Below are positions 1 through 64,000 of a stretch of DNA of 64,000 nt, piece after piece (the stretch's first letter is position 1; each line of letters starts with the position of its first letter). The notes beneath the pieces are model-generated. The model was not told the DNA's origin, did no database searches, and was given only the letters and a program-made list of their open reading frames with translations. The stretch spans positions 600,191-664,190 of the forward strand of contig NZ_LR130844.1 of assembly GCF_900626155.1 (NCBI RefSeq), written 5' to 3'. Made by a program: the position numbers and the translations under genes. The stretch comes from Anaerococcus vaginimassiliensis. GTDB taxonomy: Bacteria > Bacillota > Clostridia > Tissierellales > Peptoniphilaceae.

Positions 1-589
1 TTTTTTGCTCTTTTTCTTCGATGCTTGTTAGAATAGCTGCTCTTTGTTTGAGGATATCGTACTTTTCTTTTAACAAGCCAGATACCTTGTTCAAGTCATC
101 ACTAGAAAGAAGACCACCTGCGATTCTTACCATGTTTAAATAGTTTTCTTCGATTTCACGACGTTTAAACATAGCCTTCTCATTTAGTTCAGCTCTCTTC
201 TCATCAGTATCAGCCTCATCTAGATTTTTATAAATATCATTTAGTTCATCAAGCTCTGTGTGATACTTTGGAAACTGACTTGGGATTTTCTTTATCATAT
301 CGAGCATGTAGGCTGGAGCCATATCCTCGATTGTCTTTCCATAATAAAGAGTTGTTCCTTCTGTTTGATCGTATATTTGTAGGAGAGTTCTACCAAAGGT
401 TGATTTACCACAACCAGATTCTCCTACAAGTCCTAGAGTTTCACCTTGGTATATATCCAAAGTTATAGATTCGTTAGCGTGAACGTATTCTCCTGGGCCC
501 TTGTCAAAGAAGGATTTTTTCTTAAGAGGGAAATATTTTTTTAAGTTTCTTATTTTAAATAAGACTTTTTTCTCATCGTTAGTTTGCAT
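1..589 (-). CDS. oppF: Oligopeptide ABC transporter ATPase OppF (partial)
   Basis: This is the N-terminal 196 residues of the second ATPase of a peptide importer; the rest runs off the window. It starts at the ATG whose first base is 589 and overlaps the end of oppD by 11 bases. Walker A (GESGCGKST) is at residues 56-64. In normal OppF proteins the Q-loop (IFQDP) follows about 40-50 residues after Walker A. Here the sequence from about residue 100 to the window edge is instead a charged helical stretch (KYHTELDELNDIY..., then KEKYDILKQRAAIL). This looks like a large insertion between Walker A and the Q-loop. Family assignment rests on Walker A and on being the last gene of oppBCDF. Confidence 0.88.
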   Translation of the reverse strand, partial: MQTNDEKKVLFKIRNLKKYFPLKKKSFFDKGPGEYVHANESITLDIYQGETLGLVGESGCGKSTFGRTLLQIYDQTEGTTLYYGKTIEDMAPAYMLDMIKKIPSQFPKYHTELDELNDIYKNLDEADTDEKRAELNEKAMFKRREIEENYLNMVRIAGGLLSSDDLNKVSGLLKEKYDILKQRAAILTSIEEKEQK

Positions 590-1580
590 TTTCTTCCCTC
601 TCCTTTCTATTTGGATAATGGCATCTGATCTTTTGGTTCTCATTTACAGAAACAAGATCAGGCATTTCTTCTATACATTTTTTGGTAGCAAACTTACACC
701 TATCAGCAAACTTACATCCTTTTGGCAAGTTTAGTGGGTGTGGTACGCTTCCTGGTATTATATCTAATCTCTCATTCCTATCTGATGTTATAGATGGAAT
801 TGAATTTAGTAGTGCAACAGTATATGGGTGGTTATAATCTGTTATATCGTGTTTAAAGATAAACTCTACTGGAGATTGCTCTACGATTTGCCCACAATAC
901 ATTACAGCTACTTCATCTGCCATTTGATTTATAACTCCTAAATCGTGAGTTATAAATAAGATTGAAGTTCCAGCTTTTTCCTTTAGATCATTCATTAACC
1001 TAAGTATTTGGGCTTGGATTGTAACATCTAGGGCGGTTGTTGGCTCGTCAGCTATAAGAAGTTTTGGTTCGCAAGCAAGAGCCATGGCAATCATAACCCT
1101 TTGGTTCATACCACCAGATAACTCAAATGGATATTGTTTAGCCACAACATGTGGGTTTGGGATTTTAACTGAAGCAAGAAGTTCCTCACATCTTTGGGCA
1201 GCTTCTTTTTTGTTCATTCCCCTATGAAGCATCAAAACTTCTGATATTTGTTTTTCGACTGTAAATACAGGGTTTAGAGAGCTCATTGGCTCTTGGAATA
1301 TCATAGAGATAGCATTTCCTCTGATATGTTCCATTTGACTAGTTTTATATTCTGATATTTTTTCTCCATCAAATATAATCTCACCGTCATAAATTCTTTG
1401 GTTAGATTCAAATAGTTGAAGGATACTCATAGCAGTTTGACTCTTTCCAGATCCACTTTCTCCAACAAGACCCAAGGTCTTTCCAGCATCGACTGTAAAT
1501 GATACGTCATTTACAGCCTTTATAAGACCACGTCTTGTTTCAAAGTAGGTGTGGAGATTTTTTATTTCTAATAAGCTCAT
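579..1580 (-). CDS. oppD: Oligopeptide ABC transporter ATPase OppD
   Basis: This is one of the two cytoplasmic ATPases that power peptide import through OppB/OppC. The 333 residues include Walker A (GESGSGKSQT), the Q-loop (IFQEPMSSLNPV), the signature LSGGMNQRV and Walker B (LLIADEPTTALD). They end with the C-terminal oligopeptide/dipeptide transporter domain, with a cysteine-rich stretch (CKFADRCKFATKKC) typical of OppD. Length is normal for the family. It lies 8 bases after oppC and overlaps oppF, so the four genes are co-transcribed. Unlike oppC and oppF it shows no obvious insertion. Confidence 0.95.
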   Translation of the reverse strand: MSLLEIKNLHTYFETRRGLIKAVNDVSFTVDAGKTLGLVGESGSGKSQTAMSILQLFESNQRIYDGEIIFDGEKISEYKTSQMEHIRGNAISMIFQEPMSSLNPVFTVEKQISEVLMLHRGMNKKEAAQRCEELLASVKIPNPHVVAKQYPFELSGGMNQRVMIAMALACEPKLLIADEPTTALDVTIQAQILRLMNDLKEKAGTSILFITHDLGVINQMADEVAVMYCGQIVEQSPVEFIFKHDITDYNHPYTVALLNSIPSITSDRNERLDIIPGSVPHPLNLPKGCKFADRCKFATKKCIEEMPDLVSVNENQKIRCHYPNRKEREENAN

Positions 1581-1588
1581 AATTTCAC

Positions 1589-3556
1589 CTATCTCTCATT
1601 TGCTCTTGGGTCGATGGCATCTCTTAGGGCGTCACCGATTAGGTTTACAGAAAATGATGTTAAGAATACTGCAAGTGCTGGGAATACCCATCTCCACCAG
1701 TAAGTATTTAATACGTCTGATGATTGAGCTGCAGTTAACATATTACCCCAAGAAGGAGTTGGTTCTTGTACACCAAAACCTAGGAAGGATAAACCTGATT
1801 CTGTTAGTAGGTTTCCTGCGTATCCTATAGTTGCATTTACTATTACTATTGAAAGAATATTTGGGAAGATGTGTTTGATCATAATAGACCAATCCTTAAC
1901 TCCCAAAGCTCTAGCTGCTGTTATATAGTCACGTTCTCTTTCTGCTAGGATTTGTCCACGAACAAGACGGGCAAGACCAGTCCATCCGAGTAGTCCTAGA
2001 AGGATCATAACCATTGTTATCCTTTGTTCCTGGCTTGCTCCTGGTGGGAGTAGAGCTGATAGAGAAATTAGCATTGGATAGAATGGGAATGATGCCACTA
2101 TCTCTGAAAATCTCATAAGTACATTGTCTAATTTTCCACCGACAAAACCTGATACCATACCTATAACAACACCCAAAACTATTTGGATAATAGTTGAAAT
2201 TAGGGAAATAACCATAGTCATCTTTCCACCATGGATAAGTCTTGTAAATATATCACGTCCTTGGTCATCTGAACCAAACCTAAATCCATTTAGTCCCCAA
2301 GTGTGAACCTTACCTTCTTTATCAACTGCATAGTTGTTAAAGTAAGAAGAATAAATTTGATCGAATTCTCCTTCTGGAGTTTCTAGCTCACCGTAGTTAT
2401 CAATACCCCATTGGTACATCTTGCCTTTTTCATCTAAAGCTGTAAGAACTGATCCACTAGCTTTTATATCAACCAAAGGACTTTCAAACTCAGGAATGTT
2501 ATCTCCAGTTAGTTTGTCTCTAGCTGGACCCCAAACATAAAGTTTGCCATCTTCAGCTATAACAGCTGCTGTAGAGTTTGTTAGGGCAACCTTCTTAGCC
2601 TTTACTTTTCCTGTCTTAAGTTCTTCTGGCATTTGAGTATCTAGTTCTGATCCCATAACTCCAAGAAGTCTAACAGATCCATTGTCCATCAAAGCTAACA
2701 TATTGATTGGATTTGTAGCAAAGTCTACAACCTTACCTTGGATATCTGATGGAAGAAGGTTTAGCCTACTTGCTAGAGTTGAACCCCAAACAATTAGGTT
2801 ATGTTTTTTTGTAAGGACTGCAGAATATTGAACACCTGCACCTAGTTTTTCTATTCCTTCTTCTTTTATTTTTGATTCATCCATTGGTGGGGCTTGGTTT
2901 TGTTGGAATGATTTATTACCCCAACCGTATATTTCATTATCTTCAGTTGCAAAAATTATATGTCTATCACCTGCTGCTATATCGGTTACTTTTTTGTTTT
3001 CAAGAGCTTCCTTAGCTTTTTCAGGTATCTCTAGAACCTTATCTTCATTATCTGATCCCCAGACATAAACATTTCCTTCTTTTGTTAATCCTGCTGAGAA
3101 AGTATTTCCTATAACAATTTTCTCAACACCTTCTTTTTCAAGATCAGAAGGATAATTCATATAAGCTCCACCTGGAGCAACGTTAGTTAAGTTTCCTTGG
3201 GAATAGTATTGGTTAAACGGAAGAAGCTTGCTTCCAACAAACACTACAAGAACAATAGCTACAAAAAGCACAAGTCCTATAACTCCTAGTGGGTTTCTAA
3301 AGTAGTTTCTAACAGCTACCTTTCCTGGAGACATAATCGCTTCTTCTTTTAGCTTGTCATTCTCATCTTCTTTTCTAGGTCCATTGTCTACATTTTTATT
3401 TTCAGAGTGGATTAGCTCATCCTCTCCCTTGTTATCATAAGGTGTATTAGGTTTTTCACTAAAATCTTCACCCTTAGAAAAGGTAAAGGCTCTTAGAAAC
3501 AAGTCTTTCAAAAAGCTTCCATATGATTTAAAAGATTTCTTAAAAGTTCTATTCAT
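1589..3556 (-). CDS. oppC: OppC permease with inserted RCC1-like beta-propeller
   Basis: This inner-membrane permease of the oligopeptide importer is 655 residues long; OppC is usually about 300. Residues 1-85 are a charged cytoplasmic N-tail and 89-108 are TM1 (OppC_N-like). Residues about 143-424 form seven spaced RCC1-type repeats ending VYVWG (163), IYGWG (209), LIVWG (254), VRLLG (295), LYVWG (339), MYQWG (380) and VHTWG (417). The ordinary OppC core resumes at FGSDDQGRD (427-435) with the remaining membrane segments and the EAA loop (AARALGVKDWSIMIKHIFPN). The propeller therefore sits in the extracytoplasmic loop after TM1. The reading frame is open throughout, so this is a true fusion and not an assembly join. 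Confidence 0.93.
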   Translation of the reverse strand: MNRTFKKSFKSYGSFLKDLFLRAFTFSKGEDFSEKPNTPYDNKGEDELIHSENKNVDNGPRKEDENDKLKEEAIMSPGKVAVRNYFRNPLGVIGLVLFVAIVLVVFVGSKLLPFNQYYSQGNLTNVAPGGAYMNYPSDLEKEGVEKIVIGNTFSAGLTKEGNVYVWGSDNEDKVLEIPEKAKEALENKKVTDIAAGDRHIIFATEDNEIYGWGNKSFQQNQAPPMDESKIKEEGIEKLGAGVQYSAVLTKKHNLIVWGSTLASRLNLLPSDIQGKVVDFATNPINMLALMDNGSVRLLGVMGSELDTQMPEELKTGKVKAKKVALTNSTAAVIAEDGKLYVWGPARDKLTGDNIPEFESPLVDIKASGSVLTALDEKGKMYQWGIDNYGELETPEGEFDQIYSSYFNNYAVDKEGKVHTWGLNGFRFGSDDQGRDIFTRLIHGGKMTMVISLISTIIQIVLGVVIGMVSGFVGGKLDNVLMRFSEIVASFPFYPMLISLSALLPPGASQEQRITMVMILLGLLGWTGLARLVRGQILAERERDYITAARALGVKDWSIMIKHIFPNILSIVIVNATIGYAGNLLTESGLSFLGFGVQEPTPSWGNMLTAAQSSDVLNTYWWRWVFPALAVFLTSFSVNLIGDALRDAIDPRANER

Positions 3557-3557
3557 C

Positions 3558-4520
3558 TTAGGCCTCCAATTGAACTCTTGGATCTACAAGAGCATAGCCT
3601 ACATCCATTATCAAGTTTCCAAGAAGAGTAAGCACTGCATAAAACATTGATAAAGCAAGGATTACATTGTAATCTTGGGCCATAACAGCCATAATCAATT
3701 CATTACCAATTCCTCTAAATGAGAAAATCCTCTCTGTAATAGCTGATCCTGAAAACATTCCAAGTACAGCCCAAGTTAAGGCAGTAACTACTGGAATAAG
3801 AGCATTTCTAAAGGCGTGAGAATAAACTATTGTCTTCTCCTTTAGTCCCTTACTTCTTGCAGTTCTAATATAATCTTGGTCTAAGGCATCTAGCATTGAG
3901 TTTCTAACATATCTTGACAAGGATGCTAATGATCCAATAGTTAGAGTTGCCGTTGGAAGAACTAAGTATTTCACCCATTCTCCAAAGGTGTTTTCTCTTG
4001 GCATACCGTTTGCTGGAAGCCATTTTAATCTAAATGCAAATATAAATATTAATATAAGTCCTATGAAAAATACTGGAATAGATAAACCAACTAGGGTGAG
4101 AGTCTGACTTATCTTATCAAACGCCCCTCCCTTGTGCGTGGCACTCCTTATTCCTATAAGCACCGAAAGCACAAATGATAAAATTATAGAACCTATATTT
4201 AAAAATATAGTGTTTTTTAACGGTTCAGCCAAATACTCAGAAACAGGTCTTCTAACTCTGATAGATTCACCCAAATCTCCCTTGAGAGTTCTACCTAGCC
4301 ATCTAACATATTGTTCTGGAAGTGACTTATCGAGTCCATATCTTTGTTGAAGAGTCTTGTATAGATCTTCTTGTTCTTGCTTAGTCATACGAGTGTTTTG
4401 TGGCATCATCGCCTTAATCGGATCACCTGGCATCGCTTTTGAAAAAGCAAAAAGCATAATAGATATAATCAGAGCAACGGGTATTAAATTTATAATTCTC
4501 TTAACTATATAACGAAACAT
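3558..4520 (-). CDS. oppB: Oligopeptide ABC transporter permease OppB
   Basis: This is the first permease of the peptide importer, 320 residues, standard length. It has the N-terminal OppB signature (MFRYIVKRIINLIPV), six predicted membrane segments and the EAA motif region (RTARSKGLKEKTIVYSHAFRNALIPV) that docks onto the ATPases. The minus-strand sequence AGGAAGG lies before the ATG. It ends one base before oppC. It is the promoter-proximal gene of oppBCDF, with its own promoter at about 4639-4667, downstream of the oppA terminator. Confidence 0.95.
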   Translation of the reverse strand: MFRYIVKRIINLIPVALIISIMLFAFSKAMPGDPIKAMMPQNTRMTKQEQEDLYKTLQQRYGLDKSLPEQYVRWLGRTLKGDLGESIRVRRPVSEYLAEPLKNTIFLNIGSIILSFVLSVLIGIRSATHKGGAFDKISQTLTLVGLSIPVFFIGLILIFIFAFRLKWLPANGMPRENTFGEWVKYLVLPTATLTIGSLASLSRYVRNSMLDALDQDYIRTARSKGLKEKTIVYSHAFRNALIPVVTALTWAVLGMFSGSAITERIFSFRGIGNELIMAVMAQDYNVILALSMFYAVLTLLGNLIMDVGYALVDPRVQLEA

Positions 4521-4638
4521 ATCTTCCCTTCCTATTTTTCTATACCATTGAGATTAATTATCTAACTAAAGTTTATTGATAAATATGTATTTATAAAGTA
4601 TAGAATGAAAATCTCAACATATAATTTTTATTAGTTAC

Positions 4639-4667
4639 ATATTATAATATTAATGGCTTTTTGTCAA
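4639..4667 (-). promoter_or_regulatory. Promoter for oppBCDF in the 4521-4851 gap
   Basis: On the minus strand TTGACA (4667-4662) is followed after 17 bases by TAATAT (4644-4639). A TATAAT alternative at 4646-4641 gives a 15-base spacer. The leader downstream contains a perfect 8-base inverted repeat (TTGAGATT at 4548-4555, AATCTCAA at 4610-4617) of unknown role. Apart from these and the oppA terminator nothing else is seen in this 331-base gap. Confidence 0.6.
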
Positions 4668-4810
4668 CCATTACCCTCATACAAATACTAAAATTTAGGT
4701 TATGTAAAGGTTATTTTTTATTCGGAATTTCCAGAATATTTATACATCAATATTCAAAAAATACTCATTTTTTATCTATGTTTTAACTAAAATTTCAATA
4801 TTTTTATATC

Positions 4811-4840
4811 AAGAAAAAAGGCTCACTCTCGTGAGCCAAT
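4811..4840 (-). terminator. Intrinsic terminator after oppA
   Basis: A perfect 7-bp stem (GGCTCAC 4820-4826, GTGAGCC 4831-4837) with a four-base loop is followed on the minus strand by a run of six T. It lies 15 bases after the oppA stop and separates oppA from oppBCDF, so the binding protein can be made in excess of the membrane complex. Confidence 0.88.
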
Positions 4841-4851
4841 TTTTAACTTAC

Positions 4852-7032
4852 TTATTTTTCTAAAGTAATAGCGTTAATTTGGTATTCTGATGGCCATACT
4901 GGTGTATTTATATCAAAACCTTTAACTCTCTTTGTATAACCTGTGTGATATTGGTTAGCATATAGTGGAATTTCTGGTAGATAATCATTGTACCAAAGTT
5001 CGAATTCTTCCCAATTATCTAGGTATTCTTCTTTCTTGTCTGGAGCTGTTCTACGTAGCTTAACTGTGATTTCATCTGCCTTAGGATCATTTGTCCTTGT
5101 CTTGTTGTCAGATCCTTCAGAGTGATATTGATACCATGGATCAAATGGTGTACCAAAGCCTGTTCCCATGTTGAAGGCTGTATATTCTGGATCTTCTTCT
5201 GGGAATGTGTAGTAGTTTAGAAGTGTTGAGAATGAACCTGCTGTTACGTTATATTCCATACCAACTTGTTTAGCGTTGTTTGGAACTTGGTTAGAAATTA
5301 ATGTTGTAATTGGAGATTCATCAGAACCGTATTGGTTTACTACAAGTTTCTTGCCATTTTCATCGTATCTATAGTAGTCAAATCCATCTGGGTTAGATGA
5401 GAACATTTCATCAGCTTTAGCCTTATCCCATGGAGTTGTACCATCAGATTCAAATTTGAATGGAGTTTTATCTAATAGTTCGTTAGCTTGCTCAAGGTTC
5501 ATTTGATAGTTAACTAGCTTACCTTCTAGGTCTGCTCCTCTTTCTTTGTACATCCATTGGCTTGTACCATACATACCGTTTGTTACAACACCGTAACCAC
5601 CAGCATATGATTGAACGAAGCTGTTTCTGTCCATCAAGTGAGCTATAGCTTGTCTAACTTCTTTATATTTTGTTGTTCCTCTATCTGTTAAGAAGGTCAC
5701 GTTTCCATAACCATTTCTTTCATAAGTGTTAAATCCACCTATTGTTCCCTTATCAGCAGCTTCTCTTATTCTATCTATTGCACCACCGTCAGCTTCTTCT
5801 TCCCAAATGTCGATATCGCCGTTTTCTAGTAAGTCTACTGCGATCTTTTGGTTTACTACTTGAAGGATAACATGTGGAATTGTAGCTTTTTCGCCTTTGA
5901 AGTTTCCAGCATAGTTTTCATTTAAGCTTAATTTAACCATGTTATTTGAGTAAGAATCAAACTTATAAGGACCTGATACTACTGATGGGTTAACTCTGTA
6001 TTCGTTAACTTCTTTAAGCATAGCTTCGTCGATTAATTGTTGAGTTGGATCTACATCTCCTTCTTTACGAGCTTCAAGATCTGCAATTGCTGCTTCATTT
6101 TCTTTTTTAGTTTCTTCGTATTCAGCCTTATCTTCTTCTGTTGCATCAGCTTCTGGAGCTGGATAGTTTTCTTCAAAATCTGCTTTTTGTTTTTCAATTT
6201 GTTTATCAAGACCTTCAGTATAAGCTTTTTTATCTTCTTCTGTTGGAGTGTATCCGTCTTTTGCAACTAGCTTGTTACCTTCTTTTGATACAGCCAAGTT
6301 TTCACTTAGGGCATGCATTGGAAGTGGAGCTTGGGCAAGAAGCGATGCTTCTTCATAATATGGAAGGAATGATGCGTCAATTGTTACTTTAAATGTTAAA
6401 TCATCAACCTTTTCAAGTCCTTCAAATACATCAGATTCACCTTTCTTGTAAGCCTCGTATCCTTTAGCAGAATCATGACCTATAGTTGTTGATCCTGTAA
6501 GCTTTGAGTATTCTGGGTGAGTGTGTAGGAGTGATCCGAATAAATAGTCATCTGCTGTTACAGGTTCACCATCAGACCATTTTAGACCGTCTTTTAGTTT
6601 GAAAGTAACTGTTTTTGATCCATCTGCATTTTCTTCAGATTTTGGATCTTCTGCAAGGATAGTTTTGTTATTTACCCACTCGCCGCCTTCATCCTGAACT
6701 ACAGTTTGGTAACCGTTGTTTCCTTCGATACCCATGTATCTTCTTACCTTAACGTCTCCTGCGTTGTTAGTCCATCCACCTAGGAAGTCACCATTTAGCT
6801 CGCCAAGACCTACTACTAGAGTATCATCAGCTGTTTGTGATTCGAAATCTTCTGCAGATTGGTCTTCACCTTCTGTGCCTTCTGCTGCTTCGCCTTCTGT
6901 TTTATCTTCAGTTTTTGTATCAGCGTCTTTGTTATCAGTTTTGTTGTCTTTATTTTCTCCACCACCACAAGCAACTAGTGTACTTGCAAGACCTAGAGCC
7001 ATTAATGAAGAAAAAACTCTTTTCATTTTCAT
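4852..7032 (-). CDS. oppA: Oligopeptide-binding lipoprotein OppA
   Basis: This extracellular solute-binding lipoprotein (SBP_bac_5 family) delivers peptides to OppBC. The signal peptide ends in a lipobox STLVAC with Cys22, followed by an acidic linker to about residue 65. The SBP_bac_5 core includes TVTFKLKDGLKWSDGEPVTADDYLFG. At 726 residues it is longer than the usual 540-600. Much of the excess is residues 262-327, a charged, Glu/Lys-rich stretch predicted to be coiled-coil (DKQIEKQKADFEENYPAP and onward). The ATG at 7032 is preceded by AGGGGG; the in-frame ATG at 7026 is an alternative. It has its own promoter and terminator. Confidence 0.95.
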   Translation of the reverse strand: MKMKRVFSSLMALGLASTLVACGGGENKDNKTDNKDADTKTEDKTEGEAAEGTEGEDQSAEDFESQTADDTLVVGLGELNGDFLGGWTNNAGDVKVRRYMGIEGNNGYQTVVQDEGGEWVNNKTILAEDPKSEENADGSKTVTFKLKDGLKWSDGEPVTADDYLFGSLLHTHPEYSKLTGSTTIGHDSAKGYEAYKKGESDVFEGLEKVDDLTFKVTIDASFLPYYEEASLLAQAPLPMHALSENLAVSKEGNKLVAKDGYTPTEEDKKAYTEGLDKQIEKQKADFEENYPAPEADATEEDKAEYEETKKENEAAIADLEARKEGDVDPTQQLIDEAMLKEVNEYRVNPSVVSGPYKFDSYSNNMVKLSLNENYAGNFKGEKATIPHVILQVVNQKIAVDLLENGDIDIWEEEADGGAIDRIREAADKGTIGGFNTYERNGYGNVTFLTDRGTTKYKEVRQAIAHLMDRNSFVQSYAGGYGVVTNGMYGTSQWMYKERGADLEGKLVNYQMNLEQANELLDKTPFKFESDGTTPWDKAKADEMFSSNPDGFDYYRYDENGKKLVVNQYGSDESPITTLISNQVPNNAKQVGMEYNVTAGSFSTLLNYYTFPEEDPEYTAFNMGTGFGTPFDPWYQYHSEGSDNKTRTNDPKADEITVKLRRTAPDKKEEYLDNWEEFELWYNDYLPEIPLYANQYHTGYTKRVKGFDINTPVWPSEYQINAITLEK

Positions 7033-7074
7033 TGGTTTTCCCCCTAAAAAATTAAGTAACTTTTATTTTTATAT

Positions 7075-7103
7075 ATTTTAACTCAATAAATTAGTTTTGT
7101 CAA
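7075..7103 (-). promoter_or_regulatory. oppA promoter
   Basis: On the minus strand TTGACA (7103-7098), a 17-base spacer and TAAAAT (7080-7075) precede oppA by about 40 bases. This is a near-consensus housekeeping sigma promoter. It shows that oppA is transcribed separately from the amidase gene upstream. Confidence 0.85.
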
Positions 7104-7144
7104 GACTCATAAGTTATTTTATACACCGTTAAGAATTTTTATTC

Positions 7145-7245
7145 TTTAAATTGTCTTGTTATAGCTATTGGGCTTGACCTCTTGAAATAAGATACAGGTA
7201 ATTTAAGCGTGATAAAGCAGTAATAAGCTAAAAAGACAATTTAAG
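7145..7245. repeat. Unassigned fold-back element upstream of oppA
   Basis: The region 7033-7355 contains no gene. A 13-base inverted repeat (TTTAAATTGTCTT at 7145-7157 against AAGACAATTTAAG at 7233-7245, one G-T pair) encloses shorter nested complementary segments: TAGCT 7162-7166 with AGCTA 7226-7230, GCTT 7172-7175 with AAGC 7205-7208, and ACCT with AGGT. It lies upstream of the oppA promoter, so it is not part of the oppA leader. It could be a small RNA, a miniature mobile element relic or chance in AT-rich DNA. Confidence 0.35.
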
Positions 7246-7315
7246 GAAACCTTTGCATATTTAATCATTTTATTTGTTTTTTAACCCATATTTTTATTTT
7301 TTATGTTATATAATA

Positions 7316-7346
7316 TAAAAAAAGAACCTAGCTAAGGCTAAGTTCC
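7316..7346 (-). terminator. Terminator after the cell-wall amidase gene
   Basis: Stem GAACCTAGC (7324-7332) pairs with GCTAAGTTC (7337-7345) with one mismatch and a four-base loop. On the minus strand a T-rich tract follows it. It lies 10 bases after the amidase stop codon. Confidence 0.7.
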
Positions 7347-7355
7347 ATTGATTAC

Positions 7356-9143
7356 TTATTTTCTATTTTCATATAAATAACTGTTGCTTGCACCAACTAA
7401 TCTATAGTATCTAACTGGAAGTCCTCTTCCATCTCCCATTCTTCCTTTTCTAGGTGTGATAGATACTCCATCAGCGCTGTAATTCATGTGAATTATGGTG
7501 TCATTTTTTCTATTTAAGATAAAACCTGTATGACCATCTGCTCCTAGAGATCCTCCTGGATATCCTGCAACAAAGATATCTCCATATCTAATCTCAGATT
7601 CATCTATTTCATACATTACCTTACCCTTTGCACCCATTTGAAATAGGGTTTCAGTGCTTCCTGGCCATGTTCCTTTATCTAAGAAACCACCATACATCAA
7701 GGCTCTAAACACAGCAGAAGAACAATCTGCATACTCATCAGATACTCTCTCTTTCCAGTGCATGCTATAGTTTAGCCCTGCTCTTCTTGCAGCAAACATC
7801 CATTCTATAGTTTTGTCTATACTCTTATCTCCCTTGATATTGTTATCAACCGGAGTTGCAACTCCTCTATGATCTACTCTATACTCAACTCCACCTTGAG
7901 TTACAGTTGTATTTCTTTTTATTCCATTTGAGTCAAAATAATAGTTTGTTCCGTTTATATTCCATACACCTTCTTGAATATATCCATTTTCGTTGGTGTG
8001 GTAGCTCCTGTTTTCGTAAGTAACCCATTCGTTTTTAGGGCTAGTTGCTACTCCTCTGTAGTCACTTTTTAGGAATTTCCCTCTATATTTGATGATGTTG
8101 TTAGTTGTAAGTTTTCCATTATCTGCAAATATGTAGGTATAATTGTCTATATTTCTAACACCTGTTACAAGTTTCCCATCATTTCCTGTTCTATAAGTTG
8201 TTCCATCTATAGCAAACCAGAAATTGGATGGATTTGTAATTCTTCCCTTGCTATCTGTTAGGTAGAATTTATTTTCCTTGATTTCTTTCTTGTTAGTTTG
8301 AAGAATTCCTCTATCGTCAAATCTATAGTAGGAGCCGTCTATTTGTCTTAGTCCCTTGTAGAAGTTACCATTTGCATCAGTTCTATATCTGTTGTTTTGG
8401 ATATTTACCCAAGTGTTTACCTTTTTATTTAAGACTCCCTTGCTGTCACTTTCATAATAAGTGTTATCTATAAGGATTTTCTTGTTCTTTTGAAGAACTC
8501 CTTTATTGTCAAAATAGTAGTTCTTGCCTTCGATCGTGCTAAATCCTTTTGTGTAGTATCCGTTATTGTTTTTGTAGTAGGTATTTGATCCAGAAGTTTG
8601 CCAAGTAAGCTTGTTGTTATTTTCATTAGCTTTCTTTTCATCTTCTCTATTCTTTTTATCTTTTCTGTATTCTCTTACTATAGCATCCAAATCAGAACTA
8701 TCGTAGTTAACTACAGGCTTGTTTGCGGTAGCTCTTTTTGCTCTTCTTGGGGCAGAATAAAGATTTACAGTTCTTACTTCTTCTATTTCTTTTACAGGCA
8801 CTTCAGTTTTAACTTCTTCTTTCGCTGGATTTTCTTCTGTATTTTCTATATTTTCTGTATCGCCTGTATTATCTACAGAATTTTCTTCTGCTGGAAGATT
8901 TTCATCTTCACTACCGCTCTCATTTTCTAAAGATGTAGATTCTTCCTCATTTTGTAGTTTTCTTTCATCATTTGTCTCTATTGAAGAATCTTCTAAACTT
9001 TCTATATCTTTAGAATCACTTGCTTGTTCATTTTTTAAATCAACATTATTTTCTTCGTCTGCATAGGCGTTAGTATTTCCTATAAGTGTTGAAGCTACAA
9101 ACAAGGTTGATGCGAGCAAGATAGTTTTGTTTACCTTTTTCAT
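7356..9143 (-). CDS. Secreted peptidoglycan amidase with cell-wall-binding repeats
   Basis: A secreted wall hydrolase of about 595 residues. The signal peptide (KKVNKTILLASTLFVASTLIG) ends near NAYA-DEE, followed by an acidic low-complexity linker. A long array of roughly 20-residue glucan/choline-binding-type repeats follows (for example NNGYYTKGFSTIEGKNYYFD and DGSYYRFDDRGILQ). The last 150 residues resemble the Amidase_5 / NlpC-P60 fold: YADCSSAVF gives the likely catalytic Cys, GADGHTGFIL the His, and IIHMNY the third site. The ATG at 9143 has AGAGGTAAGG immediately before it; an in-frame TTG at 9158 is a poorer start. WalR-like sites lie upstream. The exact bond cleaved cannot be told from sequence. 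Confidence 0.88.
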   Translation of the reverse strand: MKKVNKTILLASTLFVASTLIGNTNAYADEENNVDLKNEQASDSKDIESLEDSSIETNDERKLQNEEESTSLENESGSEDENLPAEENSVDNTGDTENIENTEENPAKEEVKTEVPVKEIEEVRTVNLYSAPRRAKRATANKPVVNYDSSDLDAIVREYRKDKKNREDEKKANENNNKLTWQTSGSNTYYKNNNGYYTKGFSTIEGKNYYFDNKGVLQKNKKILIDNTYYESDSKGVLNKKVNTWVNIQNNRYRTDANGNFYKGLRQIDGSYYRFDDRGILQTNKKEIKENKFYLTDSKGRITNPSNFWFAIDGTTYRTGNDGKLVTGVRNIDNYTYIFADNGKLTTNNIIKYRGKFLKSDYRGVATSPKNEWVTYENRSYHTNENGYIQEGVWNINGTNYYFDSNGIKRNTTVTQGGVEYRVDHRGVATPVDNNIKGDKSIDKTIEWMFAARRAGLNYSMHWKERVSDEYADCSSAVFRALMYGGFLDKGTWPGSTETLFQMGAKGKVMYEIDESEIRYGDIFVAGYPGGSLGADGHTGFILNRKNDTIIHMNYSADGVSITPRKGRMGDGRGLPVRYYRLVGASNSYLYENRK

Positions 9144-9174
9144 CCTTACCTCTTTCAAAAATTAGTTATTTTTA

Positions 9175-9191
9175 ATTACAATTTAATTACA
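9175..9191 (-). promoter_or_regulatory. WalR (YycF)-like binding site
   Basis: On the minus strand TGTAAT-N5-TGTAAT matches the WalR consensus TGTWAH-N5-TGTWAH exactly. On the plus strand it appears as an 11-base direct repeat TTTAATTACAA x2 (9171-9192). It lies just downstream of the predicted transcription start of the amidase gene. WalRK commonly controls peptidoglycan hydrolases. Confidence 0.55.
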
Positions 9192-9221
9192 ATTTGTCCT
9201 GTCTTTAAGTATATCACAAAT

Positions 9222-9250
9222 ATTATAGACCATTTACCACAAAATTGCAA
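9222..9250 (-). promoter_or_regulatory. Promoter of the amidase gene
   Basis: On the minus strand TTGCAA (9250-9245), a 17-base spacer and a consensus TATAAT (9227-9222). A second, imperfect WalR-like element (TGTAAC-N5-TGTTGC, 9263-9247) overlaps the -35 box. Confidence 0.78.
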
Positions 9251-9380
9251 CAAAAAGGTTACAAATTTCTACCATTTTATGTTTTTTCTAAAACTTTACC
9301 AATTATTTAACTATCTTGGTGGATTTTTAATATAAAAAACAAATAAATCGGGTATTATATTATTAAAAATAGGAGGATTT

Positions 9381-10316
9381 ATGAAAAACAAGAAAATACT
9401 TTTATCCCTTATATTTGTTCTTGCTCTAAGCTCTTGTGCTAATACTAGCCAAGGTGAAAAAGCGAGTGTATCTGACTCTACTATAGAAGATGCCCTAAAC
9501 TCAGAAGAAAAAGCTGATAAGGAAAAAAATAATAAAGAAGAAGATACAAAAGATTCCAAAAATAAGGATAAAAAAGAAGATAAAGACAAAAAAGAAGAAG
9601 AAAAAATCGACTACGAAAAGTGGAGAGAATACATCACTGGCGTTGGCGAATTTGATGAAGAAGTCCTTGATGAGATAAGTGACGAAGACATCAAAGATTA
9701 CTATCTTCGTGCCAAGGCCACTTGCGAAAAAACCGGTTATTGGGATGTAAAAGACATAGTATTCCAACAAATAGCCAAAGACTATCCTGACTATTCAAAC
9801 AAATTCCCATATGACTTCATTGACGATATCTACAACTGGAAAGAAAGTACAGATGAAGTAACTGACAAGTTTGCAGACGAAAGAGTTAGTCTAATTGAAC
9901 AAGGCTATGGCGAAGATGAAGTTTATGAAATTTCTGATAAGGACTTAGAAAAATCATTCAAAAAAGCCTACAAAGAAAACGAAGAAGGTCTATATTTAGA
10001 TTATATAAAGGCTGTTGGAAAAGATTTATTCGGCGAAGTTCAAGTCCAAGAAGAAACTTACGAAAATAACAACGAAGATAATCTCCTAGCTCTAGGAGAA
10101 AGCCAAGCTGATTATGATGAATTTAGAGCCGCTTTAGTAAATGCCTATGGATTTAGTCAAGAGTCAGTGGATCAAATGTCAAATTACGACCTAGATTTAG
10201 CCTACACTAGAGCCCAACAAAGACTAGAAGAAACTGGCTTTGGTGATATTGGACTAATCATAAATGAAATAGCAAAAATGTATCCTGGTTCATCAGATAT
10301 GTATCCTGGCTACTAA
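9381..10316 (+). CDS. Repeat-containing lipoprotein of unknown function
   Basis: This 311-residue predicted lipoprotein has a signal peptide ending LALSSC with Cys19, then a Lys/Glu/Asp low-complexity linker to about residue 75. The folded part looks like three copies of a 50-60-residue helical module, at about 80-140, 163-215 and 243-311. Each has an [FG]-x-E-x-V-x-x-[IM]-S-x-x-[DL] type helix followed by AY/YY-x-[RK]-A and, in copies 1 and 3, an I-A-K-x-Y-P end (IAKDYPDYSNKFPYD; IAKMYPGSSDMYPGY). The RBS AGGAGG precedes the ATG. It has its own terminator and is the only plus-strand gene left of the origin. I do not recognise a named family. Confidence 0.85.
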   Translation: MKNKKILLSLIFVLALSSCANTSQGEKASVSDSTIEDALNSEEKADKEKNNKEEDTKDSKNKDKKEDKDKKEEEKIDYEKWREYITGVGEFDEEVLDEISDEDIKDYYLRAKATCEKTGYWDVKDIVFQQIAKDYPDYSNKFPYDFIDDIYNWKESTDEVTDKFADERVSLIEQGYGEDEVYEISDKDLEKSFKKAYKENEEGLYLDYIKAVGKDLFGEVQVQEETYENNNEDNLLALGESQADYDEFRAALVNAYGFSQESVDQMSNYDLDLAYTRAQQRLEETGFGDIGLIINEIAKMYPGSSDMYPGY

Positions 10317-10347
10317 AATGGAAAATACTTGATTTAAAATATGACAG

Positions 10348-10386
10348 AACCCCTCTATCCAGAATCTGGATGGAGGGGTTTTTTCA
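10348..10386 (+). terminator. Strong intrinsic terminator after the repeat lipoprotein
   Basis: A 16-base stem (10348-10363 against 10365-10380, one G-T pair) with a GC-rich core CCCCTCTATCC and a minimal loop is followed by six T. It lies about 30 bases after the stop codon. Confidence 0.93.
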
Positions 10387-10425
10387 CGCCAAAATATATA
10401 AAAGAATTTAATGTATAAGACTTTT

Positions 10426-10731
10426 TTATTTATTTTTAATAAAAACACAAAACCATACAGCCTTATCCTGATCAACTACCTTGTGGGATTGACCGTAAGG
10501 AATATAGATACAATCCGAGGCTTTCATTTTAATTATCCTATCCTTTGTTTGTATAGATCCTTCGCCTGCCACTAAAATTACCAGTTCATCTTCATCTTGA
10601 GTCATATAATCAGTTTCTTGATCTAAAGACATAGTTCTAAGTACTCTCATTTTTTCATCTTCATAGATTATTTCTTCAACTTCTTCATCACTTGAAAACT
10701 CTAAGTTTTCCAATAAATTAAAGACTTCCAT
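10426..10731 (-). CDS. Small cupin-domain protein
   Basis: A 101-residue single-domain cupin. The N-terminal 40 residues are acidic. The cupin barrel covers about residues 45-100, with the conserved order DELVILVAGEGSIQ ... DCIYIPYGQSHKV; the last is cupin motif with a single clear metal-type His. Metal binding is uncertain because the first motif lacks the usual HxH. Cupins of this size are often small-molecule sensors or isomerase-like proteins; substrate cannot be inferred. It is monocistronic, with AGGAG before the ATG and an extended -10 promoter upstream. Confidence 0.8.
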   Translation of the reverse strand: MEVFNLLENLEFSSDEEVEEIIYEDEKMRVLRTMSLDQETDYMTQDEDELVILVAGEGSIQTKDRIIKMKASDCIYIPYGQSHKVVDQDKAVWFCVFIKNK

Positions 10732-10770
10732 TTACTTTTCTCCTATCATATTTTCTGATATTTTATATAA

Positions 10771-10781
10771 ATTATATCACA
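10771..10781 (-). promoter_or_regulatory. Extended -10 promoter of the cupin gene
   Basis: On the minus strand TGTGATATAAT fits an extended -10 element (TRTGNTATAAT), about 40 bases upstream of the cupin start codon. Confidence 0.6.
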
Positions 10782-10838
10782 AGGATTTCTTAATATAACA
10801 AACATTTTTTTATCTAGCTTTTATCGACTGAAATTCAA

Positions 10839-10887
10839 AATAAAAATCACCTCTAAGATTTGCTATGCACTAAACTTATGAGGTGAT
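10839..10887 (-). terminator. Terminator after the DUF438 protein gene
   Basis: ATCACCTCTAAG (10846-10857) pairs with CTTATGAGGTGAT (10875-10887), with one bulged base and a 17-base loop. On the minus strand TTTTTATTTTG follows the stem. It lies about 40 bases after the stop codon. Confidence 0.72.
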
Positions 10888-10929
10888 CTTCTGTATATTT
10901 ATTTTTCTGCAATTTTACAAAAACTAGGT

Positions 10930-12234
10930 TTATTTTGTAAGGTGATCCTTATAAAAACTTAGGTCTTGGACTGTTTCTAGGACTCCCTTGTAGTTTCCTT
11001 CCTTATCTCTTACAGCATAATAGGATATAGCAAAGTCCTTATCTCCTAATTTTTTGACAAGCTTAAAGGAATCTCTCTTATTATTTTTAAAATCTTTTAC
11101 AAGTCCTCTAACAATTGGCTCTACATGTGGTGGATGACATGTGTAAACTTCTCTTCCTAGGGAGCTTTCTGGTCTTTTGAAGATCTTTGCTCCTTGATTG
11201 TAATTGTAGTAGGAGTTGATATCATTTTCATCTACAAAAGTTATTTCCATTTCTATAGTATCTAACAAAGCCTCAAGTTGGTCTAGTCTAAGTTTTCCTT
11301 TTTTGAAGTAAACATAGTTTTCCTCTTTTCCCTTAGTATCTTTTATAGATTCTTTTTCCTCAATAACTAAGTTTCCATCATAGTCTTGTAAGTCCTTATA
11401 CAAGAGGTCTAAGTCCTCCTTGCTTAGATTATCATATACCATAGGATACAAGATGTTATCTTCCTTGTAGGTCATCTCCTCTGCTCTTTTTAATGTTTCT
11501 ATTAGAAGAGTTTTATTTTTTCCCTTTATGGATTTTTTTAGAGATTTTCCTATTTCAACATCTACTGCCCACATTACATCTGATGGGCCTGGTTTGTTGT
11601 ATTTTACCTTAAGAATTGGATAGATTAAATCACCCTTTTTCTTATAATGTGGTCCTATTTTTCCTAGATCTTCGCTAAACTCCTCTTCTCTTAGAGATTT
11701 TTTTATTATTTCTTTTATCTTAATATTTTCTTCTTCCATGTATCTTAGGAAAGGGTGATCATAGGTTAAGTCATTTTTTTCTTTTTCGGTCATATCATGA
11801 AATAAGGCTGAGTGAACATCGCATAGTTTTCTCACTTCTTTTTTGTCTATACCACTTGATAGAAGTTCTTCTTCTGCATCCATTATTTCTGCAGATGATA
11901 CATTTTCGAAGTTTTTTACAAAATCAGCTCTAACAGACTCTAGACTTTCTCCATCTGTTAGTCTCTTAATATATTCTTTTATCAACTTTTTCCTGTGGAT
12001 TACATCTTTATCTGTTGATGAATCTATCACTTCATATCCATTATCTTCTAGTTTCTTATCCACATCTTCTATCCCCAGCATTTTTGCGCCTCTTTTTATA
12101 GACATTTTCTTAGCCATTGTATTAAACATCAATGGATTTTCTAGGGCATCAAATCCTATATTTATCAAAGTTTGTTTTAAATCTTTATTTTCTGTAACTA
12201 GATCGTACACATTTTTATTTATATCAATTTTCAT
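10930..12234 (-). CDS. DUF1858 / DUF438 / hemerythrin-like / PAS protein
   Basis: A 434-residue cytoplasmic multidomain protein. Residues 1-65 match DUF1858 (INKNVYDLVTENKDLKQTLI). About 75-140 match DUF438 (EYIKRLTDGESLESVRADFV). About 150-290 are a hemerythrin-like helical domain (HPFLRYMEEE, IGPHYKKKGDLIYPIL, VMWAVDVEI, KEDNILYPM). The C-terminal 120 residues are a PAS domain (YYNYNQGAKIFKRPESSLGREVYTCHPP). Such proteins are thought to sense or repair damage at iron centres, possibly under nitrosative stress; that role is inferred. The ATG at 12234 follows GGAGG; the longer frame from 12291 has no RBS. A CRP/FNR-type palindrome sits at about -41.5. Confidence 0.88.
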   Translation of the reverse strand: MKIDINKNVYDLVTENKDLKQTLINIGFDALENPLMFNTMAKKMSIKRGAKMLGIEDVDKKLEDNGYEVIDSSTDKDVIHRKKLIKEYIKRLTDGESLESVRADFVKNFENVSSAEIMDAEEELLSSGIDKKEVRKLCDVHSALFHDMTEKEKNDLTYDHPFLRYMEEENIKIKEIIKKSLREEEFSEDLGKIGPHYKKKGDLIYPILKVKYNKPGPSDVMWAVDVEIGKSLKKSIKGKNKTLLIETLKRAEEMTYKEDNILYPMVYDNLSKEDLDLLYKDLQDYDGNLVIEEKESIKDTKGKEENYVYFKKGKLRLDQLEALLDTIEMEITFVDENDINSYYNYNQGAKIFKRPESSLGREVYTCHPPHVEPIVRGLVKDFKNNKRDSFKLVKKLGDKDFAISYYAVRDKEGNYKGVLETVQDLSFYKDHLTK

Positions 12235-12256
12235 AACTACCTCCGCTATTATCTTT

Positions 12257-12298
12257 ATTATATGACTTTTGATATTAATAATCAGTAACATTTGTTAC
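12257..12298 (-). promoter_or_regulatory. Promoter with CRP/FNR (HcpR)-type operator
   Basis: The minus-strand -10 is TATAAT (12262-12257). A perfect palindrome GTAAC-N4-GTTAC lies at 12285-12298, centred about 41.5 bases before the expected start site, where CRP/FNR-family activators bind at class II promoters. The motif resembles what I recall for HcpR sites in clostridia; that assignment is not certain. Confidence 0.6.
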
Positions 12299-12302
12299 AG
12301 AG

Positions 12303-12332
12303 TAAAAAAATAGACCTCATTGTGAGATCTAT
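12303..12332 (-). terminator. Terminator overlapping the sigma factor stop codon
   Basis: ATAGACCTCA (12310-12319) pairs with TGAGATCTAT (12323-12332) with one mismatch and a 3-base loop. On the minus strand seven T follow. The stem includes the TAG stop of the sigma gene. Confidence 0.85.
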
Positions 12333-13096
12333 TTCATCTTTTCAAGTTCTAGGGTGAACTTTTGAATTATTTTCTTTTCAATTCTTGATACTGTCATTTG
12401 GCTTATATCCAAGGTATTGGCTATATCAACTTGAGTTCTACCTTCGTAGTATCTTAATTCTAGAATTTCTTTTTCTAGGTCGTTTAGTCTTTCTTTTGAC
12501 TTATCTATCAAGTCTTTTAGCTCAATTGAATCGAAATTCTTATCTTCTTCACCTATCATTTCAGAAAGGTCTATTGCGTTTTCTCCCTTTTGAACTTGAT
12601 ATTTCATATCAAGAGATTGAGGTGCGTATACCTTGCTTGCTTCCATTGTTTCAAGGATTGTTTCCTCATCTTCTCCCAGATAATCAGCAATATCTGTAAC
12701 TGTCGGTGTTCTTTGCAGCTCCTGAGGTAGGATTTTCTTGGCTGTATTTATTTTTTTGTACAAGTTTTGAATTCTTCTTGGTACTCTTATAACCCAGCCC
12801 TTATCCCTAAAATATCTTTTGAGTTCCCCCATGATTGTTGGAGTTGCGAAAGAGGAGAAAGCGTATCCTTTGGTTGGATCAAACCTATCTATAGCATAGA
12901 TAAGTCCAAGACTTGCTACTTGGTAGAGGTCATCTTTTTCGATTCCCTTGCCTACGTATTTATTTGAAAGAATATCAACTATATACATGTGCTCTTCTAT
13001 GAGCTCATCTCTTAGTTTTTTATCTCGAGTCTTATAATACTCTTCAAATTTTTCTTGGATTGCCTCTTTTTGCTCTTGTTTGCTTTCCTTAGACAT
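12329..13096 (-). CDS. SigB/SigF-type alternative RNA polymerase sigma factor
   Basis: This 255-residue sigma-70 family protein of the SigB/SigF/SigG group redirects RNA polymerase to stress or other specialised promoters. Region 2 is clear (DLYQVASLGLIYAIDRFDPTKGYAFSSFATPTIMGELKRYFRDK), region 3 follows (PTVTDIADYLGEDEETILETM), and region 4 has the DNA-binding helix-turn-helix (GRTQVDIANTLDISQMTVSRIEKKI). The start overlaps the anti-sigma stop as TAATG, so translation is coupled. It is the last gene after gyrA and the anti-anti-sigma and anti-sigma genes, the order of rsbV-rsbW-sigB. No sporulation genes are seen in the window, which favours a SigB-like over a SigF role. Confidence 0.92.
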   Translation of the reverse strand: MSKESKQEQKEAIQEKFEEYYKTRDKKLRDELIEEHMYIVDILSNKYVGKGIEKDDLYQVASLGLIYAIDRFDPTKGYAFSSFATPTIMGELKRYFRDKGWVIRVPRRIQNLYKKINTAKKILPQELQRTPTVTDIADYLGEDEETILETMEASKVYAPQSLDMKYQVQKGENAIDLSEMIGEEDKNFDSIELKDLIDKSKERLNDLEKEILELRYYEGRTQVDIANTLDISQMTVSRIEKKIIQKFTLELEKMK

Positions 13097-13431
13097 TACT
13101 TTGCCCTTATAGTTAAAACTATTTTGTCATCTAAAATAGTTACTTCATCACACAATTCTTCAAGGATTAGATTTCTCATGGCCAAGGCCTTCTTGTCGAG
13201 CTCTCTGTCCTTGCCTATGACTTCCACCTGTAAATATTTTTCTTCGGAAGAAAAGTTTACAGTGATTTCTCCATCGCTTAATTTATAGTTTATCGCTTCA
13301 GATACAACTACTCTTATATCTTCTACTTCTTCGATATTAAAGCCTAAATCTGATGCAAGGCTTGCTGCAAAAAGCCTTATTGATTTGATATACAGGCTTT
13401 TTGCAGGGATTTTCATACTAATATTTTCCAT
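13096..13431 (-). CDS. RsbW/SpoIIAB-like anti-sigma factor, possibly kinase-degenerate
   Basis: A 111-residue GHKL-fold protein between an anti-anti-sigma and a sigma gene, so by position the anti-sigma factor. A shortened N box is visible (VVVSEAINYKLSDGEI). The usual G1 box (DxGxG) and lid are not recognisable; the sequence goes from EVIGKDREL straight to LAMRNLILEELCDEVTIL. RsbW/SpoIIAB proteins are normally 140-160 residues. It may bind sigma without normal kinase activity, or use a diverged ATP site. The start chosen is the ATG at 13431, directly after the upstream stop; an ATG at 13446 inside the upstream gene is possible. Confidence 0.78.
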   Translation of the reverse strand: MENISMKIPAKSLYIKSIRLFAASLASDLGFNIEEVEDIRVVVSEAINYKLSDGEITVNFSSEEKYLQVEVIGKDRELDKKALAMRNLILEELCDEVTILDDKIVLTIRAK

Positions 13432-13432
13432 C

Positions 13433-13738
13433 TTACACCATCTCAAATATATCTGTTAGGTCAGTTATCTTAAAGAGTTTCAAGATATTTTCCTTAGGAT
13501 TAATTATCTTTACCTTTTGACCATTTTCTTCATACATCTTGTATATTTTCATAAACATACCAAGACCAGTTGAATCAAGATAGTCAAGATCTTTTATGTC
13601 TATTACAAGGTCGCTATTCTTATCTTTAAGTTCATCTTCTATAAAATCTCTGAATTCTTCTTCTGAATATACATCTAGATCGCCAGCAAGATTTAGTATT
13701 AGGTAATCATCTTTTTTGTCAATATTTGCCTTAAACAT
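13433..13738 (-). CDS. Anti-anti-sigma factor (STAS domain, RsbV-like)
   Basis: A 101-residue single STAS domain protein. It carries the conserved phosphorylatable serine in [12 protein letters not shown]. In the known partner-switch system the unphosphorylated form binds the anti-sigma factor and frees sigma. Full length for the family. Its start overlaps the gyrA end by 8 bases, tying this regulatory module to gyrase transcription. Confidence 0.92.
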
Positions 13739-16175
13739 CTTCTTCCTCTTCTTCTAATGCGCTATATTTTGTTACTGAAACAATTCTATCGCCATCTTCT
13801 GTTAGATTTTTAAGCTTGACACCTACTGTGTTTCTGCCCATTATAGAAATATCTCTTACATTTAATCTAATCATATCTCCTGATAGAGATACCATCATTA
13901 TATCATTGTCAAGGTCAACTGGGAGTGTATCTACTAGCTTACCAGTTTTATCTGTTACCTTGTGACACTTTACTCCCTTGCCTCCTCTATTTTGGTTTTT
14001 GAAGTTGTTAAAGGAAGTTTTCTTACCAAAGCCATTTTCTGTAACAACTAATAGATAGGTTTCATCTCCCTTTATATTCATTGACACTACTTCATCACCC
14101 TCGGCAAGTTTTATAGCTCTAACTCCTTGAGCAATCCTACCCATAGAACGAAGGTCTTTAGAGTTAAACTGAATGGTCATACCTTTTTTAGTTGATATGA
14201 TTAGTTCTTCTTCCTTGTCGATTTGTCTTACAGAAATTAGTTTATCACCATCTTTTAGGGAAATAGCTATTATTCCGTTTTTCCTGATATTGGTGAAGTT
14301 TTCTGCGTCAGTTTTTTTGATTGTTCCGTCTTTTGTTTGAAGAACTATCTGACTATCCTCGTTTAGCTCTGATAGGGTCATCATCTCTGTGATTCTCTCA
14401 CCAGACTCTAAGTTTAGGATATTTATTATAGCAGTTCCTCTTGATTGACGGCTACCTTCTGGTACTTCGTAGGTTTTTAGTGAATATACCTTACCCAAGG
14501 ATGTAAAGAACAAGAGGTCTTCATGGGTGTTAGTTGTCTTTATCTTTTTGATAAAGTCTCCCTCTTTGGTATTGCCAGCAGCTATACCCTTTCCACCTCT
14601 GTTTTGTACCTTGTAGGTATCTATTGGAAGTCTTTTGATATATCCATCATTAGTTAGGGTTAGAAGGACATCTTCTTTTTCGATTAGTTCTTCGATTTCT
14701 ATTTCTCCCTCATCTGGGATAATTTTACTTCTCCTATCATCAGAGAATTTATCCTTGATTTCTTCCATTTCACTTATAATTAATTTTATCAAATTTTCTT
14801 CAGAGTTCAAAATTGAAAGAAGATAAGAAATTGTTTCTTCCAATTCTTTGTTTTCTGCATTTAATTTGTCAATTTCAAGACCTGATAGTCTCTTTAGTTG
14901 CATATCTAAGATAGCTTGAGATTGTTTGTCAGTTAAATTAAACTTCTCAAAGAAAATCTTCTTGATCTCGTCATTATCATAAGATGATCTAATTATTCTT
15001 ATGATCTCATCTATATTGTCTATTGCAATTATGAGACCTTCAACTATATGTTTTCTAGCCTTAGCTTTTGATAAATCAAAGCTTGTTCTTCTAGTTACAA
15101 CTTCCTTTTGGTGGTCTATATAATATTCTATCAGTTCTTTTAGATTTAATACTTGTGGTATTCCATCTACTAAGGCTAGGTTTATAATACCAAAGGTTGT
15201 TTCTAGTTGGGTATATTTGTAGAGGTTATTTAGGACTATATTTGCATTAGAGTCCCTCTTAATCTCTATTACAATTCTCATTCCCTTTCTGTCAGATTCA
15301 TCTCTTATGTCAGATATTCCATCTATTTTCTTATCTTTTACAAGGTCTGCTATCTTTTCTATTAGTCTTGATTTGTTGACTTGATAAGGGATTTCTGAGA
15401 CTATAATTCTTTCTCTATTTTTCTTAAATGGTTCTATTTTAGCAACTGCACGAAGCTTTACCTTGCCACGGCCAGTTTGATAAGCATCTTTTATTCCTGA
15501 TTTTCCTAAAATATAAGCACCTGTTGGGAAATCTGGACCAGGAAGAATTTTGTTTAGTTCTTCTATGGATATTTCTGGATTTTTCATATAGGCTACACAA
15601 GCATCTATGGATTCTCCTAAGTTGTGAGGAGCCATATTGGTTGCCATACCTACAGCTATACCGTTAGATCCGTTTACCAAGAGGTTAGGAAATCTTGAAG
15701 GAAGAACAATTGGTTCCATTTCTTCTTCATCGAAGTTTGGCATGAAGTCAACTGTATCCTTGTTGATATCTCTTAGCATCTCCTTGGCAATCTTGCTCAT
15801 CTTAACTTCTGTATAACGCATAGCCGCTGCGTCATCCCCATCTATAGATCCAAAGTTACCTTGACCTTGGGCCAAAGGATATCTGGTTGAGAAATCTTGG
15901 GCAAGTCTAACTAGGGCATAGTATATTGCACTATCACCATGAGGGTGATATTTACCCATTACATCTCCGACAACTCTGGCTGATTTTCTAGTTGGTTTAT
16001 TAGGATCAAGTCCAAGTCCTTCCATTCCGTAAAGGATTCTCCTGTGAACTGGCTTTAGTCCATCTCTTACATCTGGAAGGGCCCTTGATACTATAACACT
16101 CATGGAGTACTCAAGATAGGAGTCCTTCATTTTTTCTTCGAGGTCTACATTTATAATATTGTTATCTTCTGTCAT
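13731..16175 (-). CDS. gyrA: DNA gyrase subunit A
   Basis: This is the breakage-reunion subunit of DNA gyrase, 814 residues, normal length. The N-terminal domain has the catalytic tyrosine in [12 protein letters not shown] and the quinolone-determining region [17 protein letters not shown], with the usual serine present. The C-terminal half contains the six-bladed DNA-wrapping domain with the GyrA box ([11 protein letters not shown]) and repeats such as [13 protein letters not shown]. It ends in an acidic tail (LEEEEEDV). It follows gyrB by 8 bases with AGGAGGC before the ATG. Confidence 0.98.
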
Positions 16176-16183
16176 TTTGCCTC

Positions 16184-18085
16184 CTATACGTCAATGTTTG
16201 AAACGTACTTGGCGTTTTCTTGGATAAAGTTACGTCTTGGTTCTACCTTTTCACCCATTAAAAGTGAGAAGGTGTCATCTGTGCTTGTTGATTCAAAGTC
16301 TTCGTTTACTCTAAGTAAAACCCTGTGGTCAGGATCCATAGTTGTATCCCATAGTTGGTCAGCATTCATCTCACCAAGACCCTTATATCTGTTAATTTTA
16401 TAGTTTTCTACGTTTAATTCTTTTAAGACCTTATCTCTTTCAGCATCTGTATATACATAGCGTTCATTTCTACCATGACTTATCTTATAAAGTGGTGGTT
16501 GAGCTACATAGACATGTCCTTCGTCTATTAGAGGTTTCATGTATCTGTAGAAGAAGGTCAAAAGCAAGGTTCTAATGTGAGCTCCATCGACGTCTGCATC
16601 TGTCATGATTATGATCTTGCCGTAACGAAGTTTGGATATATCAAATTCCTTACCTATTCCTGTACCAAAGGCTGTAATCATAGCTTTTATTTCTTCTGAG
16701 TTTAGGATTCTATCAAGGTTTGCCTTTTCTACATTCATTATCTTTCCTCTAAGAGGTAGAATAGCTTGAATTCTATTGTCTCTTCCTCCCTTGGCAGATC
16801 CTCCCGCAGAATTACCCTCGACTATGAATATTTCGTTTTCCGCAAGGTCTGTTGATTGACAATCTGCAAGTTTTCCTGGAAGAGTAGTTGAATCTAGGAT
16901 AGATCTTTTTCTAGTTAAGTCTCTCGCTTTTCTAGCAGCTTCTCTTGCTCTTCTTGAGGCTAGAGCTTTTTCTATGATAGACTTGGCAGGTTTTGGATTT
17001 TCTTCTAAGAAAGCTTGAAGCCTTTGGCTAACAAAGGTATCTACAGCTCCTCTTACTTCAGAGTTTCCAAGTTTTGCCTTGGTTTGACCTTCAAATTGAG
17101 GTTCAGATATTTTAACTGAAATTATAGCTGTGATTCCTTCTCTGATATCCTCACCTTGGAGGTTATCTTCATTTTCTTTTATGAATTTAAAGTTTCTTGC
17201 GTAGTCATTTACAGTTCTGGTTAGAGCTGATCTAAAACCTGATAAGTGGGTTCCACCTTCTAGTGTATGGATGTTGTTAGCATAAGTTAAGATATTTTCG
17301 CTATAGCCATCTGTATATTGAAAGCTAACTTCTACTTCTATATCTTCTTGCATTCCATCAAAATGAGGAGTTACGTCCATTATAGGTGTTTTATTTCTAT
17401 TAAGATATTTTACAAATTCGCTAATTCCACCGTCGAATTTGAAACTTTCTGAGAAATCTTCCCTTTGATCCTCAAAGATTATCTCTACGCCCTTGTTTAG
17501 AAATGCCATTTCTCTAAATCTATTTTCTAAAGTCTTCCTATCGAAAATAGTTGTATCAAATATTTCTTCATCTGGCTTAAAGGTAATCTTGGTTCCAGTT
17601 TCCTTTGTATCACCTATTACTTCAAGTTCGCTTGTGACTTCGCCTCTGGAAAAAGACATCTTGTATATATGGCCATCTCTTTTAACTTCAGCTATTAGGT
17701 ATTCACTTAGCGCATTAACTACAGAAACACCAACTCCGTGTAGTCCTCCAGAAAATTGGTAGGCCTTATCATCAAACTTACCACCTGCGTGAAGAACTGT
17801 AAGAACAGTCTCTAGGGTTGACTTGTGGGTTGTTGGGTGTTCCTTTACTGGAATACCTGATCCATCATCTTCTACTGTTATTATATTATCTTTTGATACT
17901 ATAACTTTTATGTAATCACAACGACCAGCTAGAGCCTCATCTACGGAGTTGTCTACTACTTCGTATACTAGGTGGTGAAGCCCTCTCTCACTGGTTGATC
18001 CTATATACATACCAGGTCTTAGTCTAACTGGCTCAAGCCCCTCTAAGACCCTGATGTTACCAGCATCATAATTATTTTCTTGCAT
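16184..18085 (-). CDS. gyrB: DNA gyrase subunit B
   Basis: This is the ATPase subunit of DNA gyrase, about 633 residues, with the GHKL ATP-binding N-terminus ([40 protein letters not shown]). The Toprim domain has [28 protein letters not shown] and DADVDGAHI, and the C-terminal GyrA-binding region has [19 protein letters not shown]. The start is the ATG at 18085, one base after the recF stop, with AAAGGA upstream. A longer frame from 18109 would sit inside recF. Confidence 0.98.
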
Positions 18086-18086
18086 A

Positions 18087-19166
18087 CTATTCCTTTCTAA
18101 TATTTCCATCCACTATATAAGATATCTTATCTTTATCTATATATTCCAAACTCTTTGTATTAGTTGCAGTGATTATTGTTTGATAACCTCTTAGGTTTTC
18201 TAGTAAAAATAAGGATCTTTTCTCATCAAGCTCTGAAAATACATCATCAAACAAAATAACAGCCTCATCGCCTGTTACTTCCTTAGTTAGTTTAACCTCT
18301 GCAAGCCTTATATTTAGAATTGCAGATCTCTGTTGCCCTTGGGAGGCAAAGTTTTTAGTATTTTTACCATTTATAGAAATTTCTATATCGTCTCTATGGA
18401 TTCCCTTTTGGGTAGTTAAATATTTAAGGTCATTTGCTCTGCCTTTTTTAAATTCTTCTACATAAGAAGAAAAATCATCTGCCAAAATATCTGGTAGATA
18501 CTTCATTTCCAAAATTTCACTTCCTTCTGTTAAGGATGAGTTAAACTCTCTAGCAAACTTTTCTAGGATATTTACAAATTTCTTCCTTGTCTTATATATA
18601 CTAAAGCCTAGCTTCATCAAATTTTCATCGAAGGCGTTTAATTGCTCATTAAAATAAGAAGAAGACTTATTTTTTAAAAGTCTATTCCTCTGGTATAAAA
18701 TTTTGTCATAATCTCTTTTCTTGGCCTTATAGGAAAAATCAATTCCCTCTATAATTCCATCTATAAGATCACGCCTTAGATTGGGTCCTTCTTTGATTAT
18801 TGCAAGGTCTTCTGGAGTAAAGAGGACTATTTTAAAAAGAGACCTTAAATCTTTTCTCCTATCATACTTTACTCCATTTACAAAAATACTCTTATCCTTA
18901 TCCTTAACTTCTATAGAAACTTCCTTAAAAGACCTACCCTTTCTAATGGTTCCTTTTAGCCTCATCTGACTTTGGGAAAATCTTATAATATCCTTATCCC
19001 TAATCTTTTTAAAGCTAGTTCCATTTGCCAAGTAATAGACACTTTCCAAAAGGTTTGTCTTGCCTTGGGCATTATCTCCTATAAAAATATTGTAATCTTC
19101 GTTAAATTCTACACTTTGATAAAAATAATTCCTAAAATTATTAAGTTTTAAATCTTTTATCCACAT
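18087..19166 (-). CDS. recF: DNA replication and repair protein RecF
   Basis: This SMC-like ATPase helps load RecA at gapped DNA in the RecFOR pathway. The 359 residues have Walker A GDNAQGKTN at about 31-39, the signature region FASQGQQRSAILNIRLAE and Walker B VILFDDVFSELD. The start ATG overlaps the S4-protein stop by one base. Position between the S4 gene and gyrB is the standard Firmicute arrangement. Confidence 0.97.
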   Translation of the reverse strand: MWIKDLKLNNFRNYFYQSVEFNEDYNIFIGDNAQGKTNLLESVYYLANGTSFKKIRDKDIIRFSQSQMRLKGTIRKGRSFKEVSIEVKDKDKSIFVNGVKYDRRKDLRSLFKIVLFTPEDLAIIKEGPNLRRDLIDGIIEGIDFSYKAKKRDYDKILYQRNRLLKNKSSSYFNEQLNAFDENLMKLGFSIYKTRKKFVNILEKFAREFNSSLTEGSEILEMKYLPDILADDFSSYVEEFKKGRANDLKYLTTQKGIHRDDIEISINGKNTKNFASQGQQRSAILNIRLAEVKLTKEVTGDEAVILFDDVFSELDEKRSLFLLENLRGYQTIITATNTKSLEYIDKDKISYIVDGNIRKE

Positions 19167-19372
19167 TATATGATTGTAATTAAAATATCATCGAATTCTA
19201 AAGTATCATTTTTGTATAATTTTTTGCCTGGAAGATAGGAAATCTCACCGTTTATTAGGACTCCTTCTTCTTTTATTATATGTTTAGCAATCCCTCCACT
19301 TGGCACTATATTTATAGCTTTTAGGAGGTCTTTGGCTGCTATTACGTCTGCTTCAAATTCTATTTTTTCCAT
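19166..19372 (-). CDS. S4-domain RNA-binding protein (YaaA-like)
   Basis: A 68-residue small protein with an S4-like RNA-binding core (LLKAINIVPSGGIAKHIIKEEGVLING, then EISYLPGKKLYKNDTLEFDD). It is found between dnaN and recF in many Firmicutes and is linked to ribosome or RNA functions. The ATG at 19372 has GAGGA about five bases upstream. The longer frame from 19390 starts within the end of dnaN. Confidence 0.9.
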   Translation of the reverse strand: MEKIEFEADVIAAKDLLKAINIVPSGGIAKHIIKEEGVLINGEISYLPGKKLYKNDTLEFDDILITII

Positions 19373-19379
19373 ATTTTCC

Positions 19380-20492
19380 TCAATTTGCAAGTCTTACTGG
19401 TAGAACTAGATAAGTAAAATCTTCATTTTCGTAGCTTGAATTTTCTGGATAAATCAAACATGGATTTAGAGAAGATTTGAAATTTAATTTAATCTTTGTA
19501 GAATCACATGCCTTTACACCTTCTTGCATATATCTTGCGTTAAAGGCTATATCTAAGTTTTCTCCTTTTTGTTCTACATCTATAACTTCTTTTACATCAC
19601 CAATCTCAGAGTTTGATTTGATAACCATGGAAGAATCCGCTACTTCTATTTTTATTAGGTTGGCTCTGCCTGGATCTGCCAATACTTGGGCACGGTCTAG
19701 GGAATTTATAAGTTCTCTTTTGTCTAAGATTATAGTTGTTTCTGAAATATCGTTTATTATATTCCTATAATCTATGAAGTTTTTATCTATTACCTTGCAT
19801 TGCATTGTAGTGTTTTCACTTACAAAAATTAAATCATTATCATTTTTGTAAAGTTTAGTCTTAGTATCTTCCGTAATTATCCTTGACCATTCTATAAGGG
19901 ATCTTTTAGGAATGATATATTCGCTGTCCTCATAATCTGTCGGATAATCTAATTTCACCTTCTTTAGAGCTACCCTATAACCATCAAGGGCTACCATATT
20001 TAAAGATCCTTCTTTTAGCTCAAATAGAATCCCTGTTAGGGCAAGCTTAGTTTCATCTAAAGTTGTTGCAAACTCAGTTTGACTTATTGATCTTTTTAGA
20101 ACGTCATTAGCTATTTCTATAGGTGTAGTTTCCGGAATTTCTATATCATTTTTTTCGAAGTAGTCAAAGGCTATAAGGTTAAAGTTAGATGATGAACATC
20201 TAATGCTTATTTTCCCTTCTTTGTTAGATATAGTGACTAAATCATTAGGCAGTTTTCTAACGATATTAGATATAAGACTAGCTTTAACTGCCATTTCTCC
20301 TTCTTCATCTACTATAGCATCTACAGAAGTTTTGATAGAAATCTCTCCATCAAATGCCATTAGGTATAAAGAGTTTTCTTTACACTCAAAGTATATTAAT
20401 TCATGGATCTGTATATTGGTACTTTTTGAGACAGCCTTACTAGCGATATTAATAGCATCTATCAATTCTTGCTGATTAATTCTAAATTTCAT
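19380..20492 (-). CDS. dnaN: DNA polymerase III sliding clamp (beta subunit)
   Basis: The processivity clamp of the replicative polymerase, 370 residues, with three clamp domains of about 120 residues each and the family C-terminus (DFTYLVLPVRLAN). AAGGAG precedes the ATG. It lies downstream of dnaA across a 225-base gap that carries DnaA boxes and a DnaA-trio tract, so its leader is also part of the origin. Confidence 0.97.
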   Translation of the reverse strand: MKFRINQQELIDAINIASKAVSKSTNIQIHELIYFECKENSLYLMAFDGEISIKTSVDAIVDEEGEMAVKASLISNIVRKLPNDLVTISNKEGKISIRCSSSNFNLIAFDYFEKNDIEIPETTPIEIANDVLKRSISQTEFATTLDETKLALTGILFELKEGSLNMVALDGYRVALKKVKLDYPTDYEDSEYIIPKRSLIEWSRIITEDTKTKLYKNDNDLIFVSENTTMQCKVIDKNFIDYRNIINDISETTIILDKRELINSLDRAQVLADPGRANLIKIEVADSSMVIKSNSEIGDVKEVIDVEQKGENLDIAFNARYMQEGVKACDSTKIKLNFKSSLNPCLIYPENSSYENEDFTYLVLPVRLAN

Positions 20493-20717
20493 ATTTGCTC
20501 CTTAACTTATTATATATACTTAGTAGTATTATTAGTAGGGGGTGTATATATGTGGATAAGTTCCTTAAACATTTTGATTTAGCCAATAACCCTTGGTGAT
20601 AAGATGTGGGTACAAAAAGGACAAAGTCGCTAGTTTTCCACATTATCCACAGGATACAAGCTTAAAGATCATCAAATAAACTTATCAACATACTTATCCA
20701 CAGACTTATAAACAATA
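20493..20717. other. oriC, dnaA-dnaN side: DnaA boxes and predicted unwinding site
   Basis: DnaA boxes with the core TTATCCACA occur at 20551-20559 (reverse), 20643-20651 and 20694-20702, with TTATCAACA at 20682-20690. Next to the 20551 box come GGGG (20539-20542) and six triplets TAG TAG TAT TAT TAG TAG (20521-20538), followed by an AT-only tract toward dnaN. Seen from the opposite strand this is box, C-run, then CTA-type triplets, the layout of the DnaA-trio unwinding element in Bacillus subtilis. Confidence 0.85.
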
Positions 20718-22097
20718 TTACTCTGTTAGATCTTTATATAGACTTTCTATTTCTTTTTTGAAGTCTTCATCATCTTCTATTTGCTTTTGGATTTTTTCTA
20801 TACCATGAATTATTGTCGTATGGTCTCTATCGAAAGAATTAGCAATTGTTACTAAAGAATCATTTAGGATTTCTCTTGATAGATACATGGCAATTTGCCT
20901 TGGATTTACAATTTCTTTCTTTCTAGATTTTCCCTTAAGATCAGTTAGCTTTACTCCATATTTATCAGCTACTTGTTTTTGAATATCTTCGATATTTACG
21001 TGTTTTTTCTTATTTTGAACTCTAGTTCCAACGCCAATTATGGCATCTTCCATGGTAACTACTTCTCTATTGTCTGATTTAGCATAGGCTATAGCTGTAG
21101 ATAAAGCTCCCTCAAGGTCTCTTATGTTTGTGTCGATATTTTCAGCTATATAAAATAATATTTCATTATCTATATAAGCACCTAGCTGATCGAGCTTTTT
21201 TTGGAGTATTGCGACTCTAGTTTCAAAGTCTGGCTTTCCAATATCAACTATAATTCCCCAAGAAAATCTTGAAACGAGCCTATCTTCTAGACGCTTTATT
21301 TCTTTTGGTGGTCTATCCGATGATATTACGATTTGCTTGCCTGTATTATAAAGGTCGTTAAAGGTATGGAAGAACTCTTCTTGTGTTCCTTCCTTTCCAG
21401 CTATAAACTGGATATCATCTATAAGAAGGATATCCACAGACCTGTATTTTTCTCTAAATTTCTCATTTTTGGTAGACCTTAGGGCTGCAATCATTTCATT
21501 GGTAAATTTCTCACTAGATAAATACATAACATAGGCATCATCTCTGTTATCTAAGATTTCATGAGCTATAGCTTGCATTAAGTGAGTTTTCCCTAAACCG
21601 CTTTCTCCATATATAAAGAGAGGATTGTATAATCTCGCCTGTGATTTGTTGGAAATATTTTGAGCAACTGCCTGACTCACCCCAAGGGCATATTGGTTGG
21701 ATTTACCTTCTACAAAGTTTTCAAAGATATTTTCATCTTCAAGTTGAGGCCTAGGAAAAGATGTCACTTGATTTATTCTCATTTGCCCATTTGAATCGTA
21801 ATCCTTACCTAAGGTTAGGACTTTGTTGTAATTTTCAGCATCTTTAGCAACTACTGATACCTTTAGGTCTTTACCAGTCTTATCCTTTATGTTATCTAAA
21901 GCAAGTTGTAATTGAGGTGTCCATATTTTTTCATAGATAAAAAGTGTGTCTTTTTTTGGAACCTCAAGATATAAAACACCATTGTACATGTTTAGTGGCT
22001 TTAAAATACTAATCCATGTATTAAATTGCTGGGTATCCGTTACATGCACTTTCATTTCGTTTTTTAATTCATCTGTAATGTATTCTAGATTCGTCAT
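20718..22097 (-). CDS. dnaA: Chromosomal replication initiator DnaA
   Basis: The origin-binding AAA+ initiator, 459 residues. The N-terminal interaction domain is followed by AAA+ with Walker A GESGLGKTH and Walker B ILLIDDIQF (both around residues 165-235). The C-terminal domain IV has the DnaA signature helix-turn-helix (SFDRDHTTIIHGIEKI). It is flanked on both sides by DnaA boxes. The promoter at 22351-22379 has a box directly upstream of its -35, which suggests autoregulation. Confidence 0.98.
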   Translation of the reverse strand: MTNLEYITDELKNEMKVHVTDTQQFNTWISILKPLNMYNGVLYLEVPKKDTLFIYEKIWTPQLQLALDNIKDKTGKDLKVSVVAKDAENYNKVLTLGKDYDSNGQMRINQVTSFPRPQLEDENIFENFVEGKSNQYALGVSQAVAQNISNKSQARLYNPLFIYGESGLGKTHLMQAIAHEILDNRDDAYVMYLSSEKFTNEMIAALRSTKNEKFREKYRSVDILLIDDIQFIAGKEGTQEEFFHTFNDLYNTGKQIVISSDRPPKEIKRLEDRLVSRFSWGIIVDIGKPDFETRVAILQKKLDQLGAYIDNEILFYIAENIDTNIRDLEGALSTAIAYAKSDNREVVTMEDAIIGVGTRVQNKKKHVNIEDIQKQVADKYGVKLTDLKGKSRKKEIVNPRQIAMYLSREILNDSLVTIANSFDRDHTTIIHGIEKIQKQIEDDEDFKKEIESLYKDLTE

Positions 22098-22740
22098 CCA
22101 TCCTACCTTCCTTCAAAAGTTATACACATAATATAAATGTCTAATTACTAAAGTTAACTTAGAAAAAATAGACTTATCCCCAGATATAGGATAACTTGTG
22201 GATAACTTTTATGTTGATAATTGTATTAGCTTAAAAATAAGGATTATGTAAGATAATTATAGGAAAAAATAAAAACTCTATAAATTTATCCACAGGAAAG
22301 ACTTAAATTTAGCTTTAAAATACACTTATACATATACTTTTACACAAGCAATTATACTATAAACAAGCTGTTTAATCAACTTATCCACATTTTTATTTTA
22401 AAATTTGGGAAAAGTCAAAATAGGTTTCTGAAAAATAAGTGGATATGTGGATAAGTCTGTGTATTTATTTAGGTTTTTTCATAGTTTTTATAAAAAAGCT
22501 TAAAATTAGACAAGATAAAATAAAGTATTAGTTAATTTTACAAAAATATTCACTGAAAAAGTCTGTCAAAAACTTGTGCACAAAAAACTTCTACACAAAG
22601 TTATCAACAATGAATTTATATTCGATATAACCTAGTAAAAATGATATAATATACAATATTAAAATAGATATTATTCAATAATTTAATCTTCCAAAAGACT
22701 ATAATAAGTAGATTATTTTTTATTAAATATCTTGACAGAT
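22098..22740. other. oriC, upstream of dnaA: DnaA box cluster
   Basis: This roughly 700-base gene-free AT-rich stretch carries at least eight DnaA-box-like 9-mers: 22120-22128 (TTATACACA), 22174-22182 (TTATCCCCA), 22197-22205, 22212-22220 (TGTTGATAA), 22286-22294, 22381-22389, 22446-22454 and 22601-22609 (TTATCAACA). Those at 22197, 22286, 22381 and 22446 match TTATCCACA perfectly on one strand or the other. Together with the dnaA-dnaN gap this makes a bipartite origin. Confidence 0.88.
22351..22379 (-). promoter_or_regulatory. dnaA promoter
   Basis: On the minus strand TTGATT (22379-22374), a 17-base spacer and TATAAT (22356-22351). A perfect DnaA box begins two bases upstream of the -35, so DnaA could control its own gene. 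The leader is about 250 bases. Confidence 0.7.
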
Positions 22741-22760
22741 TAGCTTTATTTCAATATAAT
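22732..22760 (+). promoter_or_regulatory. rpmH promoter
   Basis: Consensus TTGACA, a 17-base spacer and TATAAT, about 35 bases upstream of the rpmH ATG. This is one of the strongest promoter matches in the window, as expected for a ribosomal protein gene. Confidence 0.92.
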
Positions 22761-22794
22761 AGTAGGAGTCAAAAAAAGAGTAGGAGGTGTAAGC

Positions 22795-22929
22795 ATGAAG
22801 AGAACTTATCAACCAAACAGAAGAAAAAGATCTAAAGACCACGGCTTCAGAAAAAGAATGTCAAGCCCAGGTGGAAGAAGAGTGCTTAAAGCTAGAAGAA
22901 GAAAAAACAGAAAAAAATTATCTGCTTAA
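22795..22929 (+). CDS. rpmH: Ribosomal protein L34
   Basis: A 44-residue protein of the 50S subunit. It begins [22 protein letters not shown], then has a [19 protein letters not shown] end, so it is complete and typical. GGAGG precedes the ATG. It is first in the rpmH-rnpA-yidD-yidC-jag cluster, transcribed away from the origin. Confidence 0.98.
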
Positions 22930-22953
22930 GTTAGACAATTATATACAGGTTAA

Positions 22954-22978
22954 ATAGAGGGCCTTTTTAAGGCTCTTG
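22954..22978 (+). terminator. Possible weak terminator or attenuator between rpmH and rnpA
   Basis: A short imperfect hairpin with core GCCTT (22961-22965) pairing AAGGC (22969-22973) and an outer AGA/TCT pairing has only a weak T tract. It may lower readthrough from rpmH to rnpA, or have no function. Confidence 0.35.
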
Positions 22979-23021
22979 TTTATATAATTTTAACTTCCGC
23001 AGAATAGTTAAGAAGTGTTTA

Positions 23022-23372
23022 ATGGAAAAAAGAATTAGTTTAAGAAAAGACACAGACTTTCAAAGAGTTTACAAAAAAAACCAAGCTTTTTACAACAGGG
23101 ACTTTACGATTCTTATAAAGAAAAATAACCTAGACCATCCACGCTTTGGATTTACTATAAGTAAGAAGGTAGGAAAGGCGAATGTCAGAAATTCCCTTAA
23201 GAGAAAGCTAAGAGACATAGTTAGGTTAAATTATTCTAATATAAACAATGTTGATATTGTAATTATACCTAAGAAACATACGACAGATTTTACTTACGAT
23301 AAATTAAAAAAATCTTTGGGTCACGTTTTAAGTAAAGCTTTTAAAAAGAAGATGATTTTTTATGTTAAATAA
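23022..23372 (+). CDS. rnpA: Ribonuclease P protein component
   Basis: The basic protein subunit that helps RNase P RNA cleave 5' leaders from pre-tRNA. It has 116 residues with the family signature region [25 protein letters not shown] (central RNR-type helix) and a Lys-rich composition. It overlaps yidD by 11 bases. Confidence 0.96.
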
Positions 23373-23577
23373 AATTTTCATTAAGATGATAAGGTTTTAT
23401 CAAAGATTTATTTCTCCACAATTAGGATATTCAAAGTGCAAGTACTATCCAACTTGTTCCCAATACGCCCTTGAGGCCTTTAACAAGTATGGATTTTTCA
23501 AGGCATTTTCTATGTCTTTGTGGAGAATTTTACGATGTAATCCATTTTCTAAGGGTGGATATGACCCAGTAGATTAG
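23362..23577 (+). CDS. yidD: Membrane protein insertion efficiency factor YidD
   Basis: A 71-residue small protein with the YidD signature ([34 protein letters not shown], three conserved Cys) and the family end [13 protein letters not shown]. It is thought to act near the YidC insertase at the membrane. The gene starts within rnpA and precedes yidC by 31 bases. Confidence 0.96.
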
Positions 23578-23608
23578 TACCTACAGATTAATAATAGATG
23601 GAGTTTAT

Positions 23609-24343
23609 ATGTTCAATTTTATAGCCAGTATTTTAGGTAAACTGATGAGATGGACTTATGATAGCCTCTCAGCAAATTTTGCAGAACCTACAAATATTAG
23701 TTTTTATGCCATAGCAATAATATTAATGACCTTGCTTGTAAGTCTTATGATTATACCAATGACCATAAGCCAACAAAAACAAGCAGAAAGAACTAAGGTT
23801 TTTAAACCAAAGATGGAAGAAATCCAAAAGAAATATGGCTACGACCAACAGATAATGCAACAAAAAATGCAACAACTTTACAAGGAAGAAGGGGTAACCC
23901 CTGGTATTTCAGGTTGTCTAGTAATGATAATTCAAATTTTAGTCCTATTTGGCTTGTTTAGAATGATGAGTGATACCACAAAGTATGTATTCCCAGAAGG
24001 ACTGGACAATGTAAAGACAAACTTCTATTGGATACCAACCCTTCTTGATAAAGACCCTTACTGGTTTGGTCTTCCACTACTAACAAGTTTATCCCAATTT
24101 GCAGTTCAGCTTTTCTCAATGAAAACTAACCCACAAATGCAACAAGGTGGAGCTATGGGAGGAATGAATAACATGTTCCTTCTTATGCCATTGATGTATT
24201 TCTTTGTATTTAGAGGATTACCAGCAGGTTTGCCACTATATTACACCCTAAGTTCTTTATTTAGACTTGTAATAATGGTAATAATGCATTTTGCTATGAG
24301 AAATAAAAAAGAGGATCTAGTAGATGAAAAAGTCAATAATTAA
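23609..24343 (+). CDS. yidC: Membrane protein insertase YidC (SpoIIIJ type)
   Basis: This integral membrane insertase/chaperone works with or without SecYEG. The 244 residues are the short Gram-positive form without the large periplasmic domain. Five membrane segments are visible, with the cytoplasmic hairpin rich in Gln/Lys (SQQKQAERTKVFKPKMEEIQ). No clear lipobox is seen at the N-terminus, unlike Bacillus SpoIIIJ. It overlaps jag by 20 bases. Confidence 0.95.
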   Translation: MFNFIASILGKLMRWTYDSLSANFAEPTNISFYAIAIILMTLLVSLMIIPMTISQQKQAERTKVFKPKMEEIQKKYGYDQQIMQQKMQQLYKEEGVTPGISGCLVMIIQILVLFGLFRMMSDTTKYVFPEGLDNVKTNFYWIPTLLDKDPYWFGLPLLTSLSQFAVQLFSMKTNPQMQQGGAMGGMNNMFLLMPLMYFFVFRGLPAGLPLYYTLSSLFRLVIMVIMHFAMRNKKEDLVDEKVNN

Positions 24344-25199
24344 AAGTGCAAAAACAAAAGATGCAGCTATTGAGCTTGCCCTAGATGAAATTGGTAAAAG
24401 TAAAGACGAAGTTGAAATAGAAATACTAGAAGAAGAATCTAGTGGATTTTTAGGATTAATTGGAAACAAAGATGCCGTAGTTAGAGTAAGCTACGAAGAG
24501 GATATAAAAGAAGCTCTATCTAATTTAGAAAGAGAAATTGAATCTACAAAGTCTTTTGGAACAGAAAATGAAGATTTTGAAGCAGATAAGGATATAGAAG
24601 CTCCAGAAGAAATAGTAGAAATCAAAGAAGATGAAAAAGAGACTCTAAAGACTGATATAGAAGAAAAAGATCAAGAAATAGAAGTTATAGAAGAAAAAAA
24701 AGAAGTAGTAGATTACGGCAGAGCTAAACAACAATCAGATATAGACAAGTTCTATGAGTCAAAAGAGCTTCTCGAAAATATACTAAAGGCTATGCATTTT
24801 GAAAATGTTAGTGTAATAGGAAATCTTGAAGACAACATTATAAAACTTGAAGCAAAAGTAGATGAAAAAGATACAGGAATTGCCATAGGTAAGGGCGGAG
24901 TTACCCTAGATGCAATTGAGCTTATAGTAAGAAAAGCAGTTGATTCTAGAAGAAATAATGTTAGACTTAATATAGATATTAACAACTACAAGAAACGCAG
25001 AGATGAGAAAATAATTGATCTTGCAGCAGATACTGCAAGAAAGGTTGCTAAGAGTAAGAAAAGTTGGAATCTAAGATATATGAATTCATATGAGAGAAGA
25101 CTTGCCCATGAAGAAATCTCTAAACATAAAAATGTCTCTAGCCACTCAGAAGGAGTAGAGCCAAGAAGATATGTAGTTGTAGATTATATTGAAGAATGA
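24324..25199 (+). CDS. jag: RNA-binding protein Jag (KhpB)
   Basis: A 291-residue RNA-binding protein. The N-terminal Jag_N domain (residues 1-50, KSAKTKDAAIELALDEIGKSK) is followed by a highly acidic linker (about 70-135), a KH domain with GKGGVTLDAIELIVRKAVD and a C-terminal R3H domain (MNSYERRLAHEEISKHKNVSSHSEGVEPRRYVVVDY). In Firmicutes it pairs with KhpA and influences cell elongation and mRNA control; that role is inferred by family. Translation is coupled to yidC. Confidence 0.95.
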   Translation: MKKSIIKSAKTKDAAIELALDEIGKSKDEVEIEILEEESSGFLGLIGNKDAVVRVSYEEDIKEALSNLEREIESTKSFGTENEDFEADKDIEAPEEIVEIKEDEKETLKTDIEEKDQEIEVIEEKKEVVDYGRAKQQSDIDKFYESKELLENILKAMHFENVSVIGNLEDNIIKLEAKVDEKDTGIAIGKGGVTLDAIELIVRKAVDSRRNNVRLNIDINNYKKRRDEKIIDLAADTARKVAKSKKSWNLRYMNSYERRLAHEEISKHKNVSSHSEGVEPRRYVVVDYIEE

Positions 25200-25215
25200 A
25201 AATTAAAGAATAAAT

Positions 25216-25247
25216 AAAAGCTTGTGCTTTAATGCACAAGCTTTTTT
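25216..25247 (+). terminator. Terminator after jag
   Basis: A perfect 12-bp stem AAAAGCTTGTGC/GCACAAGCTTTT with a six-base loop and T tail. It lies between convergent jag and nptA and can serve both strands. Confidence 0.92.
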
Positions 25248-25261
25248 AGTTGTTAATATTT

Positions 25262-25277
25262 TGTTTCACGTGAAACT
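25262..25277. promoter_or_regulatory. parS: parS site 1
   Basis: TGTTTCACGTGAAACT matches the ParB-binding parS palindrome (TGTTNCACGTGAAACA) at 15 of 16 bases. It overlaps the stop codon region of nptA. Confidence 0.88.
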
Positions 25278-27006
25278 ATAAATCTAGATGTCTTTCCAAT
25301 CTATTATATGCTTCTATCATTTCATCATCGTCATCTTCGAATTTGGCATGACTTATTGTATGAACTTTAACTGGTTCCATAGTAAGTCTTGCAATATTGT
25401 ATGCATGGTCACCAATTCTTTCCATAGTGGATAAGATATCGTTAAATACATAAGAAGCTATAGAAGTCATATCCTCACCATTAGCAAGTCTCTTGTAGTG
25501 AGCTTTTCTAAGGGTTGTTTCCATCATATCTAGCGCTGATTCATCTTCACTAAGTCTAGAAAATAGAGCCTGATCTTTAGTTTCAAAGACTTCTATTGAT
25601 CCAACGAAGTTATTTATAACAAGATCATAGATATCTTCAAGATCGCTTAGGGCTTCTTTGTTGTAGCTTGCACCAGATTCGTATATTTCTTCGTAATATT
25701 CACCTAAGTTTTGAGCAAGATCTGATATTCTTTCTACATTTATTTGAATTTGTAGATAATTTTGAACTTCAGCTTCTAGGTCAGATGATCCTGAACTTTG
25801 AGCAATGGCTAATAAATACGCTTGGATTTTTGTATCCATGTCATTTACTATCGATTCTGCTTGGTTAGCTGTTTCTAAGTATTTTTTATCATTTTCAAGT
25901 AAATATTGCTTGGTTTGCTTTAAGTTTTCAAGAGCAACTTTTGATTCTTTTTGTACAGCAGATCTTATTTGATCAAGAGCAGCTGCAGGGAAAGTATCAA
26001 TTAGTCTTTCGTCTAACTCGATATTTCCAAGTTCTGAGAATATTGAATCCTTACCAGGAATAAGTTTTCTAAGAATTTTTCCAACGTATTTAATAGTAGG
26101 TAAGAAAATAACCATACCAACGAAGTTAAATATGAAATGTCCTACTGCTATTGTCATAAGTTTGTTTGCACCAATGGCTGATGCCACTGTTTTAACTAAA
26201 TTTTCATATGGACCAATGAATACTAAGAACACTACTGAAATTATAACGTTAAATAGAACGTGGAATGTAGAAGTTCTTCTTGCAGAAAGTGATCCACCTA
26301 TTGATGCAAGAATAGCTGTTATACATGTACCAATATTTGCACCAAACATCAAACCCAAGGCAACATTTAAGCTGATAGCGCCTGAAGCGTAAAGCGACTG
26401 AGCTATACCTATAAAGGCTGATGAAGATTGGATAAGAGCAGTCATGCCCGCACCAACTATTACTGCTATAATTGGATTTTGTGCCATATTAGCCACTATC
26501 TTATCAAACCCATCTAGATTCTTAAGGTCAGATAGAGATCCTCCCATCATTTCAAGTCCTATAAATAGGAGTCCGAATCCTACCAAAATCTCGCCGATGT
26601 ATTTATTTTTTCTCTTGGATGCAAACATATAGAAAGCAACACCTATCAAGGCGACAAAATATGATAGGTATCCAAGGTCAAAACCTATTAATATAGAAGT
26701 AACGGTTGTACCAATATTTGCCCCCATAATTACAGCAATAGCTTGCTCGAGGCTCATTACACCTGCTCTAACAAAACTTATTGCGATAACTGTGGTTGCA
26801 GAAGATGATTGGATTAAACCTGTTATAACTATACCAACCAACACTCCCATTATTGGGTTGGAAGTGTATTTCTCTACATAACCGCGAAGCTTGGGGCCTG
26901 CAAAGTTTGTTAGGGCATCTCCCATTAGAGAAATACCAAACAAGAATATAGCAAGTCCACCAGCTATTAGGTTCCACTGTAGAGATCCTAATGATTGTAG
27001 TTGCAT
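25276..27006 (-). CDS. Na+/phosphate cotransporter family protein with PhoU-like domain
   Basis: A 576-residue membrane protein of the NptA/PNaS type. Two inverted Na/Pi-cotransporter repeats are visible, each with the motif QSSSA (GLIQSSSATTVIAISFVRAG; ALIQSSSAFIGIAQSLYASG) and a GANIGT motif. The last 200 residues are helical and PhoU-like (NVERISDLAQNLGEYYEE; TMERIGDHAYNIARL). The likely role is Na+-coupled phosphate movement with an attached regulatory domain. It is transcribed toward the origin, against its neighbours, as a single gene with GGAGGG before the ATG. Confidence 0.92.
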   Translation of the reverse strand: MQLQSLGSLQWNLIAGGLAIFLFGISLMGDALTNFAGPKLRGYVEKYTSNPIMGVLVGIVITGLIQSSSATTVIAISFVRAGVMSLEQAIAVIMGANIGTTVTSILIGFDLGYLSYFVALIGVAFYMFASKRKNKYIGEILVGFGLLFIGLEMMGGSLSDLKNLDGFDKIVANMAQNPIIAVIVGAGMTALIQSSSAFIGIAQSLYASGAISLNVALGLMFGANIGTCITAILASIGGSLSARRTSTFHVLFNVIISVVFLVFIGPYENLVKTVASAIGANKLMTIAVGHFIFNFVGMVIFLPTIKYVGKILRKLIPGKDSIFSELGNIELDERLIDTFPAAALDQIRSAVQKESKVALENLKQTKQYLLENDKKYLETANQAESIVNDMDTKIQAYLLAIAQSSGSSDLEAEVQNYLQIQINVERISDLAQNLGEYYEEIYESGASYNKEALSDLEDIYDLVINNFVGSIEVFETKDQALFSRLSEDESALDMMETTLRKAHYKRLANGEDMTSIASYVFNDILSTMERIGDHAYNIARLTMEPVKVHTISHAKFEDDDDEMIEAYNRLERHLDL

Positions 27007-27043
27007 AATCCCTCCAAATATATTTTAAATAATAACTACATCT

Positions 27044-27072
27044 AATATATCATAATAATTCAAATACACCAA
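27044..27072 (-). promoter_or_regulatory. Probable nptA-type gene promoter
   Basis: On the minus strand TTGGTG (27072-27067), a 17-base spacer and TATATT (27049-27044), about 40 bases before the start codon. Confidence 0.5.
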
Positions 27073-27124
27073 TTTTTTCTCAAATATTTTAAGACTGCAT
27101 ACAGTCATCTTTGCCTGATAAATG

Positions 27125-27185
27125 TTGACAAATTCGTATTTTCCACTATAATTCTTATGTTACAAACCACTAGTCAAAGTAGTGG
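27125..27185 (+). promoter_or_regulatory. mnmE operon promoter and leader hairpin
   Basis: TTGACA (27125-27130), a 16-base spacer and TATAAT (27147-27152). The short leader contains a hairpin CCACTA/TAGTGG (27167-27172, 27180-27185) just before the mnmE RBS. Confidence 0.78.
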
Positions 27186-27209
27186 ATATTATCATACCAA
27201 GGAGTGAAA

Positions 27210-28577
27210 ATGGAAGAAAGAACAATAGCTGCGATATCTACTCCATCCGGAACTGGTGGAATATCCATTGTTAGGATGAGTGGAAATAAGTCATATGAAA
27301 TTATAAAAGAAATCTTTAGACCTATAGTTGGAAAGAAAATTGATAGGGATAAGGATAATAGAAAAATGAGATATGGGAATATAGTTGACATCGATGGTGA
27401 AATCATAGATGAAGTTATGGTTTGTTTTATGAAAGGACCTTACACCTATACAAGGGAAGACATATGCGAGATTAACTGTCATGGATCTTTTGTATCAGTC
27501 AAAAAAATATTGAACCTTCTTTTGGATAAGGGATGTGACCTTGCAGAAGGCGGGGAATTTACCAAAAGAGCCTTTCTAAATGGAAGGATTGATTTATCTC
27601 AAGCTGAGGCTGTTTTAGATATAATAAATGCCACAAATGATTTAAGTCAAAAGGAAGGTGTCAACCAGCTAAATGGAGCACTTAGAAAAAAGATTAATGA
27701 TATTAGAAATTCTCTTCTAGAGGCCCTATCTAGACTTGAATATTCAATTAACTTTACAGAAGATGGGGAAGACTTATCACCAGATGAAATAATAAAGTAT
27801 ATGGATGATGCAAAATTAATGATAGATAAGCTTCTTAGTACTTCTAACAAGGGTAAAATCTTAAGAGATGGAATAAATACCACAATCATAGGAAAACCTA
27901 ATGTAGGAAAATCTTCACTACTAAATAACCTTTTAAATGAAAACCGAGCTATAGTTACAGACATACCAGGTACAACTAGAGACTTGATTACAGAATATAT
28001 TTCCTTTGGAGATTTCACCTTGAAGGTAAATGATACGGCTGGAATTAGAGATACAGAAGACTTGGTAGAAAAAATAGGGGTAGATAAATCTATAGAACTT
28101 GTAGATAAATCCGATTTAATTATAGCAATTTTTGATACGTCTAGAGACTTTGACGAAGAAGATGAGAAGATTTTAGCATTAATAAATGGTAAAAATGCTA
28201 TAATAATTTTAAACAAGGTTGATCTAAGCCCTAAGTTTGACGAAAGCAAATTCGGATTAGAACATAAGATTGTAAAAACATCAATGACTAATGAAGAAGG
28301 CATTGATTTGCTAGAAGCTGCTATAACAGAAATGTTTGATACCAAAGATTTGAAGAGAGAATCAGTACTTATAACAAACACACGTCATGAGAGACTACTA
28401 AAACAAGCGAGCTCAAAACTAAACGAATCCTTAACTGATATAAAAAGAGGCATTCCACTAGATGCTTGCGAGGTGGACCTAAGAGGCGCTTATGATGATT
28501 TAGGATTAATAATTGGTGAATCTGTATCTGATGAAATAATGGATAAAGTATTTAAGGAGTTTTGTGTTGGAAAATAA
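27210..28577 (+). CDS. mnmE: tRNA modification GTPase MnmE
   Basis: With MnmG this enzyme builds the 5-carboxymethylaminomethyl (or related) group on wobble uridine 34 of certain tRNAs. About 455 residues: the N-terminal THF-binding domain ([19 protein letters not shown]), a central G domain inserted in a helical domain ([30 protein letters not shown]) and the C-terminal CVGK carrying the catalytic-type Cys. The ATG at 27210 has AAGGAG at good spacing; the GTG at 27204 is too close to it. It overlaps mnmG by 14 bases. Confidence 0.97.
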
Positions 28578-30465
28578 ATATAAAGCAGGAACTTACGATG
28601 TTGTTGTCGTAGGAGCAGGTCATGCAGGTTGCGAAGCGGCTCTTGCAACAGCAAGGCTTGGATTAAAAACATTAATATTAACTACAAGTCTTGAATCAAT
28701 AGCAGATATGCCTTGCAATCCAAACATTGGTGGAACTGGTAAGGGACATATTGTTAGAGAAATTGATGCTTTGGGTGGGCAAATGGCTATTAACATCGAC
28801 AAGACATTTATCCAATCTAGAATGTTAAACACAAGCAAGGGACCAGCAGTTCATTCTTTGCGTGTACAGGCAGATAAAAAACTCTACCACGACGAAATGA
28901 AAAAAACTCTAGAAAATGAAGAGAACCTAGATATATTTGAACAAGAAGTAGATAAAATAAATTATGAAGATGGAAAGATTGTTTCATGTGAAACAGTCCA
29001 AGGTGCTATATATGATACCAAGGCTCTAATAATTTGTACAGGAACTTATTTAAATGGAAAAATCCTCATAGGAGATTATGAAAAAGTATCAGGACCACAT
29101 GGATTGTCTGCGGCAACATTTTTATCTGACTCTTTAGAGGAGATGGGTTTTAAACTTAGAAGATTTAAAACAGGAACTCCAGCTAGAGTTGACAGAAAAT
29201 CATTACACTTGGAAAAAACAGAAATCCAAAAGGGCGATAGCGAAGTAATTCCTTTTTCATTTATAAATGAAGGAAAAGACTTTTCAGATAGGCACCAAGA
29301 GAATTGCTACCTAACCTATACACGTCCAGAAACTAAAGAAATAATAATGGAAAATCTTTATAGATCTCCAATATATGGTGGCCATGTTAAAGGAATTGGT
29401 CCTAGATATTGTCCATCTATAGAAGATAAGATGGTAAGATTTCCTGATAGAGATGTACACCAAGTCTTTATAGAACCAGAAAGCCTAAGTACTGATGAAA
29501 TGTATGTACAAGGTGTTTCATCTTCTCTACCACAAGAGGTACAATTTGACTTTTACAAGACAATAATAGGCCTTGAAGATGTAAAAATCATGAGACCTGC
29601 CTATGCTATTGAATACGATATGATTGATACTAGAAACCTATATAGAACCTTAGAATCAAAAGATTATGAGGGTTTGTATTTTGCAGGTCAGATTAATGGA
29701 TCAAGTGGTTATGAAGAGGCAGCAGGTCAAGGTATAGTTGCAGGAATAAATGCTGCTCTAAAAATCAAAGGTAAAGAGCCACTAATCTTAGATAGGTCTG
29801 ATGCCTATATAGGAGTTTTAATTGATGACTTGGTAACAGAAGGAACTAACGAGCCTTATAGAATGATGACATCAAGATGTGAATACAGACTAACCATGCG
29901 TCAAGACAATGCAGACCAAAGACTTACACAAAGAGGCTACGAAATAGGACTTGTAAGTGAAGATAGATATCAAAAGATGAAAGAAAAAAGAAAAGCCATT
30001 GATGATGAAATAGCAAGGCTTAAAAATGTTATACTAACACCAAAAGAAGAGGTCAATGATAAGCTAGTAAGCTTGGGATCAACACCTCTAAAAAATGCTC
30101 TAAGCCTATATGATCTAATTAAAAGACCTGAGTTAGACTATGAAAAGCTAAAAGATTTTGATCTTGAAAGACCAAATCTTCCAAAATTCCAACAAATTCA
30201 AGCTCAAACAGAGATAAAATATGAAGGCTACATCAAAAAGAAAATGGCAGATATCGACAAGTTCAAAAAACTCGAGGCCAAGGAACTTGATAAAAATATA
30301 GATTATACAAAAATAGCTGGTCTCAAAAAAGAATCAGCAGAAAAACTCAATGAGATACAGCCAGAATCACTAGGACAAGCATCTAGGATTTCAGGAGTAT
30401 CACCTGCGGATATAAACGTGCTTTTGATTAGACTTAAGACAGGAGAGTTAAATGGAGAAAAGTAA
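28564..30465 (+). CDS. mnmG: tRNA modification FAD enzyme MnmG (GidA)
   Basis: The FAD-dependent partner of MnmE, 633 residues. The N-terminal dinucleotide-binding motif is [17 protein letters not shown], followed by the GidA signature [25 protein letters not shown], and the C-terminus is helical ([16 protein letters not shown]). The start is probably GTG at 28564 with AAGGAG four bases upstream; TTG at 28567 is possible. A parS-like palindrome is embedded in the gene at 28980. Confidence 0.97.
28980..28995. promoter_or_regulatory. parS: parS-like site 2 (inside mnmG)
   Basis: TGTTTCATGTGAAACA has both TGTTTCA and TGAAACA arms intact; only the centre departs from a perfect palindrome. It is within the mnmG coding sequence. 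Confidence 0.78.
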
Positions 30466-31090
30466 AGCCTACAAGATTTATATGGACTATTTATTAGAAG
30501 TAAACAGTCATACAAACTTAACAGCAATAACAGATCCAAGCGAAATTGAAATCAAACACTTCAAAGATTCGCTGACTGTCTTAGATTATATAAAAGAAGG
30601 CGATAAAGTTCTAGATATAGGAGCAGGGGCTGGGTTTCCAGGAATTCCTTTAAGAATTGAAAAAGAAATTGACTTAACATTAATAGATTCTGTTAATAAA
30701 AAGGTCAAATTTATGAATGAAGTTATAGAAAAATTAAATCTAGAAAATGCCAGAGCAATTCACGTTAGAGCTGAAGATTTTGCCAAAGATCAAAGAGAAA
30801 AATATGATGTTGTAGTTTCAAGAGCTGTTGCTAATATGAGAACTTTGTCAGAATATTGCCTGCCTTTCTTAAAAGTGGGTGGATTATTCATTGCTCTAAA
30901 AGGACCTAAGGCTATGGAAGAGTTAGAAGATGCTCAAAATGCAATTAGTATATTGGGTGGACAGGTTATAAAAACAGAGTCTATAGATCTTAGTGGTAAT
31001 GACAGAGTTAATATTGTAGTTCAGAAGATTAAAAAGACCAAAAATAAATACCCTAGAGGAAAAAACTTACCTAAAAAAAGTCCTCTATAA
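30452..31090 (+). CDS. rsmG: 16S rRNA (guanine-N7) methyltransferase RsmG (GidB)
   Basis: This SAM-dependent methyltransferase modifies G527 (E. coli numbering) of 16S rRNA. It has 212 residues with the SAM motif [17 protein letters not shown] and the GidB signature [24 protein letters not shown]. It overlaps mnmG by 14 bases. The gene ends immediately before a parS site. Confidence 0.96.
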
Positions 31091-31105
31091 GTTTCACGTG
31101 AAACA
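31090..31105. promoter_or_regulatory. parS: parS site 3
   Basis: AGTTTCACGTGAAACA matches parS at 15 of 16 bases. It spans the rsmG stop-CPBP gene junction. Confidence 0.88.
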
Positions 31106-31118
31106 AGAAAGGATAACC

Positions 31119-31898
31119 ATGAGAAAAACGTTAAGAGTCTTAGGAGTTGTTTTTACTTTTCTACTAGTAAACATAGCATTTGACCTTTTGATTGGAAGTG
31201 GATTAGGCTTATTACTAAATTCATATAACATAGAAAATCCAACACTATTCATTTTGATTTTAAGCCAAATTCTTAAATTGATATTAGTACTTATCTTCTT
31301 AAAATTTAGATCTAAGAAATATCATCATCAATATGGTTTAACATATATTAAAAATAAAAACCTTGATAGTGACTTCTATAAGATAATAACTATTGCCTTT
31401 GGAGTTGCTGGTTTTGGTAATATCTTATTATCAATTTTCTTAAAGATTTTTGAGAATAATGATTATATAAATACCACACTTGAGACGTTAGAAACTATGC
31501 TTAACTACAACAATACTTTTGAGTACCTAGTACTTTTTACAAGTGTAGTAATTATTGCTCCTATACTTGAAGAATTATTATTTAGAGGGATTCTATTTTC
31601 TGAAACAAAAAAATATTTAAATGTAACAGCTGCAATAGTAATAAATGGCTTATGTTTTGCAATCTATCATATGAATATAATTCAAGGGATTAATACATTT
31701 TTCATGGGTATGGTTTTATCCTACGTATATTATTATAGAAGAAACATAAAAGAAGCAATAGCAATTCACATGGTAAACAATCTTATTGCTATGATGATGG
31801 ATGTAAATTATTATTTAACAATAATTATGGGAACTATAGCTTTTATATCAATTATTTTTTCAATAAAGTATTTAAGAGAGTTCAAGAAAGGGTTGTAG
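31119..31898 (+). CDS. CPBP-family intramembrane metalloprotease
   Basis: A 259-residue multi-pass membrane protein with the Abi/CPBP (CAAX protease-like) signatures: EELLFRGILFSETKKY (EExxxR), the second-motif histidine in FAIYHMNIIQGINTFFMG, and HMVNNLIAM (HxxxN). Members include Rce1-like proteases and bacteriocin self-immunity proteins; the substrate is unknown. The ATG at 31119 is preceded by GAAAGGAT. A GTG at 31098 lies inside parS and is unlikely. Confidence 0.9.
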   Translation: MRKTLRVLGVVFTFLLVNIAFDLLIGSGLGLLLNSYNIENPTLFILILSQILKLILVLIFLKFRSKKYHHQYGLTYIKNKNLDSDFYKIITIAFGVAGFGNILLSIFLKIFENNDYINTTLETLETMLNYNNTFEYLVLFTSVVIIAPILEELLFRGILFSETKKYLNVTAAIVINGLCFAIYHMNIIQGINTFFMGMVLSYVYYYRRNIKEAIAIHMVNNLIAMMMDVNYYLTIIMGTIAFISIIFSIKYLREFKKGL

Positions 31899-31923
31899 GT
31901 ATCTGCAACCTTTTTTATTTGAT

Positions 31924-31939
31924 TGTTTCATATGAAACA
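31924..31939. promoter_or_regulatory. parS: parS-like site 4
   Basis: TGTTTCATATGAAACA is a perfect 16-base palindrome with central ATAT in place of ACGT. It lies between the CPBP gene and cinA. Confidence 0.78.
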
Positions 31940-31971
31940 AAATTATGTTATACTAGGTGAAGGAGATTAAT

Positions 31972-33192
31972 ATGCAAGCTTTAATTTTATCAATTGGTAC
32001 AGAAATTTTACTAGGAAATATAACAGACACTAACTCACAGTATTTAGCAAATCATTTAAAAGATGTTGGAATTGACGTCTACAAAATGATTACAGTAGGT
32101 GATAATAAAGATAGGTTAAAAAAAGTACTAGAAAAAGCAGATGGTCAATACGATTACATATTTATGACAGGAGGTTTAGGACCTACCGAAGATGACATAA
32201 CAAAAGAAGTAGCTGTCGAAGTGTGTGGTTTGGAAAATGAACTTGAGGTTGATAAAAGCTCCTTAGAAATGTTAGAATATTATTTTAATAACAAAAATAA
32301 GGCTGTAGCTATAAATAAAAAACAAGCTATATTTCCAAAGTCAGCCACCATACTTAAAAATCCTAAAGGAACTGCACCAGGATGCATCTTAAGATCAGAA
32401 AAAAACACAAAATTTATCCTTCTACCAGGACCACCACATGAAATGACTTATATGTTTGATAATGAAGTGAAAAAACATTTGAAAAGTTCCTATATAATAA
32501 AATCTGTAACTGCGAAAACTGCCTTCTTAGGAGAATGGGATATGGCAAGTAGGGTAGATCTAACAGGAGATAATCCAACAATAAGTCCCTATGCTACAGA
32601 CAATGGTTGTATATTAAGGATAACAGCTAAGGCTAAGAATGACATAGAAGCCGACAAAATACTAGATACAGGTATAGAAAAGGTTAAAAAATCACTAGGA
32701 AAATATGTGATAACCTTTGATGACAAAAGAAAAGAAGAAGTGTTAATAGACTTATTAAGATCTAGAAATGAATTTGTTTCTACTGCAGAATCTATAACTG
32801 GTGGAATGATAGCAAGTTCTATTGTTGATATTTCTGGTTCTAGTGATGTATTAAAAGAATCCTTCGTTACTTATGCTAATAAAAGTAAAGAACAAATACT
32901 AGGTGTTTCACATGAAACAATCGATAAATTCGATGTAGTTAGTAGAGAAGTTTTACAAGAAATGTTAACAGGCGTTAGAAAAGTAACGGAATCAGATCTT
33001 TGCATTGCAACAACTGGATATGCCCACCTTGGCCATGTTTTTGTTGGCGTACTATATAAAGGAAAATATTTACTTAAAGAGTATCAATTTAATGGTGATA
33101 GAAATAGAGTTAGACTTAGAGCAAAAAACAGGGCGATAGATCTAGCGATTACTATGATGAGAGGTGACTATGAAGAAGATTTCGATATTTAA
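31972..33192 (+). CDS. cinA: CinA family protein (NMN deamidase / competence-damage protein)
   Basis: About 406 residues with an N-terminal MoaB/Mog-like domain (ALILSIGTEILLGNITDTN; FMTGGLGPTEDD; LLPGPPHEMTYMF) and a C-terminal CinA domain (VSTAESITGGMIASSIVDISGSSDVL). The C-domain in characterised members deamidates nicotinamide mononucleotide. The ATG at 31972 follows AAGGAG; the GTG at 31957 would overlap that site. It overlaps parA, and a parS-like palindrome lies within the gene. Confidence 0.95.
   Translation: MQALILSIGTEILLGNITDTNSQYLANHLKDVGIDVYKMITVGDNKDRLKKVLEKADGQYDYIFMTGGLGPTEDDITKEVAVEVCGLENELEVDKSSLEMLEYYFNNKNKAVAINKKQAIFPKSATILKNPKGTAPGCILRSEKNTKFILLPGPPHEMTYMFDNEVKKHLKSSYIIKSVTAKTAFLGEWDMASRVDLTGDNPTISPYATDNGCILRITAKAKNDIEADKILDTGIEKVKKSLGKYVITFDDKRKEEVLIDLLRSRNEFVSTAESITGGMIASSIVDISGSSDVLKESFVTYANKSKEQILGVSHETIDKFDVVSREVLQEMLTGVRKVTESDLCIATTGYAHLGHVFVGVLYKGKYLLKEYQFNGDRNRVRLRAKNRAIDLAITMMRGDYEEDFDI
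32904..32919. promoter_or_regulatory. parS: parS-like site 5 (inside cinA)
   Basis: TGTTTCACATGAAACA has both parS arms, with centre CACATG in place of CACGTG. Confidence 0.8.
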
Positions 33193-34054
33193 TCAAAAAG
33201 GTGGAGTAGGAAAGACTACAAGTGTTGTAAACATAGCTGTAGCCTTGGCAAGGCTTGAGAAAAAAGTGTTGGTTATTGATATGGACCCTCAGGCTAATAC
33301 TACAACAGGTTTAGGTGTAGATAAATATACAGAAGAAGATTCTATTTATGGTTTATTTTATGAGTTGGATGATAGTATTGACAATGAAGAGGATAAATCT
33401 ATAGAAATAGAAAAAGAAGATCAAGAAGATTTTGAATTAACAAACATATCTTTAGATAAAGATGATGAAGAAAAGGAAAGCGGAGATATTGAAATAGACT
33501 TTTCTAAATATATAAAAGAAACAGAATCAGGAGTTTTCCTTATCAAATCTGAATCTTCTTTGTCAGGTCTTGAGGTTGAACTAGTTAGCCTAGATCCAGT
33601 AAAAAGAACCCAAGTCCTTAAGAACATAGTTGATAAAATAGATGACTCATATGATTATTTTATAATTGATTGCCCACCTAGTTTGGGACTTTTATCAATA
33701 AATGCCCTTGTTGCAAGTGATTCAATTATTATTCCGATTCAGACAGAATATTATGCCCTAGAAGGTGTTAGCGAGCTAATGAATACATATAAGCTTGTCA
33801 AAGATTCCTTGAATGAAAACTTGGATATAGAAGGTGTATTACTTACAATGTTTGATAAGAGAGAGAATTTATCTTATGAAGTGGTAGAAGAAGTTAAATC
33901 TTATTTTAAGGGAAAAGTATTTAGAACAATGATTCCTAGAAATGTTAGATTGGCAGAGGCTCCTTCATATGGTAAATCAGTTATTGAATATGAAGAAAGA
34001 TCGAAAGGTGCGATAGCTTACAAAATGCTCGCTCAAGAAATTATAGATAGGTAG
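33170..34054 (+). CDS. parA: Chromosome partitioning ATPase ParA (Soj)
   Basis: A 294-residue deviant-Walker ATPase that works with ParB on parS for origin segregation. KGGVGKTT (deviant Walker A) is at residues 10-17, the DMDPQANTT motif follows, and YFIIDCPPSLG is Walker B. Typical Soj is about 255 residues; the excess is a very acidic block at about 70-107 (DSIDNEEDKSIEIEKEDQED and following) after the first third of the fold. The ATG at 33170 is favoured over the GTG at 33164. It overlaps cinA and is followed by parB after 6 bases. Confidence 0.95.
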   Translation: MKKISIFNQKGGVGKTTSVVNIAVALARLEKKVLVIDMDPQANTTTGLGVDKYTEEDSIYGLFYELDDSIDNEEDKSIEIEKEDQEDFELTNISLDKDDEEKESGDIEIDFSKYIKETESGVFLIKSESSLSGLEVELVSLDPVKRTQVLKNIVDKIDDSYDYFIIDCPPSLGLLSINALVASDSIIIPIQTEYYALEGVSELMNTYKLVKDSLNENLDIEGVLLTMFDKRENLSYEVVEEVKSYFKGKVFRTMIPRNVRLAEAPSYGKSVIEYEERSKGAIAYKMLAQEIIDR

Positions 34055-34060
34055 GTAGAA

Positions 34061-34933
34061 ATGACAGGAAGAAAAACCCTTGGCAGAGGGCTATCTGCCT
34101 TAATCCCTGAGTCTAATGAGAAACTTGTAGAAAGTGAAAAAGTAACAAGTCTTGATATAAACTTAATAGTTCCTAGAAGTGACCAACCTAGAAAAAACTT
34201 CGACCAGGAAGCAATAGAGGGCTTGGCAGAATCTATAAAAGAATATGGACTACTTAATCCAATAGTAGTTACTAAAAACGGCAATAGGTATGAAATTTTG
34301 GCAGGAGAGAGAAGATTTAGAGCAAGTAAACACTTGGGATTAGAAAAAATAGATGCTATTATCAGAGACTACTCTAAAAAAGATATAGATATATTATCCC
34401 TAGTGGAAAACATTCAAAGAGAAGATTTAAGTCCTGTTGAGGAAGCCAAAGCCTACAAAAAATTAGTAGATGATTTCTCAATGACTCAAGAAGAAATCGC
34501 AAAGATTATGGCAAAATCTAGATCTTATATAGCAAATACTATTAGGTTATTAAACCTAAATGATGAAGAATTAGATGCATTAACAAACAAACAAATATCT
34601 TCATCTCAAGCAAGGACACTTTTATCTATAAAAGATGATGATAAAAGAAAAGAAGCGCTAGATGGATTTGTAAGTAATAAACTTAATATAAGACAAGCAG
34701 AAAATCTTAGCGAGAAAAACAAAACTAAAAAAGCAAAAAAAACTAAGAAAAAAGATGGCCTAAGCGATATAGACAAGATTCTCTTAGAAGATTACGAAGA
34801 GAAATTTATGGATAAGGTTGGATCAAAAGTAAAGATAGATAAAACTGGACAGATTTACAAATTAATAATTGATTGTTTTACAGTTGAAGATATTGAAAAT
34901 ATATATTGGAGACTAAAAGATGAAAATAATTGA
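34061..34933 (+). CDS. parB: Chromosome partitioning protein ParB (Spo0J)
   Basis: The CTP-dependent DNA clamp that loads at parS. 290 residues: an N-terminal ParB/Srx domain (SDQPRKNFDQEAIEGLAESIKEYGLLNPI; EILAGERRFRASKHLG; ENIQREDLSPVEEAKAY) followed by the parS-binding helix-turn-helix (MTQEEIAKIMAKSRSYIANTIRLL) and a Lys-rich linker to the C-terminal dimer domain. Seven parS-like sites lie within 9 kb upstream to 26 kb downstream. It overlaps the next gene by 14 bases. Confidence 0.97.
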   Translation: MTGRKTLGRGLSALIPESNEKLVESEKVTSLDINLIVPRSDQPRKNFDQEAIEGLAESIKEYGLLNPIVVTKNGNRYEILAGERRFRASKHLGLEKIDAIIRDYSKKDIDILSLVENIQREDLSPVEEAKAYKKLVDDFSMTQEEIAKIMAKSRSYIANTIRLLNLNDEELDALTNKQISSSQARTLLSIKDDDKRKEALDGFVSNKLNIRQAENLSEKNKTKKAKKTKKKDGLSDIDKILLEDYEEKFMDKVGSKVKIDKTGQIYKLIIDCFTVEDIENIYWRLKDENN

Positions 34934-35456
34934 CATGGACCTAGGAAAGCTCCTAGATCAAGCTAAAAAGCCAACTGCAAATCCCGGTGGCGGAGCCTTA
35001 GTTATAACTATAGCTGCTATGGCAGTTAATATAGTTAGGATGATGGATAGGAAAAATGTTTCACATGAAACACTCGATAATATAACAGATAGACTAGTAG
35101 ACCTTATCCAAGAAGACGTTGACTATGCCAATGCCTTAGTTAAAGAATATAAAAAAGGGAAGAAAGTAGATGAAAATTATTTCTTAATGGCAGCTAGTCC
35201 ACAAATTGAATTAGTAGAATTAAGTATCAAAGCCCTAGATTATATAAAACCAATTCTAGAAGATGGTAAACTAGATGCAATATCTGATGGTATAATTGCA
35301 AATAACTTATTATTTGAAGTAGTAAGAGACGCCATGCCAACTATAAGGGTAAATCTCGATCCAATATCAAAGTCATATGATTATGACGAAAAAATAGATT
35401 ATGCAAAAAAACTTCATAAAAGAAATCAACAAATAATAGAAAGAAGGTTAAAATGA
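34920..35456 (+). CDS. Cyclodeaminase/cyclohydrolase family protein
   Basis: A 178-residue helical protein of the formiminotetrahydrofolate cyclodeaminase / methenyl-THF cyclohydrolase (FchA) family, with the conserved start (LLDQAKKPTANPGGGALVITIAAMAVNIVRM). Homologues act in one-carbon folate chemistry. Placement directly after parB is not an expected pathway link, so function is assigned by family only. A parS-like palindrome is embedded in the gene, and it overlaps the next gene by four bases (ATGA). Confidence 0.88.
   Translation: MKIIDMDLGKLLDQAKKPTANPGGGALVITIAAMAVNIVRMMDRKNVSHETLDNITDRLVDLIQEDVDYANALVKEYKKGKKVDENYFLMAASPQIELVELSIKALDYIKPILEDGKLDAISDGIIANNLLFEVVRDAMPTIRVNLDPISKSYDYDEKIDYAKKLHKRNQQIIERRLK
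35057..35072. promoter_or_regulatory. parS: parS-like site 6 (inside cyclodeaminase gene)
   Basis: TGTTTCACATGAAACA, identical to the copies in cinA and after nrdB. Confidence 0.8.
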
Positions 35457-35926
35457 CAGGAATATATATAATTCTTGCTATCATGGCTATTTTAATAATA
35501 GTAGAATACGCACTAATTAAGTCAATGAACAACAAACTTAGACGCCAAAAGCAAAGATATGATCATTTGCTTAGAGGTAACAACCAAGAATTAAACCTAG
35601 AAGAAGTCTTGGTTTCAATAAATGACCAACTAGAAAAATCAAACAAAGAGATAAGGACAATCGATCAAAGAGCAATTGATGCAAAAGACAAAACCATGGG
35701 AGCTGTGAGTAATATGGCGGTAGTTAACTATGATGCATTTGATGGTCAAACTAACGAGCTTTCATTTAGTCTTTGTTTGTTAGATAATTTCCATAATGGA
35801 ATAATCTTGACCAATTTATACTCTAATGATGGATCAACAATTTATGTTAAAGAAATAATAAACGGTTCTTCTGAAAAGGATTTATCTCAGAATGAGTTAG
35901 AGGCTCTAAATAAAGCAAAAAGTTAA
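35453..35926 (+). CDS. DUF4446 family protein
   Basis: A 157-residue protein with an N-terminal membrane anchor (residues 3-22, IYIILAIMAILIIVEYALI), then a coiled-coil (about 25-65), and the DUF4446 core (VVNYDAFDGQTNELSFSLCLLDNFHNGIILTNLYSNDGSTIYVKEI). This family commonly follows parB in Firmicutes. No biochemical role is known to me. Confidence 0.88.
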   Translation: MTGIYIILAIMAILIIVEYALIKSMNNKLRRQKQRYDHLLRGNNQELNLEEVLVSINDQLEKSNKEIRTIDQRAIDAKDKTMGAVSNMAVVNYDAFDGQTNELSFSLCLLDNFHNGIILTNLYSNDGSTIYVKEIINGSSEKDLSQNELEALNKAKS

Positions 35927-36004
35927 TAAAATAACTATGCTTAACTTTAAAAATTTAAGGGTATAATAGAACTGACAAACGATATTATCCACAAGGAGGA
36001 ATAG

Positions 36005-36994
36005 ATGCCAACACAAGGTATATTAGAAAATGCGAGAAAAAATATAGAAGGTAAAAATCTAAAAATTGTACTTCCAGAAGGAAGCGATGCAAGAGTACTC
36101 GCTGCAGCACTTAAACACAAAGAAGAAGGACTTTTGACACCAATAGTTTTAGGTGATCAAGGGGAAATCCAAAAAACAGCAAATAAAGAAGGTCTCAAAC
36201 TAGGAGATTTACAAATAATAAACCCACAATATTCTGAGCATTTCGACGAATTAGTAGAAAAATTTGTTGAAGCTAGACGTGGAAAAACAAGCAAAGAAGA
36301 GGCAGAGTTCTTACTAAAAACTAATGTAAACTACTTTGGTGTAATGCTTGTGAAAGCTGGTTATGCTGACGGAATGGTATCTGGTGCAGTGCACACAACA
36401 GGAGATACTATCAGACCAGCTCTACAAATTATCAGAACAAAACCAGGCGTAAACAGAGTATCTGGAGTTATGGTAATGATAGGACCTGATGGAAATCAAT
36501 TAGTATTTGCAGATACAGCTGTAAATATAACCCTAGAATCAGACGAACTTGCAGAAGTTGCTGTAGAAACAGCTAAGAGTGCGGAATCTTTCGGTATGGA
36601 TCCTTACGTTGCCCTACTTTCATTCTCAACACACGGTTCAGCTCACCACGATCTTGCAACAAAAGTTGCTAAGGCAAAAACTAGAGCATTAGAACTTGAT
36701 CCAGATTTAAGAGTAGAAGGTGAAATTCAATTTGACGCAGCAATCGATCCAATAACTGCAGCTCAAAAAGCTCCAGGATCTGAAGTAGCTGGAAAAGCAA
36801 ATGTATTTATCTTCCCAGACCTACAAGCAGGTAACATCGGTTACAAAATCGCACAAAGACTTGGCGGTTACAAGGCTCTAGGACCAATCCTTCAAGGACT
36901 TAATGCACCAGTTAACGACCTTTCAAGAGGATGTACAACTGAAGATGTTTATGAAATTGCAATAATAACAGCTTCACAAGCAGTTAACAAGTAG
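36005..36994 (+). CDS. pta: Phosphate acetyltransferase
   Basis: Interconverts acetyl-CoA and acetyl-phosphate, giving ATP when paired with acetate kinase (not in the window). 329 residues, the normal short form of the PTA_PTB family (KIVLPEGSDARVLAAALKH; VSGAVHTTGDTIRPALQII; EGEIQFDAAI; NVFIFPDLQAGNIGYKIAQRL). AAGGAGG precedes the ATG. A TATAAT at 35962-35967 is its likely -10. Typical of a fermentative anaerobe. Confidence 0.97.
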   Translation: MPTQGILENARKNIEGKNLKIVLPEGSDARVLAAALKHKEEGLLTPIVLGDQGEIQKTANKEGLKLGDLQIINPQYSEHFDELVEKFVEARRGKTSKEEAEFLLKTNVNYFGVMLVKAGYADGMVSGAVHTTGDTIRPALQIIRTKPGVNRVSGVMVMIGPDGNQLVFADTAVNITLESDELAEVAVETAKSAESFGMDPYVALLSFSTHGSAHHDLATKVAKAKTRALELDPDLRVEGEIQFDAAIDPITAAQKAPGSEVAGKANVFIFPDLQAGNIGYKIAQRLGGYKALGPILQGLNAPVNDLSRGCTTEDVYEIAIITASQAVNK

Positions 36995-37014
36995 TCATAA
37001 TAAAATTTGAATTT

Positions 37015-37046
37015 AAAAAGAGACAGTCTTTTGATTGCCTCTTTTT
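37015..37046 (+). terminator. Terminator after pta
   Basis: AAAAAGAGACAGTC (37015-37028) pairs with GATTGCCTCTTTTT (37033-37046), with one mismatch and one G-T pair, ending in five T. Confidence 0.8.
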
Positions 37047-37070
37047 CTATAAGAAATTTGAGGTGGTTTT

Positions 37071-38453
37071 ATTTTTATAGAAGAAATAAAAAATAACGCG
37101 AAAGCAGTAATTCCAATAGCTATCCTAGTAGTAATATTAAATTTTTTCGTAGGGGTTTCTAATAGGCTCTTAATAAATTTCTTTTTGGGATGCGTTGGAG
37201 TAATATTTGGCCTTGCTGTATTTTTGACAGGTGTTGAGATATCTATTTCAAAAATTGGGACCATGATGGGAGAGTTTTTGGGTAGGTTTAAATCAATTAT
37301 TTCTGTTATTATTTTTGGTATCTTTATTGGATTTGTAATATCAGTTGCAGAGCCTGACCTTTTGATTTTGGCAAATGAAATAACTAGCACTGTTGGGCTT
37401 GCCCCACAAGTTATTGTAATGATAATATCTCTTGGAGTCGGGATATTAATTTCTGTGGGTCTTTTTAGGATATTTAAAGAAATAAGGATTTCAAACTTGA
37501 TGCTAATTATCTATTCTGTGATTTTTATCTTGATGATTTTTGCAGAAGATATAGGTCATGCTATCGCCTTTGATGCTTCAGGAGCAACGACTGGAGCTAT
37601 GACGACTCCTTTTATAATTTCTCTTGGACTAGGAGTTGCATCTCTTAAGGGTGATTTATCAGAAGATGATTCATTTGGACTTGTTGGAATAGCGTCTACA
37701 GGACCAGTTCTCGCTGGACTTTTGATGAGTATGTCAATTAATCAAAGTGGGGTGGAAGTTATAGAAAAAGCGCACGAGTCAATCCTTCTAACAGGTGTTA
37801 TAAATGCGACTTTTGCTATTGTTCCAATCACAATAGTATTTTTCCTAATGAATTTACTAGTATTTAAAATAGATAAGGAGACTTTAAAAGAAATATCTAT
37901 AGGACTTTTCTACACATATTTGGGATTAATTATATTTCTAACATCAGTAGAAGGTGGATTTATGGAACTTGCAAGAGCGATGGGTGAAGGACTAAGAGAT
38001 TCTAAATTTCTTCCTTTGATAGGATTTGTTTTAGGACTATTGGTGGTTTTAGCAGAGCCAGCCGTTGCAGTTTTGGCTGAACAGGTCGAAGATGTAACAG
38101 GAGGTTCTATCCCAAGAAAGCTTATCCTAAGAGCCCTATCTATAGGAGTTGCCTTTGCGGTTATGCTTGCCATATTAAGGATAAAGATAGAAGGTTTTGC
38201 CCTCTGGATGGTCATAGTACCAGGATTTTTGATATCTTTAATTCTAGCAAGGAGAGTGCCACAAATATTTGTTGGAATCGCCTTTGATTCGGGAGGAGTT
38301 GCATCAGGACCGATGACTGCTACATTTATCCTAGCTTTCTGCCAAGGAGTAGCGGGCAATATCGCAGATGGTTTTGGGGTGATTTCTTTTGTTGCTATGA
38401 TGCCAGTCATAACTATTATGATTTTGGGAAGTATATTTAAGGGGAGAAGTTAA
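37071..38453 (+). CDS. DUF1538 membrane protein with probable ATT start
   Basis: A membrane protein of about 460 residues with two DUF1538 repeats, each with a Gly-rich signature (IAFDASGATTGAMTTPFIISLG near residue 160-180; IAFDSGGVASGPMTATFILAF near 405-425) and an AEP motif (ISVAEPDLLIL; VLAEPAVAVLAEQ). The first obvious start, a TTG at 37185, would cut off family-like sequence (IEEIKNNAKAVIPIAILVVI) that is open back to 37062. No ATG, GTG or TTG occurs in that stretch ahead of it. GAGGTGG four bases before ATT at 37071 makes this non-standard start the best candidate. A PII-like gene follows as TAATG overlap. A transport role is inferred. Confidence 0.85.
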   Translation: MFIEEIKNNAKAVIPIAILVVILNFFVGVSNRLLINFFLGCVGVIFGLAVFLTGVEISISKIGTMMGEFLGRFKSIISVIIFGIFIGFVISVAEPDLLILANEITSTVGLAPQVIVMIISLGVGILISVGLFRIFKEIRISNLMLIIYSVIFILMIFAEDIGHAIAFDASGATTGAMTTPFIISLGLGVASLKGDLSEDDSFGLVGIASTGPVLAGLLMSMSINQSGVEVIEKAHESILLTGVINATFAIVPITIVFFLMNLLVFKIDKETLKEISIGLFYTYLGLIIFLTSVEGGFMELARAMGEGLRDSKFLPLIGFVLGLLVVLAEPAVAVLAEQVEDVTGGSIPRKLILRALSIGVAFAVMLAILRIKIEGFALWMVIVPGFLISLILARRVPQIFVGIAFDSGGVASGPMTATFILAFCQGVAGNIADGFGVISFVAMMPVITIMILGSIFKGRS

Positions 38454-39052
38454 TGCAGTATATAAGAGTTATTCTACCTAGAGGAAAGGGCAGCGGCTTC
38501 ATGAAACTTCTAAAGGACAATGGAGCTTTTGGAGTTTCATGTTTTTATGGAGAAGGATCTGCCCCAAATGAAATATTAAATAAATTTCATGTAGATAAAC
38601 AAAAAAAAGAAATTGTAACAGCTCTTTTTGATAAAGAAAATACACTCATATTATTTGACAAAATCAAGGAGAAACTAAAAGGTGTAAATACAGGCATAGC
38701 CTTTGCTACATCGCTTGATAGAAAGGATTATACGATGGATTATGTATGTCTATATGTAATTTGCGATAGACACCAAGGTCAAAAGGCCATCCACATAGCT
38801 CAAGAAAACGGAGCTCGTGGAGCAACCCTTGTTCATGGAAGAGGATCAGCAGAAAATGTTAAATCACCAATATTTTTAAATATGGCAATAGAACCTGAAA
38901 AAGATATAGTGATTATGCTAATAAAAAAAGAATTAGAAGATACAATTAAGGGTAAAATATATGAAGAGATGGAACTTGGTAAAGAAGGTAAGGGGATAAT
39001 ATATTCCCTACCAGTTAGCGAAGTTTCAGGACTAGTAGAGCAAAATAATTAG
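38453..39052 (+). CDS. Tandem PII-like (GlnB-fold) regulatory protein
   Basis: A 199-residue protein of two PII-type ferredoxin-like halves, about 1-95 and 96-199. Each half has the beta-alpha ending (GVSCFYGEGSAPNE; GATLVHGRGSAENVKSPIFLNMAIEPEKDIVIML). The start overlaps the DUF1538 stop, strongly suggesting that it controls that membrane protein, much as GlnK controls AmtB. Ligand unknown. Confidence 0.85.
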   Translation: MQYIRVILPRGKGSGFMKLLKDNGAFGVSCFYGEGSAPNEILNKFHVDKQKKEIVTALFDKENTLILFDKIKEKLKGVNTGIAFATSLDRKDYTMDYVCLYVICDRHQGQKAIHIAQENGARGATLVHGRGSAENVKSPIFLNMAIEPEKDIVIMLIKKELEDTIKGKIYEEMELGKEGKGIIYSLPVSEVSGLVEQNN

Positions 39053-39060
39053 GAGATATT

Positions 39061-39369
39061 ATGAAAAAATTAAACTCAAATGAATTTAGACAAGAAGTAG
39101 AAAGTGGTAAAGGTCTTACTCTAGTAGACTTCTCAGCAACATGGTGTGGACCATGCAAGATGCAAGGACCTATCCTTGAAGAGCTTGCTTCTGAGGTGGA
39201 CTATCAAATATTTAATATTGATGTAGATGAATCAGACGATATAGCTGGTCAATACAATGTAAATGCAGTTCCTTCCCTAATGATTTTTAAGGATGGTGTA
39301 CTAAAAGATACTCTAGTAGGTTTTCACTCAAGAGAAGCTATAGAAGAAAAAATGGCTAAATTTCAATAA
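39061..39369 (+). CDS. trxA: Thioredoxin
   Basis: A 102-residue disulfide reductase with the active site W28-C-G-P-C32-K and the cis-proline loop (NAVPSLMIF). Complete. The stop overlaps the next gene by one base, so thioredoxin and its reductase are co-translated. Upstream are the PII-like and DUF1538 genes in the same operon. Confidence 0.97.
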   Translation: MKKLNSNEFRQEVESGKGLTLVDFSATWCGPCKMQGPILEELASEVDYQIFNIDVDESDDIAGQYNVNAVPSLMIFKDGVLKDTLVGFHSREAIEEKMAKFQ

Positions 39370-40235
39370 TGAGATATGATATGGCAATAATCGGCGCAGG
39401 TCCTGCAGGACTTAGCGCCGCTTTAAATGCAAAAATAAGAAATAAGTCAGTTATTATTTTCGGTGAAGATTCTAAGGCGATAGTTAAAAGTAAATCTATA
39501 AAAAACTACTTAGGATTCCCTGACATCAGTGGGTGCGAATTAAATGACAAATTTAAGGAAAGCTTAACAAGTTATGATGTAGAATATTCTAAGGAAAGAA
39601 TTCAAACTGTCTATGCCATGGGGGATTACTTTGCCCTAAGCTTAAAAGATAATACTATGATAGAGGCAAGCTCTGTAATAGTGGCAACAGGCATAGATCT
39701 TAAAAAAGATTTGGTTAATGAAGAAAAGTTCTTCGCCAATGGTGTAAATTATTGTGCAACATGCGATGCTGCCTTGTACAAGGGAAAAGAAGTTGTAGTC
39801 ATAGGTTATAACGAAGAAAGTGTAGAAGAAGCAAACTTCACAGCAGAAATCGTAGGCAAGGTAAGTTATGTAAACATGTACAAAAGAGGTGTGAAACTAA
39901 ATTCTGGTATAGATGTAATAGAAGGAGAAATCCCTCTTGGCTTCATAGGAGAAGATAGGGCAAGTAAATTAGAATTTAAGTCTGGTAAGAAACTTTCTGC
40001 TGATGGATTTTTCATAATAAAAGACTCATCCAAGCCTCAAAGGTTGATTCCATCTGTAAAATTAGACGGAAATCATATTTTGGTAGATAATAAAATGGCT
40101 ACAAATATTAGAGGACTATACGCAGCAGGAGATATAACAGGCGAGCCTTATCAAATAATGAAAGCAGTAGGTCAAGGTCAGATAGCAAGTTTAAATGCAG
40201 TAAAATATCTAAGTAAACTTAAAAACAAAGAATGA
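39369..40235 (+). CDS. Thioredoxin reductase-like flavoprotein, probably not NADPH-dependent
   Basis: A 288-residue FAD disulfide reductase with GAGPAGLSAA (FAD, residues 9-18), the redox pair C129-A-T-C132 and the C-terminal FAD motif GLYAAGDITGEP. The canonical NADPH motif GxGxxA is replaced by GYNEES (146-151), and the following HRRxxxR is replaced by MYKRGVKL. Those losses are the hallmark of the ferredoxin/flavin-dependent thioredoxin reductases described in clostridia. It sits one base after trxA, so thioredoxin is its likely substrate. The electron donor is an inference. Confidence 0.88.
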   Translation: MRYDMAIIGAGPAGLSAALNAKIRNKSVIIFGEDSKAIVKSKSIKNYLGFPDISGCELNDKFKESLTSYDVEYSKERIQTVYAMGDYFALSLKDNTMIEASSVIVATGIDLKKDLVNEEKFFANGVNYCATCDAALYKGKEVVVIGYNEESVEEANFTAEIVGKVSYVNMYKRGVKLNSGIDVIEGEIPLGFIGEDRASKLEFKSGKKLSADGFFIIKDSSKPQRLIPSVKLDGNHILVDNKMATNIRGLYAAGDITGEPYQIMKAVGQGQIASLNAVKYLSKLKNKE

Positions 40236-40245
40236 AAACATAAAA

Positions 40246-40272
40246 ACCACAAAGGAAAACTTTGTGGTAGTC
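40246..40272 (+). terminator. Weak terminator-like hairpin after the reductase
   Basis: ACCACAAAG/CTTTGTGGT, a perfect 9-bp stem (40246-40254, 40260-40268) with a five-base loop. It lacks a good T tail on the plus strand; on the minus strand five T follow it. The rest of 40236-40503 holds AT-rich sequence and the marR promoter. Confidence 0.5.
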
Positions 40273-40456
40273 TTACATAAATATTAAGATATAAATCGTA
40301 AAAAATATAAAAAAAACAATATATTATAAAAGAATATTTAAACTATTGACCGACTATAATTATAAAAGTACCATAATTAAGTCTTACTTTCACAGGATCT
40401 TAAATTATGTGGAAAATATATGTAAAATATAAATAAGTTTTATTGAAAAAATTTAA

Positions 40457-40486
40457 CTTATATGTAAGATAATATTATAGTATAAT
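40457..40486 (+). promoter_or_regulatory. marR-ftsH promoter with near-palindrome
   Basis: TATAAT at 40481-40486 is preceded at the -35 position by the near-palindrome CTTATATGTAAG (40457-40468). A MarR operator over the -35 would allow autoregulation; this is speculative. Confidence 0.4.
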
Positions 40487-40503
40487 TATTTCTAGGAGGA
40501 AAT

Positions 40504-40977
40504 ATGACCAAAAAGCATATTGATTTTTTTGAATTCAATAATTCCATATTCTCGATGATTAGAGAAATTTCACATAAAATTGATCTTTTGTTGCAAGATA
40601 CAGCAAGCGAACTAGAAATTACACCTTTGCAATTAAAAATGATAATAACTCTATACGCAAACAGGGAAAAACCTGTTTCCATAGGTAGCCTTGGAAAAGC
40701 TATAGGAATTACAGGTGGAAATATATCAAATATATGTAAAAGACTTGAAAAACAAGGCTTTGTTGATAGAGTAAGAAGCGAAGAAGATGAACGTGTAGTA
40801 AATGTTATGTTGACAGATAAGGGAAATGATGCAGCTTGTATGGTGGATGACTATTTCCAAAAAATCAGAAAAGATATACCTGAAGATGGAATAGACTTAA
40901 ACCTACAAACAATTATCGATGAGCTAGAAGCCCTAGAAATGCTTTTAGATAAATATATAGCTAGGAGTGGTTTATAA
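40504..40977 (+). CDS. MarR-family transcriptional regulator
   Basis: A 157-residue winged-helix protein. The core (PLQLKMIITLYANREKPVSIGSLGKAIGITGGNISNICKRLEKQGFVDRVRSEEDERVVNVMLTDKG) has the MarR wing DERVVNVMLT. Its target is probably itself and the adjacent ftsH, with which it overlaps as TAATG. The ligand is unknown. Confidence 0.9.
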   Translation: MTKKHIDFFEFNNSIFSMIREISHKIDLLLQDTASELEITPLQLKMIITLYANREKPVSIGSLGKAIGITGGNISNICKRLEKQGFVDRVRSEEDERVVNVMLTDKGNDAACMVDDYFQKIRKDIPEDGIDLNLQTIIDELEALEMLLDKYIARSGL

Positions 40978-42932
40978 TGACAAACAAAAATAAAGGCAAA
41001 AAACCTCTATTATATTATTGGTTAGTTGCCATTGTAATATTTTTAGTAGTCCACTTTGCCCTAAATCCTATAGCTACGGATGAAAGTGTCAAAGAGGTTA
41101 GCTACTCACAATTTGTAGATATGATCGATAACGATCAAGTAACTGAAGTGTCAAAAGATGACCAAAAATATACCTTCAAAGCTAAGGTAGATAATGACGA
41201 AAAAGTCTATGAAACTGGTTTATGGCAAGATACTGATTTAACAGAAAGACTATTAGAAGCTAAGAAGAGAAACGACAAACTAGTATTTAAACAAGAGATA
41301 GAAACAAGGATGAATCCTTATTTATCCCTATTCCTAACAAGTATACTACCATTATTATTCATATGGATAATATTTATGTTTGCGTCAAGATCACTTACAA
41401 AAACTATGGGTGGTCGTGGCGGTGCGGACTTCATGAACTTCGGTAAGTCTAACGCCAAAATATATGTTGAAAATAAAACAGGAAAGACCTTCAAGGACGT
41501 TGCAGGTCAGGAAGAGGCTAAAGATTCTCTAAGTGAGATAGTTGATTTCCTTCATAATCCTGGAAAATATAAGGAAATTGGAGCTAAAGTTCCTAAGGGA
41601 GTTTTATTAGTAGGACCTCCAGGAACAGGTAAAACCTTGATGGCGCAAGCTGTTGCAGGAGAGGCAAACGTACCATTTTTCTCAATATCAGGTTCTGAAT
41701 TTGTTGAGATGTTCGTAGGTATGGGTGCAAGCAAGGTTCGTGATTTATTTAAACAAGCCAAAGAAAAAGCACCATGTATAGTATTTATAGACGAGATTGA
41801 TGCTATAGGTAAAAAACGTGATGTATCTGGATATTCTGGAAACGATGAACGTGAACAAACCCTAAACCAACTTTTAAATGAGATGGATGGTTTTGATGCA
41901 ACAGAGGGAGTTGTCCTTCTTGCGGCAACTAACAGACCAGAAATCCTAGATCCTGCTTTAACAAGACCAGGACGTTTTGACAGACAAGTTCAAGTTGAAC
42001 TACCAGATCTAAAGGGACGTGAAGATATCCTAAAGGTTCACGCTAAAAATATCAAAAGAGAAGATGATATTGACTACGAAGAAATTGCAAAAAGAACTGC
42101 AGGAACTTCTGGTGCTGACCTTGCCAATATCATAAACGAAGGTGCTCTAAGAGCTGTAAGGGAAGGTAGAAGAAAGCTAACCCAAGAGGACTTAGAGGAA
42201 TCAATCGAAACAGTAATAGCTGGTCAACAAAGGAAAAATGCAGTTATAAGTGATGATCAAAAGAAAATTATTGCCTACCACGAGGTTGGACATGCCCTTG
42301 TTGCGGCAATACAAACTCAAAAGACTCCAGTAACAAAGATTACAATTATACCAAGAACTGGTGGAGCTTTGGGTTATACAATGACTGTAGACAAGGATGA
42401 AAAATATATAATGACTAAGCAAGAGCTATTTGATGAAATAGTTACATTTGCTGGAGGTAGATCTGCAGAAGAGTTGATATTTAATACCAAAACAACTGGT
42501 GCGTCAAATGATATCGAAAGAGCTACAGCTATAGCTAGGAATATGGTTACTATTTACGGTATGGATGAGGACTTTGACTTCATGCAACTAGAACAAATCC
42601 AAGGTAAATACCTAGGTGGTCAAAGATCTATGATAGTTTCTGATGGTACTGGAGATAAGGTAGACGAAAAAGTTGCTAAAATCATTGCCGCAGCTCATAT
42701 GAGAGCTATAGAAATCTTAAAAGATAACCTAGATAAACTTCACGAAATATCCGACTTCTTGCTTAAAGAAGAGACAATCACTGGAGAAGAGTTTATGGCT
42801 ATCTTAAATAAGAATGAAGTAATAGTCGATGAAGAAGAAAACGATGAAGATGAACAAAAAATAATAACAGAAGATTTATCTGATAAGGGCTCTGATTCTA
42901 TTGAAGATGAAAATTCAAATACAGATATATAA
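40977..42932 (+). CDS. ftsH: ATP-dependent zinc metalloprotease FtsH
   Basis: A membrane-anchored AAA+ protease for quality control of membrane and regulatory proteins. 651 residues: TM1 (about 11-28), extracytoplasmic domain, TM2 (about 112-132), AAA+ with GPPGTGKT and the SRH region [21 protein letters not shown], then the zinc site HEVGHAL. The tail is acidic (EEENDEDEQ). It is joined to marR by a start-stop overlap and ends at a strong terminator. Confidence 0.97.
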
Positions 42933-42939
42933 GATAATT

Positions 42940-42971
42940 AAGTTCCAAGCCAAGGCTTGGGACTTTTTTTG
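42940..42971 (+). terminator. Terminator after ftsH
   Basis: AAGTTCCAAGCC/GGCTTGGGACTT, a 12-bp stem (one G-T pair) with a two-base loop, followed by seven T. Confidence 0.9.
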
Positions 42972-43010
42972 TGGAAAAAATTATATTTCTACCACAAATT
43001 CACCCCTATA

Positions 43011-43039
43011 TTGACTTGAAATTATGAAAACGATATGAT
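43011..43039 (+). promoter_or_regulatory. Promoter of the Gate-domain membrane protein
   Basis: TTGACT, a 17-base spacer and TATGAT. The transcript would have about 125 bases of leader before the ATG at 43171. I do not recognise a riboswitch in it. Confidence 0.65.
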
Positions 43040-43170
43040 TTATCTAAGAAAATATATAGGCTCTACGTATTAATTTCAACTATAGAAAAGCTGATATATA
43101 AATAGTGAAAACGTATACAACGATGGAGTCTATACAATTTTTATATAATCATTTATCATTAGGAGATATT

Positions 43171-44310
43171 ATGAAAAGTAGTTACAAAAAGAACATAACG
43201 ATAGAAAATTTCTTATTTATTCTAGTATTTTTTGGAATGTTTGGCTGGATAGGAAAAATCATGGGGCCAACCAATATGCTATCCACAGTTATGAATACAG
43301 CTTATAGATTACTGATGGATACATGTTTTTACATAATGGGTATATCGGTAGTAGCAGGAGCTTTGTCGAGCTTATTTTCTGAGTTTGGTTTTATCGCTTT
43401 AGTTGATGTATTATTATCAAAGATTATGAAGCCGATTTATAACCTTCCAGGTGCCTCATCTTTGGGTATATTAAACTGCTACTTATCAGATAACCCTGCT
43501 ATACTAACCCTAGCTGATGAAGATAACTTCAAGAAATATTTTAGAAAATTTCAAATGCCAGCCTTATGTAACATAGGAACATCGTTTGGTATGGGGTTAA
43601 TTGTAACAACAACTATGTTTGCCCTGCCTGTAGAAGGAGCTGTGAAAGCATCTCTGGTTGGAAATCTCGGTGCTTTTGTAGGTTCTATTGTGTCAGTTAG
43701 GATAATGCTAAGATTTACTAAAAAATACTATGGTACAGAAGATATGGTCGAAGTAAGAAGCGTAATAGATGTACCTGAAGGACATAGGATTATTAGAGAT
43801 GGATCATTTGGATCGAGAGCAATCGAAGCAATCTTACACGGCGGCAAGAGTGGCGTTGATATGGGGATGGCAATCATTCCTGGAGTAATAACTATTTGTA
43901 CAGTTGTAATGCTTCTTACTAATAAAATGCCAGCAGGTGGCTATACAGGTCAAATTGGCGAGGGAGTTGCCTTTCTTCCTTGGCTAGGGCAAAAATTATC
44001 CTTTATCTTAAGTCCTATATTTGGCTTTACAAGTGATAGTTTTATCGCAGTACCAATAACAGCCCTAGGGTCTGCAGGTGCAGCTCTTGGAGTAGTAAAA
44101 GAATTTGCAGGTGGTGGATTAGTCACAGGAAATGACATAGCAGTATTTACAGCTATGTGTATGTGTTGGTCAGGATATTTGTCTACTCACATTGCTATGA
44201 TGGATGCTTTAGGTACAAAAGAGATGACAAGCTCAGCAATTCTTGCCCACACTATAGGTGGTCTATGTGCAGGATTTGCAGCTCATATTTTTTCCTTGGT
44301 TTTATTATAG
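43171..44310 (+). CDS. Gate / nucleoside-recognition domain membrane protein
   Basis: A 379-residue multi-pass membrane protein. It resembles the CD0519/CD1768 or YjiH-like membrane proteins with nucleoside-recognition (Gate) domains: an N-terminal half (MDTCFYIMGISVVAGALSSLFSEFG; IYNLPGASSLGILNCYLSDNPAILTLADE) and a C-terminal half (PLSP-type loops, SAGAALGVVKEFAGGG; CMCWSGYLSTHIAMMDALG). Substrate is unknown; family names differ between databases. The ATG at 43171 follows AGGAGAT. An in-frame GTG at 43105 lacks an RBS and adds 22 poorly hydrophobic residues. Confidence 0.82.
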   Translation: MKSSYKKNITIENFLFILVFFGMFGWIGKIMGPTNMLSTVMNTAYRLLMDTCFYIMGISVVAGALSSLFSEFGFIALVDVLLSKIMKPIYNLPGASSLGILNCYLSDNPAILTLADEDNFKKYFRKFQMPALCNIGTSFGMGLIVTTTMFALPVEGAVKASLVGNLGAFVGSIVSVRIMLRFTKKYYGTEDMVEVRSVIDVPEGHRIIRDGSFGSRAIEAILHGGKSGVDMGMAIIPGVITICTVVMLLTNKMPAGGYTGQIGEGVAFLPWLGQKLSFILSPIFGFTSDSFIAVPITALGSAGAALGVVKEFAGGGLVTGNDIAVFTAMCMCWSGYLSTHIAMMDALGTKEMTSSAILAHTIGGLCAGFAAHIFSLVLL

Positions 44311-44334
44311 TATTTTTTAATTAAAATCAGTTTT

Positions 44335-44353
44335 AGCCCTACGGGGCTTTTTC
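44335..44353 (+). terminator. Terminator after the Gate-domain gene
   Basis: A short GC-rich stem AGCCC/GGGCT with a TACG tetraloop, followed by five T. Confidence 0.75.
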
Positions 44354-44486
44354 TTATGTTTAAATTTACGAAAGTTTGACCTAAGGGTAAGGATATTTTA
44401 TTATAAATTTGTAAAAATCATAAAATTTAGTACATTATTATTCTAAAATTAAGTTAATACATAAGAAAAAAATTTATTTATTTAAT

Positions 44487-44517
44487 TTGACATTAACCTT
44501 AGGTAAATCCATATAAT
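44487..44517 (+). promoter_or_regulatory. MerR-type promoter of the GDPD-MFS operon
   Basis: TTGACA (44487-44492) and TATAAT (44512-44517) are separated by 19 bases, two more than usual. The spacer carries the dyad TTAACCTTAGGTAAA. MerR regulators activate such long-spacer promoters by twisting the DNA. A related inverted copy (CCTAAGGGTAA) lies at about 44380-44390 beside another TTGACC. A MerR gene closes the same locus. Confidence 0.6.
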
Positions 44518-44558
44518 ATAAGAACAAGAAATCATTTTCCTAAAATAAGGAGGAATTT

Positions 44559-45296
44559 ATGACAGGAATATTAGCCCACAGGGGATTTTCAGGTAAGTAT
44601 CCTGAAAACACTATGCTTGCTTTCAAGAAAGCAGCTGAACTTGATATTGCAGGTTTTGAGACAGATGTACAAATGACCAAGGACGGAGTCTTGGTTATAA
44701 CTCATGATGAAGAGATTTCAAGAGTATCGAATGGCAAGGGATATATAAAAGATATGACCTTAAAGGAGCTTAAAGATCTTGATTTTAGAAATGGTATGGA
44801 GGAATTTGCCCTAGATGATGATACAAGGATACCGACCTTGGAGGAGTTTTTTGATTGGTTTAAGGATACTAATTTCTTAATCAATATAGAACTAAAATCA
44901 TCTATGATTAGATACGAAGGAATGGTTAATAAGACTATGGAAATGATTAAGGCCTATGATTTAGTTGATAGGGTTATTATTTCATCTTTTAACCATAGGG
45001 ATGTTGTTTTAGCAAAAGAACTTGTTCCAGAAATTAAGTGTGGATTTTTGACTTGGTCATTATTTTTAAATCCGGGCAAATATACCAAATCTTATGGGAT
45101 AGACTATTATCACCCAGATTTTAATGCTATGGATGATGAAGATTTTGATGATTGTAAGAAAAATGGAATAGGTATATTGCCTTACACAGTAGATGAAATA
45201 TATGATATGAAAAAGCTTGTTGACAAGGAAGTTCTATATATTATTACTAACTATCCAGATAGGGCAGTTGGCTTAATAGGAGGAAATCATGCTTAA
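44559..45296 (+). CDS. Glycerophosphodiester phosphodiesterase
   Basis: Hydrolyses deacylated phospholipids to glycerol-3-phosphate and an alcohol. 245 residues with the GDPD signatures: AHRGFSGKYPENTMLAFKKA (catalytic His and Glu-Asn), FETDVQMTKDGVLVITHDEEISR (Glu, Asp, His) and NIELKSS. No signal peptide, so the enzyme is cytoplasmic and a transporter must bring in substrate; the MFS gene that overlaps its end by 8 bases probably does. AGGAGG precedes the ATG. Confidence 0.94.
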   Translation: MTGILAHRGFSGKYPENTMLAFKKAAELDIAGFETDVQMTKDGVLVITHDEEISRVSNGKGYIKDMTLKELKDLDFRNGMEEFALDDDTRIPTLEEFFDWFKDTNFLINIELKSSMIRYEGMVNKTMEMIKAYDLVDRVIISSFNHRDVVLAKELVPEIKCGFLTWSLFLNPGKYTKSYGIDYYHPDFNAMDDEDFDDCKKNGIGILPYTVDEIYDMKKLVDKEVLYIITNYPDRAVGLIGGNHA

Positions 45297-46572
45297 AAAT
45301 CCTCAAAAAAGACCAGCCTTTCTTAGACCTGGCAGAATTGGATCTTTTCTTTCTATAGTTTTTGCAGGTCAGCTTGCCTATGCATCATTTGAGGCCTTCA
45401 AGGGATCTCTTATGCTACCTTTGACCCAAGCCTTGGGGATAAATCTTCAGGAGTTTTCTTACATGATGAGTATGCTTGGTATTGCTACATATCTATATAT
45501 ACCAGGTGGTTGGGTTAATAATAGATTTTCAATTAGATCTATCCTCGTAACTTGGCTATTTTGGAGAATGGCTACAGGCTTATTTATATTTTTAGTTCCA
45601 AACATATCCTTTTCAATCCTCGTTGCTATTGCAATATCGTGGGGTGTGTGGGATGCTATAGGTTGGCCTGCCGTAACTAATGGAGTAAATTTCGTATCAT
45701 CAGATGCTAACAAAGAGGGCAAGGGTCTTGCCATGGGACTACTTGAATCTATCAGAAGAACCTTAGAATTTGTCATGAATGGAGTTATAATCATCATGAT
45801 CGCTATTTGGCCTGACAAGAGTCAAATGATAATGAAGATTATGGGTATAATCTATACCTTGACTATGCTTCCAAATATCCTAGCTATACTTAAATATGTT
45901 CCTAAAAATGCTATTGCAAAAGTTGAAGGAGAATCTAGCAATGTCGCAGCACTTAAGGGACTAGTAAAGGTTATGAAGATGCCAGCTATTTGGCTAGCGG
46001 GACTTTCTGGTCTATGCCTTTATTGGTGTTATATGAATCTTATTTATTCATCAGCTCCATACCTTTCCCTTGTATTTAATGCGTCAGAAGCCTTATCTGG
46101 AACATTTGGAATTATAAATACAGGTTTTATGGGAATAATTGGGGGAGCTTTGGCAGGATATTTGGCTGATTATTTATTTAAATCTTCGACAAAGATGCTT
46201 GCTGTTGCCCTAGGACTTACATCTCTTGGATCGCTTTTAGTTTACATCCTTCCTAAACAATCAGGCATGTGGATTTCCGTAGTTTTACTTATGGTTATGT
46301 CTATAGGAGTATTTATGGGTAAGGCCGTAATGATGGCACCAATTGCAGAGCTTAACTTAGATGAAAGTATAAGTGGTTCAGCTATGTCAGTAGGTTCATT
46401 TTTAGCCTACGCCTCAATTTTTTGGGCGCCAATTATTAATGCTAAGTTTATAGAAGCAAGCTACGGTCCTGCTCAAGGTTACAAGTATGTATTTTTAACT
46501 ACAGTAATCGTTGCAGCTGTCGGTGCAATTTGTGCAGTGCTATTAATCAACTACAAGAAGAAAGCTAAATAA
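45289..46572 (+). CDS. MFS transporter, probably for glycerophosphodiester-type substrates
   Basis: A 427-residue major-facilitator permease with 12 predicted membrane segments. The N-terminal half contains GQLAYASFEAFKGSLMLPLTQAL and IPGGWVNNRFSIRSIL (an MFS motif A-like loop), the C-terminal half SAMSVGSFLAYASIFWAPI. Substrate is not readable from sequence. Overlap with GDPD suggests glycerophosphodiesters or glycerol-3-phosphate; regulated by the MerR-type gene that follows. Confidence 0.88.
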   Translation: MLKNPQKRPAFLRPGRIGSFLSIVFAGQLAYASFEAFKGSLMLPLTQALGINLQEFSYMMSMLGIATYLYIPGGWVNNRFSIRSILVTWLFWRMATGLFIFLVPNISFSILVAIAISWGVWDAIGWPAVTNGVNFVSSDANKEGKGLAMGLLESIRRTLEFVMNGVIIIMIAIWPDKSQMIMKIMGIIYTLTMLPNILAILKYVPKNAIAKVEGESSNVAALKGLVKVMKMPAIWLAGLSGLCLYWCYMNLIYSSAPYLSLVFNASEALSGTFGIINTGFMGIIGGALAGYLADYLFKSSTKMLAVALGLTSLGSLLVYILPKQSGMWISVVLLMVMSIGVFMGKAVMMAPIAELNLDESISGSAMSVGSFLAYASIFWAPIINAKFIEASYGPAQGYKYVFLTTVIVAAVGAICAVLLINYKKKAK

Positions 46573-46584
46573 ACCTTAACCTCT

Positions 46585-46595
46585 TATGGTATAAT
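46585..46595 (+). promoter_or_regulatory. Extended -10 promoter of the merR gene
   Basis: TATGGTATAAT matches TRTGNTATAAT, 28 bases before the ATG. The merR gene can thus be transcribed independently of the GDPD-MFS operon. Confidence 0.6.
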
Positions 46596-46623
46596 GAAGT
46601 AATGTTATACTTTGAGGTGACTA

Positions 46624-47460
46624 ATGAGAAAAAAACTTTATACTATAGGAAATGTAGCTAAAAAAGCGATGATATCTACAAGAACTCTAAGATATTATGA
46701 AAAGCTTGGTATAATAGAGCCAGATTTTGTTGGAGATAATTCCTACAGGTATTATGAAGAAGATACCATCTTAAAATTAACTATAATCAAATACTTTAAG
46801 CTGATTGGCTTTAGCTTAGAGGAGATTAAAGCTCAGCTTATAAGTCAAGATGTAAACAAAATGATAGCTACGTTTGATAAAATCCTTGCTAGAAGCGATA
46901 TAGATATAGAAGAAATAATTCAAAGAAAAGAAATCGTAAATGACTGGAAGGATCTCCTCGAAGAAAGCAAGATGCTAGAATTTCATAAAATCGAAGATGT
47001 AAATGTTAGATATATGGCTGAAAAAAATCTAATTTCATTTCCTTTTGTCTTTGATTTTGATTATAAATCATCTATCTTAAACCTTGAATTTTCTAGTTTC
47101 ATAAACAAGAAAAATAACACAATTTCAGGGCCTGTAATGTTTTATTTTGATGATATTAATAAAAGAATTGCCTCAGATGATAAGAACGATAAGATTTCAG
47201 CAAACTACATCCAAAAGGCTGTAAAGAAAATAGATTCAGACCTAAACTTTCATTTAGAGCCTAACTTTTGTGCATGTCTATATCACTATGGGTCTTTCGA
47301 TAGCTTATATTTATCTTACAAGAAACTAATAGATTGGCAGAAAAAGAGCTCATATAAGTTTGTTGGACCAGTGATAGAAAGATTTGTCTTAGATTATTGG
47401 ACTAGTTTTGATGAAGAAAAGTTTATAACAGAATTGATTGTTCCTATAGAAAAGTTTTGA
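46624..47460 (+). CDS. MerR-family transcriptional regulator with effector domain
   Basis: A 278-residue regulator: N-terminal MerR winged helix (KLYTIGNVAKKAMISTRTLRYYEKLGIIEP; NSYRYYEEDTILKLTIIKYFKLIGFSLEEIK), a coiled-coil dimerisation helix (about 80-115) and a C-terminal GyrI-like/effector-binding domain ending ELIVPIEKF. The likely target is the long-spacer promoter of the GDPD-MFS operon. The effector is unknown; a glycerophosphodiester or a drug-like lipid are options. Confidence 0.9.
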   Translation: MRKKLYTIGNVAKKAMISTRTLRYYEKLGIIEPDFVGDNSYRYYEEDTILKLTIIKYFKLIGFSLEEIKAQLISQDVNKMIATFDKILARSDIDIEEIIQRKEIVNDWKDLLEESKMLEFHKIEDVNVRYMAEKNLISFPFVFDFDYKSSILNLEFSSFINKKNNTISGPVMFYFDDINKRIASDDKNDKISANYIQKAVKKIDSDLNFHLEPNFCACLYHYGSFDSLYLSYKKLIDWQKKSSYKFVGPVIERFVLDYWTSFDEEKFITELIVPIEKF

Positions 47461-47461
47461 T

Positions 47462-47496
47462 AAAAAACCAGAGGCTTTGTAGCTTCTGGTTTTTTA
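47462..47496. terminator. Bidirectional terminator, merR / lar-fec block
   Basis: ACCAGAGGC/GCTTCTGGT (one G-T pair) with a six-base loop and T6 on the plus strand and A/T run on the other side. It separates convergent transcripts. Confidence 0.85.
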
Positions 47497-48204
47497 TTTA
47501 AAATATATATGCCTGTTTCCATCAAAATCTCTTATGTCTGTTTCCATATCAAATATTTCTCTAAACATTTTTTCATCCATGACTTCTTTAGAAGAACCTT
47601 CTTTATAAATCTTTTTATCATTTATTAAAATTATATGATCGGCAAATTTTTCTATGAGGGCTATTTGATGGAGGCTTATTAGGGTTGTTAGATTTAACTT
47701 ATAGGTTAAATCTTTTATTATTCTCATTATCTCGTATTGGTTTTTAAGGTCTAGAGCGCTTACTGGCTCATCTAATAGGAGTATCTTGGGATTTGATACT
47801 AGAGCCTGACCTATAAAGACCTTTTGTACTTCTCCTCCAGATAACTCATTTATAAATCTATTCCTGTAGCTAGTTAAATTTAATAAATCTAATATTTTTT
47901 CTACGTCTTTTTTATCCTCGTCACTTATCTTAAGAGAAAGATTAGCTACCTTGCCTAACAAGATAGTGTCAAAAACTGTAAATCTTATTTTGGAATTTAT
48001 ATTTTGATTTAGGTAGGAGACTTTTCCCGAAGTTTTTATATCTCCATTGTATGATTTGATACCACTAATGGCGTTTAGGATAGTGGACTTGCCTGATCCG
48101 TTTCTTCCCATTAGGATATTGACCTTGCCTTCTTCTAGCTTAAATGAAATGTCATCTATTACCTCTTTGTCATAGGATATGGATAAATTTCTAACTTCAA
48201 TCAT
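47494..48204 (-). CDS. FecE-type ABC transporter ATPase (probable nickel/metal-chelate importer)
   Basis: A 236-residue ATPase of the iron-siderophore/cobalamin (FecE/BtuD) class, with Walker A GRNGSGKST, signature LSGGEVQKV and Walker B ILLLDEPVSALD. The ATG at 48204 follows GGAGG; an in-frame TTG at 48216 sits in the RBS. It overlaps its permease by 8 bases. It is the last gene of the larEBC-importer operon, so the imported metal is likely nickel, or a nickel or cobalt chelate, though iron-siderophore cannot be excluded. Confidence 0.9.
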   Translation of the reverse strand: MIEVRNLSISYDKEVIDDISFKLEEGKVNILMGRNGSGKSTILNAISGIKSYNGDIKTSGKVSYLNQNINSKIRFTVFDTILLGKVANLSLKISDEDKKDVEKILDLLNLTSYRNRFINELSGGEVQKVFIGQALVSNPKILLLDEPVSALDLKNQYEIMRIIKDLTYKLNLTTLISLHQIALIEKFADHIILINDKKIYKEGSSKEVMDEKMFREIFDMETDIRDFDGNRHIYFK

Positions 48205-49156
48205 GTTTTCCTCCAAAGAAGAATATAAATATTAAAGGAAGTCCTACCAAACTTGCTATGATTCCTATAGGAAGGATTGCTCCCGGTTTAACTAGCTTTG
48301 ATAATCCTGAGGAGATTACAAGCAGTATCGCTCCAACAAGGCTTGATGATATGAGATAATATCTTTGGTCCTCTCCTATGATTTTTCTTGATATATGAGG
48401 TGCTATAACTCCTATAAAGCCAATCACACCTGCAAAGCTAACTCCTATTGAACATAGGATTGAAACTATTATAAAAGTTTTAATCTTTAGAGTTTTTACA
48501 TTCACTCCAAGGCTTCTTGCTCTGTCTTCACCAAATCTTAGGGTTGTTAGTTTGTGGCTATCCTTTATGATAATTATAAAAGAGAGCAAAAAGGATAGGA
48601 GAAGAATTATAATCCCCCTTGGTTTGGTGTTTGAGACCGAACCAAAGAGCCAAAAGACAATAGATGAGAGGGTCTCATCTGTAGATATGTATTGCATGAG
48701 ACTTGTAAGCGAGTCAAAGAAAAACTTCACTGCAATTCCTGCTAGAATCATTGAGCTTGTATTGGCAAAATTTCTCCTAGATATTAAATATACAAATATT
48801 ATCGCTATAAGTGCAAATCCAATTGCACCTATAGGAATAAAATTTATAGAAAATCCTAGGAGAAGGAAGAAGGACGCTCCAAAACCCGCAGCAGAAGAAA
48901 CGCCAAGGGTAAATGGAGATGCTAGTGGGTTATCAAGGATTGTCTGCATACAAGCACCAGCAAGCCCCAAAATAAGTCCTAAGATTAGGGCAGTAGTCAT
49001 CTCTGGCATTCTTATTTTAAAAAGAATAGTTCTTTGGAGATCGCTTAGACTAAGAATGTCCACTGGCTTAAGATCTCCTACTCCTATGAACAAATCTAAG
49101 ATAGAAACTAAGGCACTTATGAGAATAAGGATTGAAATCTTCTTATTCTTACTCAT
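48197..49156 (-). CDS. FecCD-type ABC transporter permease
   Basis: A 319-residue permease of the BtuC/FecCD family with about ten membrane segments. Typical features: RMPEMTTALILGLILGLAGACMQTILDNPLASPFTLGVSSAAGFGA and the cytoplasmic loop RFGEDRARSLGVNVKTLK. ATG at 49156 overlaps the binding-protein stop by 8 bases; an in-frame ATG at 49180 is inside that gene. One permease only, so it must form a homodimer. Confidence 0.9.
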   Translation of the reverse strand: MSKNKKISILILISALVSILDLFIGVGDLKPVDILSLSDLQRTILFKIRMPEMTTALILGLILGLAGACMQTILDNPLASPFTLGVSSAAGFGASFFLLLGFSINFIPIGAIGFALIAIIFVYLISRRNFANTSSMILAGIAVKFFFDSLTSLMQYISTDETLSSIVFWLFGSVSNTKPRGIIILLLSFLLSFIIIIKDSHKLTTLRFGEDRARSLGVNVKTLKIKTFIIVSILCSIGVSFAGVIGFIGVIAPHISRKIIGEDQRYYLISSSLVGAILLVISSGLSKLVKPGAILPIGIIASLVGLPLIFIFFFGGKHD

Positions 49157-50294
49157 ATTTAGTAAACCAACAGCCTTCATATTCTATAGGCATGAAATTT
49201 TCATAGAAGTCTTTCATATCAGCCTCTGGATCTACATCATCGAATAAATCTGGATGAAAGGTTTTGGCAAGAGATTCATAAGCATAAAAATCACTCATAT
49301 CACGGGCGAGGTTTTGTCCAATTACATAGACATCCTTATCTTTCATAGCCTTTAGACTTTCCCAGCCATTTCTAGTCTTATACTTTTCAATCTTTTTATT
49401 TACATCTTCTGGACTAATACCAAAGCCCATTTTCATAGATTCTGGCTTTTCTACCCATTCAGCACCTGTTAGAAAAATTAGGTCAGGATCGTTTGATAGG
49501 ACAAATTCTTCTGATACAGGAGTAGCTTCCTTTTCTCCAAGAACATCGCCTGTTAGGTTGTGTCCGCCTGCATCGTTTATAATTTTGCCCCACATCATAT
49601 TATTTCCATAGGAGTTGCCATAAGCATGTTCTCCTTCATAACCGTGTTCTAGGTAGACATTAGGCTTATCTTTCACATCTTTTAGTTTTTCTTTCATGTT
49701 ATCAATTTTTTCTTTGTAAAATCCGTTTAATTTATCAAGATTTTTATCAAGACCTGTCGCCTTGGCTATTATTTCAGTTGATTTTATATGATCATCAAAG
49801 TCTTGGTTGTGATAGTCTACGTAAAGGACAGGGATATCTAGCTTATCTTCTATGGCATCAATTTGAGCCTTATAAGATACAGGAGCAATAATACCGTCGG
49901 CATCTATAGACAACAATTCTTCTACAGAAAAGTCATTGTCGGCAAAGTTTGAAACTCTTTTTATATCTTCAAGCTCTGGAATTTTATCTACTAATCTTTT
50001 GTAAAGGTCATTTCTGTCTTTTCTAATTCCATCGTCCATGCCAGCTATTTTCTTGTAGAAGTTATCCTTATCCAGATACATCATAGTCATAAAAGGACCA
50101 CCTGAACCTGATCCTTGGATTATTACCTTATCTAGTGGCTTATCTAATTGGACTTTTCTACCTAATACATCTTCTATTTCTATTTTTCCTTTGGCTTCTT
50201 CTTTTGATTTAGCATCTTCGTTTTTTGCTCCACAAGCTGTGATTATTAACAAAAAAATTGCTAGTAGGCTAATATTTCTTATCTTATTTTTCAT
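49149..50294 (-). CDS. ABC transporter substrate-binding lipoprotein (FecB type)
   Basis: A 381-residue extracellular lipoprotein of the periplasmic-binding-protein-2 (helical backbone) class. Lipobox LIITAC, Cys in position about 21. Characteristic pieces: IEDVLGRKVQLDKPLDKVII, LSIDADGIIAPVSYKAQ and GWESLKAMKDKDVYVIG. The ATG at 50294 follows GGAG with an alternative at 50306. It overlaps larC by 11 bases; in that setting it probably binds nickel or a nickel chelate for the pincer cofactor. Confidence 0.9.
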   Translation of the reverse strand: MKNKIRNISLLAIFLLIITACGAKNEDAKSKEEAKGKIEIEDVLGRKVQLDKPLDKVIIQGSGSGGPFMTMMYLDKDNFYKKIAGMDDGIRKDRNDLYKRLVDKIPELEDIKRVSNFADNDFSVEELLSIDADGIIAPVSYKAQIDAIEDKLDIPVLYVDYHNQDFDDHIKSTEIIAKATGLDKNLDKLNGFYKEKIDNMKEKLKDVKDKPNVYLEHGYEGEHAYGNSYGNNMMWGKIINDAGGHNLTGDVLGEKEATPVSEEFVLSNDPDLIFLTGAEWVEKPESMKMGFGISPEDVNKKIEKYKTRNGWESLKAMKDKDVYVIGQNLARDMSDFYAYESLAKTFHPDLFDDVDPEADMKDFYENFMPIEYEGCWFTKYE

Positions 50295-50718
50295 AATTTT
50301 CTCCATAAATTTGATTTAGTTTATTGAAGGATTCTTTTATAGAAAATCCTTCCTTTTTACAAAGATCTATTGCTGACTGATATTCTGGGTAAACATAGGT
50401 ATTGCTTTTGTGACTTACTTTCTTATATTTTAAGTTAAGATTATCGTAAGATATATTTATCATTTCCCTATCTAGGATTGTTCTTTCGACAGGGATTTTT
50501 CTTATGCCGATAGATGTTGTATTAGAAAAAATAATATCTTCAACTTCTTCTATTTTGTCATAATCGCATAGGACAGAAAGTTTGTAGGCTGGACGGTTTT
50601 TCTTCATATATATAGGTGTATAGAAACAATCTCTTGCTACATTCATTAATTCATCCATTACAAAACCTAAGACTTCACCAGTGGAATCGTCTATATTTGT
50701 TTCAGCTAAAATTAATCT
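50284..50718 (-). CDS. larC: LarC, C-terminal part (reached by -1 frameshift)
   Basis: This is the second open frame of larC. From ATG at 50658 it would encode 124 residues, but the same frame is open upstream to the A9 run and encodes typical LarC sequence there (LILAETNIDDSTGEVLGFVMDEL). The ATG is an internal Met in conserved sequence, not a start. Together with the 5' frame the product is about 410 residues, full LarC length. It includes the LarC2 domain (RPAYKLSVLCDYDKIEEVEDIIFSNTTSIGIRK). LarC inserts nickel into the pincer nucleotide. Confidence 0.85.
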   Translation of the reverse strand, partial: RLILAETNIDDSTGEVLGFVMDELMNVARDCFYTPIYMKKNRPAYKLSVLCDYDKIEEVEDIIFSNTTSIGIRKIPVERTILDREMINISYDNLNLKYKKVSHKSNTYVYPEYQSAIDLCKKEGFSIKESFNKLNQIYGENYEK

Positions 50719-51515
50719 TTTTTTTTAGAATCTGATACTTCCATTACTCGTAAAACATTAGTAGATTTTTCAAAATCTTTGTTTCCTGCGCCAAGCCCTA
50801 CTTTTTTGATATTAAACTCATCTAGGGTTTTATTTTTATTAAAGTATTTTACAATAGCTGCTCCAGTTGGAGTGATGTGTTCGCCATCTTCATTTATTAT
50901 ATTTAGGCTAATATCTGATCCTTCTAGGATATTGATAACTGCAGGAACTGGAATTGGCATAAATCCGTGGGCACATTTTTGTCTTCCAATGCCTTCGTAT
51001 AATTTTGAAAAGTAAATATTTTCTACGCCAAGATCTTCTAGTAGGACACAAACACCGACAATATCAATTATTGAATCTATTGCACCTACTTCGTGGAAAT
51101 GAACTTCGCCTTTGTCTATGCCATGAGCCTTAGCCTCAGCATCTGCGATGATATCAAATATACCTAAAGAGTCTTTTTTAACCTTTTCGCTTAGTATGTC
51201 AGATTTTGAGATAATTTTTTCTATGTCAGAGATATTTCTGTGCACATGGCTATGAGTGTGATTTTCTTTTTCATCATGGTGATGATGGTGATGGCTGTCC
51301 TCGTGGTGGTCATGGTGATGATCTTTTAATAAAACATCGAAATTATAAGCATCTATGCCACTTTTTTTAACTCTATCAAAGACTAGCTCGTAACCTTCGA
51401 TACCTAGAGATTTTATTGCATCAATTAGTTTTTCCTTGCTAGCACCAAGATCTAAAAGAGCACCGATAGTCATATCTCCAGCGATTCCTGAATACATTTC
51501 AAAATATAAGTCCAT
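50712..51515 (-). CDS. larC: LarC, N-terminal part (nickel-pincer cofactor nickel insertion)
   Basis: The 5' frame (267 residues) of the CTP-dependent nickel insertase of the lactate-racemase-type cofactor. Signature pieces: MYSGIAGDMTIGALLDLGA and EVHFHEVGAIDSIIDIVG. A His-rich loop (DHHHDHHEDSHHHHHHDEK and following, residues 65-95) probably binds nickel. The frame ends VLRVMEVSDSKKKD, in A9 then GAT TAA. Continuing at -1 gives SKKK-RLILAETNIDD, joining the C-terminal frame without loss. It follows larB directly. Confidence 0.92.
   Translation of the reverse strand: MDLYFEMYSGIAGDMTIGALLDLGASKEKLIDAIKSLGIEGYELVFDRVKKSGIDAYNFDVLLKDHHHDHHEDSHHHHHHDEKENHTHSHVHRNISDIEKIISKSDILSEKVKKDSLGIFDIIADAEAKAHGIDKGEVHFHEVGAIDSIIDIVGVCVLLEDLGVENIYFSKLYEGIGRQKCAHGFMPIPVPAVINILEGSDISLNIINEDGEHITPTGAAIVKYFNKNKTLDEFNIKKVGLGAGNKDFEKSTNVLRVMEVSDSKKKD
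50718..50726 (-). promoter_or_regulatory. Probable -1 programmed frameshift site in larC
   Basis: The minus strand has nine consecutive A (read AAA AAA AAA GAT TAA in frame 0). Slipping back one base reads AGA TTA ATT TTA GCT GAA and continues in the larC 3' frame. The heptamer A AAA AAG, the slippery site known from dnaX, is contained in it. No strong downstream stem was identified. Confidence 0.7.
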
Positions 51516-52262
51516 TTATTTCTCCTCTATAAGTTTATTTATTTGACAGGCTGTATAGGCTGCACCATAACCGTTATCTATATTTACAACAGAAATTCCC
51601 TCAGCACAAGTTGATAGCATTGTTAAAAGGGCAGATATGCCGTTAAAACTTGCTCCATATCCCACAGATGTAGGCACAGCTATGATTGGCTTATCTACAA
51701 GGCCTGCCATAACTGTAGCAAGAGCGCCTTCCATGCCTGCTATTGCTATAATTACATTTGCTTGTTTGATTTGATCGATTTTATTAAGCATTCTGTGAAG
51801 TCCTGAAACTCCAACATCATAAAACCTATTTACCTTAGCTCCAAAAAACTCAGCTGTAAGGGCAGCCTCTTCTGCCACAAATAAATCAGCAGTTCCTCCT
51901 GTACAAATGGCAATATTACCAATTTGTGGCATTTCTTCGTATTTTAAGGAAATTATCCTCGCTGTCTTATCATAACTTGCATTTGGGATTGCCTTACTTA
52001 CAAGCTCGTACTGGTGTTGGCTTGCTCTTGTTCCTATAACTGATTGTTGTCTTTTGTCAAAGGCCTTAAAGATTTCCACAAGGGCAAAGTCCTCCTTGCC
52101 CTGGCAGAAGATTGTTTCAGGAAATCCTCTCCTGTTTTTTCTCTGGAAATCAAGTTTAGCTATGTCAATATCTTTAAAGTTAAAATCTTTTAGGTAATCT
52201 AGACCTTCTTCTATTGACATTTGACCGTTTTTTATATTCTCTAAAAATTCTCTATCTTTCAT
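51516..52262 (-). CDS. larB: LarB, nickel-pincer cofactor carboxylase
   Basis: Carboxylates and hydrolyses nicotinic acid adenine dinucleotide to the bis-carboxylated pyridinium mononucleotide, step one of the cofactor pathway. 248 residues, similar to AIR carboxylase (PurE) folds. Seen: FPETIFCQGKEDFALVEIF, ICTGGTADLFVAEEAALTAEFFGAKVNRFYDVGVSGLHRM and PIIAVPTSVGYGASFNGISALLTMLSTCAEGISVVNIDNGYGAAY. It overlaps larE by 11 bases and is adjacent to larC. Confidence 0.95.
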   Translation of the reverse strand: MKDREFLENIKNGQMSIEEGLDYLKDFNFKDIDIAKLDFQRKNRRGFPETIFCQGKEDFALVEIFKAFDKRQQSVIGTRASQHQYELVSKAIPNASYDKTARIISLKYEEMPQIGNIAICTGGTADLFVAEEAALTAEFFGAKVNRFYDVGVSGLHRMLNKIDQIKQANVIIAIAGMEGALATVMAGLVDKPIIAVPTSVGYGASFNGISALLTMLSTCAEGISVVNIDNGYGAAYTACQINKLIEEK

Positions 52263-53112
52263 TTTCTAACCATGGGTTAAGCTTTAGCTTATCTTCCTTA
52301 CTTACTACTTCATCCATTGATCCTGACCTGTATCCAGCTAAATCTAGGTTTACATATTTAAAACCGAGATTTTTAAGTTTTTCATTTATTTCATCTACTT
52401 TTTCAAAAACTATGCCAAAATCTTCTCTGTCTACTTCTATTCTAGTATTATCTCCATAAACTCTTACTCGAACATTCCTAAGACCTAAATCTTTTAGGTA
52501 GCCTTCTGCCTTATTTATAGCTTCAAACTTTTCTGTATCTATCAATTCATTATAAGGAAATCTTGTCGCAAGACATGGAGCAGATGGTCTTTTATAAACT
52601 GAAACACCTAGCTCTTTGGCGTAGGCTCTTACCATTTCCTTGGTAAAACCGCATTCTTTTAGAGGACTTACAACTCCCTTATCATTTAGAGCCTTTACAC
52701 CTGGTCTAAATACCTTGTTATCATCTAGATTTGATCCATCAACTACATATTTGTAGCCTAATTTATCCTTTAGTTTGAAAGCTTGGTCGAAAAGAAAGCT
52801 CTTGCAGTGATAGCATCTGTCTATGGTGTTGTTTTTGATGTGCTCATTATCAAAGACGTCAATATTTACAACTTCAAGTTTAACTTCCATCTCATTGGCT
52901 AAGTTTTGGGCATTGTCCAAGTCGCCATCTGGTGTAGTATTTGTGTTATACATAATAGCTACTACGTCTTTTTCTTCCTCTCTTAAATCGCTTGCAAGCT
53001 TTAAGATTAGGGATGAGTCCACACCTCCAGAGAAGGCAAGTACAAACTTATCTTCTAAAAGTTCTTTTATTCTATTATTCAGTTTTTCTTTATTTTCATT
53101 AAAGTTGTCCAT
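52252..53112 (-). CDS. larE: LarE, ATP-dependent sulfur transferase
   Basis: A PP-loop protein that adds sulfur to the pincer precursor. About 286 residues with the PP-loop SGGVDSS near residue 30 and the Cys region RPSAPCLATRFPYNE. A second pair, CYHC in NTIDRCYHCKSFLFDQ, may add to it to bind a 4Fe-4S cluster, as reported for cluster-type LarE proteins. If so the enzyme need not sacrifice its own cysteine. The ATG at 53112 follows AGGAG; the longer frame to 53154 has none. It is first in the operon. Confidence 0.93.
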   Translation of the reverse strand: MDNFNENKEKLNNRIKELLEDKFVLAFSGGVDSSLILKLASDLREEEKDVVAIMYNTNTTPDGDLDNAQNLANEMEVKLEVVNIDVFDNEHIKNNTIDRCYHCKSFLFDQAFKLKDKLGYKYVVDGSNLDDNKVFRPGVKALNDKGVVSPLKECGFTKEMVRAYAKELGVSVYKRPSAPCLATRFPYNELIDTEKFEAINKAEGYLKDLGLRNVRVRVYGDNTRIEVDREDFGIVFEKVDEINEKLKNLGFKYVNLDLAGYRSGSMDEVVSKEDKLKLNPWLENER

Positions 53113-53148
53113 AAATACTCCTAACTTAAATATTCTAACTATAAAAAA

Positions 53149-53172
53149 GGGCATAGGAAAAAACCTATACCC
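53149..53172 (-). terminator. Attenuator-like hairpin in the larE leader
   Basis: On the minus strand GGGTATAGG, a loop of six T and CCTATGCCC (one mismatch) are followed by six T, about 35 bases before the larE ATG. It is an intrinsic-terminator shape located inside the leader, downstream of the promoter at 53227-53255 and upstream of the first gene. Confidence 0.7.
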
Positions 53173-53220
53173 TCATGGTTACACATTTAGCTTATACTAA
53201 GTAACTAGCTTCATACTAGC
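53173..53220 (-). ncRNA. Structured leader of the lar operon, possible riboswitch
   Basis: Between the promoter and the attenuator hairpin the leader can form GTTAC-TTAG...CTAA-...GTAAC, a two-helix hairpin, next to a short CTAG/CTAG stem. I do not recognise a known riboswitch class. A nickel- or cofactor-linked sensor is a guess based on the genes controlled. Confidence 0.35.
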
Positions 53221-53226
53221 ATTTTT

Positions 53227-53255
53227 ATAATAACATATTAAAAAAGTGAGGTCAA
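53227..53255 (-). promoter_or_regulatory. lar operon promoter
   Basis: On the minus strand TTGACC (53255-53250), a 17-base spacer and TATTAT (53232-53227). It gives a leader of about 110 bases before larE. Confidence 0.72.
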
Positions 53256-53301
53256 CTAAGGTCTAATATGATAAAATGATTGTATATAAAGGAGAGGACT
53301 T

Positions 53302-53724
53302 ATGAAAATTGTTATTATAGATGGACAAGGAGGCTCTATAGGGGCAAGTCTTGTTAGCAAGATTAAGAACAAAAATATAGACTGTACTATATACGGGATA
53401 GGAACAAATTATTTCGCTAGCAAGGCTATGAAAAAATCTGGAGCTGATATAATTGCAACAGGAGAAAATGCATCAATAGTTAATTCAAAAGATGCGGACT
53501 ACATATTGGGCACAACAGGAATAGTAATAGCTGATTCTCTCCATGGAGAAATAAGTGAAAAGATGGCTGTTGCTATAGGAAGGTCAAGTGCCTATAGGAT
53601 TCTCATTCCTTTTGATTGTTGCAAGACTCACATAGTAGCTACAGAAAAATCAACTATAGAAGAACTCCTAGATATAGCCATAGAAAAATTAATAGAAAAT
53701 ATAGAACAAAAAAAGGGACTATAA
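53302..53724 (+). CDS. DUF3842 family protein
   Basis: A 140-residue cytoplasmic protein with a Rossmann-like Gly-rich start (MKIVIIDGQGGSIGASLVSKI), the central ASKAMKKSGADIIATGENASIVNS and a conserved ILGTTGIVIADSLHGEIS. It matches the DUF3842 pattern. Divergently transcribed from larE; function is unknown, and any link to the lar system is only by position. Confidence 0.85.
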   Translation: MKIVIIDGQGGSIGASLVSKIKNKNIDCTIYGIGTNYFASKAMKKSGADIIATGENASIVNSKDADYILGTTGIVIADSLHGEISEKMAVAIGRSSAYRILIPFDCCKTHIVATEKSTIEELLDIAIEKLIENIEQKKGL

Positions 53725-53730
53725 GCCCCG

Positions 53731-53768
53731 TTTATATGTAAATAGCTCCGATTGGAGCTATACATAAA
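53731..53768 (+). repeat. Hairpin after the DUF3842 gene
   Basis: ATAGCTCC/GGAGCTAT (53742-53749, 53754-53761) with GATT loop, extended by TGT/ACA and TTTA/TAAA. It is a good stem without a T tail, so not a standard terminator. More inverted segments follow (TTAGTG/CACTAA; TTGTAAT/ATTACAA) up to about 53825. Confidence 0.5.
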
Positions 53769-53849
53769 CAATGTATCTTAGTGTTAACGATAATTGTAAT
53801 GCACTAATATTGTACTTATTACAAAGAAAAAAAGCAATCTAATCTTAAC

Positions 53850-53879
53850 TTAACATAGGGCTTTGATCTATGGTATACT
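53850..53879 (+). promoter_or_regulatory. sppA promoter
   Basis: TTAACA, an 18-base spacer and TATACT within an extended -10 (TATGGTATACT), 28 bases upstream of the ATG. Confidence 0.6.
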
Positions 53880-53906
53880 TTTACTAGAATAAAAAAAGGA
53901 GTGTAT

Positions 53907-54890
53907 ATGAAAAACAACGCAAAAAGATGGATAGCTCTTGGTATAACCTTGTTAGTATTTGTGATATCTGCATTTGCCAAGGATAAACAAGATCAGATGG
54001 AAGAAGGCATTAGAGATAAGTATATCAAGGATATAACTAGCTTCTCTAACTATACTGAGGAAGTTTATAAGGGAACTAACTCAAAAGAAAAAATTAAAAT
54101 TGTGGATGTAGATGGAGTAATTCAATCAAATGATGCAAATGACTTTGTTGTTGAAGAGTTAAAAAAAGCCAAAGAAGATCCTCTAGTAAAAGGAGTAATC
54201 CTAAGAGTAAATTCACCAGGTGGATCAGTTTATGCATCAGAGAAAATTGCTAATCAAATAAAAGCATTGAAAGAAGCTGAAAAGCCAGTATACACAGTTA
54301 TGGAAGAGATGGCGGCAAGCGGTGGATACTATATATCTGCACCTACTGACAGAATATATGCGTCAAATGAAACATGGACAGGTTCAATTGGTGTAATCAT
54401 CCAATCAAAATCTCTCCAAGGCTTGTTTGAAAAATATGGAATAAAAGAGCAAAATATCACGACAGGAAAGATGAAAGATGCAGGAAGTGTCGGTCGAGAC
54501 ATGAATGATGAAGAAAAAGCCTACTTCCAAGGATTAGTTGATTCTGCCTTTGATAGATTTGTACAAATTGTTGCTGAAGGAAGAGGACTTTCTGAAAGAG
54601 AAGTTAGAAAGATCGCTGATGGTAGGGTGTACGATGGTAACCAAGCCTTAGACATAGGTCTAGTAGATAAGATAGGAGATCTTGACCAAGCTATTTCAGA
54701 GATGGCAAGCGAAAATGGACTACAAGATCCAATGGTTATAGAAAATAATGACGTGATGAGCTCATTTAACTCACTATTTTCAATGGCTATGGACCTTAAG
54801 AAAGAATCATCAGACCTTGCGATTTTGGATAAAATGATCAAAGAAAATGATATGAAGCCAATGTATTTATATGGAGCATACAATGACTGA
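53907..54890 (+). CDS. sppA: Signal peptide peptidase SppA
   Basis: A membrane-bound serine-lysine protease that degrades leftover signal peptides. 327 residues with one N-terminal membrane segment (residues 8-24), the S49 peptidase core (GVILRVNSPGGSVYASEKI; EEMAASGGYYISAPTDRIYA, with the likely nucleophile Ser in AASGGYY) and the downstream region TGSIGVIIQSKSLQGLFEKYG. The ATG at 53907 follows AGGAG; the GTG at 53901 overlaps it. It overlaps the RDD gene. Confidence 0.94.
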   Translation: MKNNAKRWIALGITLLVFVISAFAKDKQDQMEEGIRDKYIKDITSFSNYTEEVYKGTNSKEKIKIVDVDGVIQSNDANDFVVEELKKAKEDPLVKGVILRVNSPGGSVYASEKIANQIKALKEAEKPVYTVMEEMAASGGYYISAPTDRIYASNETWTGSIGVIIQSKSLQGLFEKYGIKEQNITTGKMKDAGSVGRDMNDEEKAYFQGLVDSAFDRFVQIVAEGRGLSEREVRKIADGRVYDGNQALDIGLVDKIGDLDQAISEMASENGLQDPMVIENNDVMSSFNSLFSMAMDLKKESSDLAILDKMIKENDMKPMYLYGAYND

Positions 54891-55347
54891 AGTAAACCTA
54901 GATTTTAAAGAAAGAGATTATACTTTTGCATATGCTGGGTTTTTTATAAGGCTTGTTGCCTTTATCATAGATATGTTAGTGGTAGGAGCAATTTTTACGA
55001 TAGTTAAGACCTTCCTTCCAACAGATGTAGAGATTTTATCGTTTAAGCTAGGAGATATTTTAGAAACATTAATAACTCTTGCCTATTTTTGTCTAATGAC
55101 GTTTTTTACAAATGGAAGGACTTTGGGAAAGATGATTCTAGGACTTAGAACTATATCACTAACTTCAGATAAACTTAGCATATCTCAAGTGCTTTTAAGA
55201 GAAATTGCTGGAAGGTATGTAACAAACAAATTTAAAATATTATATTTAATAGTTGGTTTTAGTCCTAAAAAACAAGGACTATTTGATGTTCTCCTAGATA
55301 CAACTGTAGTTAAGGAAGATATTTTTAACCACCTATATAAAAATTAA
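54883..55347 (+). CDS. RDD-family membrane protein
   Basis: A 154-residue protein with three membrane segments and the RDD core (YAGFFIRLVAFIIDMLVVGAIF; FTNGRTLGKMILGLRTISL; QVLLREIAGRYVTNKFKIL). The RDD signature here is R-x-x-AFIID. It follows sppA with 8 bases overlap, a common pairing. Function not known. Confidence 0.88.
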   Translation: MTEVNLDFKERDYTFAYAGFFIRLVAFIIDMLVVGAIFTIVKTFLPTDVEILSFKLGDILETLITLAYFCLMTFFTNGRTLGKMILGLRTISLTSDKLSISQVLLREIAGRYVTNKFKILYLIVGFSPKKQGLFDVLLDTTVVKEDIFNHLYKN

Positions 55348-55369
55348 ATATATTTTTAAAAACTGGTTA

Positions 55370-55412
55370 AATAGCACAAAATTAGTGAAAAAGCTAATTT
55401 GTGCTATTTTCT
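55370..55412 (+). terminator. Terminator after the RDD gene
   Basis: AATAGCACAAAATTAG (55370-55385) pairs with CTAATTTGTGCTATT (55394-55408), with one bulged base and a T-rich tail. Confidence 0.8.
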
Positions 55413-55426
55413 ATTACTTTTAAAAA

Positions 55427-55484
55427 CCACAATATATGGTATGATAATAAGCGGCAAATGAAATAATAGCACTACATATAGTGT
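55427..55484 (+). promoter_or_regulatory. Paired NrdR boxes upstream of nrdA
   Basis: Two palindromes, ACCACAATATATGGTA (55427-55442) and GCACTACATATAGTGT (55469-55484), resemble the NrdR consensus ACACWATATATWGTGT. Their centres are 42 bases apart, four helical turns. The second abuts the -10 TATAAT (55486-55491), so binding would repress nrdA. Confidence 0.72.
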
Positions 55485-55519
55485 TTATAATATATAGTTA
55501 ATTTAATTAAGGAGAGCCC

Positions 55520-58048
55520 ATGCAGATTATAAAAAGAGACGGAAACAAAGTGGACTTTGAGAAAATCAAGATAGAAAGAGCTATTTCCAAGGCGTTTTTC
55601 TCTGTTGATAGTAGCATTACAGAAGAAGAGCTAAGAAAGATGTCCGATAGAATTGAAAAGACAATTAAGCAAAAGTATCCCAAAGACCATATTCCAACAG
55701 TAGAAGAGGTCCAAGACCTAGTGGAACTTACCTTAATTGATGAAAATTATTATAGAGAAGTAAAGTCCTTTATTCTATACAGGGCTAAACACAATATGGA
55801 TAGAAAGGTTTTGGCTGATTTTTCAAGATATATAGAGGATAAGAAGGTCCTTAATATAATAACCGAAGTCCAAGAAGAATTTGACAACCAAAGGTATCCA
55901 ATAGAGTCTTTGTTATTTAAGTTTGAATCTTTCCTTAAGCCAAACATGACAGAAGAAGATATGCTAAAGGCTCTAACTAGAGCAGCAAGCGAGCTTACCA
56001 GCAAGGAATCTCCAGATTGGGAGATTATAGCGGCAAGATTTTTGATGTATCAAATAGATCTTGAAATAGAAAAAAGCGAAGAAAGATACGAACTTTTTGA
56101 TTTTAAGTCAAAAATTGAGTTTCTAACAGAAAAGGGCTTGTATGGAGCTTATATTTTAGAAAACTATTCATCAGAAGAAATAGATGAGTTAGAAAAATAC
56201 ATGGACTATTCTAGAAACAATATCTTTACCTATTCAGGACTTGACCTACTTAGGAAAAGATACCTAATTACTAATCACAAGGGTGATTTGATAGAAAGAG
56301 TTCAAGAAATGTTTATGGGAATAGCCATGCATCTTGCTATACCAGAAACTGACAAGGTAGCCTTTGCCAAAAGACTTTATGATATCTTGTCAAACTTAAA
56401 AGCAACTATGGCAACCCCAACTATGACCAATGCTAGAAAGCCATTTAACCAACTTTCCTCATGTTTCATAGATACAGTTCCAGACACATTGAAAGGGATT
56501 TATCGTTCAGTAACAAACTTTGCGGAAGTATCAAAACACGGTGGTGGAATGGGTCTATACTTTGGAAAAGTAAGGGCCAATGGATCAGATATTCGTGGCT
56601 TTGAAGGAGTTGCAGGAGGAGTAATCCGTTGGATAAGACTTGCTAACGATACAGCAGTTGCAGTTGACCAACTTGGAGTAAGACAAGGAGCTGTGGCAGT
56701 ATATCTTGATATTTGGCACAAGGATATACCAGAATTCTTGGGACTAAGAACTAACAACGGTGATGACAGAATGAAGGCTCACGATGTCTTCCCTGGAGTT
56801 TGTGTGCCAGATCTATTCTGGAAATTAACTAGAGATGATATAAATGCTGATTGGCATATGTTTGATCCTCATGAAGTAGAGAAAAAATATGGAAAAGCCT
56901 TAGAAGATACCTATGGTGAAGAGTTTGAAGATTTTTACCACAAGCTTGTAGCTGACAAGGATATTTCAAGAAGAACAATGTCTGTCAAAGATATGGTGAG
57001 GCTTCTAATAAAATCATGGACCGAAACAGGAACTCCATTTATATTTAATAGAGATATTGTAAATAAAGCAAATCCTAATAAACATAAGGGAATGATTTAT
57101 TCATCAAACCTATGCACAGAGATCGCCCAAAACATGAGCCCATCAGAATCAATTTCTACAGAAATAGTAGATGAAAATGGCGATACGATTATTGTAAATA
57201 AGACAAAACCGGGAGATTTTGTTGAATGTAACTTAGCGAGTTTAACTTTAGGTAAGGTAGATGTCAATGATCCTACAGATTTGGAAGAAACTGTAAGAAC
57301 AATCGTTAGAGCTTTGGACAATGTAATAGACTTAAACTACTATCCAACTCCATATGCCAAGGTAACTAACAAAAAATATAGGGCTATTGGACTTGGAACA
57401 AGTGGCTACCACCACATGTTAGTTAAAAATGATATCAGATGGCAAGATGAGAAGGCTCATGAAGAATTTGTCGATAGAGTATATGAAGATATAAACTACT
57501 ACGCGATCAAAGAATCTATGGAGATTGCCAAGGAAAAAGGATCTTATTCTTGTTTTGAAGGAAGCGACTGGCAAACAGGAGCTTATTTCGACCAAAGAGA
57601 TTACAAATCAGAAAGATGGGAAAAATTAAAAGAAGAAATAAGAGACAGTGGACTTAGAAATGGATATCTAATGGCAGTAGCTCCAACAGGATCAACATCA
57701 ATTATATCCGGAACATCAGCAGGAGTAGACCCAATTATGAGTCGTTACTTCCTAGAAGAGAAAAAAGGTGCGATTGTACCAAGAGTTGCACCAGGACTTA
57801 CAACTAAGACTTTCTGGCTTTATGAAAACGCCCACGATATTGACCAAAATATCTCTATGAGAATGGCAGGTATTAGACAAAGACACATCGACCAAGCTCA
57901 ATCAGTAAATATTTATATAACAACAGAATACACTATGAGACAGATCCTAAATGTATATATAACAGCTTGGGAATCTGGAGTTAAATCAATCTATTATGTA
58001 AGAGGAAAATCCTTAGAGGTTGAAGAGTGTGACTCATGTGCAAGTTAA
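55520..58048 (+). CDS. nrdA: Class I ribonucleotide reductase large subunit
   Basis: Reduces ribonucleoside diphosphates to deoxy forms. 842 residues: an N-terminal ATP-cone (MQIIKRDGNKVDFEKIKIERAI, residues 1-90), the catalytic barrel with LSSCFIDTVPDTL (active-site Cys), SNLCTEIAQNMSPSES and the family signature GTSGYHHMLVKNDIRWQDE, and a C-terminal CDSC pair for thioredoxin/glutaredoxin reduction. GGAG precedes the ATG. The ATP-cone suggests allosteric control of overall activity. Its small subunit is nrdB at 58878. Confidence 0.95.
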   Translation: MQIIKRDGNKVDFEKIKIERAISKAFFSVDSSITEEELRKMSDRIEKTIKQKYPKDHIPTVEEVQDLVELTLIDENYYREVKSFILYRAKHNMDRKVLADFSRYIEDKKVLNIITEVQEEFDNQRYPIESLLFKFESFLKPNMTEEDMLKALTRAASELTSKESPDWEIIAARFLMYQIDLEIEKSEERYELFDFKSKIEFLTEKGLYGAYILENYSSEEIDELEKYMDYSRNNIFTYSGLDLLRKRYLITNHKGDLIERVQEMFMGIAMHLAIPETDKVAFAKRLYDILSNLKATMATPTMTNARKPFNQLSSCFIDTVPDTLKGIYRSVTNFAEVSKHGGGMGLYFGKVRANGSDIRGFEGVAGGVIRWIRLANDTAVAVDQLGVRQGAVAVYLDIWHKDIPEFLGLRTNNGDDRMKAHDVFPGVCVPDLFWKLTRDDINADWHMFDPHEVEKKYGKALEDTYGEEFEDFYHKLVADKDISRRTMSVKDMVRLLIKSWTETGTPFIFNRDIVNKANPNKHKGMIYSSNLCTEIAQNMSPSESISTEIVDENGDTIIVNKTKPGDFVECNLASLTLGKVDVNDPTDLEETVRTIVRALDNVIDLNYYPTPYAKVTNKKYRAIGLGTSGYHHMLVKNDIRWQDEKAHEEFVDRVYEDINYYAIKESMEIAKEKGSYSCFEGSDWQTGAYFDQRDYKSERWEKLKEEIRDSGLRNGYLMAVAPTGSTSIISGTSAGVDPIMSRYFLEEKKGAIVPRVAPGLTTKTFWLYENAHDIDQNISMRMAGIRQRHIDQAQSVNIYITTEYTMRQILNVYITAWESGVKSIYYVRGKSLEVEECDSCAS

Positions 58049-58068
58049 AAATTAAATAAGATTATAAG

Positions 58069-58094
58069 AAGGACCTAAAAAGGTCCTTTTTAAT
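58069..58094. terminator. Bidirectional terminator after nrdA
   Basis: AAGGACCT/AGGTCCTT, a perfect 8-bp stem with an AAAA loop and T run on the plus strand. It serves nrdA and the convergent small membrane protein gene. Confidence 0.85.
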
Positions 58095-58434
58095 TTTCAT
58101 TAATGGAAGTTATACCATCAATGATAAAGTTTAAGACTATGTAAGATAAGGCTAAATAAATAATATAAAATCTTTGATTATCATTTAAGAAAGTAAAAAA
58201 ATCAATATTTAGCTTATCTTGGATAATTGATAGAAGAATTGTGGCAAAAATTAATATAAATAACGCCAATATCTTATTTCTTCTAGTCTTCTTTCCTCTA
58301 TAAATTAAATTTTTCTCTCTAAGGGCAGAAATGAAAAATAAAAACATAAGAAATATAAGTATGTAAGTAGGAATTTTCATAAAAAATCCTAAGATAAGAG
58401 CAAGTAGATACAAAATTCCGCTAATAAAAATCAT
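58090..58434 (-). CDS. Small membrane protein of unknown function
   Basis: A 114-residue hydrophobic protein with about four predicted membrane segments (4-20, 22-37, 54-70 and 88-107), and a basic loop after the second (REKNLIYRGKKTRRNK). GGAGGAG lies before the ATG. No recognised domain. It lies in reverse between the two reductase genes, which it separates, and is likely independently transcribed. Confidence 0.65.
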   Translation of the reverse strand: MIFISGILYLLALILGFFMKIPTYILIFLMFLFFISALREKNLIYRGKKTRRNKILALFILIFATILLSIIQDKLNIDFFTFLNDNQRFYIIYLALSYIVLNFIIDGITSINEN

Positions 58435-58485
58435 AAGACTCCTCCTTTTTAAAATATTGTACTTTAGAGGAAAAAGTTTTCTATC

Positions 58486-58513
58486 TTGCTCTTATTTTTT
58501 AATCTAATATAAT
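58486..58513 (+). promoter_or_regulatory. Promoter for the holin-family gene and nrdB
   Basis: TTGCTC, a 16-base spacer and TATAAT, about 27 bases before the ATG at 58540. No NrdR-like box was seen near it. Confidence 0.65.
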
Positions 58514-58539
58514 AATACAAACAAGAAAAAGGAGTTATT

Positions 58540-58866
58540 ATGATATTATTTATAACAAACACCATAGCTCTTTGGCTTATGAGTTACTTCATCACTCATA
58601 TTTCATTTGATAAACCAATGGCTTTGGTCTTAACAGCAGTTGCGCTTACAATTATAGAAACATTTGTAAAACCAATCTTAAAGTTTTTATCATTCCCAGT
58701 GACAGTTTTAACCTTGGGTCTATTTAACTTGGTTATAAATGCCTTCGTCTTATATTTAGCCTTCAAATTTGTCGATGGAGCACATATAGACAGCAACTTA
58801 TTTAGCATGATTTTCGCAAGCATTATACTTGCAATACTTGCATCTATTATTCAATCAATATTATAA
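58540..58866 (+). CDS. Phage-holin-4_2 / YvlD-type membrane protein
   Basis: A 108-residue protein with four membrane segments and the conserved pattern of the phage_holin_4_2 (YvlD) family: TIIETFVKPILKFLSFPVTVLTLGLFNLVINAFVLYLAF. These are chromosomal membrane proteins, not prophage lysis genes. It is first in an operon with nrdB, 11 bases apart. Confidence 0.85.
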   Translation: MILFITNTIALWLMSYFITHISFDKPMALVLTAVALTIIETFVKPILKFLSFPVTVLTLGLFNLVINAFVLYLAFKFVDGAHIDSNLFSMIFASIILAILASIIQSIL

Positions 58867-58877
58867 AGGAGGATTAC

Positions 58878-59936
58878 ATGGAAGAAAGCAAAAGAAAAGA
58901 AGTTGAAAAGCGTGGTATTTTCAATGAAGATGGTGATATTGATCTAGCAAAAAGAAAGATTATTCAAGGAAATACAACCAACCTAAATGATTTTAACAAC
59001 TTAAAATACACATGGACTAGTGATTGGTATAGACAAGCTATGAACAACTTCTGGATTCCAGAAGAAATCAACCTAAACCAAGATATAAAAGACTATAGAA
59101 ACCTAGATGAGCATGAAAAAAGAGCCTTTGATAGGATTCTTTCTTTCCTAACTTATCTTGATTCAATTCAAACAGCCAATTTACCTAACCTACAAACATA
59201 CATTACAGCAAACGAAATAAACCTATGCTTATCAATTCAAACATATCAAGAATCAATCCACTCTCAATCTTACTCTTATATTCTTGATACAATTTGTTCT
59301 CCAGAAGAAAGAACAAGAATTCTTTACCTATGGAAAGAAGACGAACATCTTCTAAAAAGAAATGAATTTATTGGAGAACAATATAATGAGTTTTTGAAAA
59401 ATGATGACGAATTTAGGTTTATGAAGGCGCTTGTGGCAAACTATATCCTAGAAGGAATTTACTTCTACTCAGGATTCTCCTTCTTCTATAACCTTGGAAG
59501 AAATGGCAAAATGCCAGGTACAGTTCAAGAGATTAGATACATCAATAGAGATGAAAACACCCACTTATGGCTATTTAGATCTCTTATAAATGATTTGAGA
59601 AAAGAAAGAGAGGATCTATTTACTAAAGAACATCAAGAATACTATAGGGATATGTTAAAAGAAGGTGTAGAGCAAGAGATAGCTTGGGGCAAATATGCTA
59701 TAGGAGATAATATAGCAGGCCTAAGCGAGAAAATGATAGAAGATTATATCAAGTATCTAGGAAACCTAAGAGCTAAAGGCCTTGGCTTAGAAGCTTTATA
59801 TGAAGGATACACAGAAATACCAGATTCTATGAAATGGGTAGATGAATACTCAGATCCAAATGCAGTTAAGACAGACTTCTTCGAAGCGAAAGTAACAGCA
59901 TATTCCAAATCATCAATCATAGAAGATGACCTATAA
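58878..59936 (+). CDS. nrdB: Class I ribonucleotide reductase small (radical) subunit
   Basis: The metal-radical subunit, 352 residues. By alignment with E. coli NrdB the six ligands are D95 (YLDSIQ), E125 and H128 (QESIHS), E192 (ILEGIYF), E226 and H229 (RDENTHLWL), with the radical tyrosine at Y132 (SQSYSYI). All are present, so this is a standard tyrosyl-radical class I enzyme. No nrdI is seen, which argues against the manganese class Ib type, but only within this window. AAAGGAGG precedes the ATG. Confidence 0.95.
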   Translation: MEESKRKEVEKRGIFNEDGDIDLAKRKIIQGNTTNLNDFNNLKYTWTSDWYRQAMNNFWIPEEINLNQDIKDYRNLDEHEKRAFDRILSFLTYLDSIQTANLPNLQTYITANEINLCLSIQTYQESIHSQSYSYILDTICSPEERTRILYLWKEDEHLLKRNEFIGEQYNEFLKNDDEFRFMKALVANYILEGIYFYSGFSFFYNLGRNGKMPGTVQEIRYINRDENTHLWLFRSLINDLRKEREDLFTKEHQEYYRDMLKEGVEQEIAWGKYAIGDNIAGLSEKMIEDYIKYLGNLRAKGLGLEALYEGYTEIPDSMKWVDEYSDPNAVKTDFFEAKVTAYSKSSIIEDDL

Positions 59937-59940
59937 AACT

Positions 59941-59965
59941 AAAGCCTAGCTATAGCTAGGCTTTT
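59941..59965 (+). terminator. Terminator after nrdB
   Basis: A perfect palindrome AAAGCCTAGC-TATA-GCTAGGCTTT followed by one more T. It can also serve the convergent lipoprotein gene. Confidence 0.85.
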
Positions 59966-59966
59966 A

Positions 59967-59982
59967 TGTTTCACATGAAACA
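59967..59982. promoter_or_regulatory. parS: parS-like site 7
   Basis: TGTTTCACATGAAACA, identical to the copies at 32904 and 35057. It lies between the nrdB terminator and the lipoprotein stop codon, about 37-39 kb from dnaA. Confidence 0.78.
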
Positions 59983-61122
59983 TTATTTTATGGAGTTTAT
60001 TATAGATGTAGTCATTATTTTTGTTTGAGCAGTATTTGTTATAGGACCTAGGATAAAGATACTTATGAATTTATCTTCTCCTTCTATGACGATTTTATCC
60101 CCTTTTAGACTATAAGCTGGCATGTATAGGTTTGCACCAGATTTTAGATAAGGGAAGTTTCTGACAGTTCCTGCTTCTACTAGACCCTTATTTACGATAT
60201 TTGCAGGATATATTATAGATCCTGAGTTCTCATCAAAAACATCATTTAGCTTCTTATTATCTTTATCTTGGACTTTTACTATAATTTCTGAAACAATAGT
60301 TCCATTTTTCTTTGAAACATATGCTTTCATATCATTTTCATCTTGATTTAAGATGAAATTATCTGGAATATTTAGTGAAAAACTATCTAATTCTACTTTA
60401 TTTCCTGCGTATATATCAACCGCATCAGTATAATCTGTAAAGTCTTTTCCTACCTCGAGAGGATCATCGTTTGTTGTATAGATTCCTGTTAGGATATCTG
60501 CCATAAGGTCGTCTGCTACTTTACTTAAATTTCTATCTTCTTTTATAGTAAAATGTATTTTGGAAGTAGGTGTTTCTACTAAAAAATGAACTAGATAGTA
60601 GTCGTTTTGTTTACTAATAAAGTAAGCGGATTTTATATTTGACATGGGGTTACTAGTTATCTTGCTTATAACCTGCTCTTTTGACCCGAGACTTGCAGTT
60701 AACATTTCACAAGACTTTATTAAATCATCTTCTTTAAGAATTTCGACATTTTCTATCTTTCTAAAGCTAATATCTAGATTGTATTTGTCAGACTTTGGTA
60801 ATTCTATCTTGTAAGTTTTATCGTTTTTATTAACTTTAGCTCTAGAAGGGATTCTAATATATACATTTTCAAAGAAAAATTCTTTGCTATAATCTAAATT
60901 TTCAAGCTCTTTTAATGAGTAAGGCTCGTTTTCTTTGGTTTGAATATTTGATGGAATACTCAGAGAGCTTGACCTAGTTTCGATATTCCTTTGATTTTTA
61001 TTGTTTGTTTCTCTTTGATAGGCAATTTCTTCTTTTTGCCCGATGTTTTCTTTAGTTTTTGGGGTATTATTTTGACAGCCTGTAAGTAAGACAGACAAAA
61101 TTAGTATTGTTAATATTTTCAT
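59983..61122 (-). CDS. Lipoprotein of unknown function
   Basis: A 379-residue predicted lipoprotein with lipobox VLLTGC (Cys16) and a Lys/Asn/Thr-rich linker to about residue 60. The rest may comprise two similar alpha/beta halves: about 78-200 (FENVYIRIPSRAKVNKNDKTYKIELP) and 235-375 (LDSFSLNIPDNFILNQDENDMKAYVS), each opening with the pattern [IL]-x-IP-x-x. This suggests duplication of a domain. No named family recognised. AAGGAAC precedes the ATG; convergent with nrdB. Confidence 0.8.
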   Translation of the reverse strand: MKILTILILSVLLTGCQNNTPKTKENIGQKEEIAYQRETNNKNQRNIETRSSSLSIPSNIQTKENEPYSLKELENLDYSKEFFFENVYIRIPSRAKVNKNDKTYKIELPKSDKYNLDISFRKIENVEILKEDDLIKSCEMLTASLGSKEQVISKITSNPMSNIKSAYFISKQNDYYLVHFLVETPTSKIHFTIKEDRNLSKVADDLMADILTGIYTTNDDPLEVGKDFTDYTDAVDIYAGNKVELDSFSLNIPDNFILNQDENDMKAYVSKKNGTIVSEIIVKVQDKDNKKLNDVFDENSGSIIYPANIVNKGLVEAGTVRNFPYLKSGANLYMPAYSLKGDKIVIEGEDKFISIFILGPITNTAQTKIMTTSIINSIK

Positions 61123-61200
61123 AATAAGGTTCCTTATATTTATAAATTTATGTTTAAAAAGCTTATTTATCGGTTAATTATATCATATATAGGTATTTTA

Positions 61201-61209
61201 TGATATAAT
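61201..61209 (+). promoter_or_regulatory. V-ATPase operon promoter (extended -10)
   Basis: TGATATAAT, an extended -10 without a clear -35, 28 bases before the first ATG. Confidence 0.55.
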
Positions 61210-61236
61210 TTTAATAAGGCAAATAGGGGGTGAAAG

Positions 61237-61546
61237 ATGGCTGACGATATTTTATTGAAAGTCAAGGAAGCTGAAGATAAGGCGACTGAGACTATCGATA
61301 ATGCAAAAATTAAAGCTCGTGAAATAGTCGACCAAGCGAAAGCGAAGGCTGACGAAGAATACAAAGATATTATTGCGAGTGCCAAAAGTAAAGCTACTAA
61401 GATTCTTAAAGATGCAGAAGAAGCTGCAAATAAAGACAAAGAGCCTACTATCGAAGAAGCGAAAGCTTATAGCGATAAGATTAAGGATCAAAGTAAGGAA
61501 AAAATTGATAGTATAGTTAACTCATTAAGCGAAAGGATTATAGAAA

Positions 61547-61560
<14 letters not shown>
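61237..61560 (+). CDS. V-type ATPase subunit G/H (peripheral stalk)
   Basis: A 107-residue, almost wholly alpha-helical coiled-coil protein (Ala/Lys/Glu heptads: VKEAEDKATETIDNAKIKAREIVDQAKAKADEEY). In the V/A-type ATPases it forms the peripheral stalk with subunit E. Its place at the head of the operon before subunit I matches NtpF/AhaH. AGGGGGTG precedes the ATG. It overlaps ntpI by 14 bases. Confidence 0.88.
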
Positions 61561-63947
<2,387 letters not shown>

Positions 63948-63962
63948 TATTAGGATAAGATT

Positions 63963-64000
63963 ATGAATAATCTTGATTTAATATTACAAAGCATAAAGGA
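63963..64000 (+). CDS. V-type ATPase subunit E (partial start)
   Basis: Only 12 codons lie in the window (MNNLDLILQSIK). Its identity is inferred from operon order G-I-K-E and from the helical start common to subunit E. GGAT precedes the ATG; the stop of ntpK is 15 bases upstream. Confidence 0.6.
   Translation, partial: MNNLDLILQSIK

Follow-up and report, generated by a model that had tools for sequence, protein, structure and literature searches.

Many Gram-positive bacteria take up peptides and peptide signals through oligopeptide permease (Opp) importers, in which the way the binding protein reaches and loads the permease is still under study. The closest described relatives of the protein analysed here are the OppC and DppC subunits of E. 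coli (8z21, 8z1w, 8z1x) and M. tuberculosis (8j5q), which share with it the OppC_N and BPD_transp_1 domains, a GTDxxGRD re-entry and an operon with oppA, oppB, oppD and oppF. The E. coli chains have 278-282 residues in total and align over nearly their whole length, i.e. there is no folded domain in the loop between TM1 and TM2. In pneumococcus, according to the available part of PMC11192437, the AmiD loop linking TM1 and TM2 (residues 64-99) is modelled by AlphaFold against Lobe 2 of the binding protein, and for the large extracellular domains of AmiC (ECD1, ECD2), also seen in AlphaFold models, a role as a clamp on the loaded binding protein is suggested. Among propellers, BLIP-II is described in the accessible sections of PMC6121496 and PMC9218822 as a secreted protein binder of high affinity, and in the latter BLIP-II and RCC1 propellers form one group, mostly bacterial in the data set of that study.

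The window, i.e. the whole stretch of 64,000 nucleotides from Anaerococcus vaginimassiliensis, encodes a 655-aa oligopeptide permease subunit OppC with a propeller insert (1589..3556, reverse strand, as are all features of the window given below), identified from the open reading frames, Pfam, AlphaFold2 and superposition. OppC_N, which contains TM1, covers residues 76-120 (3197..3331; PF12911, 35.1 bits, cut-off 23.9), and the permease core BPD_transp_1 covers residues 462-652 (1601..2173; 112.9 bits, cut-off 26.4). The re-entry motif FGSDDQGRD is read from the translation at residues 427-435 (2252..2278), and G428, D430, G433, R434 and D435 are invariant in 48 aligned rows. The insert itself spans about residues 130-423 (2288..3169, with limits set by eye against 11 plain OppC loops); it is bordered by N-V-A-P-G and by G-F-R-F-G-S-D-D-Q-G-R-D. 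All of the 11 plain loops compared have only a short P-S-x5-G-T-D at this position, as the original prediction had expected of OppC. Thus, an otherwise ordinary OppC loop has taken in a propeller of about 295 residues.

Residues 144-421 of the insert (2294..3127) are predicted to form a seven-bladed propeller of the RCC1/BLIP-II type. The Pfam models RCC1_2 (98.3 bits, cut-off 22) and RCC1 (28.4 bits, cut-off 21.7) both match above their cut-offs, while the whole-propeller model WD40_RLD reaches 119.8 bits, below its cut-off of 150. RCC1 proper acts in nucleotide exchange on Ran, a eukaryotic protein. The repeats end in [VILMF]xx[WL]G at residues 167, 213, 258, 299, 343, 384 and 421, a spacing of 46, 45, 41, 44, 41 and 37, and there is one extra off-register match at 239. 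Shuffling the stretch 10,000 times gave 0.86 such matches on average and never more than 5, compared with the 8 seen here. In the AlphaFold2 model of the single chain, 21 strands lie within residues 144-421, i.e. seven blades with three strands each as in BLIP-II, and the block means of pLDDT are 84 to 94. The original prediction of seven RCC1-type repeats at residues 143-424, spaced by 37-46 and situated between TM1 and the re-entry of a genuine OppC, therefore agrees with the domain matches, the repeat ends and the model.

TM1 and the core are intact on either side of the insert in the AlphaFold2 model and superpose jointly on E. coli OppC, with 277 residues aligned over model residues 74-650. 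Compared with the E. coli OppC and DppC chains, the rmsd is 2.1-2.3 over 277-281 residues, and the core has the fold of the solved proteins. From this superposition the loop is placed on the outer side by homology, and the propeller would face the outside of the cell, as originally predicted. The best NCBIfam match of the core is Opp4C (NF045476), but since its score of 307.3 bits is below the cut-off of 350, the protein is not filed as Opp4C; two relatives, L085 and L094, score 304.2 and 306.6 bits.

The operon also holds oppA, oppB, oppD and oppF. OppB (3558..4520; BPD_transp_1_N 1-81, BPD_transp_1 120-316) has 320 aa and no large extracellular domain, i.e. it lacks the large insert seen in AmiC (498 aa), which we take to be an OppB-type subunit. 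OppA (4852..7032) is a 726-aa solute-binding protein of the SBP_bac_5 family with a lipobox-like LVACG near its N terminus, noted by eye. Also by eye, the Anaerococcus OppA has a highly charged, probably helical stretch within the binding protein, which appears shorter or absent in some other propeller operons, e.g. L074 and L085. OppD (579..1580) is a 333-aa ATPase without an insert, and the N-terminal part of oppF lies at 1..643, where the gene leaves the window. A wall hydrolase with Amidase_5 and choline-binding-type repeats according to Pfam (7356-9158) adjoins oppA. A search of the window with Rfam, at gathering scores, found no RNA elements. In the two other Opp-type operons of the same genome, OppC has 290 and 272 aa and no insert. 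A recent copy of an RCC1 protein from the own genome was considered as the source of the propeller and is not supported, as the sole match to the insert profile at 1e-15 or better is OppC itself.

A second insert, partly outside the window and not part of the original prediction, is found in OppF between Walker A and the Q-loop. The whole frame (L133 3164-4834) has 557 aa in the genome, although the true start may be 18 codons later, and the first part of the insert is at 1..337 of the window, an approximate limit taken from the model of the A. tetradius protein. In this model (39 sequences, mean pLDDT 88.1) the insert consists of four helices at 115-147, 151-184, 188-222 and 226-265, with a break at 236 in the last one and pLDDT block means of 83-98. 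Of the 328 residues of E. coli OppF, 325 superpose on the model, and the insert has no match among them. Profile searches of the insert against solved structures matched ATPases only over the last ~25 positions and coiled coils weakly; the fold searches used the whole OppF model, and the ATPase dominated their results. In propeller operons OppF has 432-617 aa, compared with 262-393 in others, and the distance from Walker A to the Q-loop is 165-255 residues against 49-55. In the own genome it is 226 in the propeller operon and 53 and 49 in the two other Opp-type operons.

The distribution of the propeller was examined in 101 genomes, the own genome and 100 relatives. Among the matches listed, a full-length or nearly full-length propeller OppC with an open frame is present in all 31 genomes of the genus Anaerococcus, in 5 of 30 from other genera of the family and in 4 of 40 from other families of the order, while the other 25 and 36 have no full-length match. 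In the class sample, drawn evenly, the insert profile matches 32 of 291 genomes at 1e-15; 13 of these were taken to be propeller OppCs, namely 11 full-length matches with 1.5e-62 or better and two split matches that were checked (G114 and G316), and the remaining 19 are weaker. Similarly, the evenly drawn phylum sample gave 27 matches in 398 genomes at 1e-18, comprising 14 full-length propeller OppCs at 1.6e-84 or better and 13 weaker matches. The two samples overlap, with G000 and G063 among the common bearers. The propeller OppC is thus a minority form outside Anaerococcus. Viral relatives amount to 2 weak loci with 24 and 29 percent identity.

A scan for named loci found 276 candidate stretches and confirmed 122, a lower bound as a single pattern near blade 7 was used; 80 of the 122 were taken on. 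They come from Anaerococcus, Neofamilia, Peptoniphilaceae, Erysipelotrichaceae, Longicatena, Hungatella, Lachnospiraceae, Oscillospiraceae and others, although many are metagenome-assembled and some assignments are unsure, and the sources include cultured strains as well as gut samples of several animals. A host ligand for the propeller, which the original prediction had listed beside the receptor and wall material, is neither favoured nor disfavoured by these sources. The motif test identified 78 of the 80, which have 4 to 6 WG ends before the re-entry. The two that it missed, L077 and L078, each encode an OppC of 627 aa within the operon and were classed as RCC1 from their sequence; L077 is also present in the OppC core tree. 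RCC1_2 and BPD_transp_1 are found in 48 of 48 members and OppC_N in 47 (scan at E 0.001), and the insert has 289-300 residues in those 9 rows, out of 14, that could be measured by script. The order oppA-B-C-D-F is complete in 69 of the 80 loci, counting partial frames, and 10 loci, at contig ends, are without one or more opp genes. Chance or an artefact can be set aside as an origin of the propeller, given that shuffled sequences reach at most 5 repeat ends instead of 8, the frame is open throughout the genus and the propeller lies within OppC in 80 of 80 loci.

Several loci deviate from this picture. L153 and L154, found without the blade-7 pattern, encode longer OppCs that diverge from the blade 7 consensus. 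By eye, blades 2 and 3 of the 696-aa propeller OppC of L154 (5943-8030) are joined by a long acidic linker, and GTDGNGAD replaces GTDxxGRD. The genome of Anaerococcus sp. 9403502, which has L058, contains another propeller OppC at L068; the order there is oppB, oppC, oppA, and the stretch fetched contains no insert-bearing oppF. A second full-length oppA is found upstream of the operon in L052, L054, L055, L057, L058 and L125, so one permease may serve two receptors. L048 (OppC 504 aa, OppB 469 aa) was rejected as a loop insert; its OppC_N is at 229-280 and it therefore carries an N-terminal extension.

The two inserts occur together. In total, 104 OppCs were classed: 83 with the propeller, 18 plain and 3 with another insert, while L128, L048 and L150 were dropped because the motif was missed. 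Among the 99 with a scored OppF from the same locus, the OppF insert is present in 78 of 78 propeller operons and in 0 of 21 others; the plain OppCs are a chosen set, made up of the best plain matches among relatives, both paralogs of the own genome and L097, a neighbouring operon. No score was obtained for five propeller OppCs, which either have no usable OppF in the stretch or are second copies within a locus, and the dropped loci are consistent, as L128 has the OppF insert and L048 and L150 do not. In the class sample 13 genomes have the propeller, 14 the OppF insert and 13 both; the exception is G200, whose 3.7-kb contig ends near oppF. In the phylum sample the numbers are 14, 14 and 13. 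Here, G718 has only the propeller on a contig that stops before oppD, and L156 (G560) has only the OppF insert, with oppD and the insert-bearing oppF amid unrelated genes and no adjoining oppA, oppB or oppC. The Fisher values for the pairing, 1e-21 and 2e-22, assume independent genomes, an assumption that does not hold.

The trees are quick ones in which the own paralogs form long branches of unsure place: in that of the OppC core (after the GSD motif, 67 rows), all 46 propeller OppCs included, out of 83, are on one side of a branch with an SH-aLRT of 100, and in that of the OppF core (insert removed, 59 rows), all 36 insert-bearing rows included are on one side with an SH-aLRT of 98. Both trees fit a single origin; most likely, each insertion originated once and the pair has been retained. 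For the seven parts compared, distances increase jointly (r 0.89-0.97 in 69 operons), which fits descent as a unit. The three OppCs with another insert, L045, L046 and L047, belong to the same order, form a separate branch of the core tree and have a different insert of ~280 residues together with an ordinary OppF. In L046, the one scanned of the three, OppC_N (54-96) and BPD_transp_1 (416-609) flank an insert without a Pfam domain. This suggests that the outer loop of OppC took up domains at least twice, once the propeller and once, in three genomes, an unrelated insert.

We suggest, with a probability of roughly 45%, that the operon represents a distinct OppABCDF subtype with two co-inherited inserts, in which the propeller is a docking platform for OppA and the OppF arm serves the transporter from the inside. 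The two insertions, their positions, predicted folds and joint occurrence are established; the outer location, by homology to solved OppC, the contact with OppA and the role of the arm are what we infer. The propeller would hold peptide-loaded OppA, or one of several OppAs, atop OppBC, contacting the lobe already touched by the ordinary OppC loop, and would thereby speed or select the hand-over from the receptor. The OppF arm would probably bind a cytosolic partner or steady the nucleotide-binding domains. Docking is favoured because a propeller on this loop would sit beside or under OppA. The AmiD loop at Lobe 2 and the AmiC clamp of pneumococcus, in the available part of PMC11192437, support it, as does the protein-binding of BLIP-II. 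In addition, OppA is longer in propeller operons (597-800 aa, short contig-end frames excluded) than in the 14 plain operons showing an oppA (547-635 aa), and propeller and OppA diverge in step (r 0.96, 69 operons). The intact TM1 and core around the insert, its position at the short stretch of plain OppC loops, the small OppB and the shared five-gene order were likewise counted in favour of this reading.

After regressing out OppB, the OppC core, OppD and the OppF core, the partial correlation between propeller and OppA is 0.51. However, two pairs with the OppF insert give 0.40 and 0.43 and, as this cytoplasmic insert is unable to touch OppA, the value for the propeller may reflect shared fast evolution. 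The propeller is also more variable than the core (mean entropy 1.82 vs 1.07 bits), so a single fixed contact is not evident. The loop that follows the first strand is conserved for blades 7, 1, 2 and 3 (0.96-1.37 bits), whereas blades 4-6 vary there (1.91-2.48); the conservation of blade 7 is inflated by the pattern with which the 80 loci were found. Several fixed positions look, in our judgement, like RCC1 consensus residues and, given this and the search bias for blade 7, conservation was set aside as a pointer to a binding face. That most relatives in the family and order lack the propeller was also counted against the docking reading.

It is possible, though unlikely, that the propeller is itself a capture domain for peptides, muropeptides or wall polymers and raises their concentration near OppA. 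Propeller folds serve for binding in general, this one has an outer position and loops that vary between members, and the wall hydrolase with choline-binding-type repeats adjoins oppA; however, no ligand pocket was identified and uptake needs no second binding domain. We hold it similarly doubtful that the inserts act as a regulatory pair: the propeller would sense OppA or hold it, and the arm of OppF would gate ATP hydrolysis or bind a regulator in the cytosol, so that transport is coupled across the membrane to a signal. The strict pairing within operons, repeated in 13 genomes of each sample, agrees with such a pair, as does the position of the confidently modelled four-helix insert just ahead of the Q-loop. 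The Q-loop connects the nucleotide-binding domain with the permease in ABC proteins. However, as both trees fit one origin, the pairing may be one event kept by descent, and G560 has oppD and the insert-bearing oppF with no oppC adjoining. Taken further, the two inserts would be a transmembrane regulatory module, undescribed for ABC importers, making this a gated or signalling importer in the Bacillota that bear it. The propeller would then report the occupancy of receptor or ligand and the arm before the Q-loop would gate ATP use or recruit a partner, which we consider quite improbable. A passive spacer or shield, giving protease protection or wall spacing with no specific partner, would explain why the inter-blade loops vary strongly and why L154 can accommodate its acidic linker, but the fold is kept in divergent members, as seen from their WG ends, RCC1_2 matches and insert lengths, and this is very unlikely. 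Finally, a tethered BLIP-II-like inhibitor or decoy for beta-lactamase or penicillin-binding proteins is scarcely credible, since the best structural match has low identity, a common fold shows no function and the propeller is within OppC in all 80 named loci.

The original prediction also held that such proteins may be recorded in databases without comment, and indeed the form recurs in many genomes while neither a propeller in OppC nor a coiled-coil insertion in OppF is accounted for in the open-access literature searched, a search with most subscription papers and all bioRxiv preprints outside it. The compact propeller in a permease makes the receptor-loading step directly testable, and the OppF insert is a second handle on the ATPase side as well as a sequence marker of the subtype. 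Compared with known systems, the best structural match of the propeller is BLIP-II (1jtd, 3qhy, 3qi0), with 24 percent identity over the aligned part; however, BLIP-II is a free secreted inhibitor, while the propeller is part of a permease. E. coli OppF (8z21_D) has no counterpart of the helical insert between Walker A and the Q-loop. The OppCs of L045, L046 and L047 have an insert of like size in the same loop, but an ordinary OppF and another branch of the core tree. The likeness to AmiC is that of large extracellular domains on an Opp permease (PMC11192437, available part). However, the extra domains of AmiC are, in that part, not named as propellers, and as OppB is short here, the extra outer domain lies on the other permease subunit, OppC.
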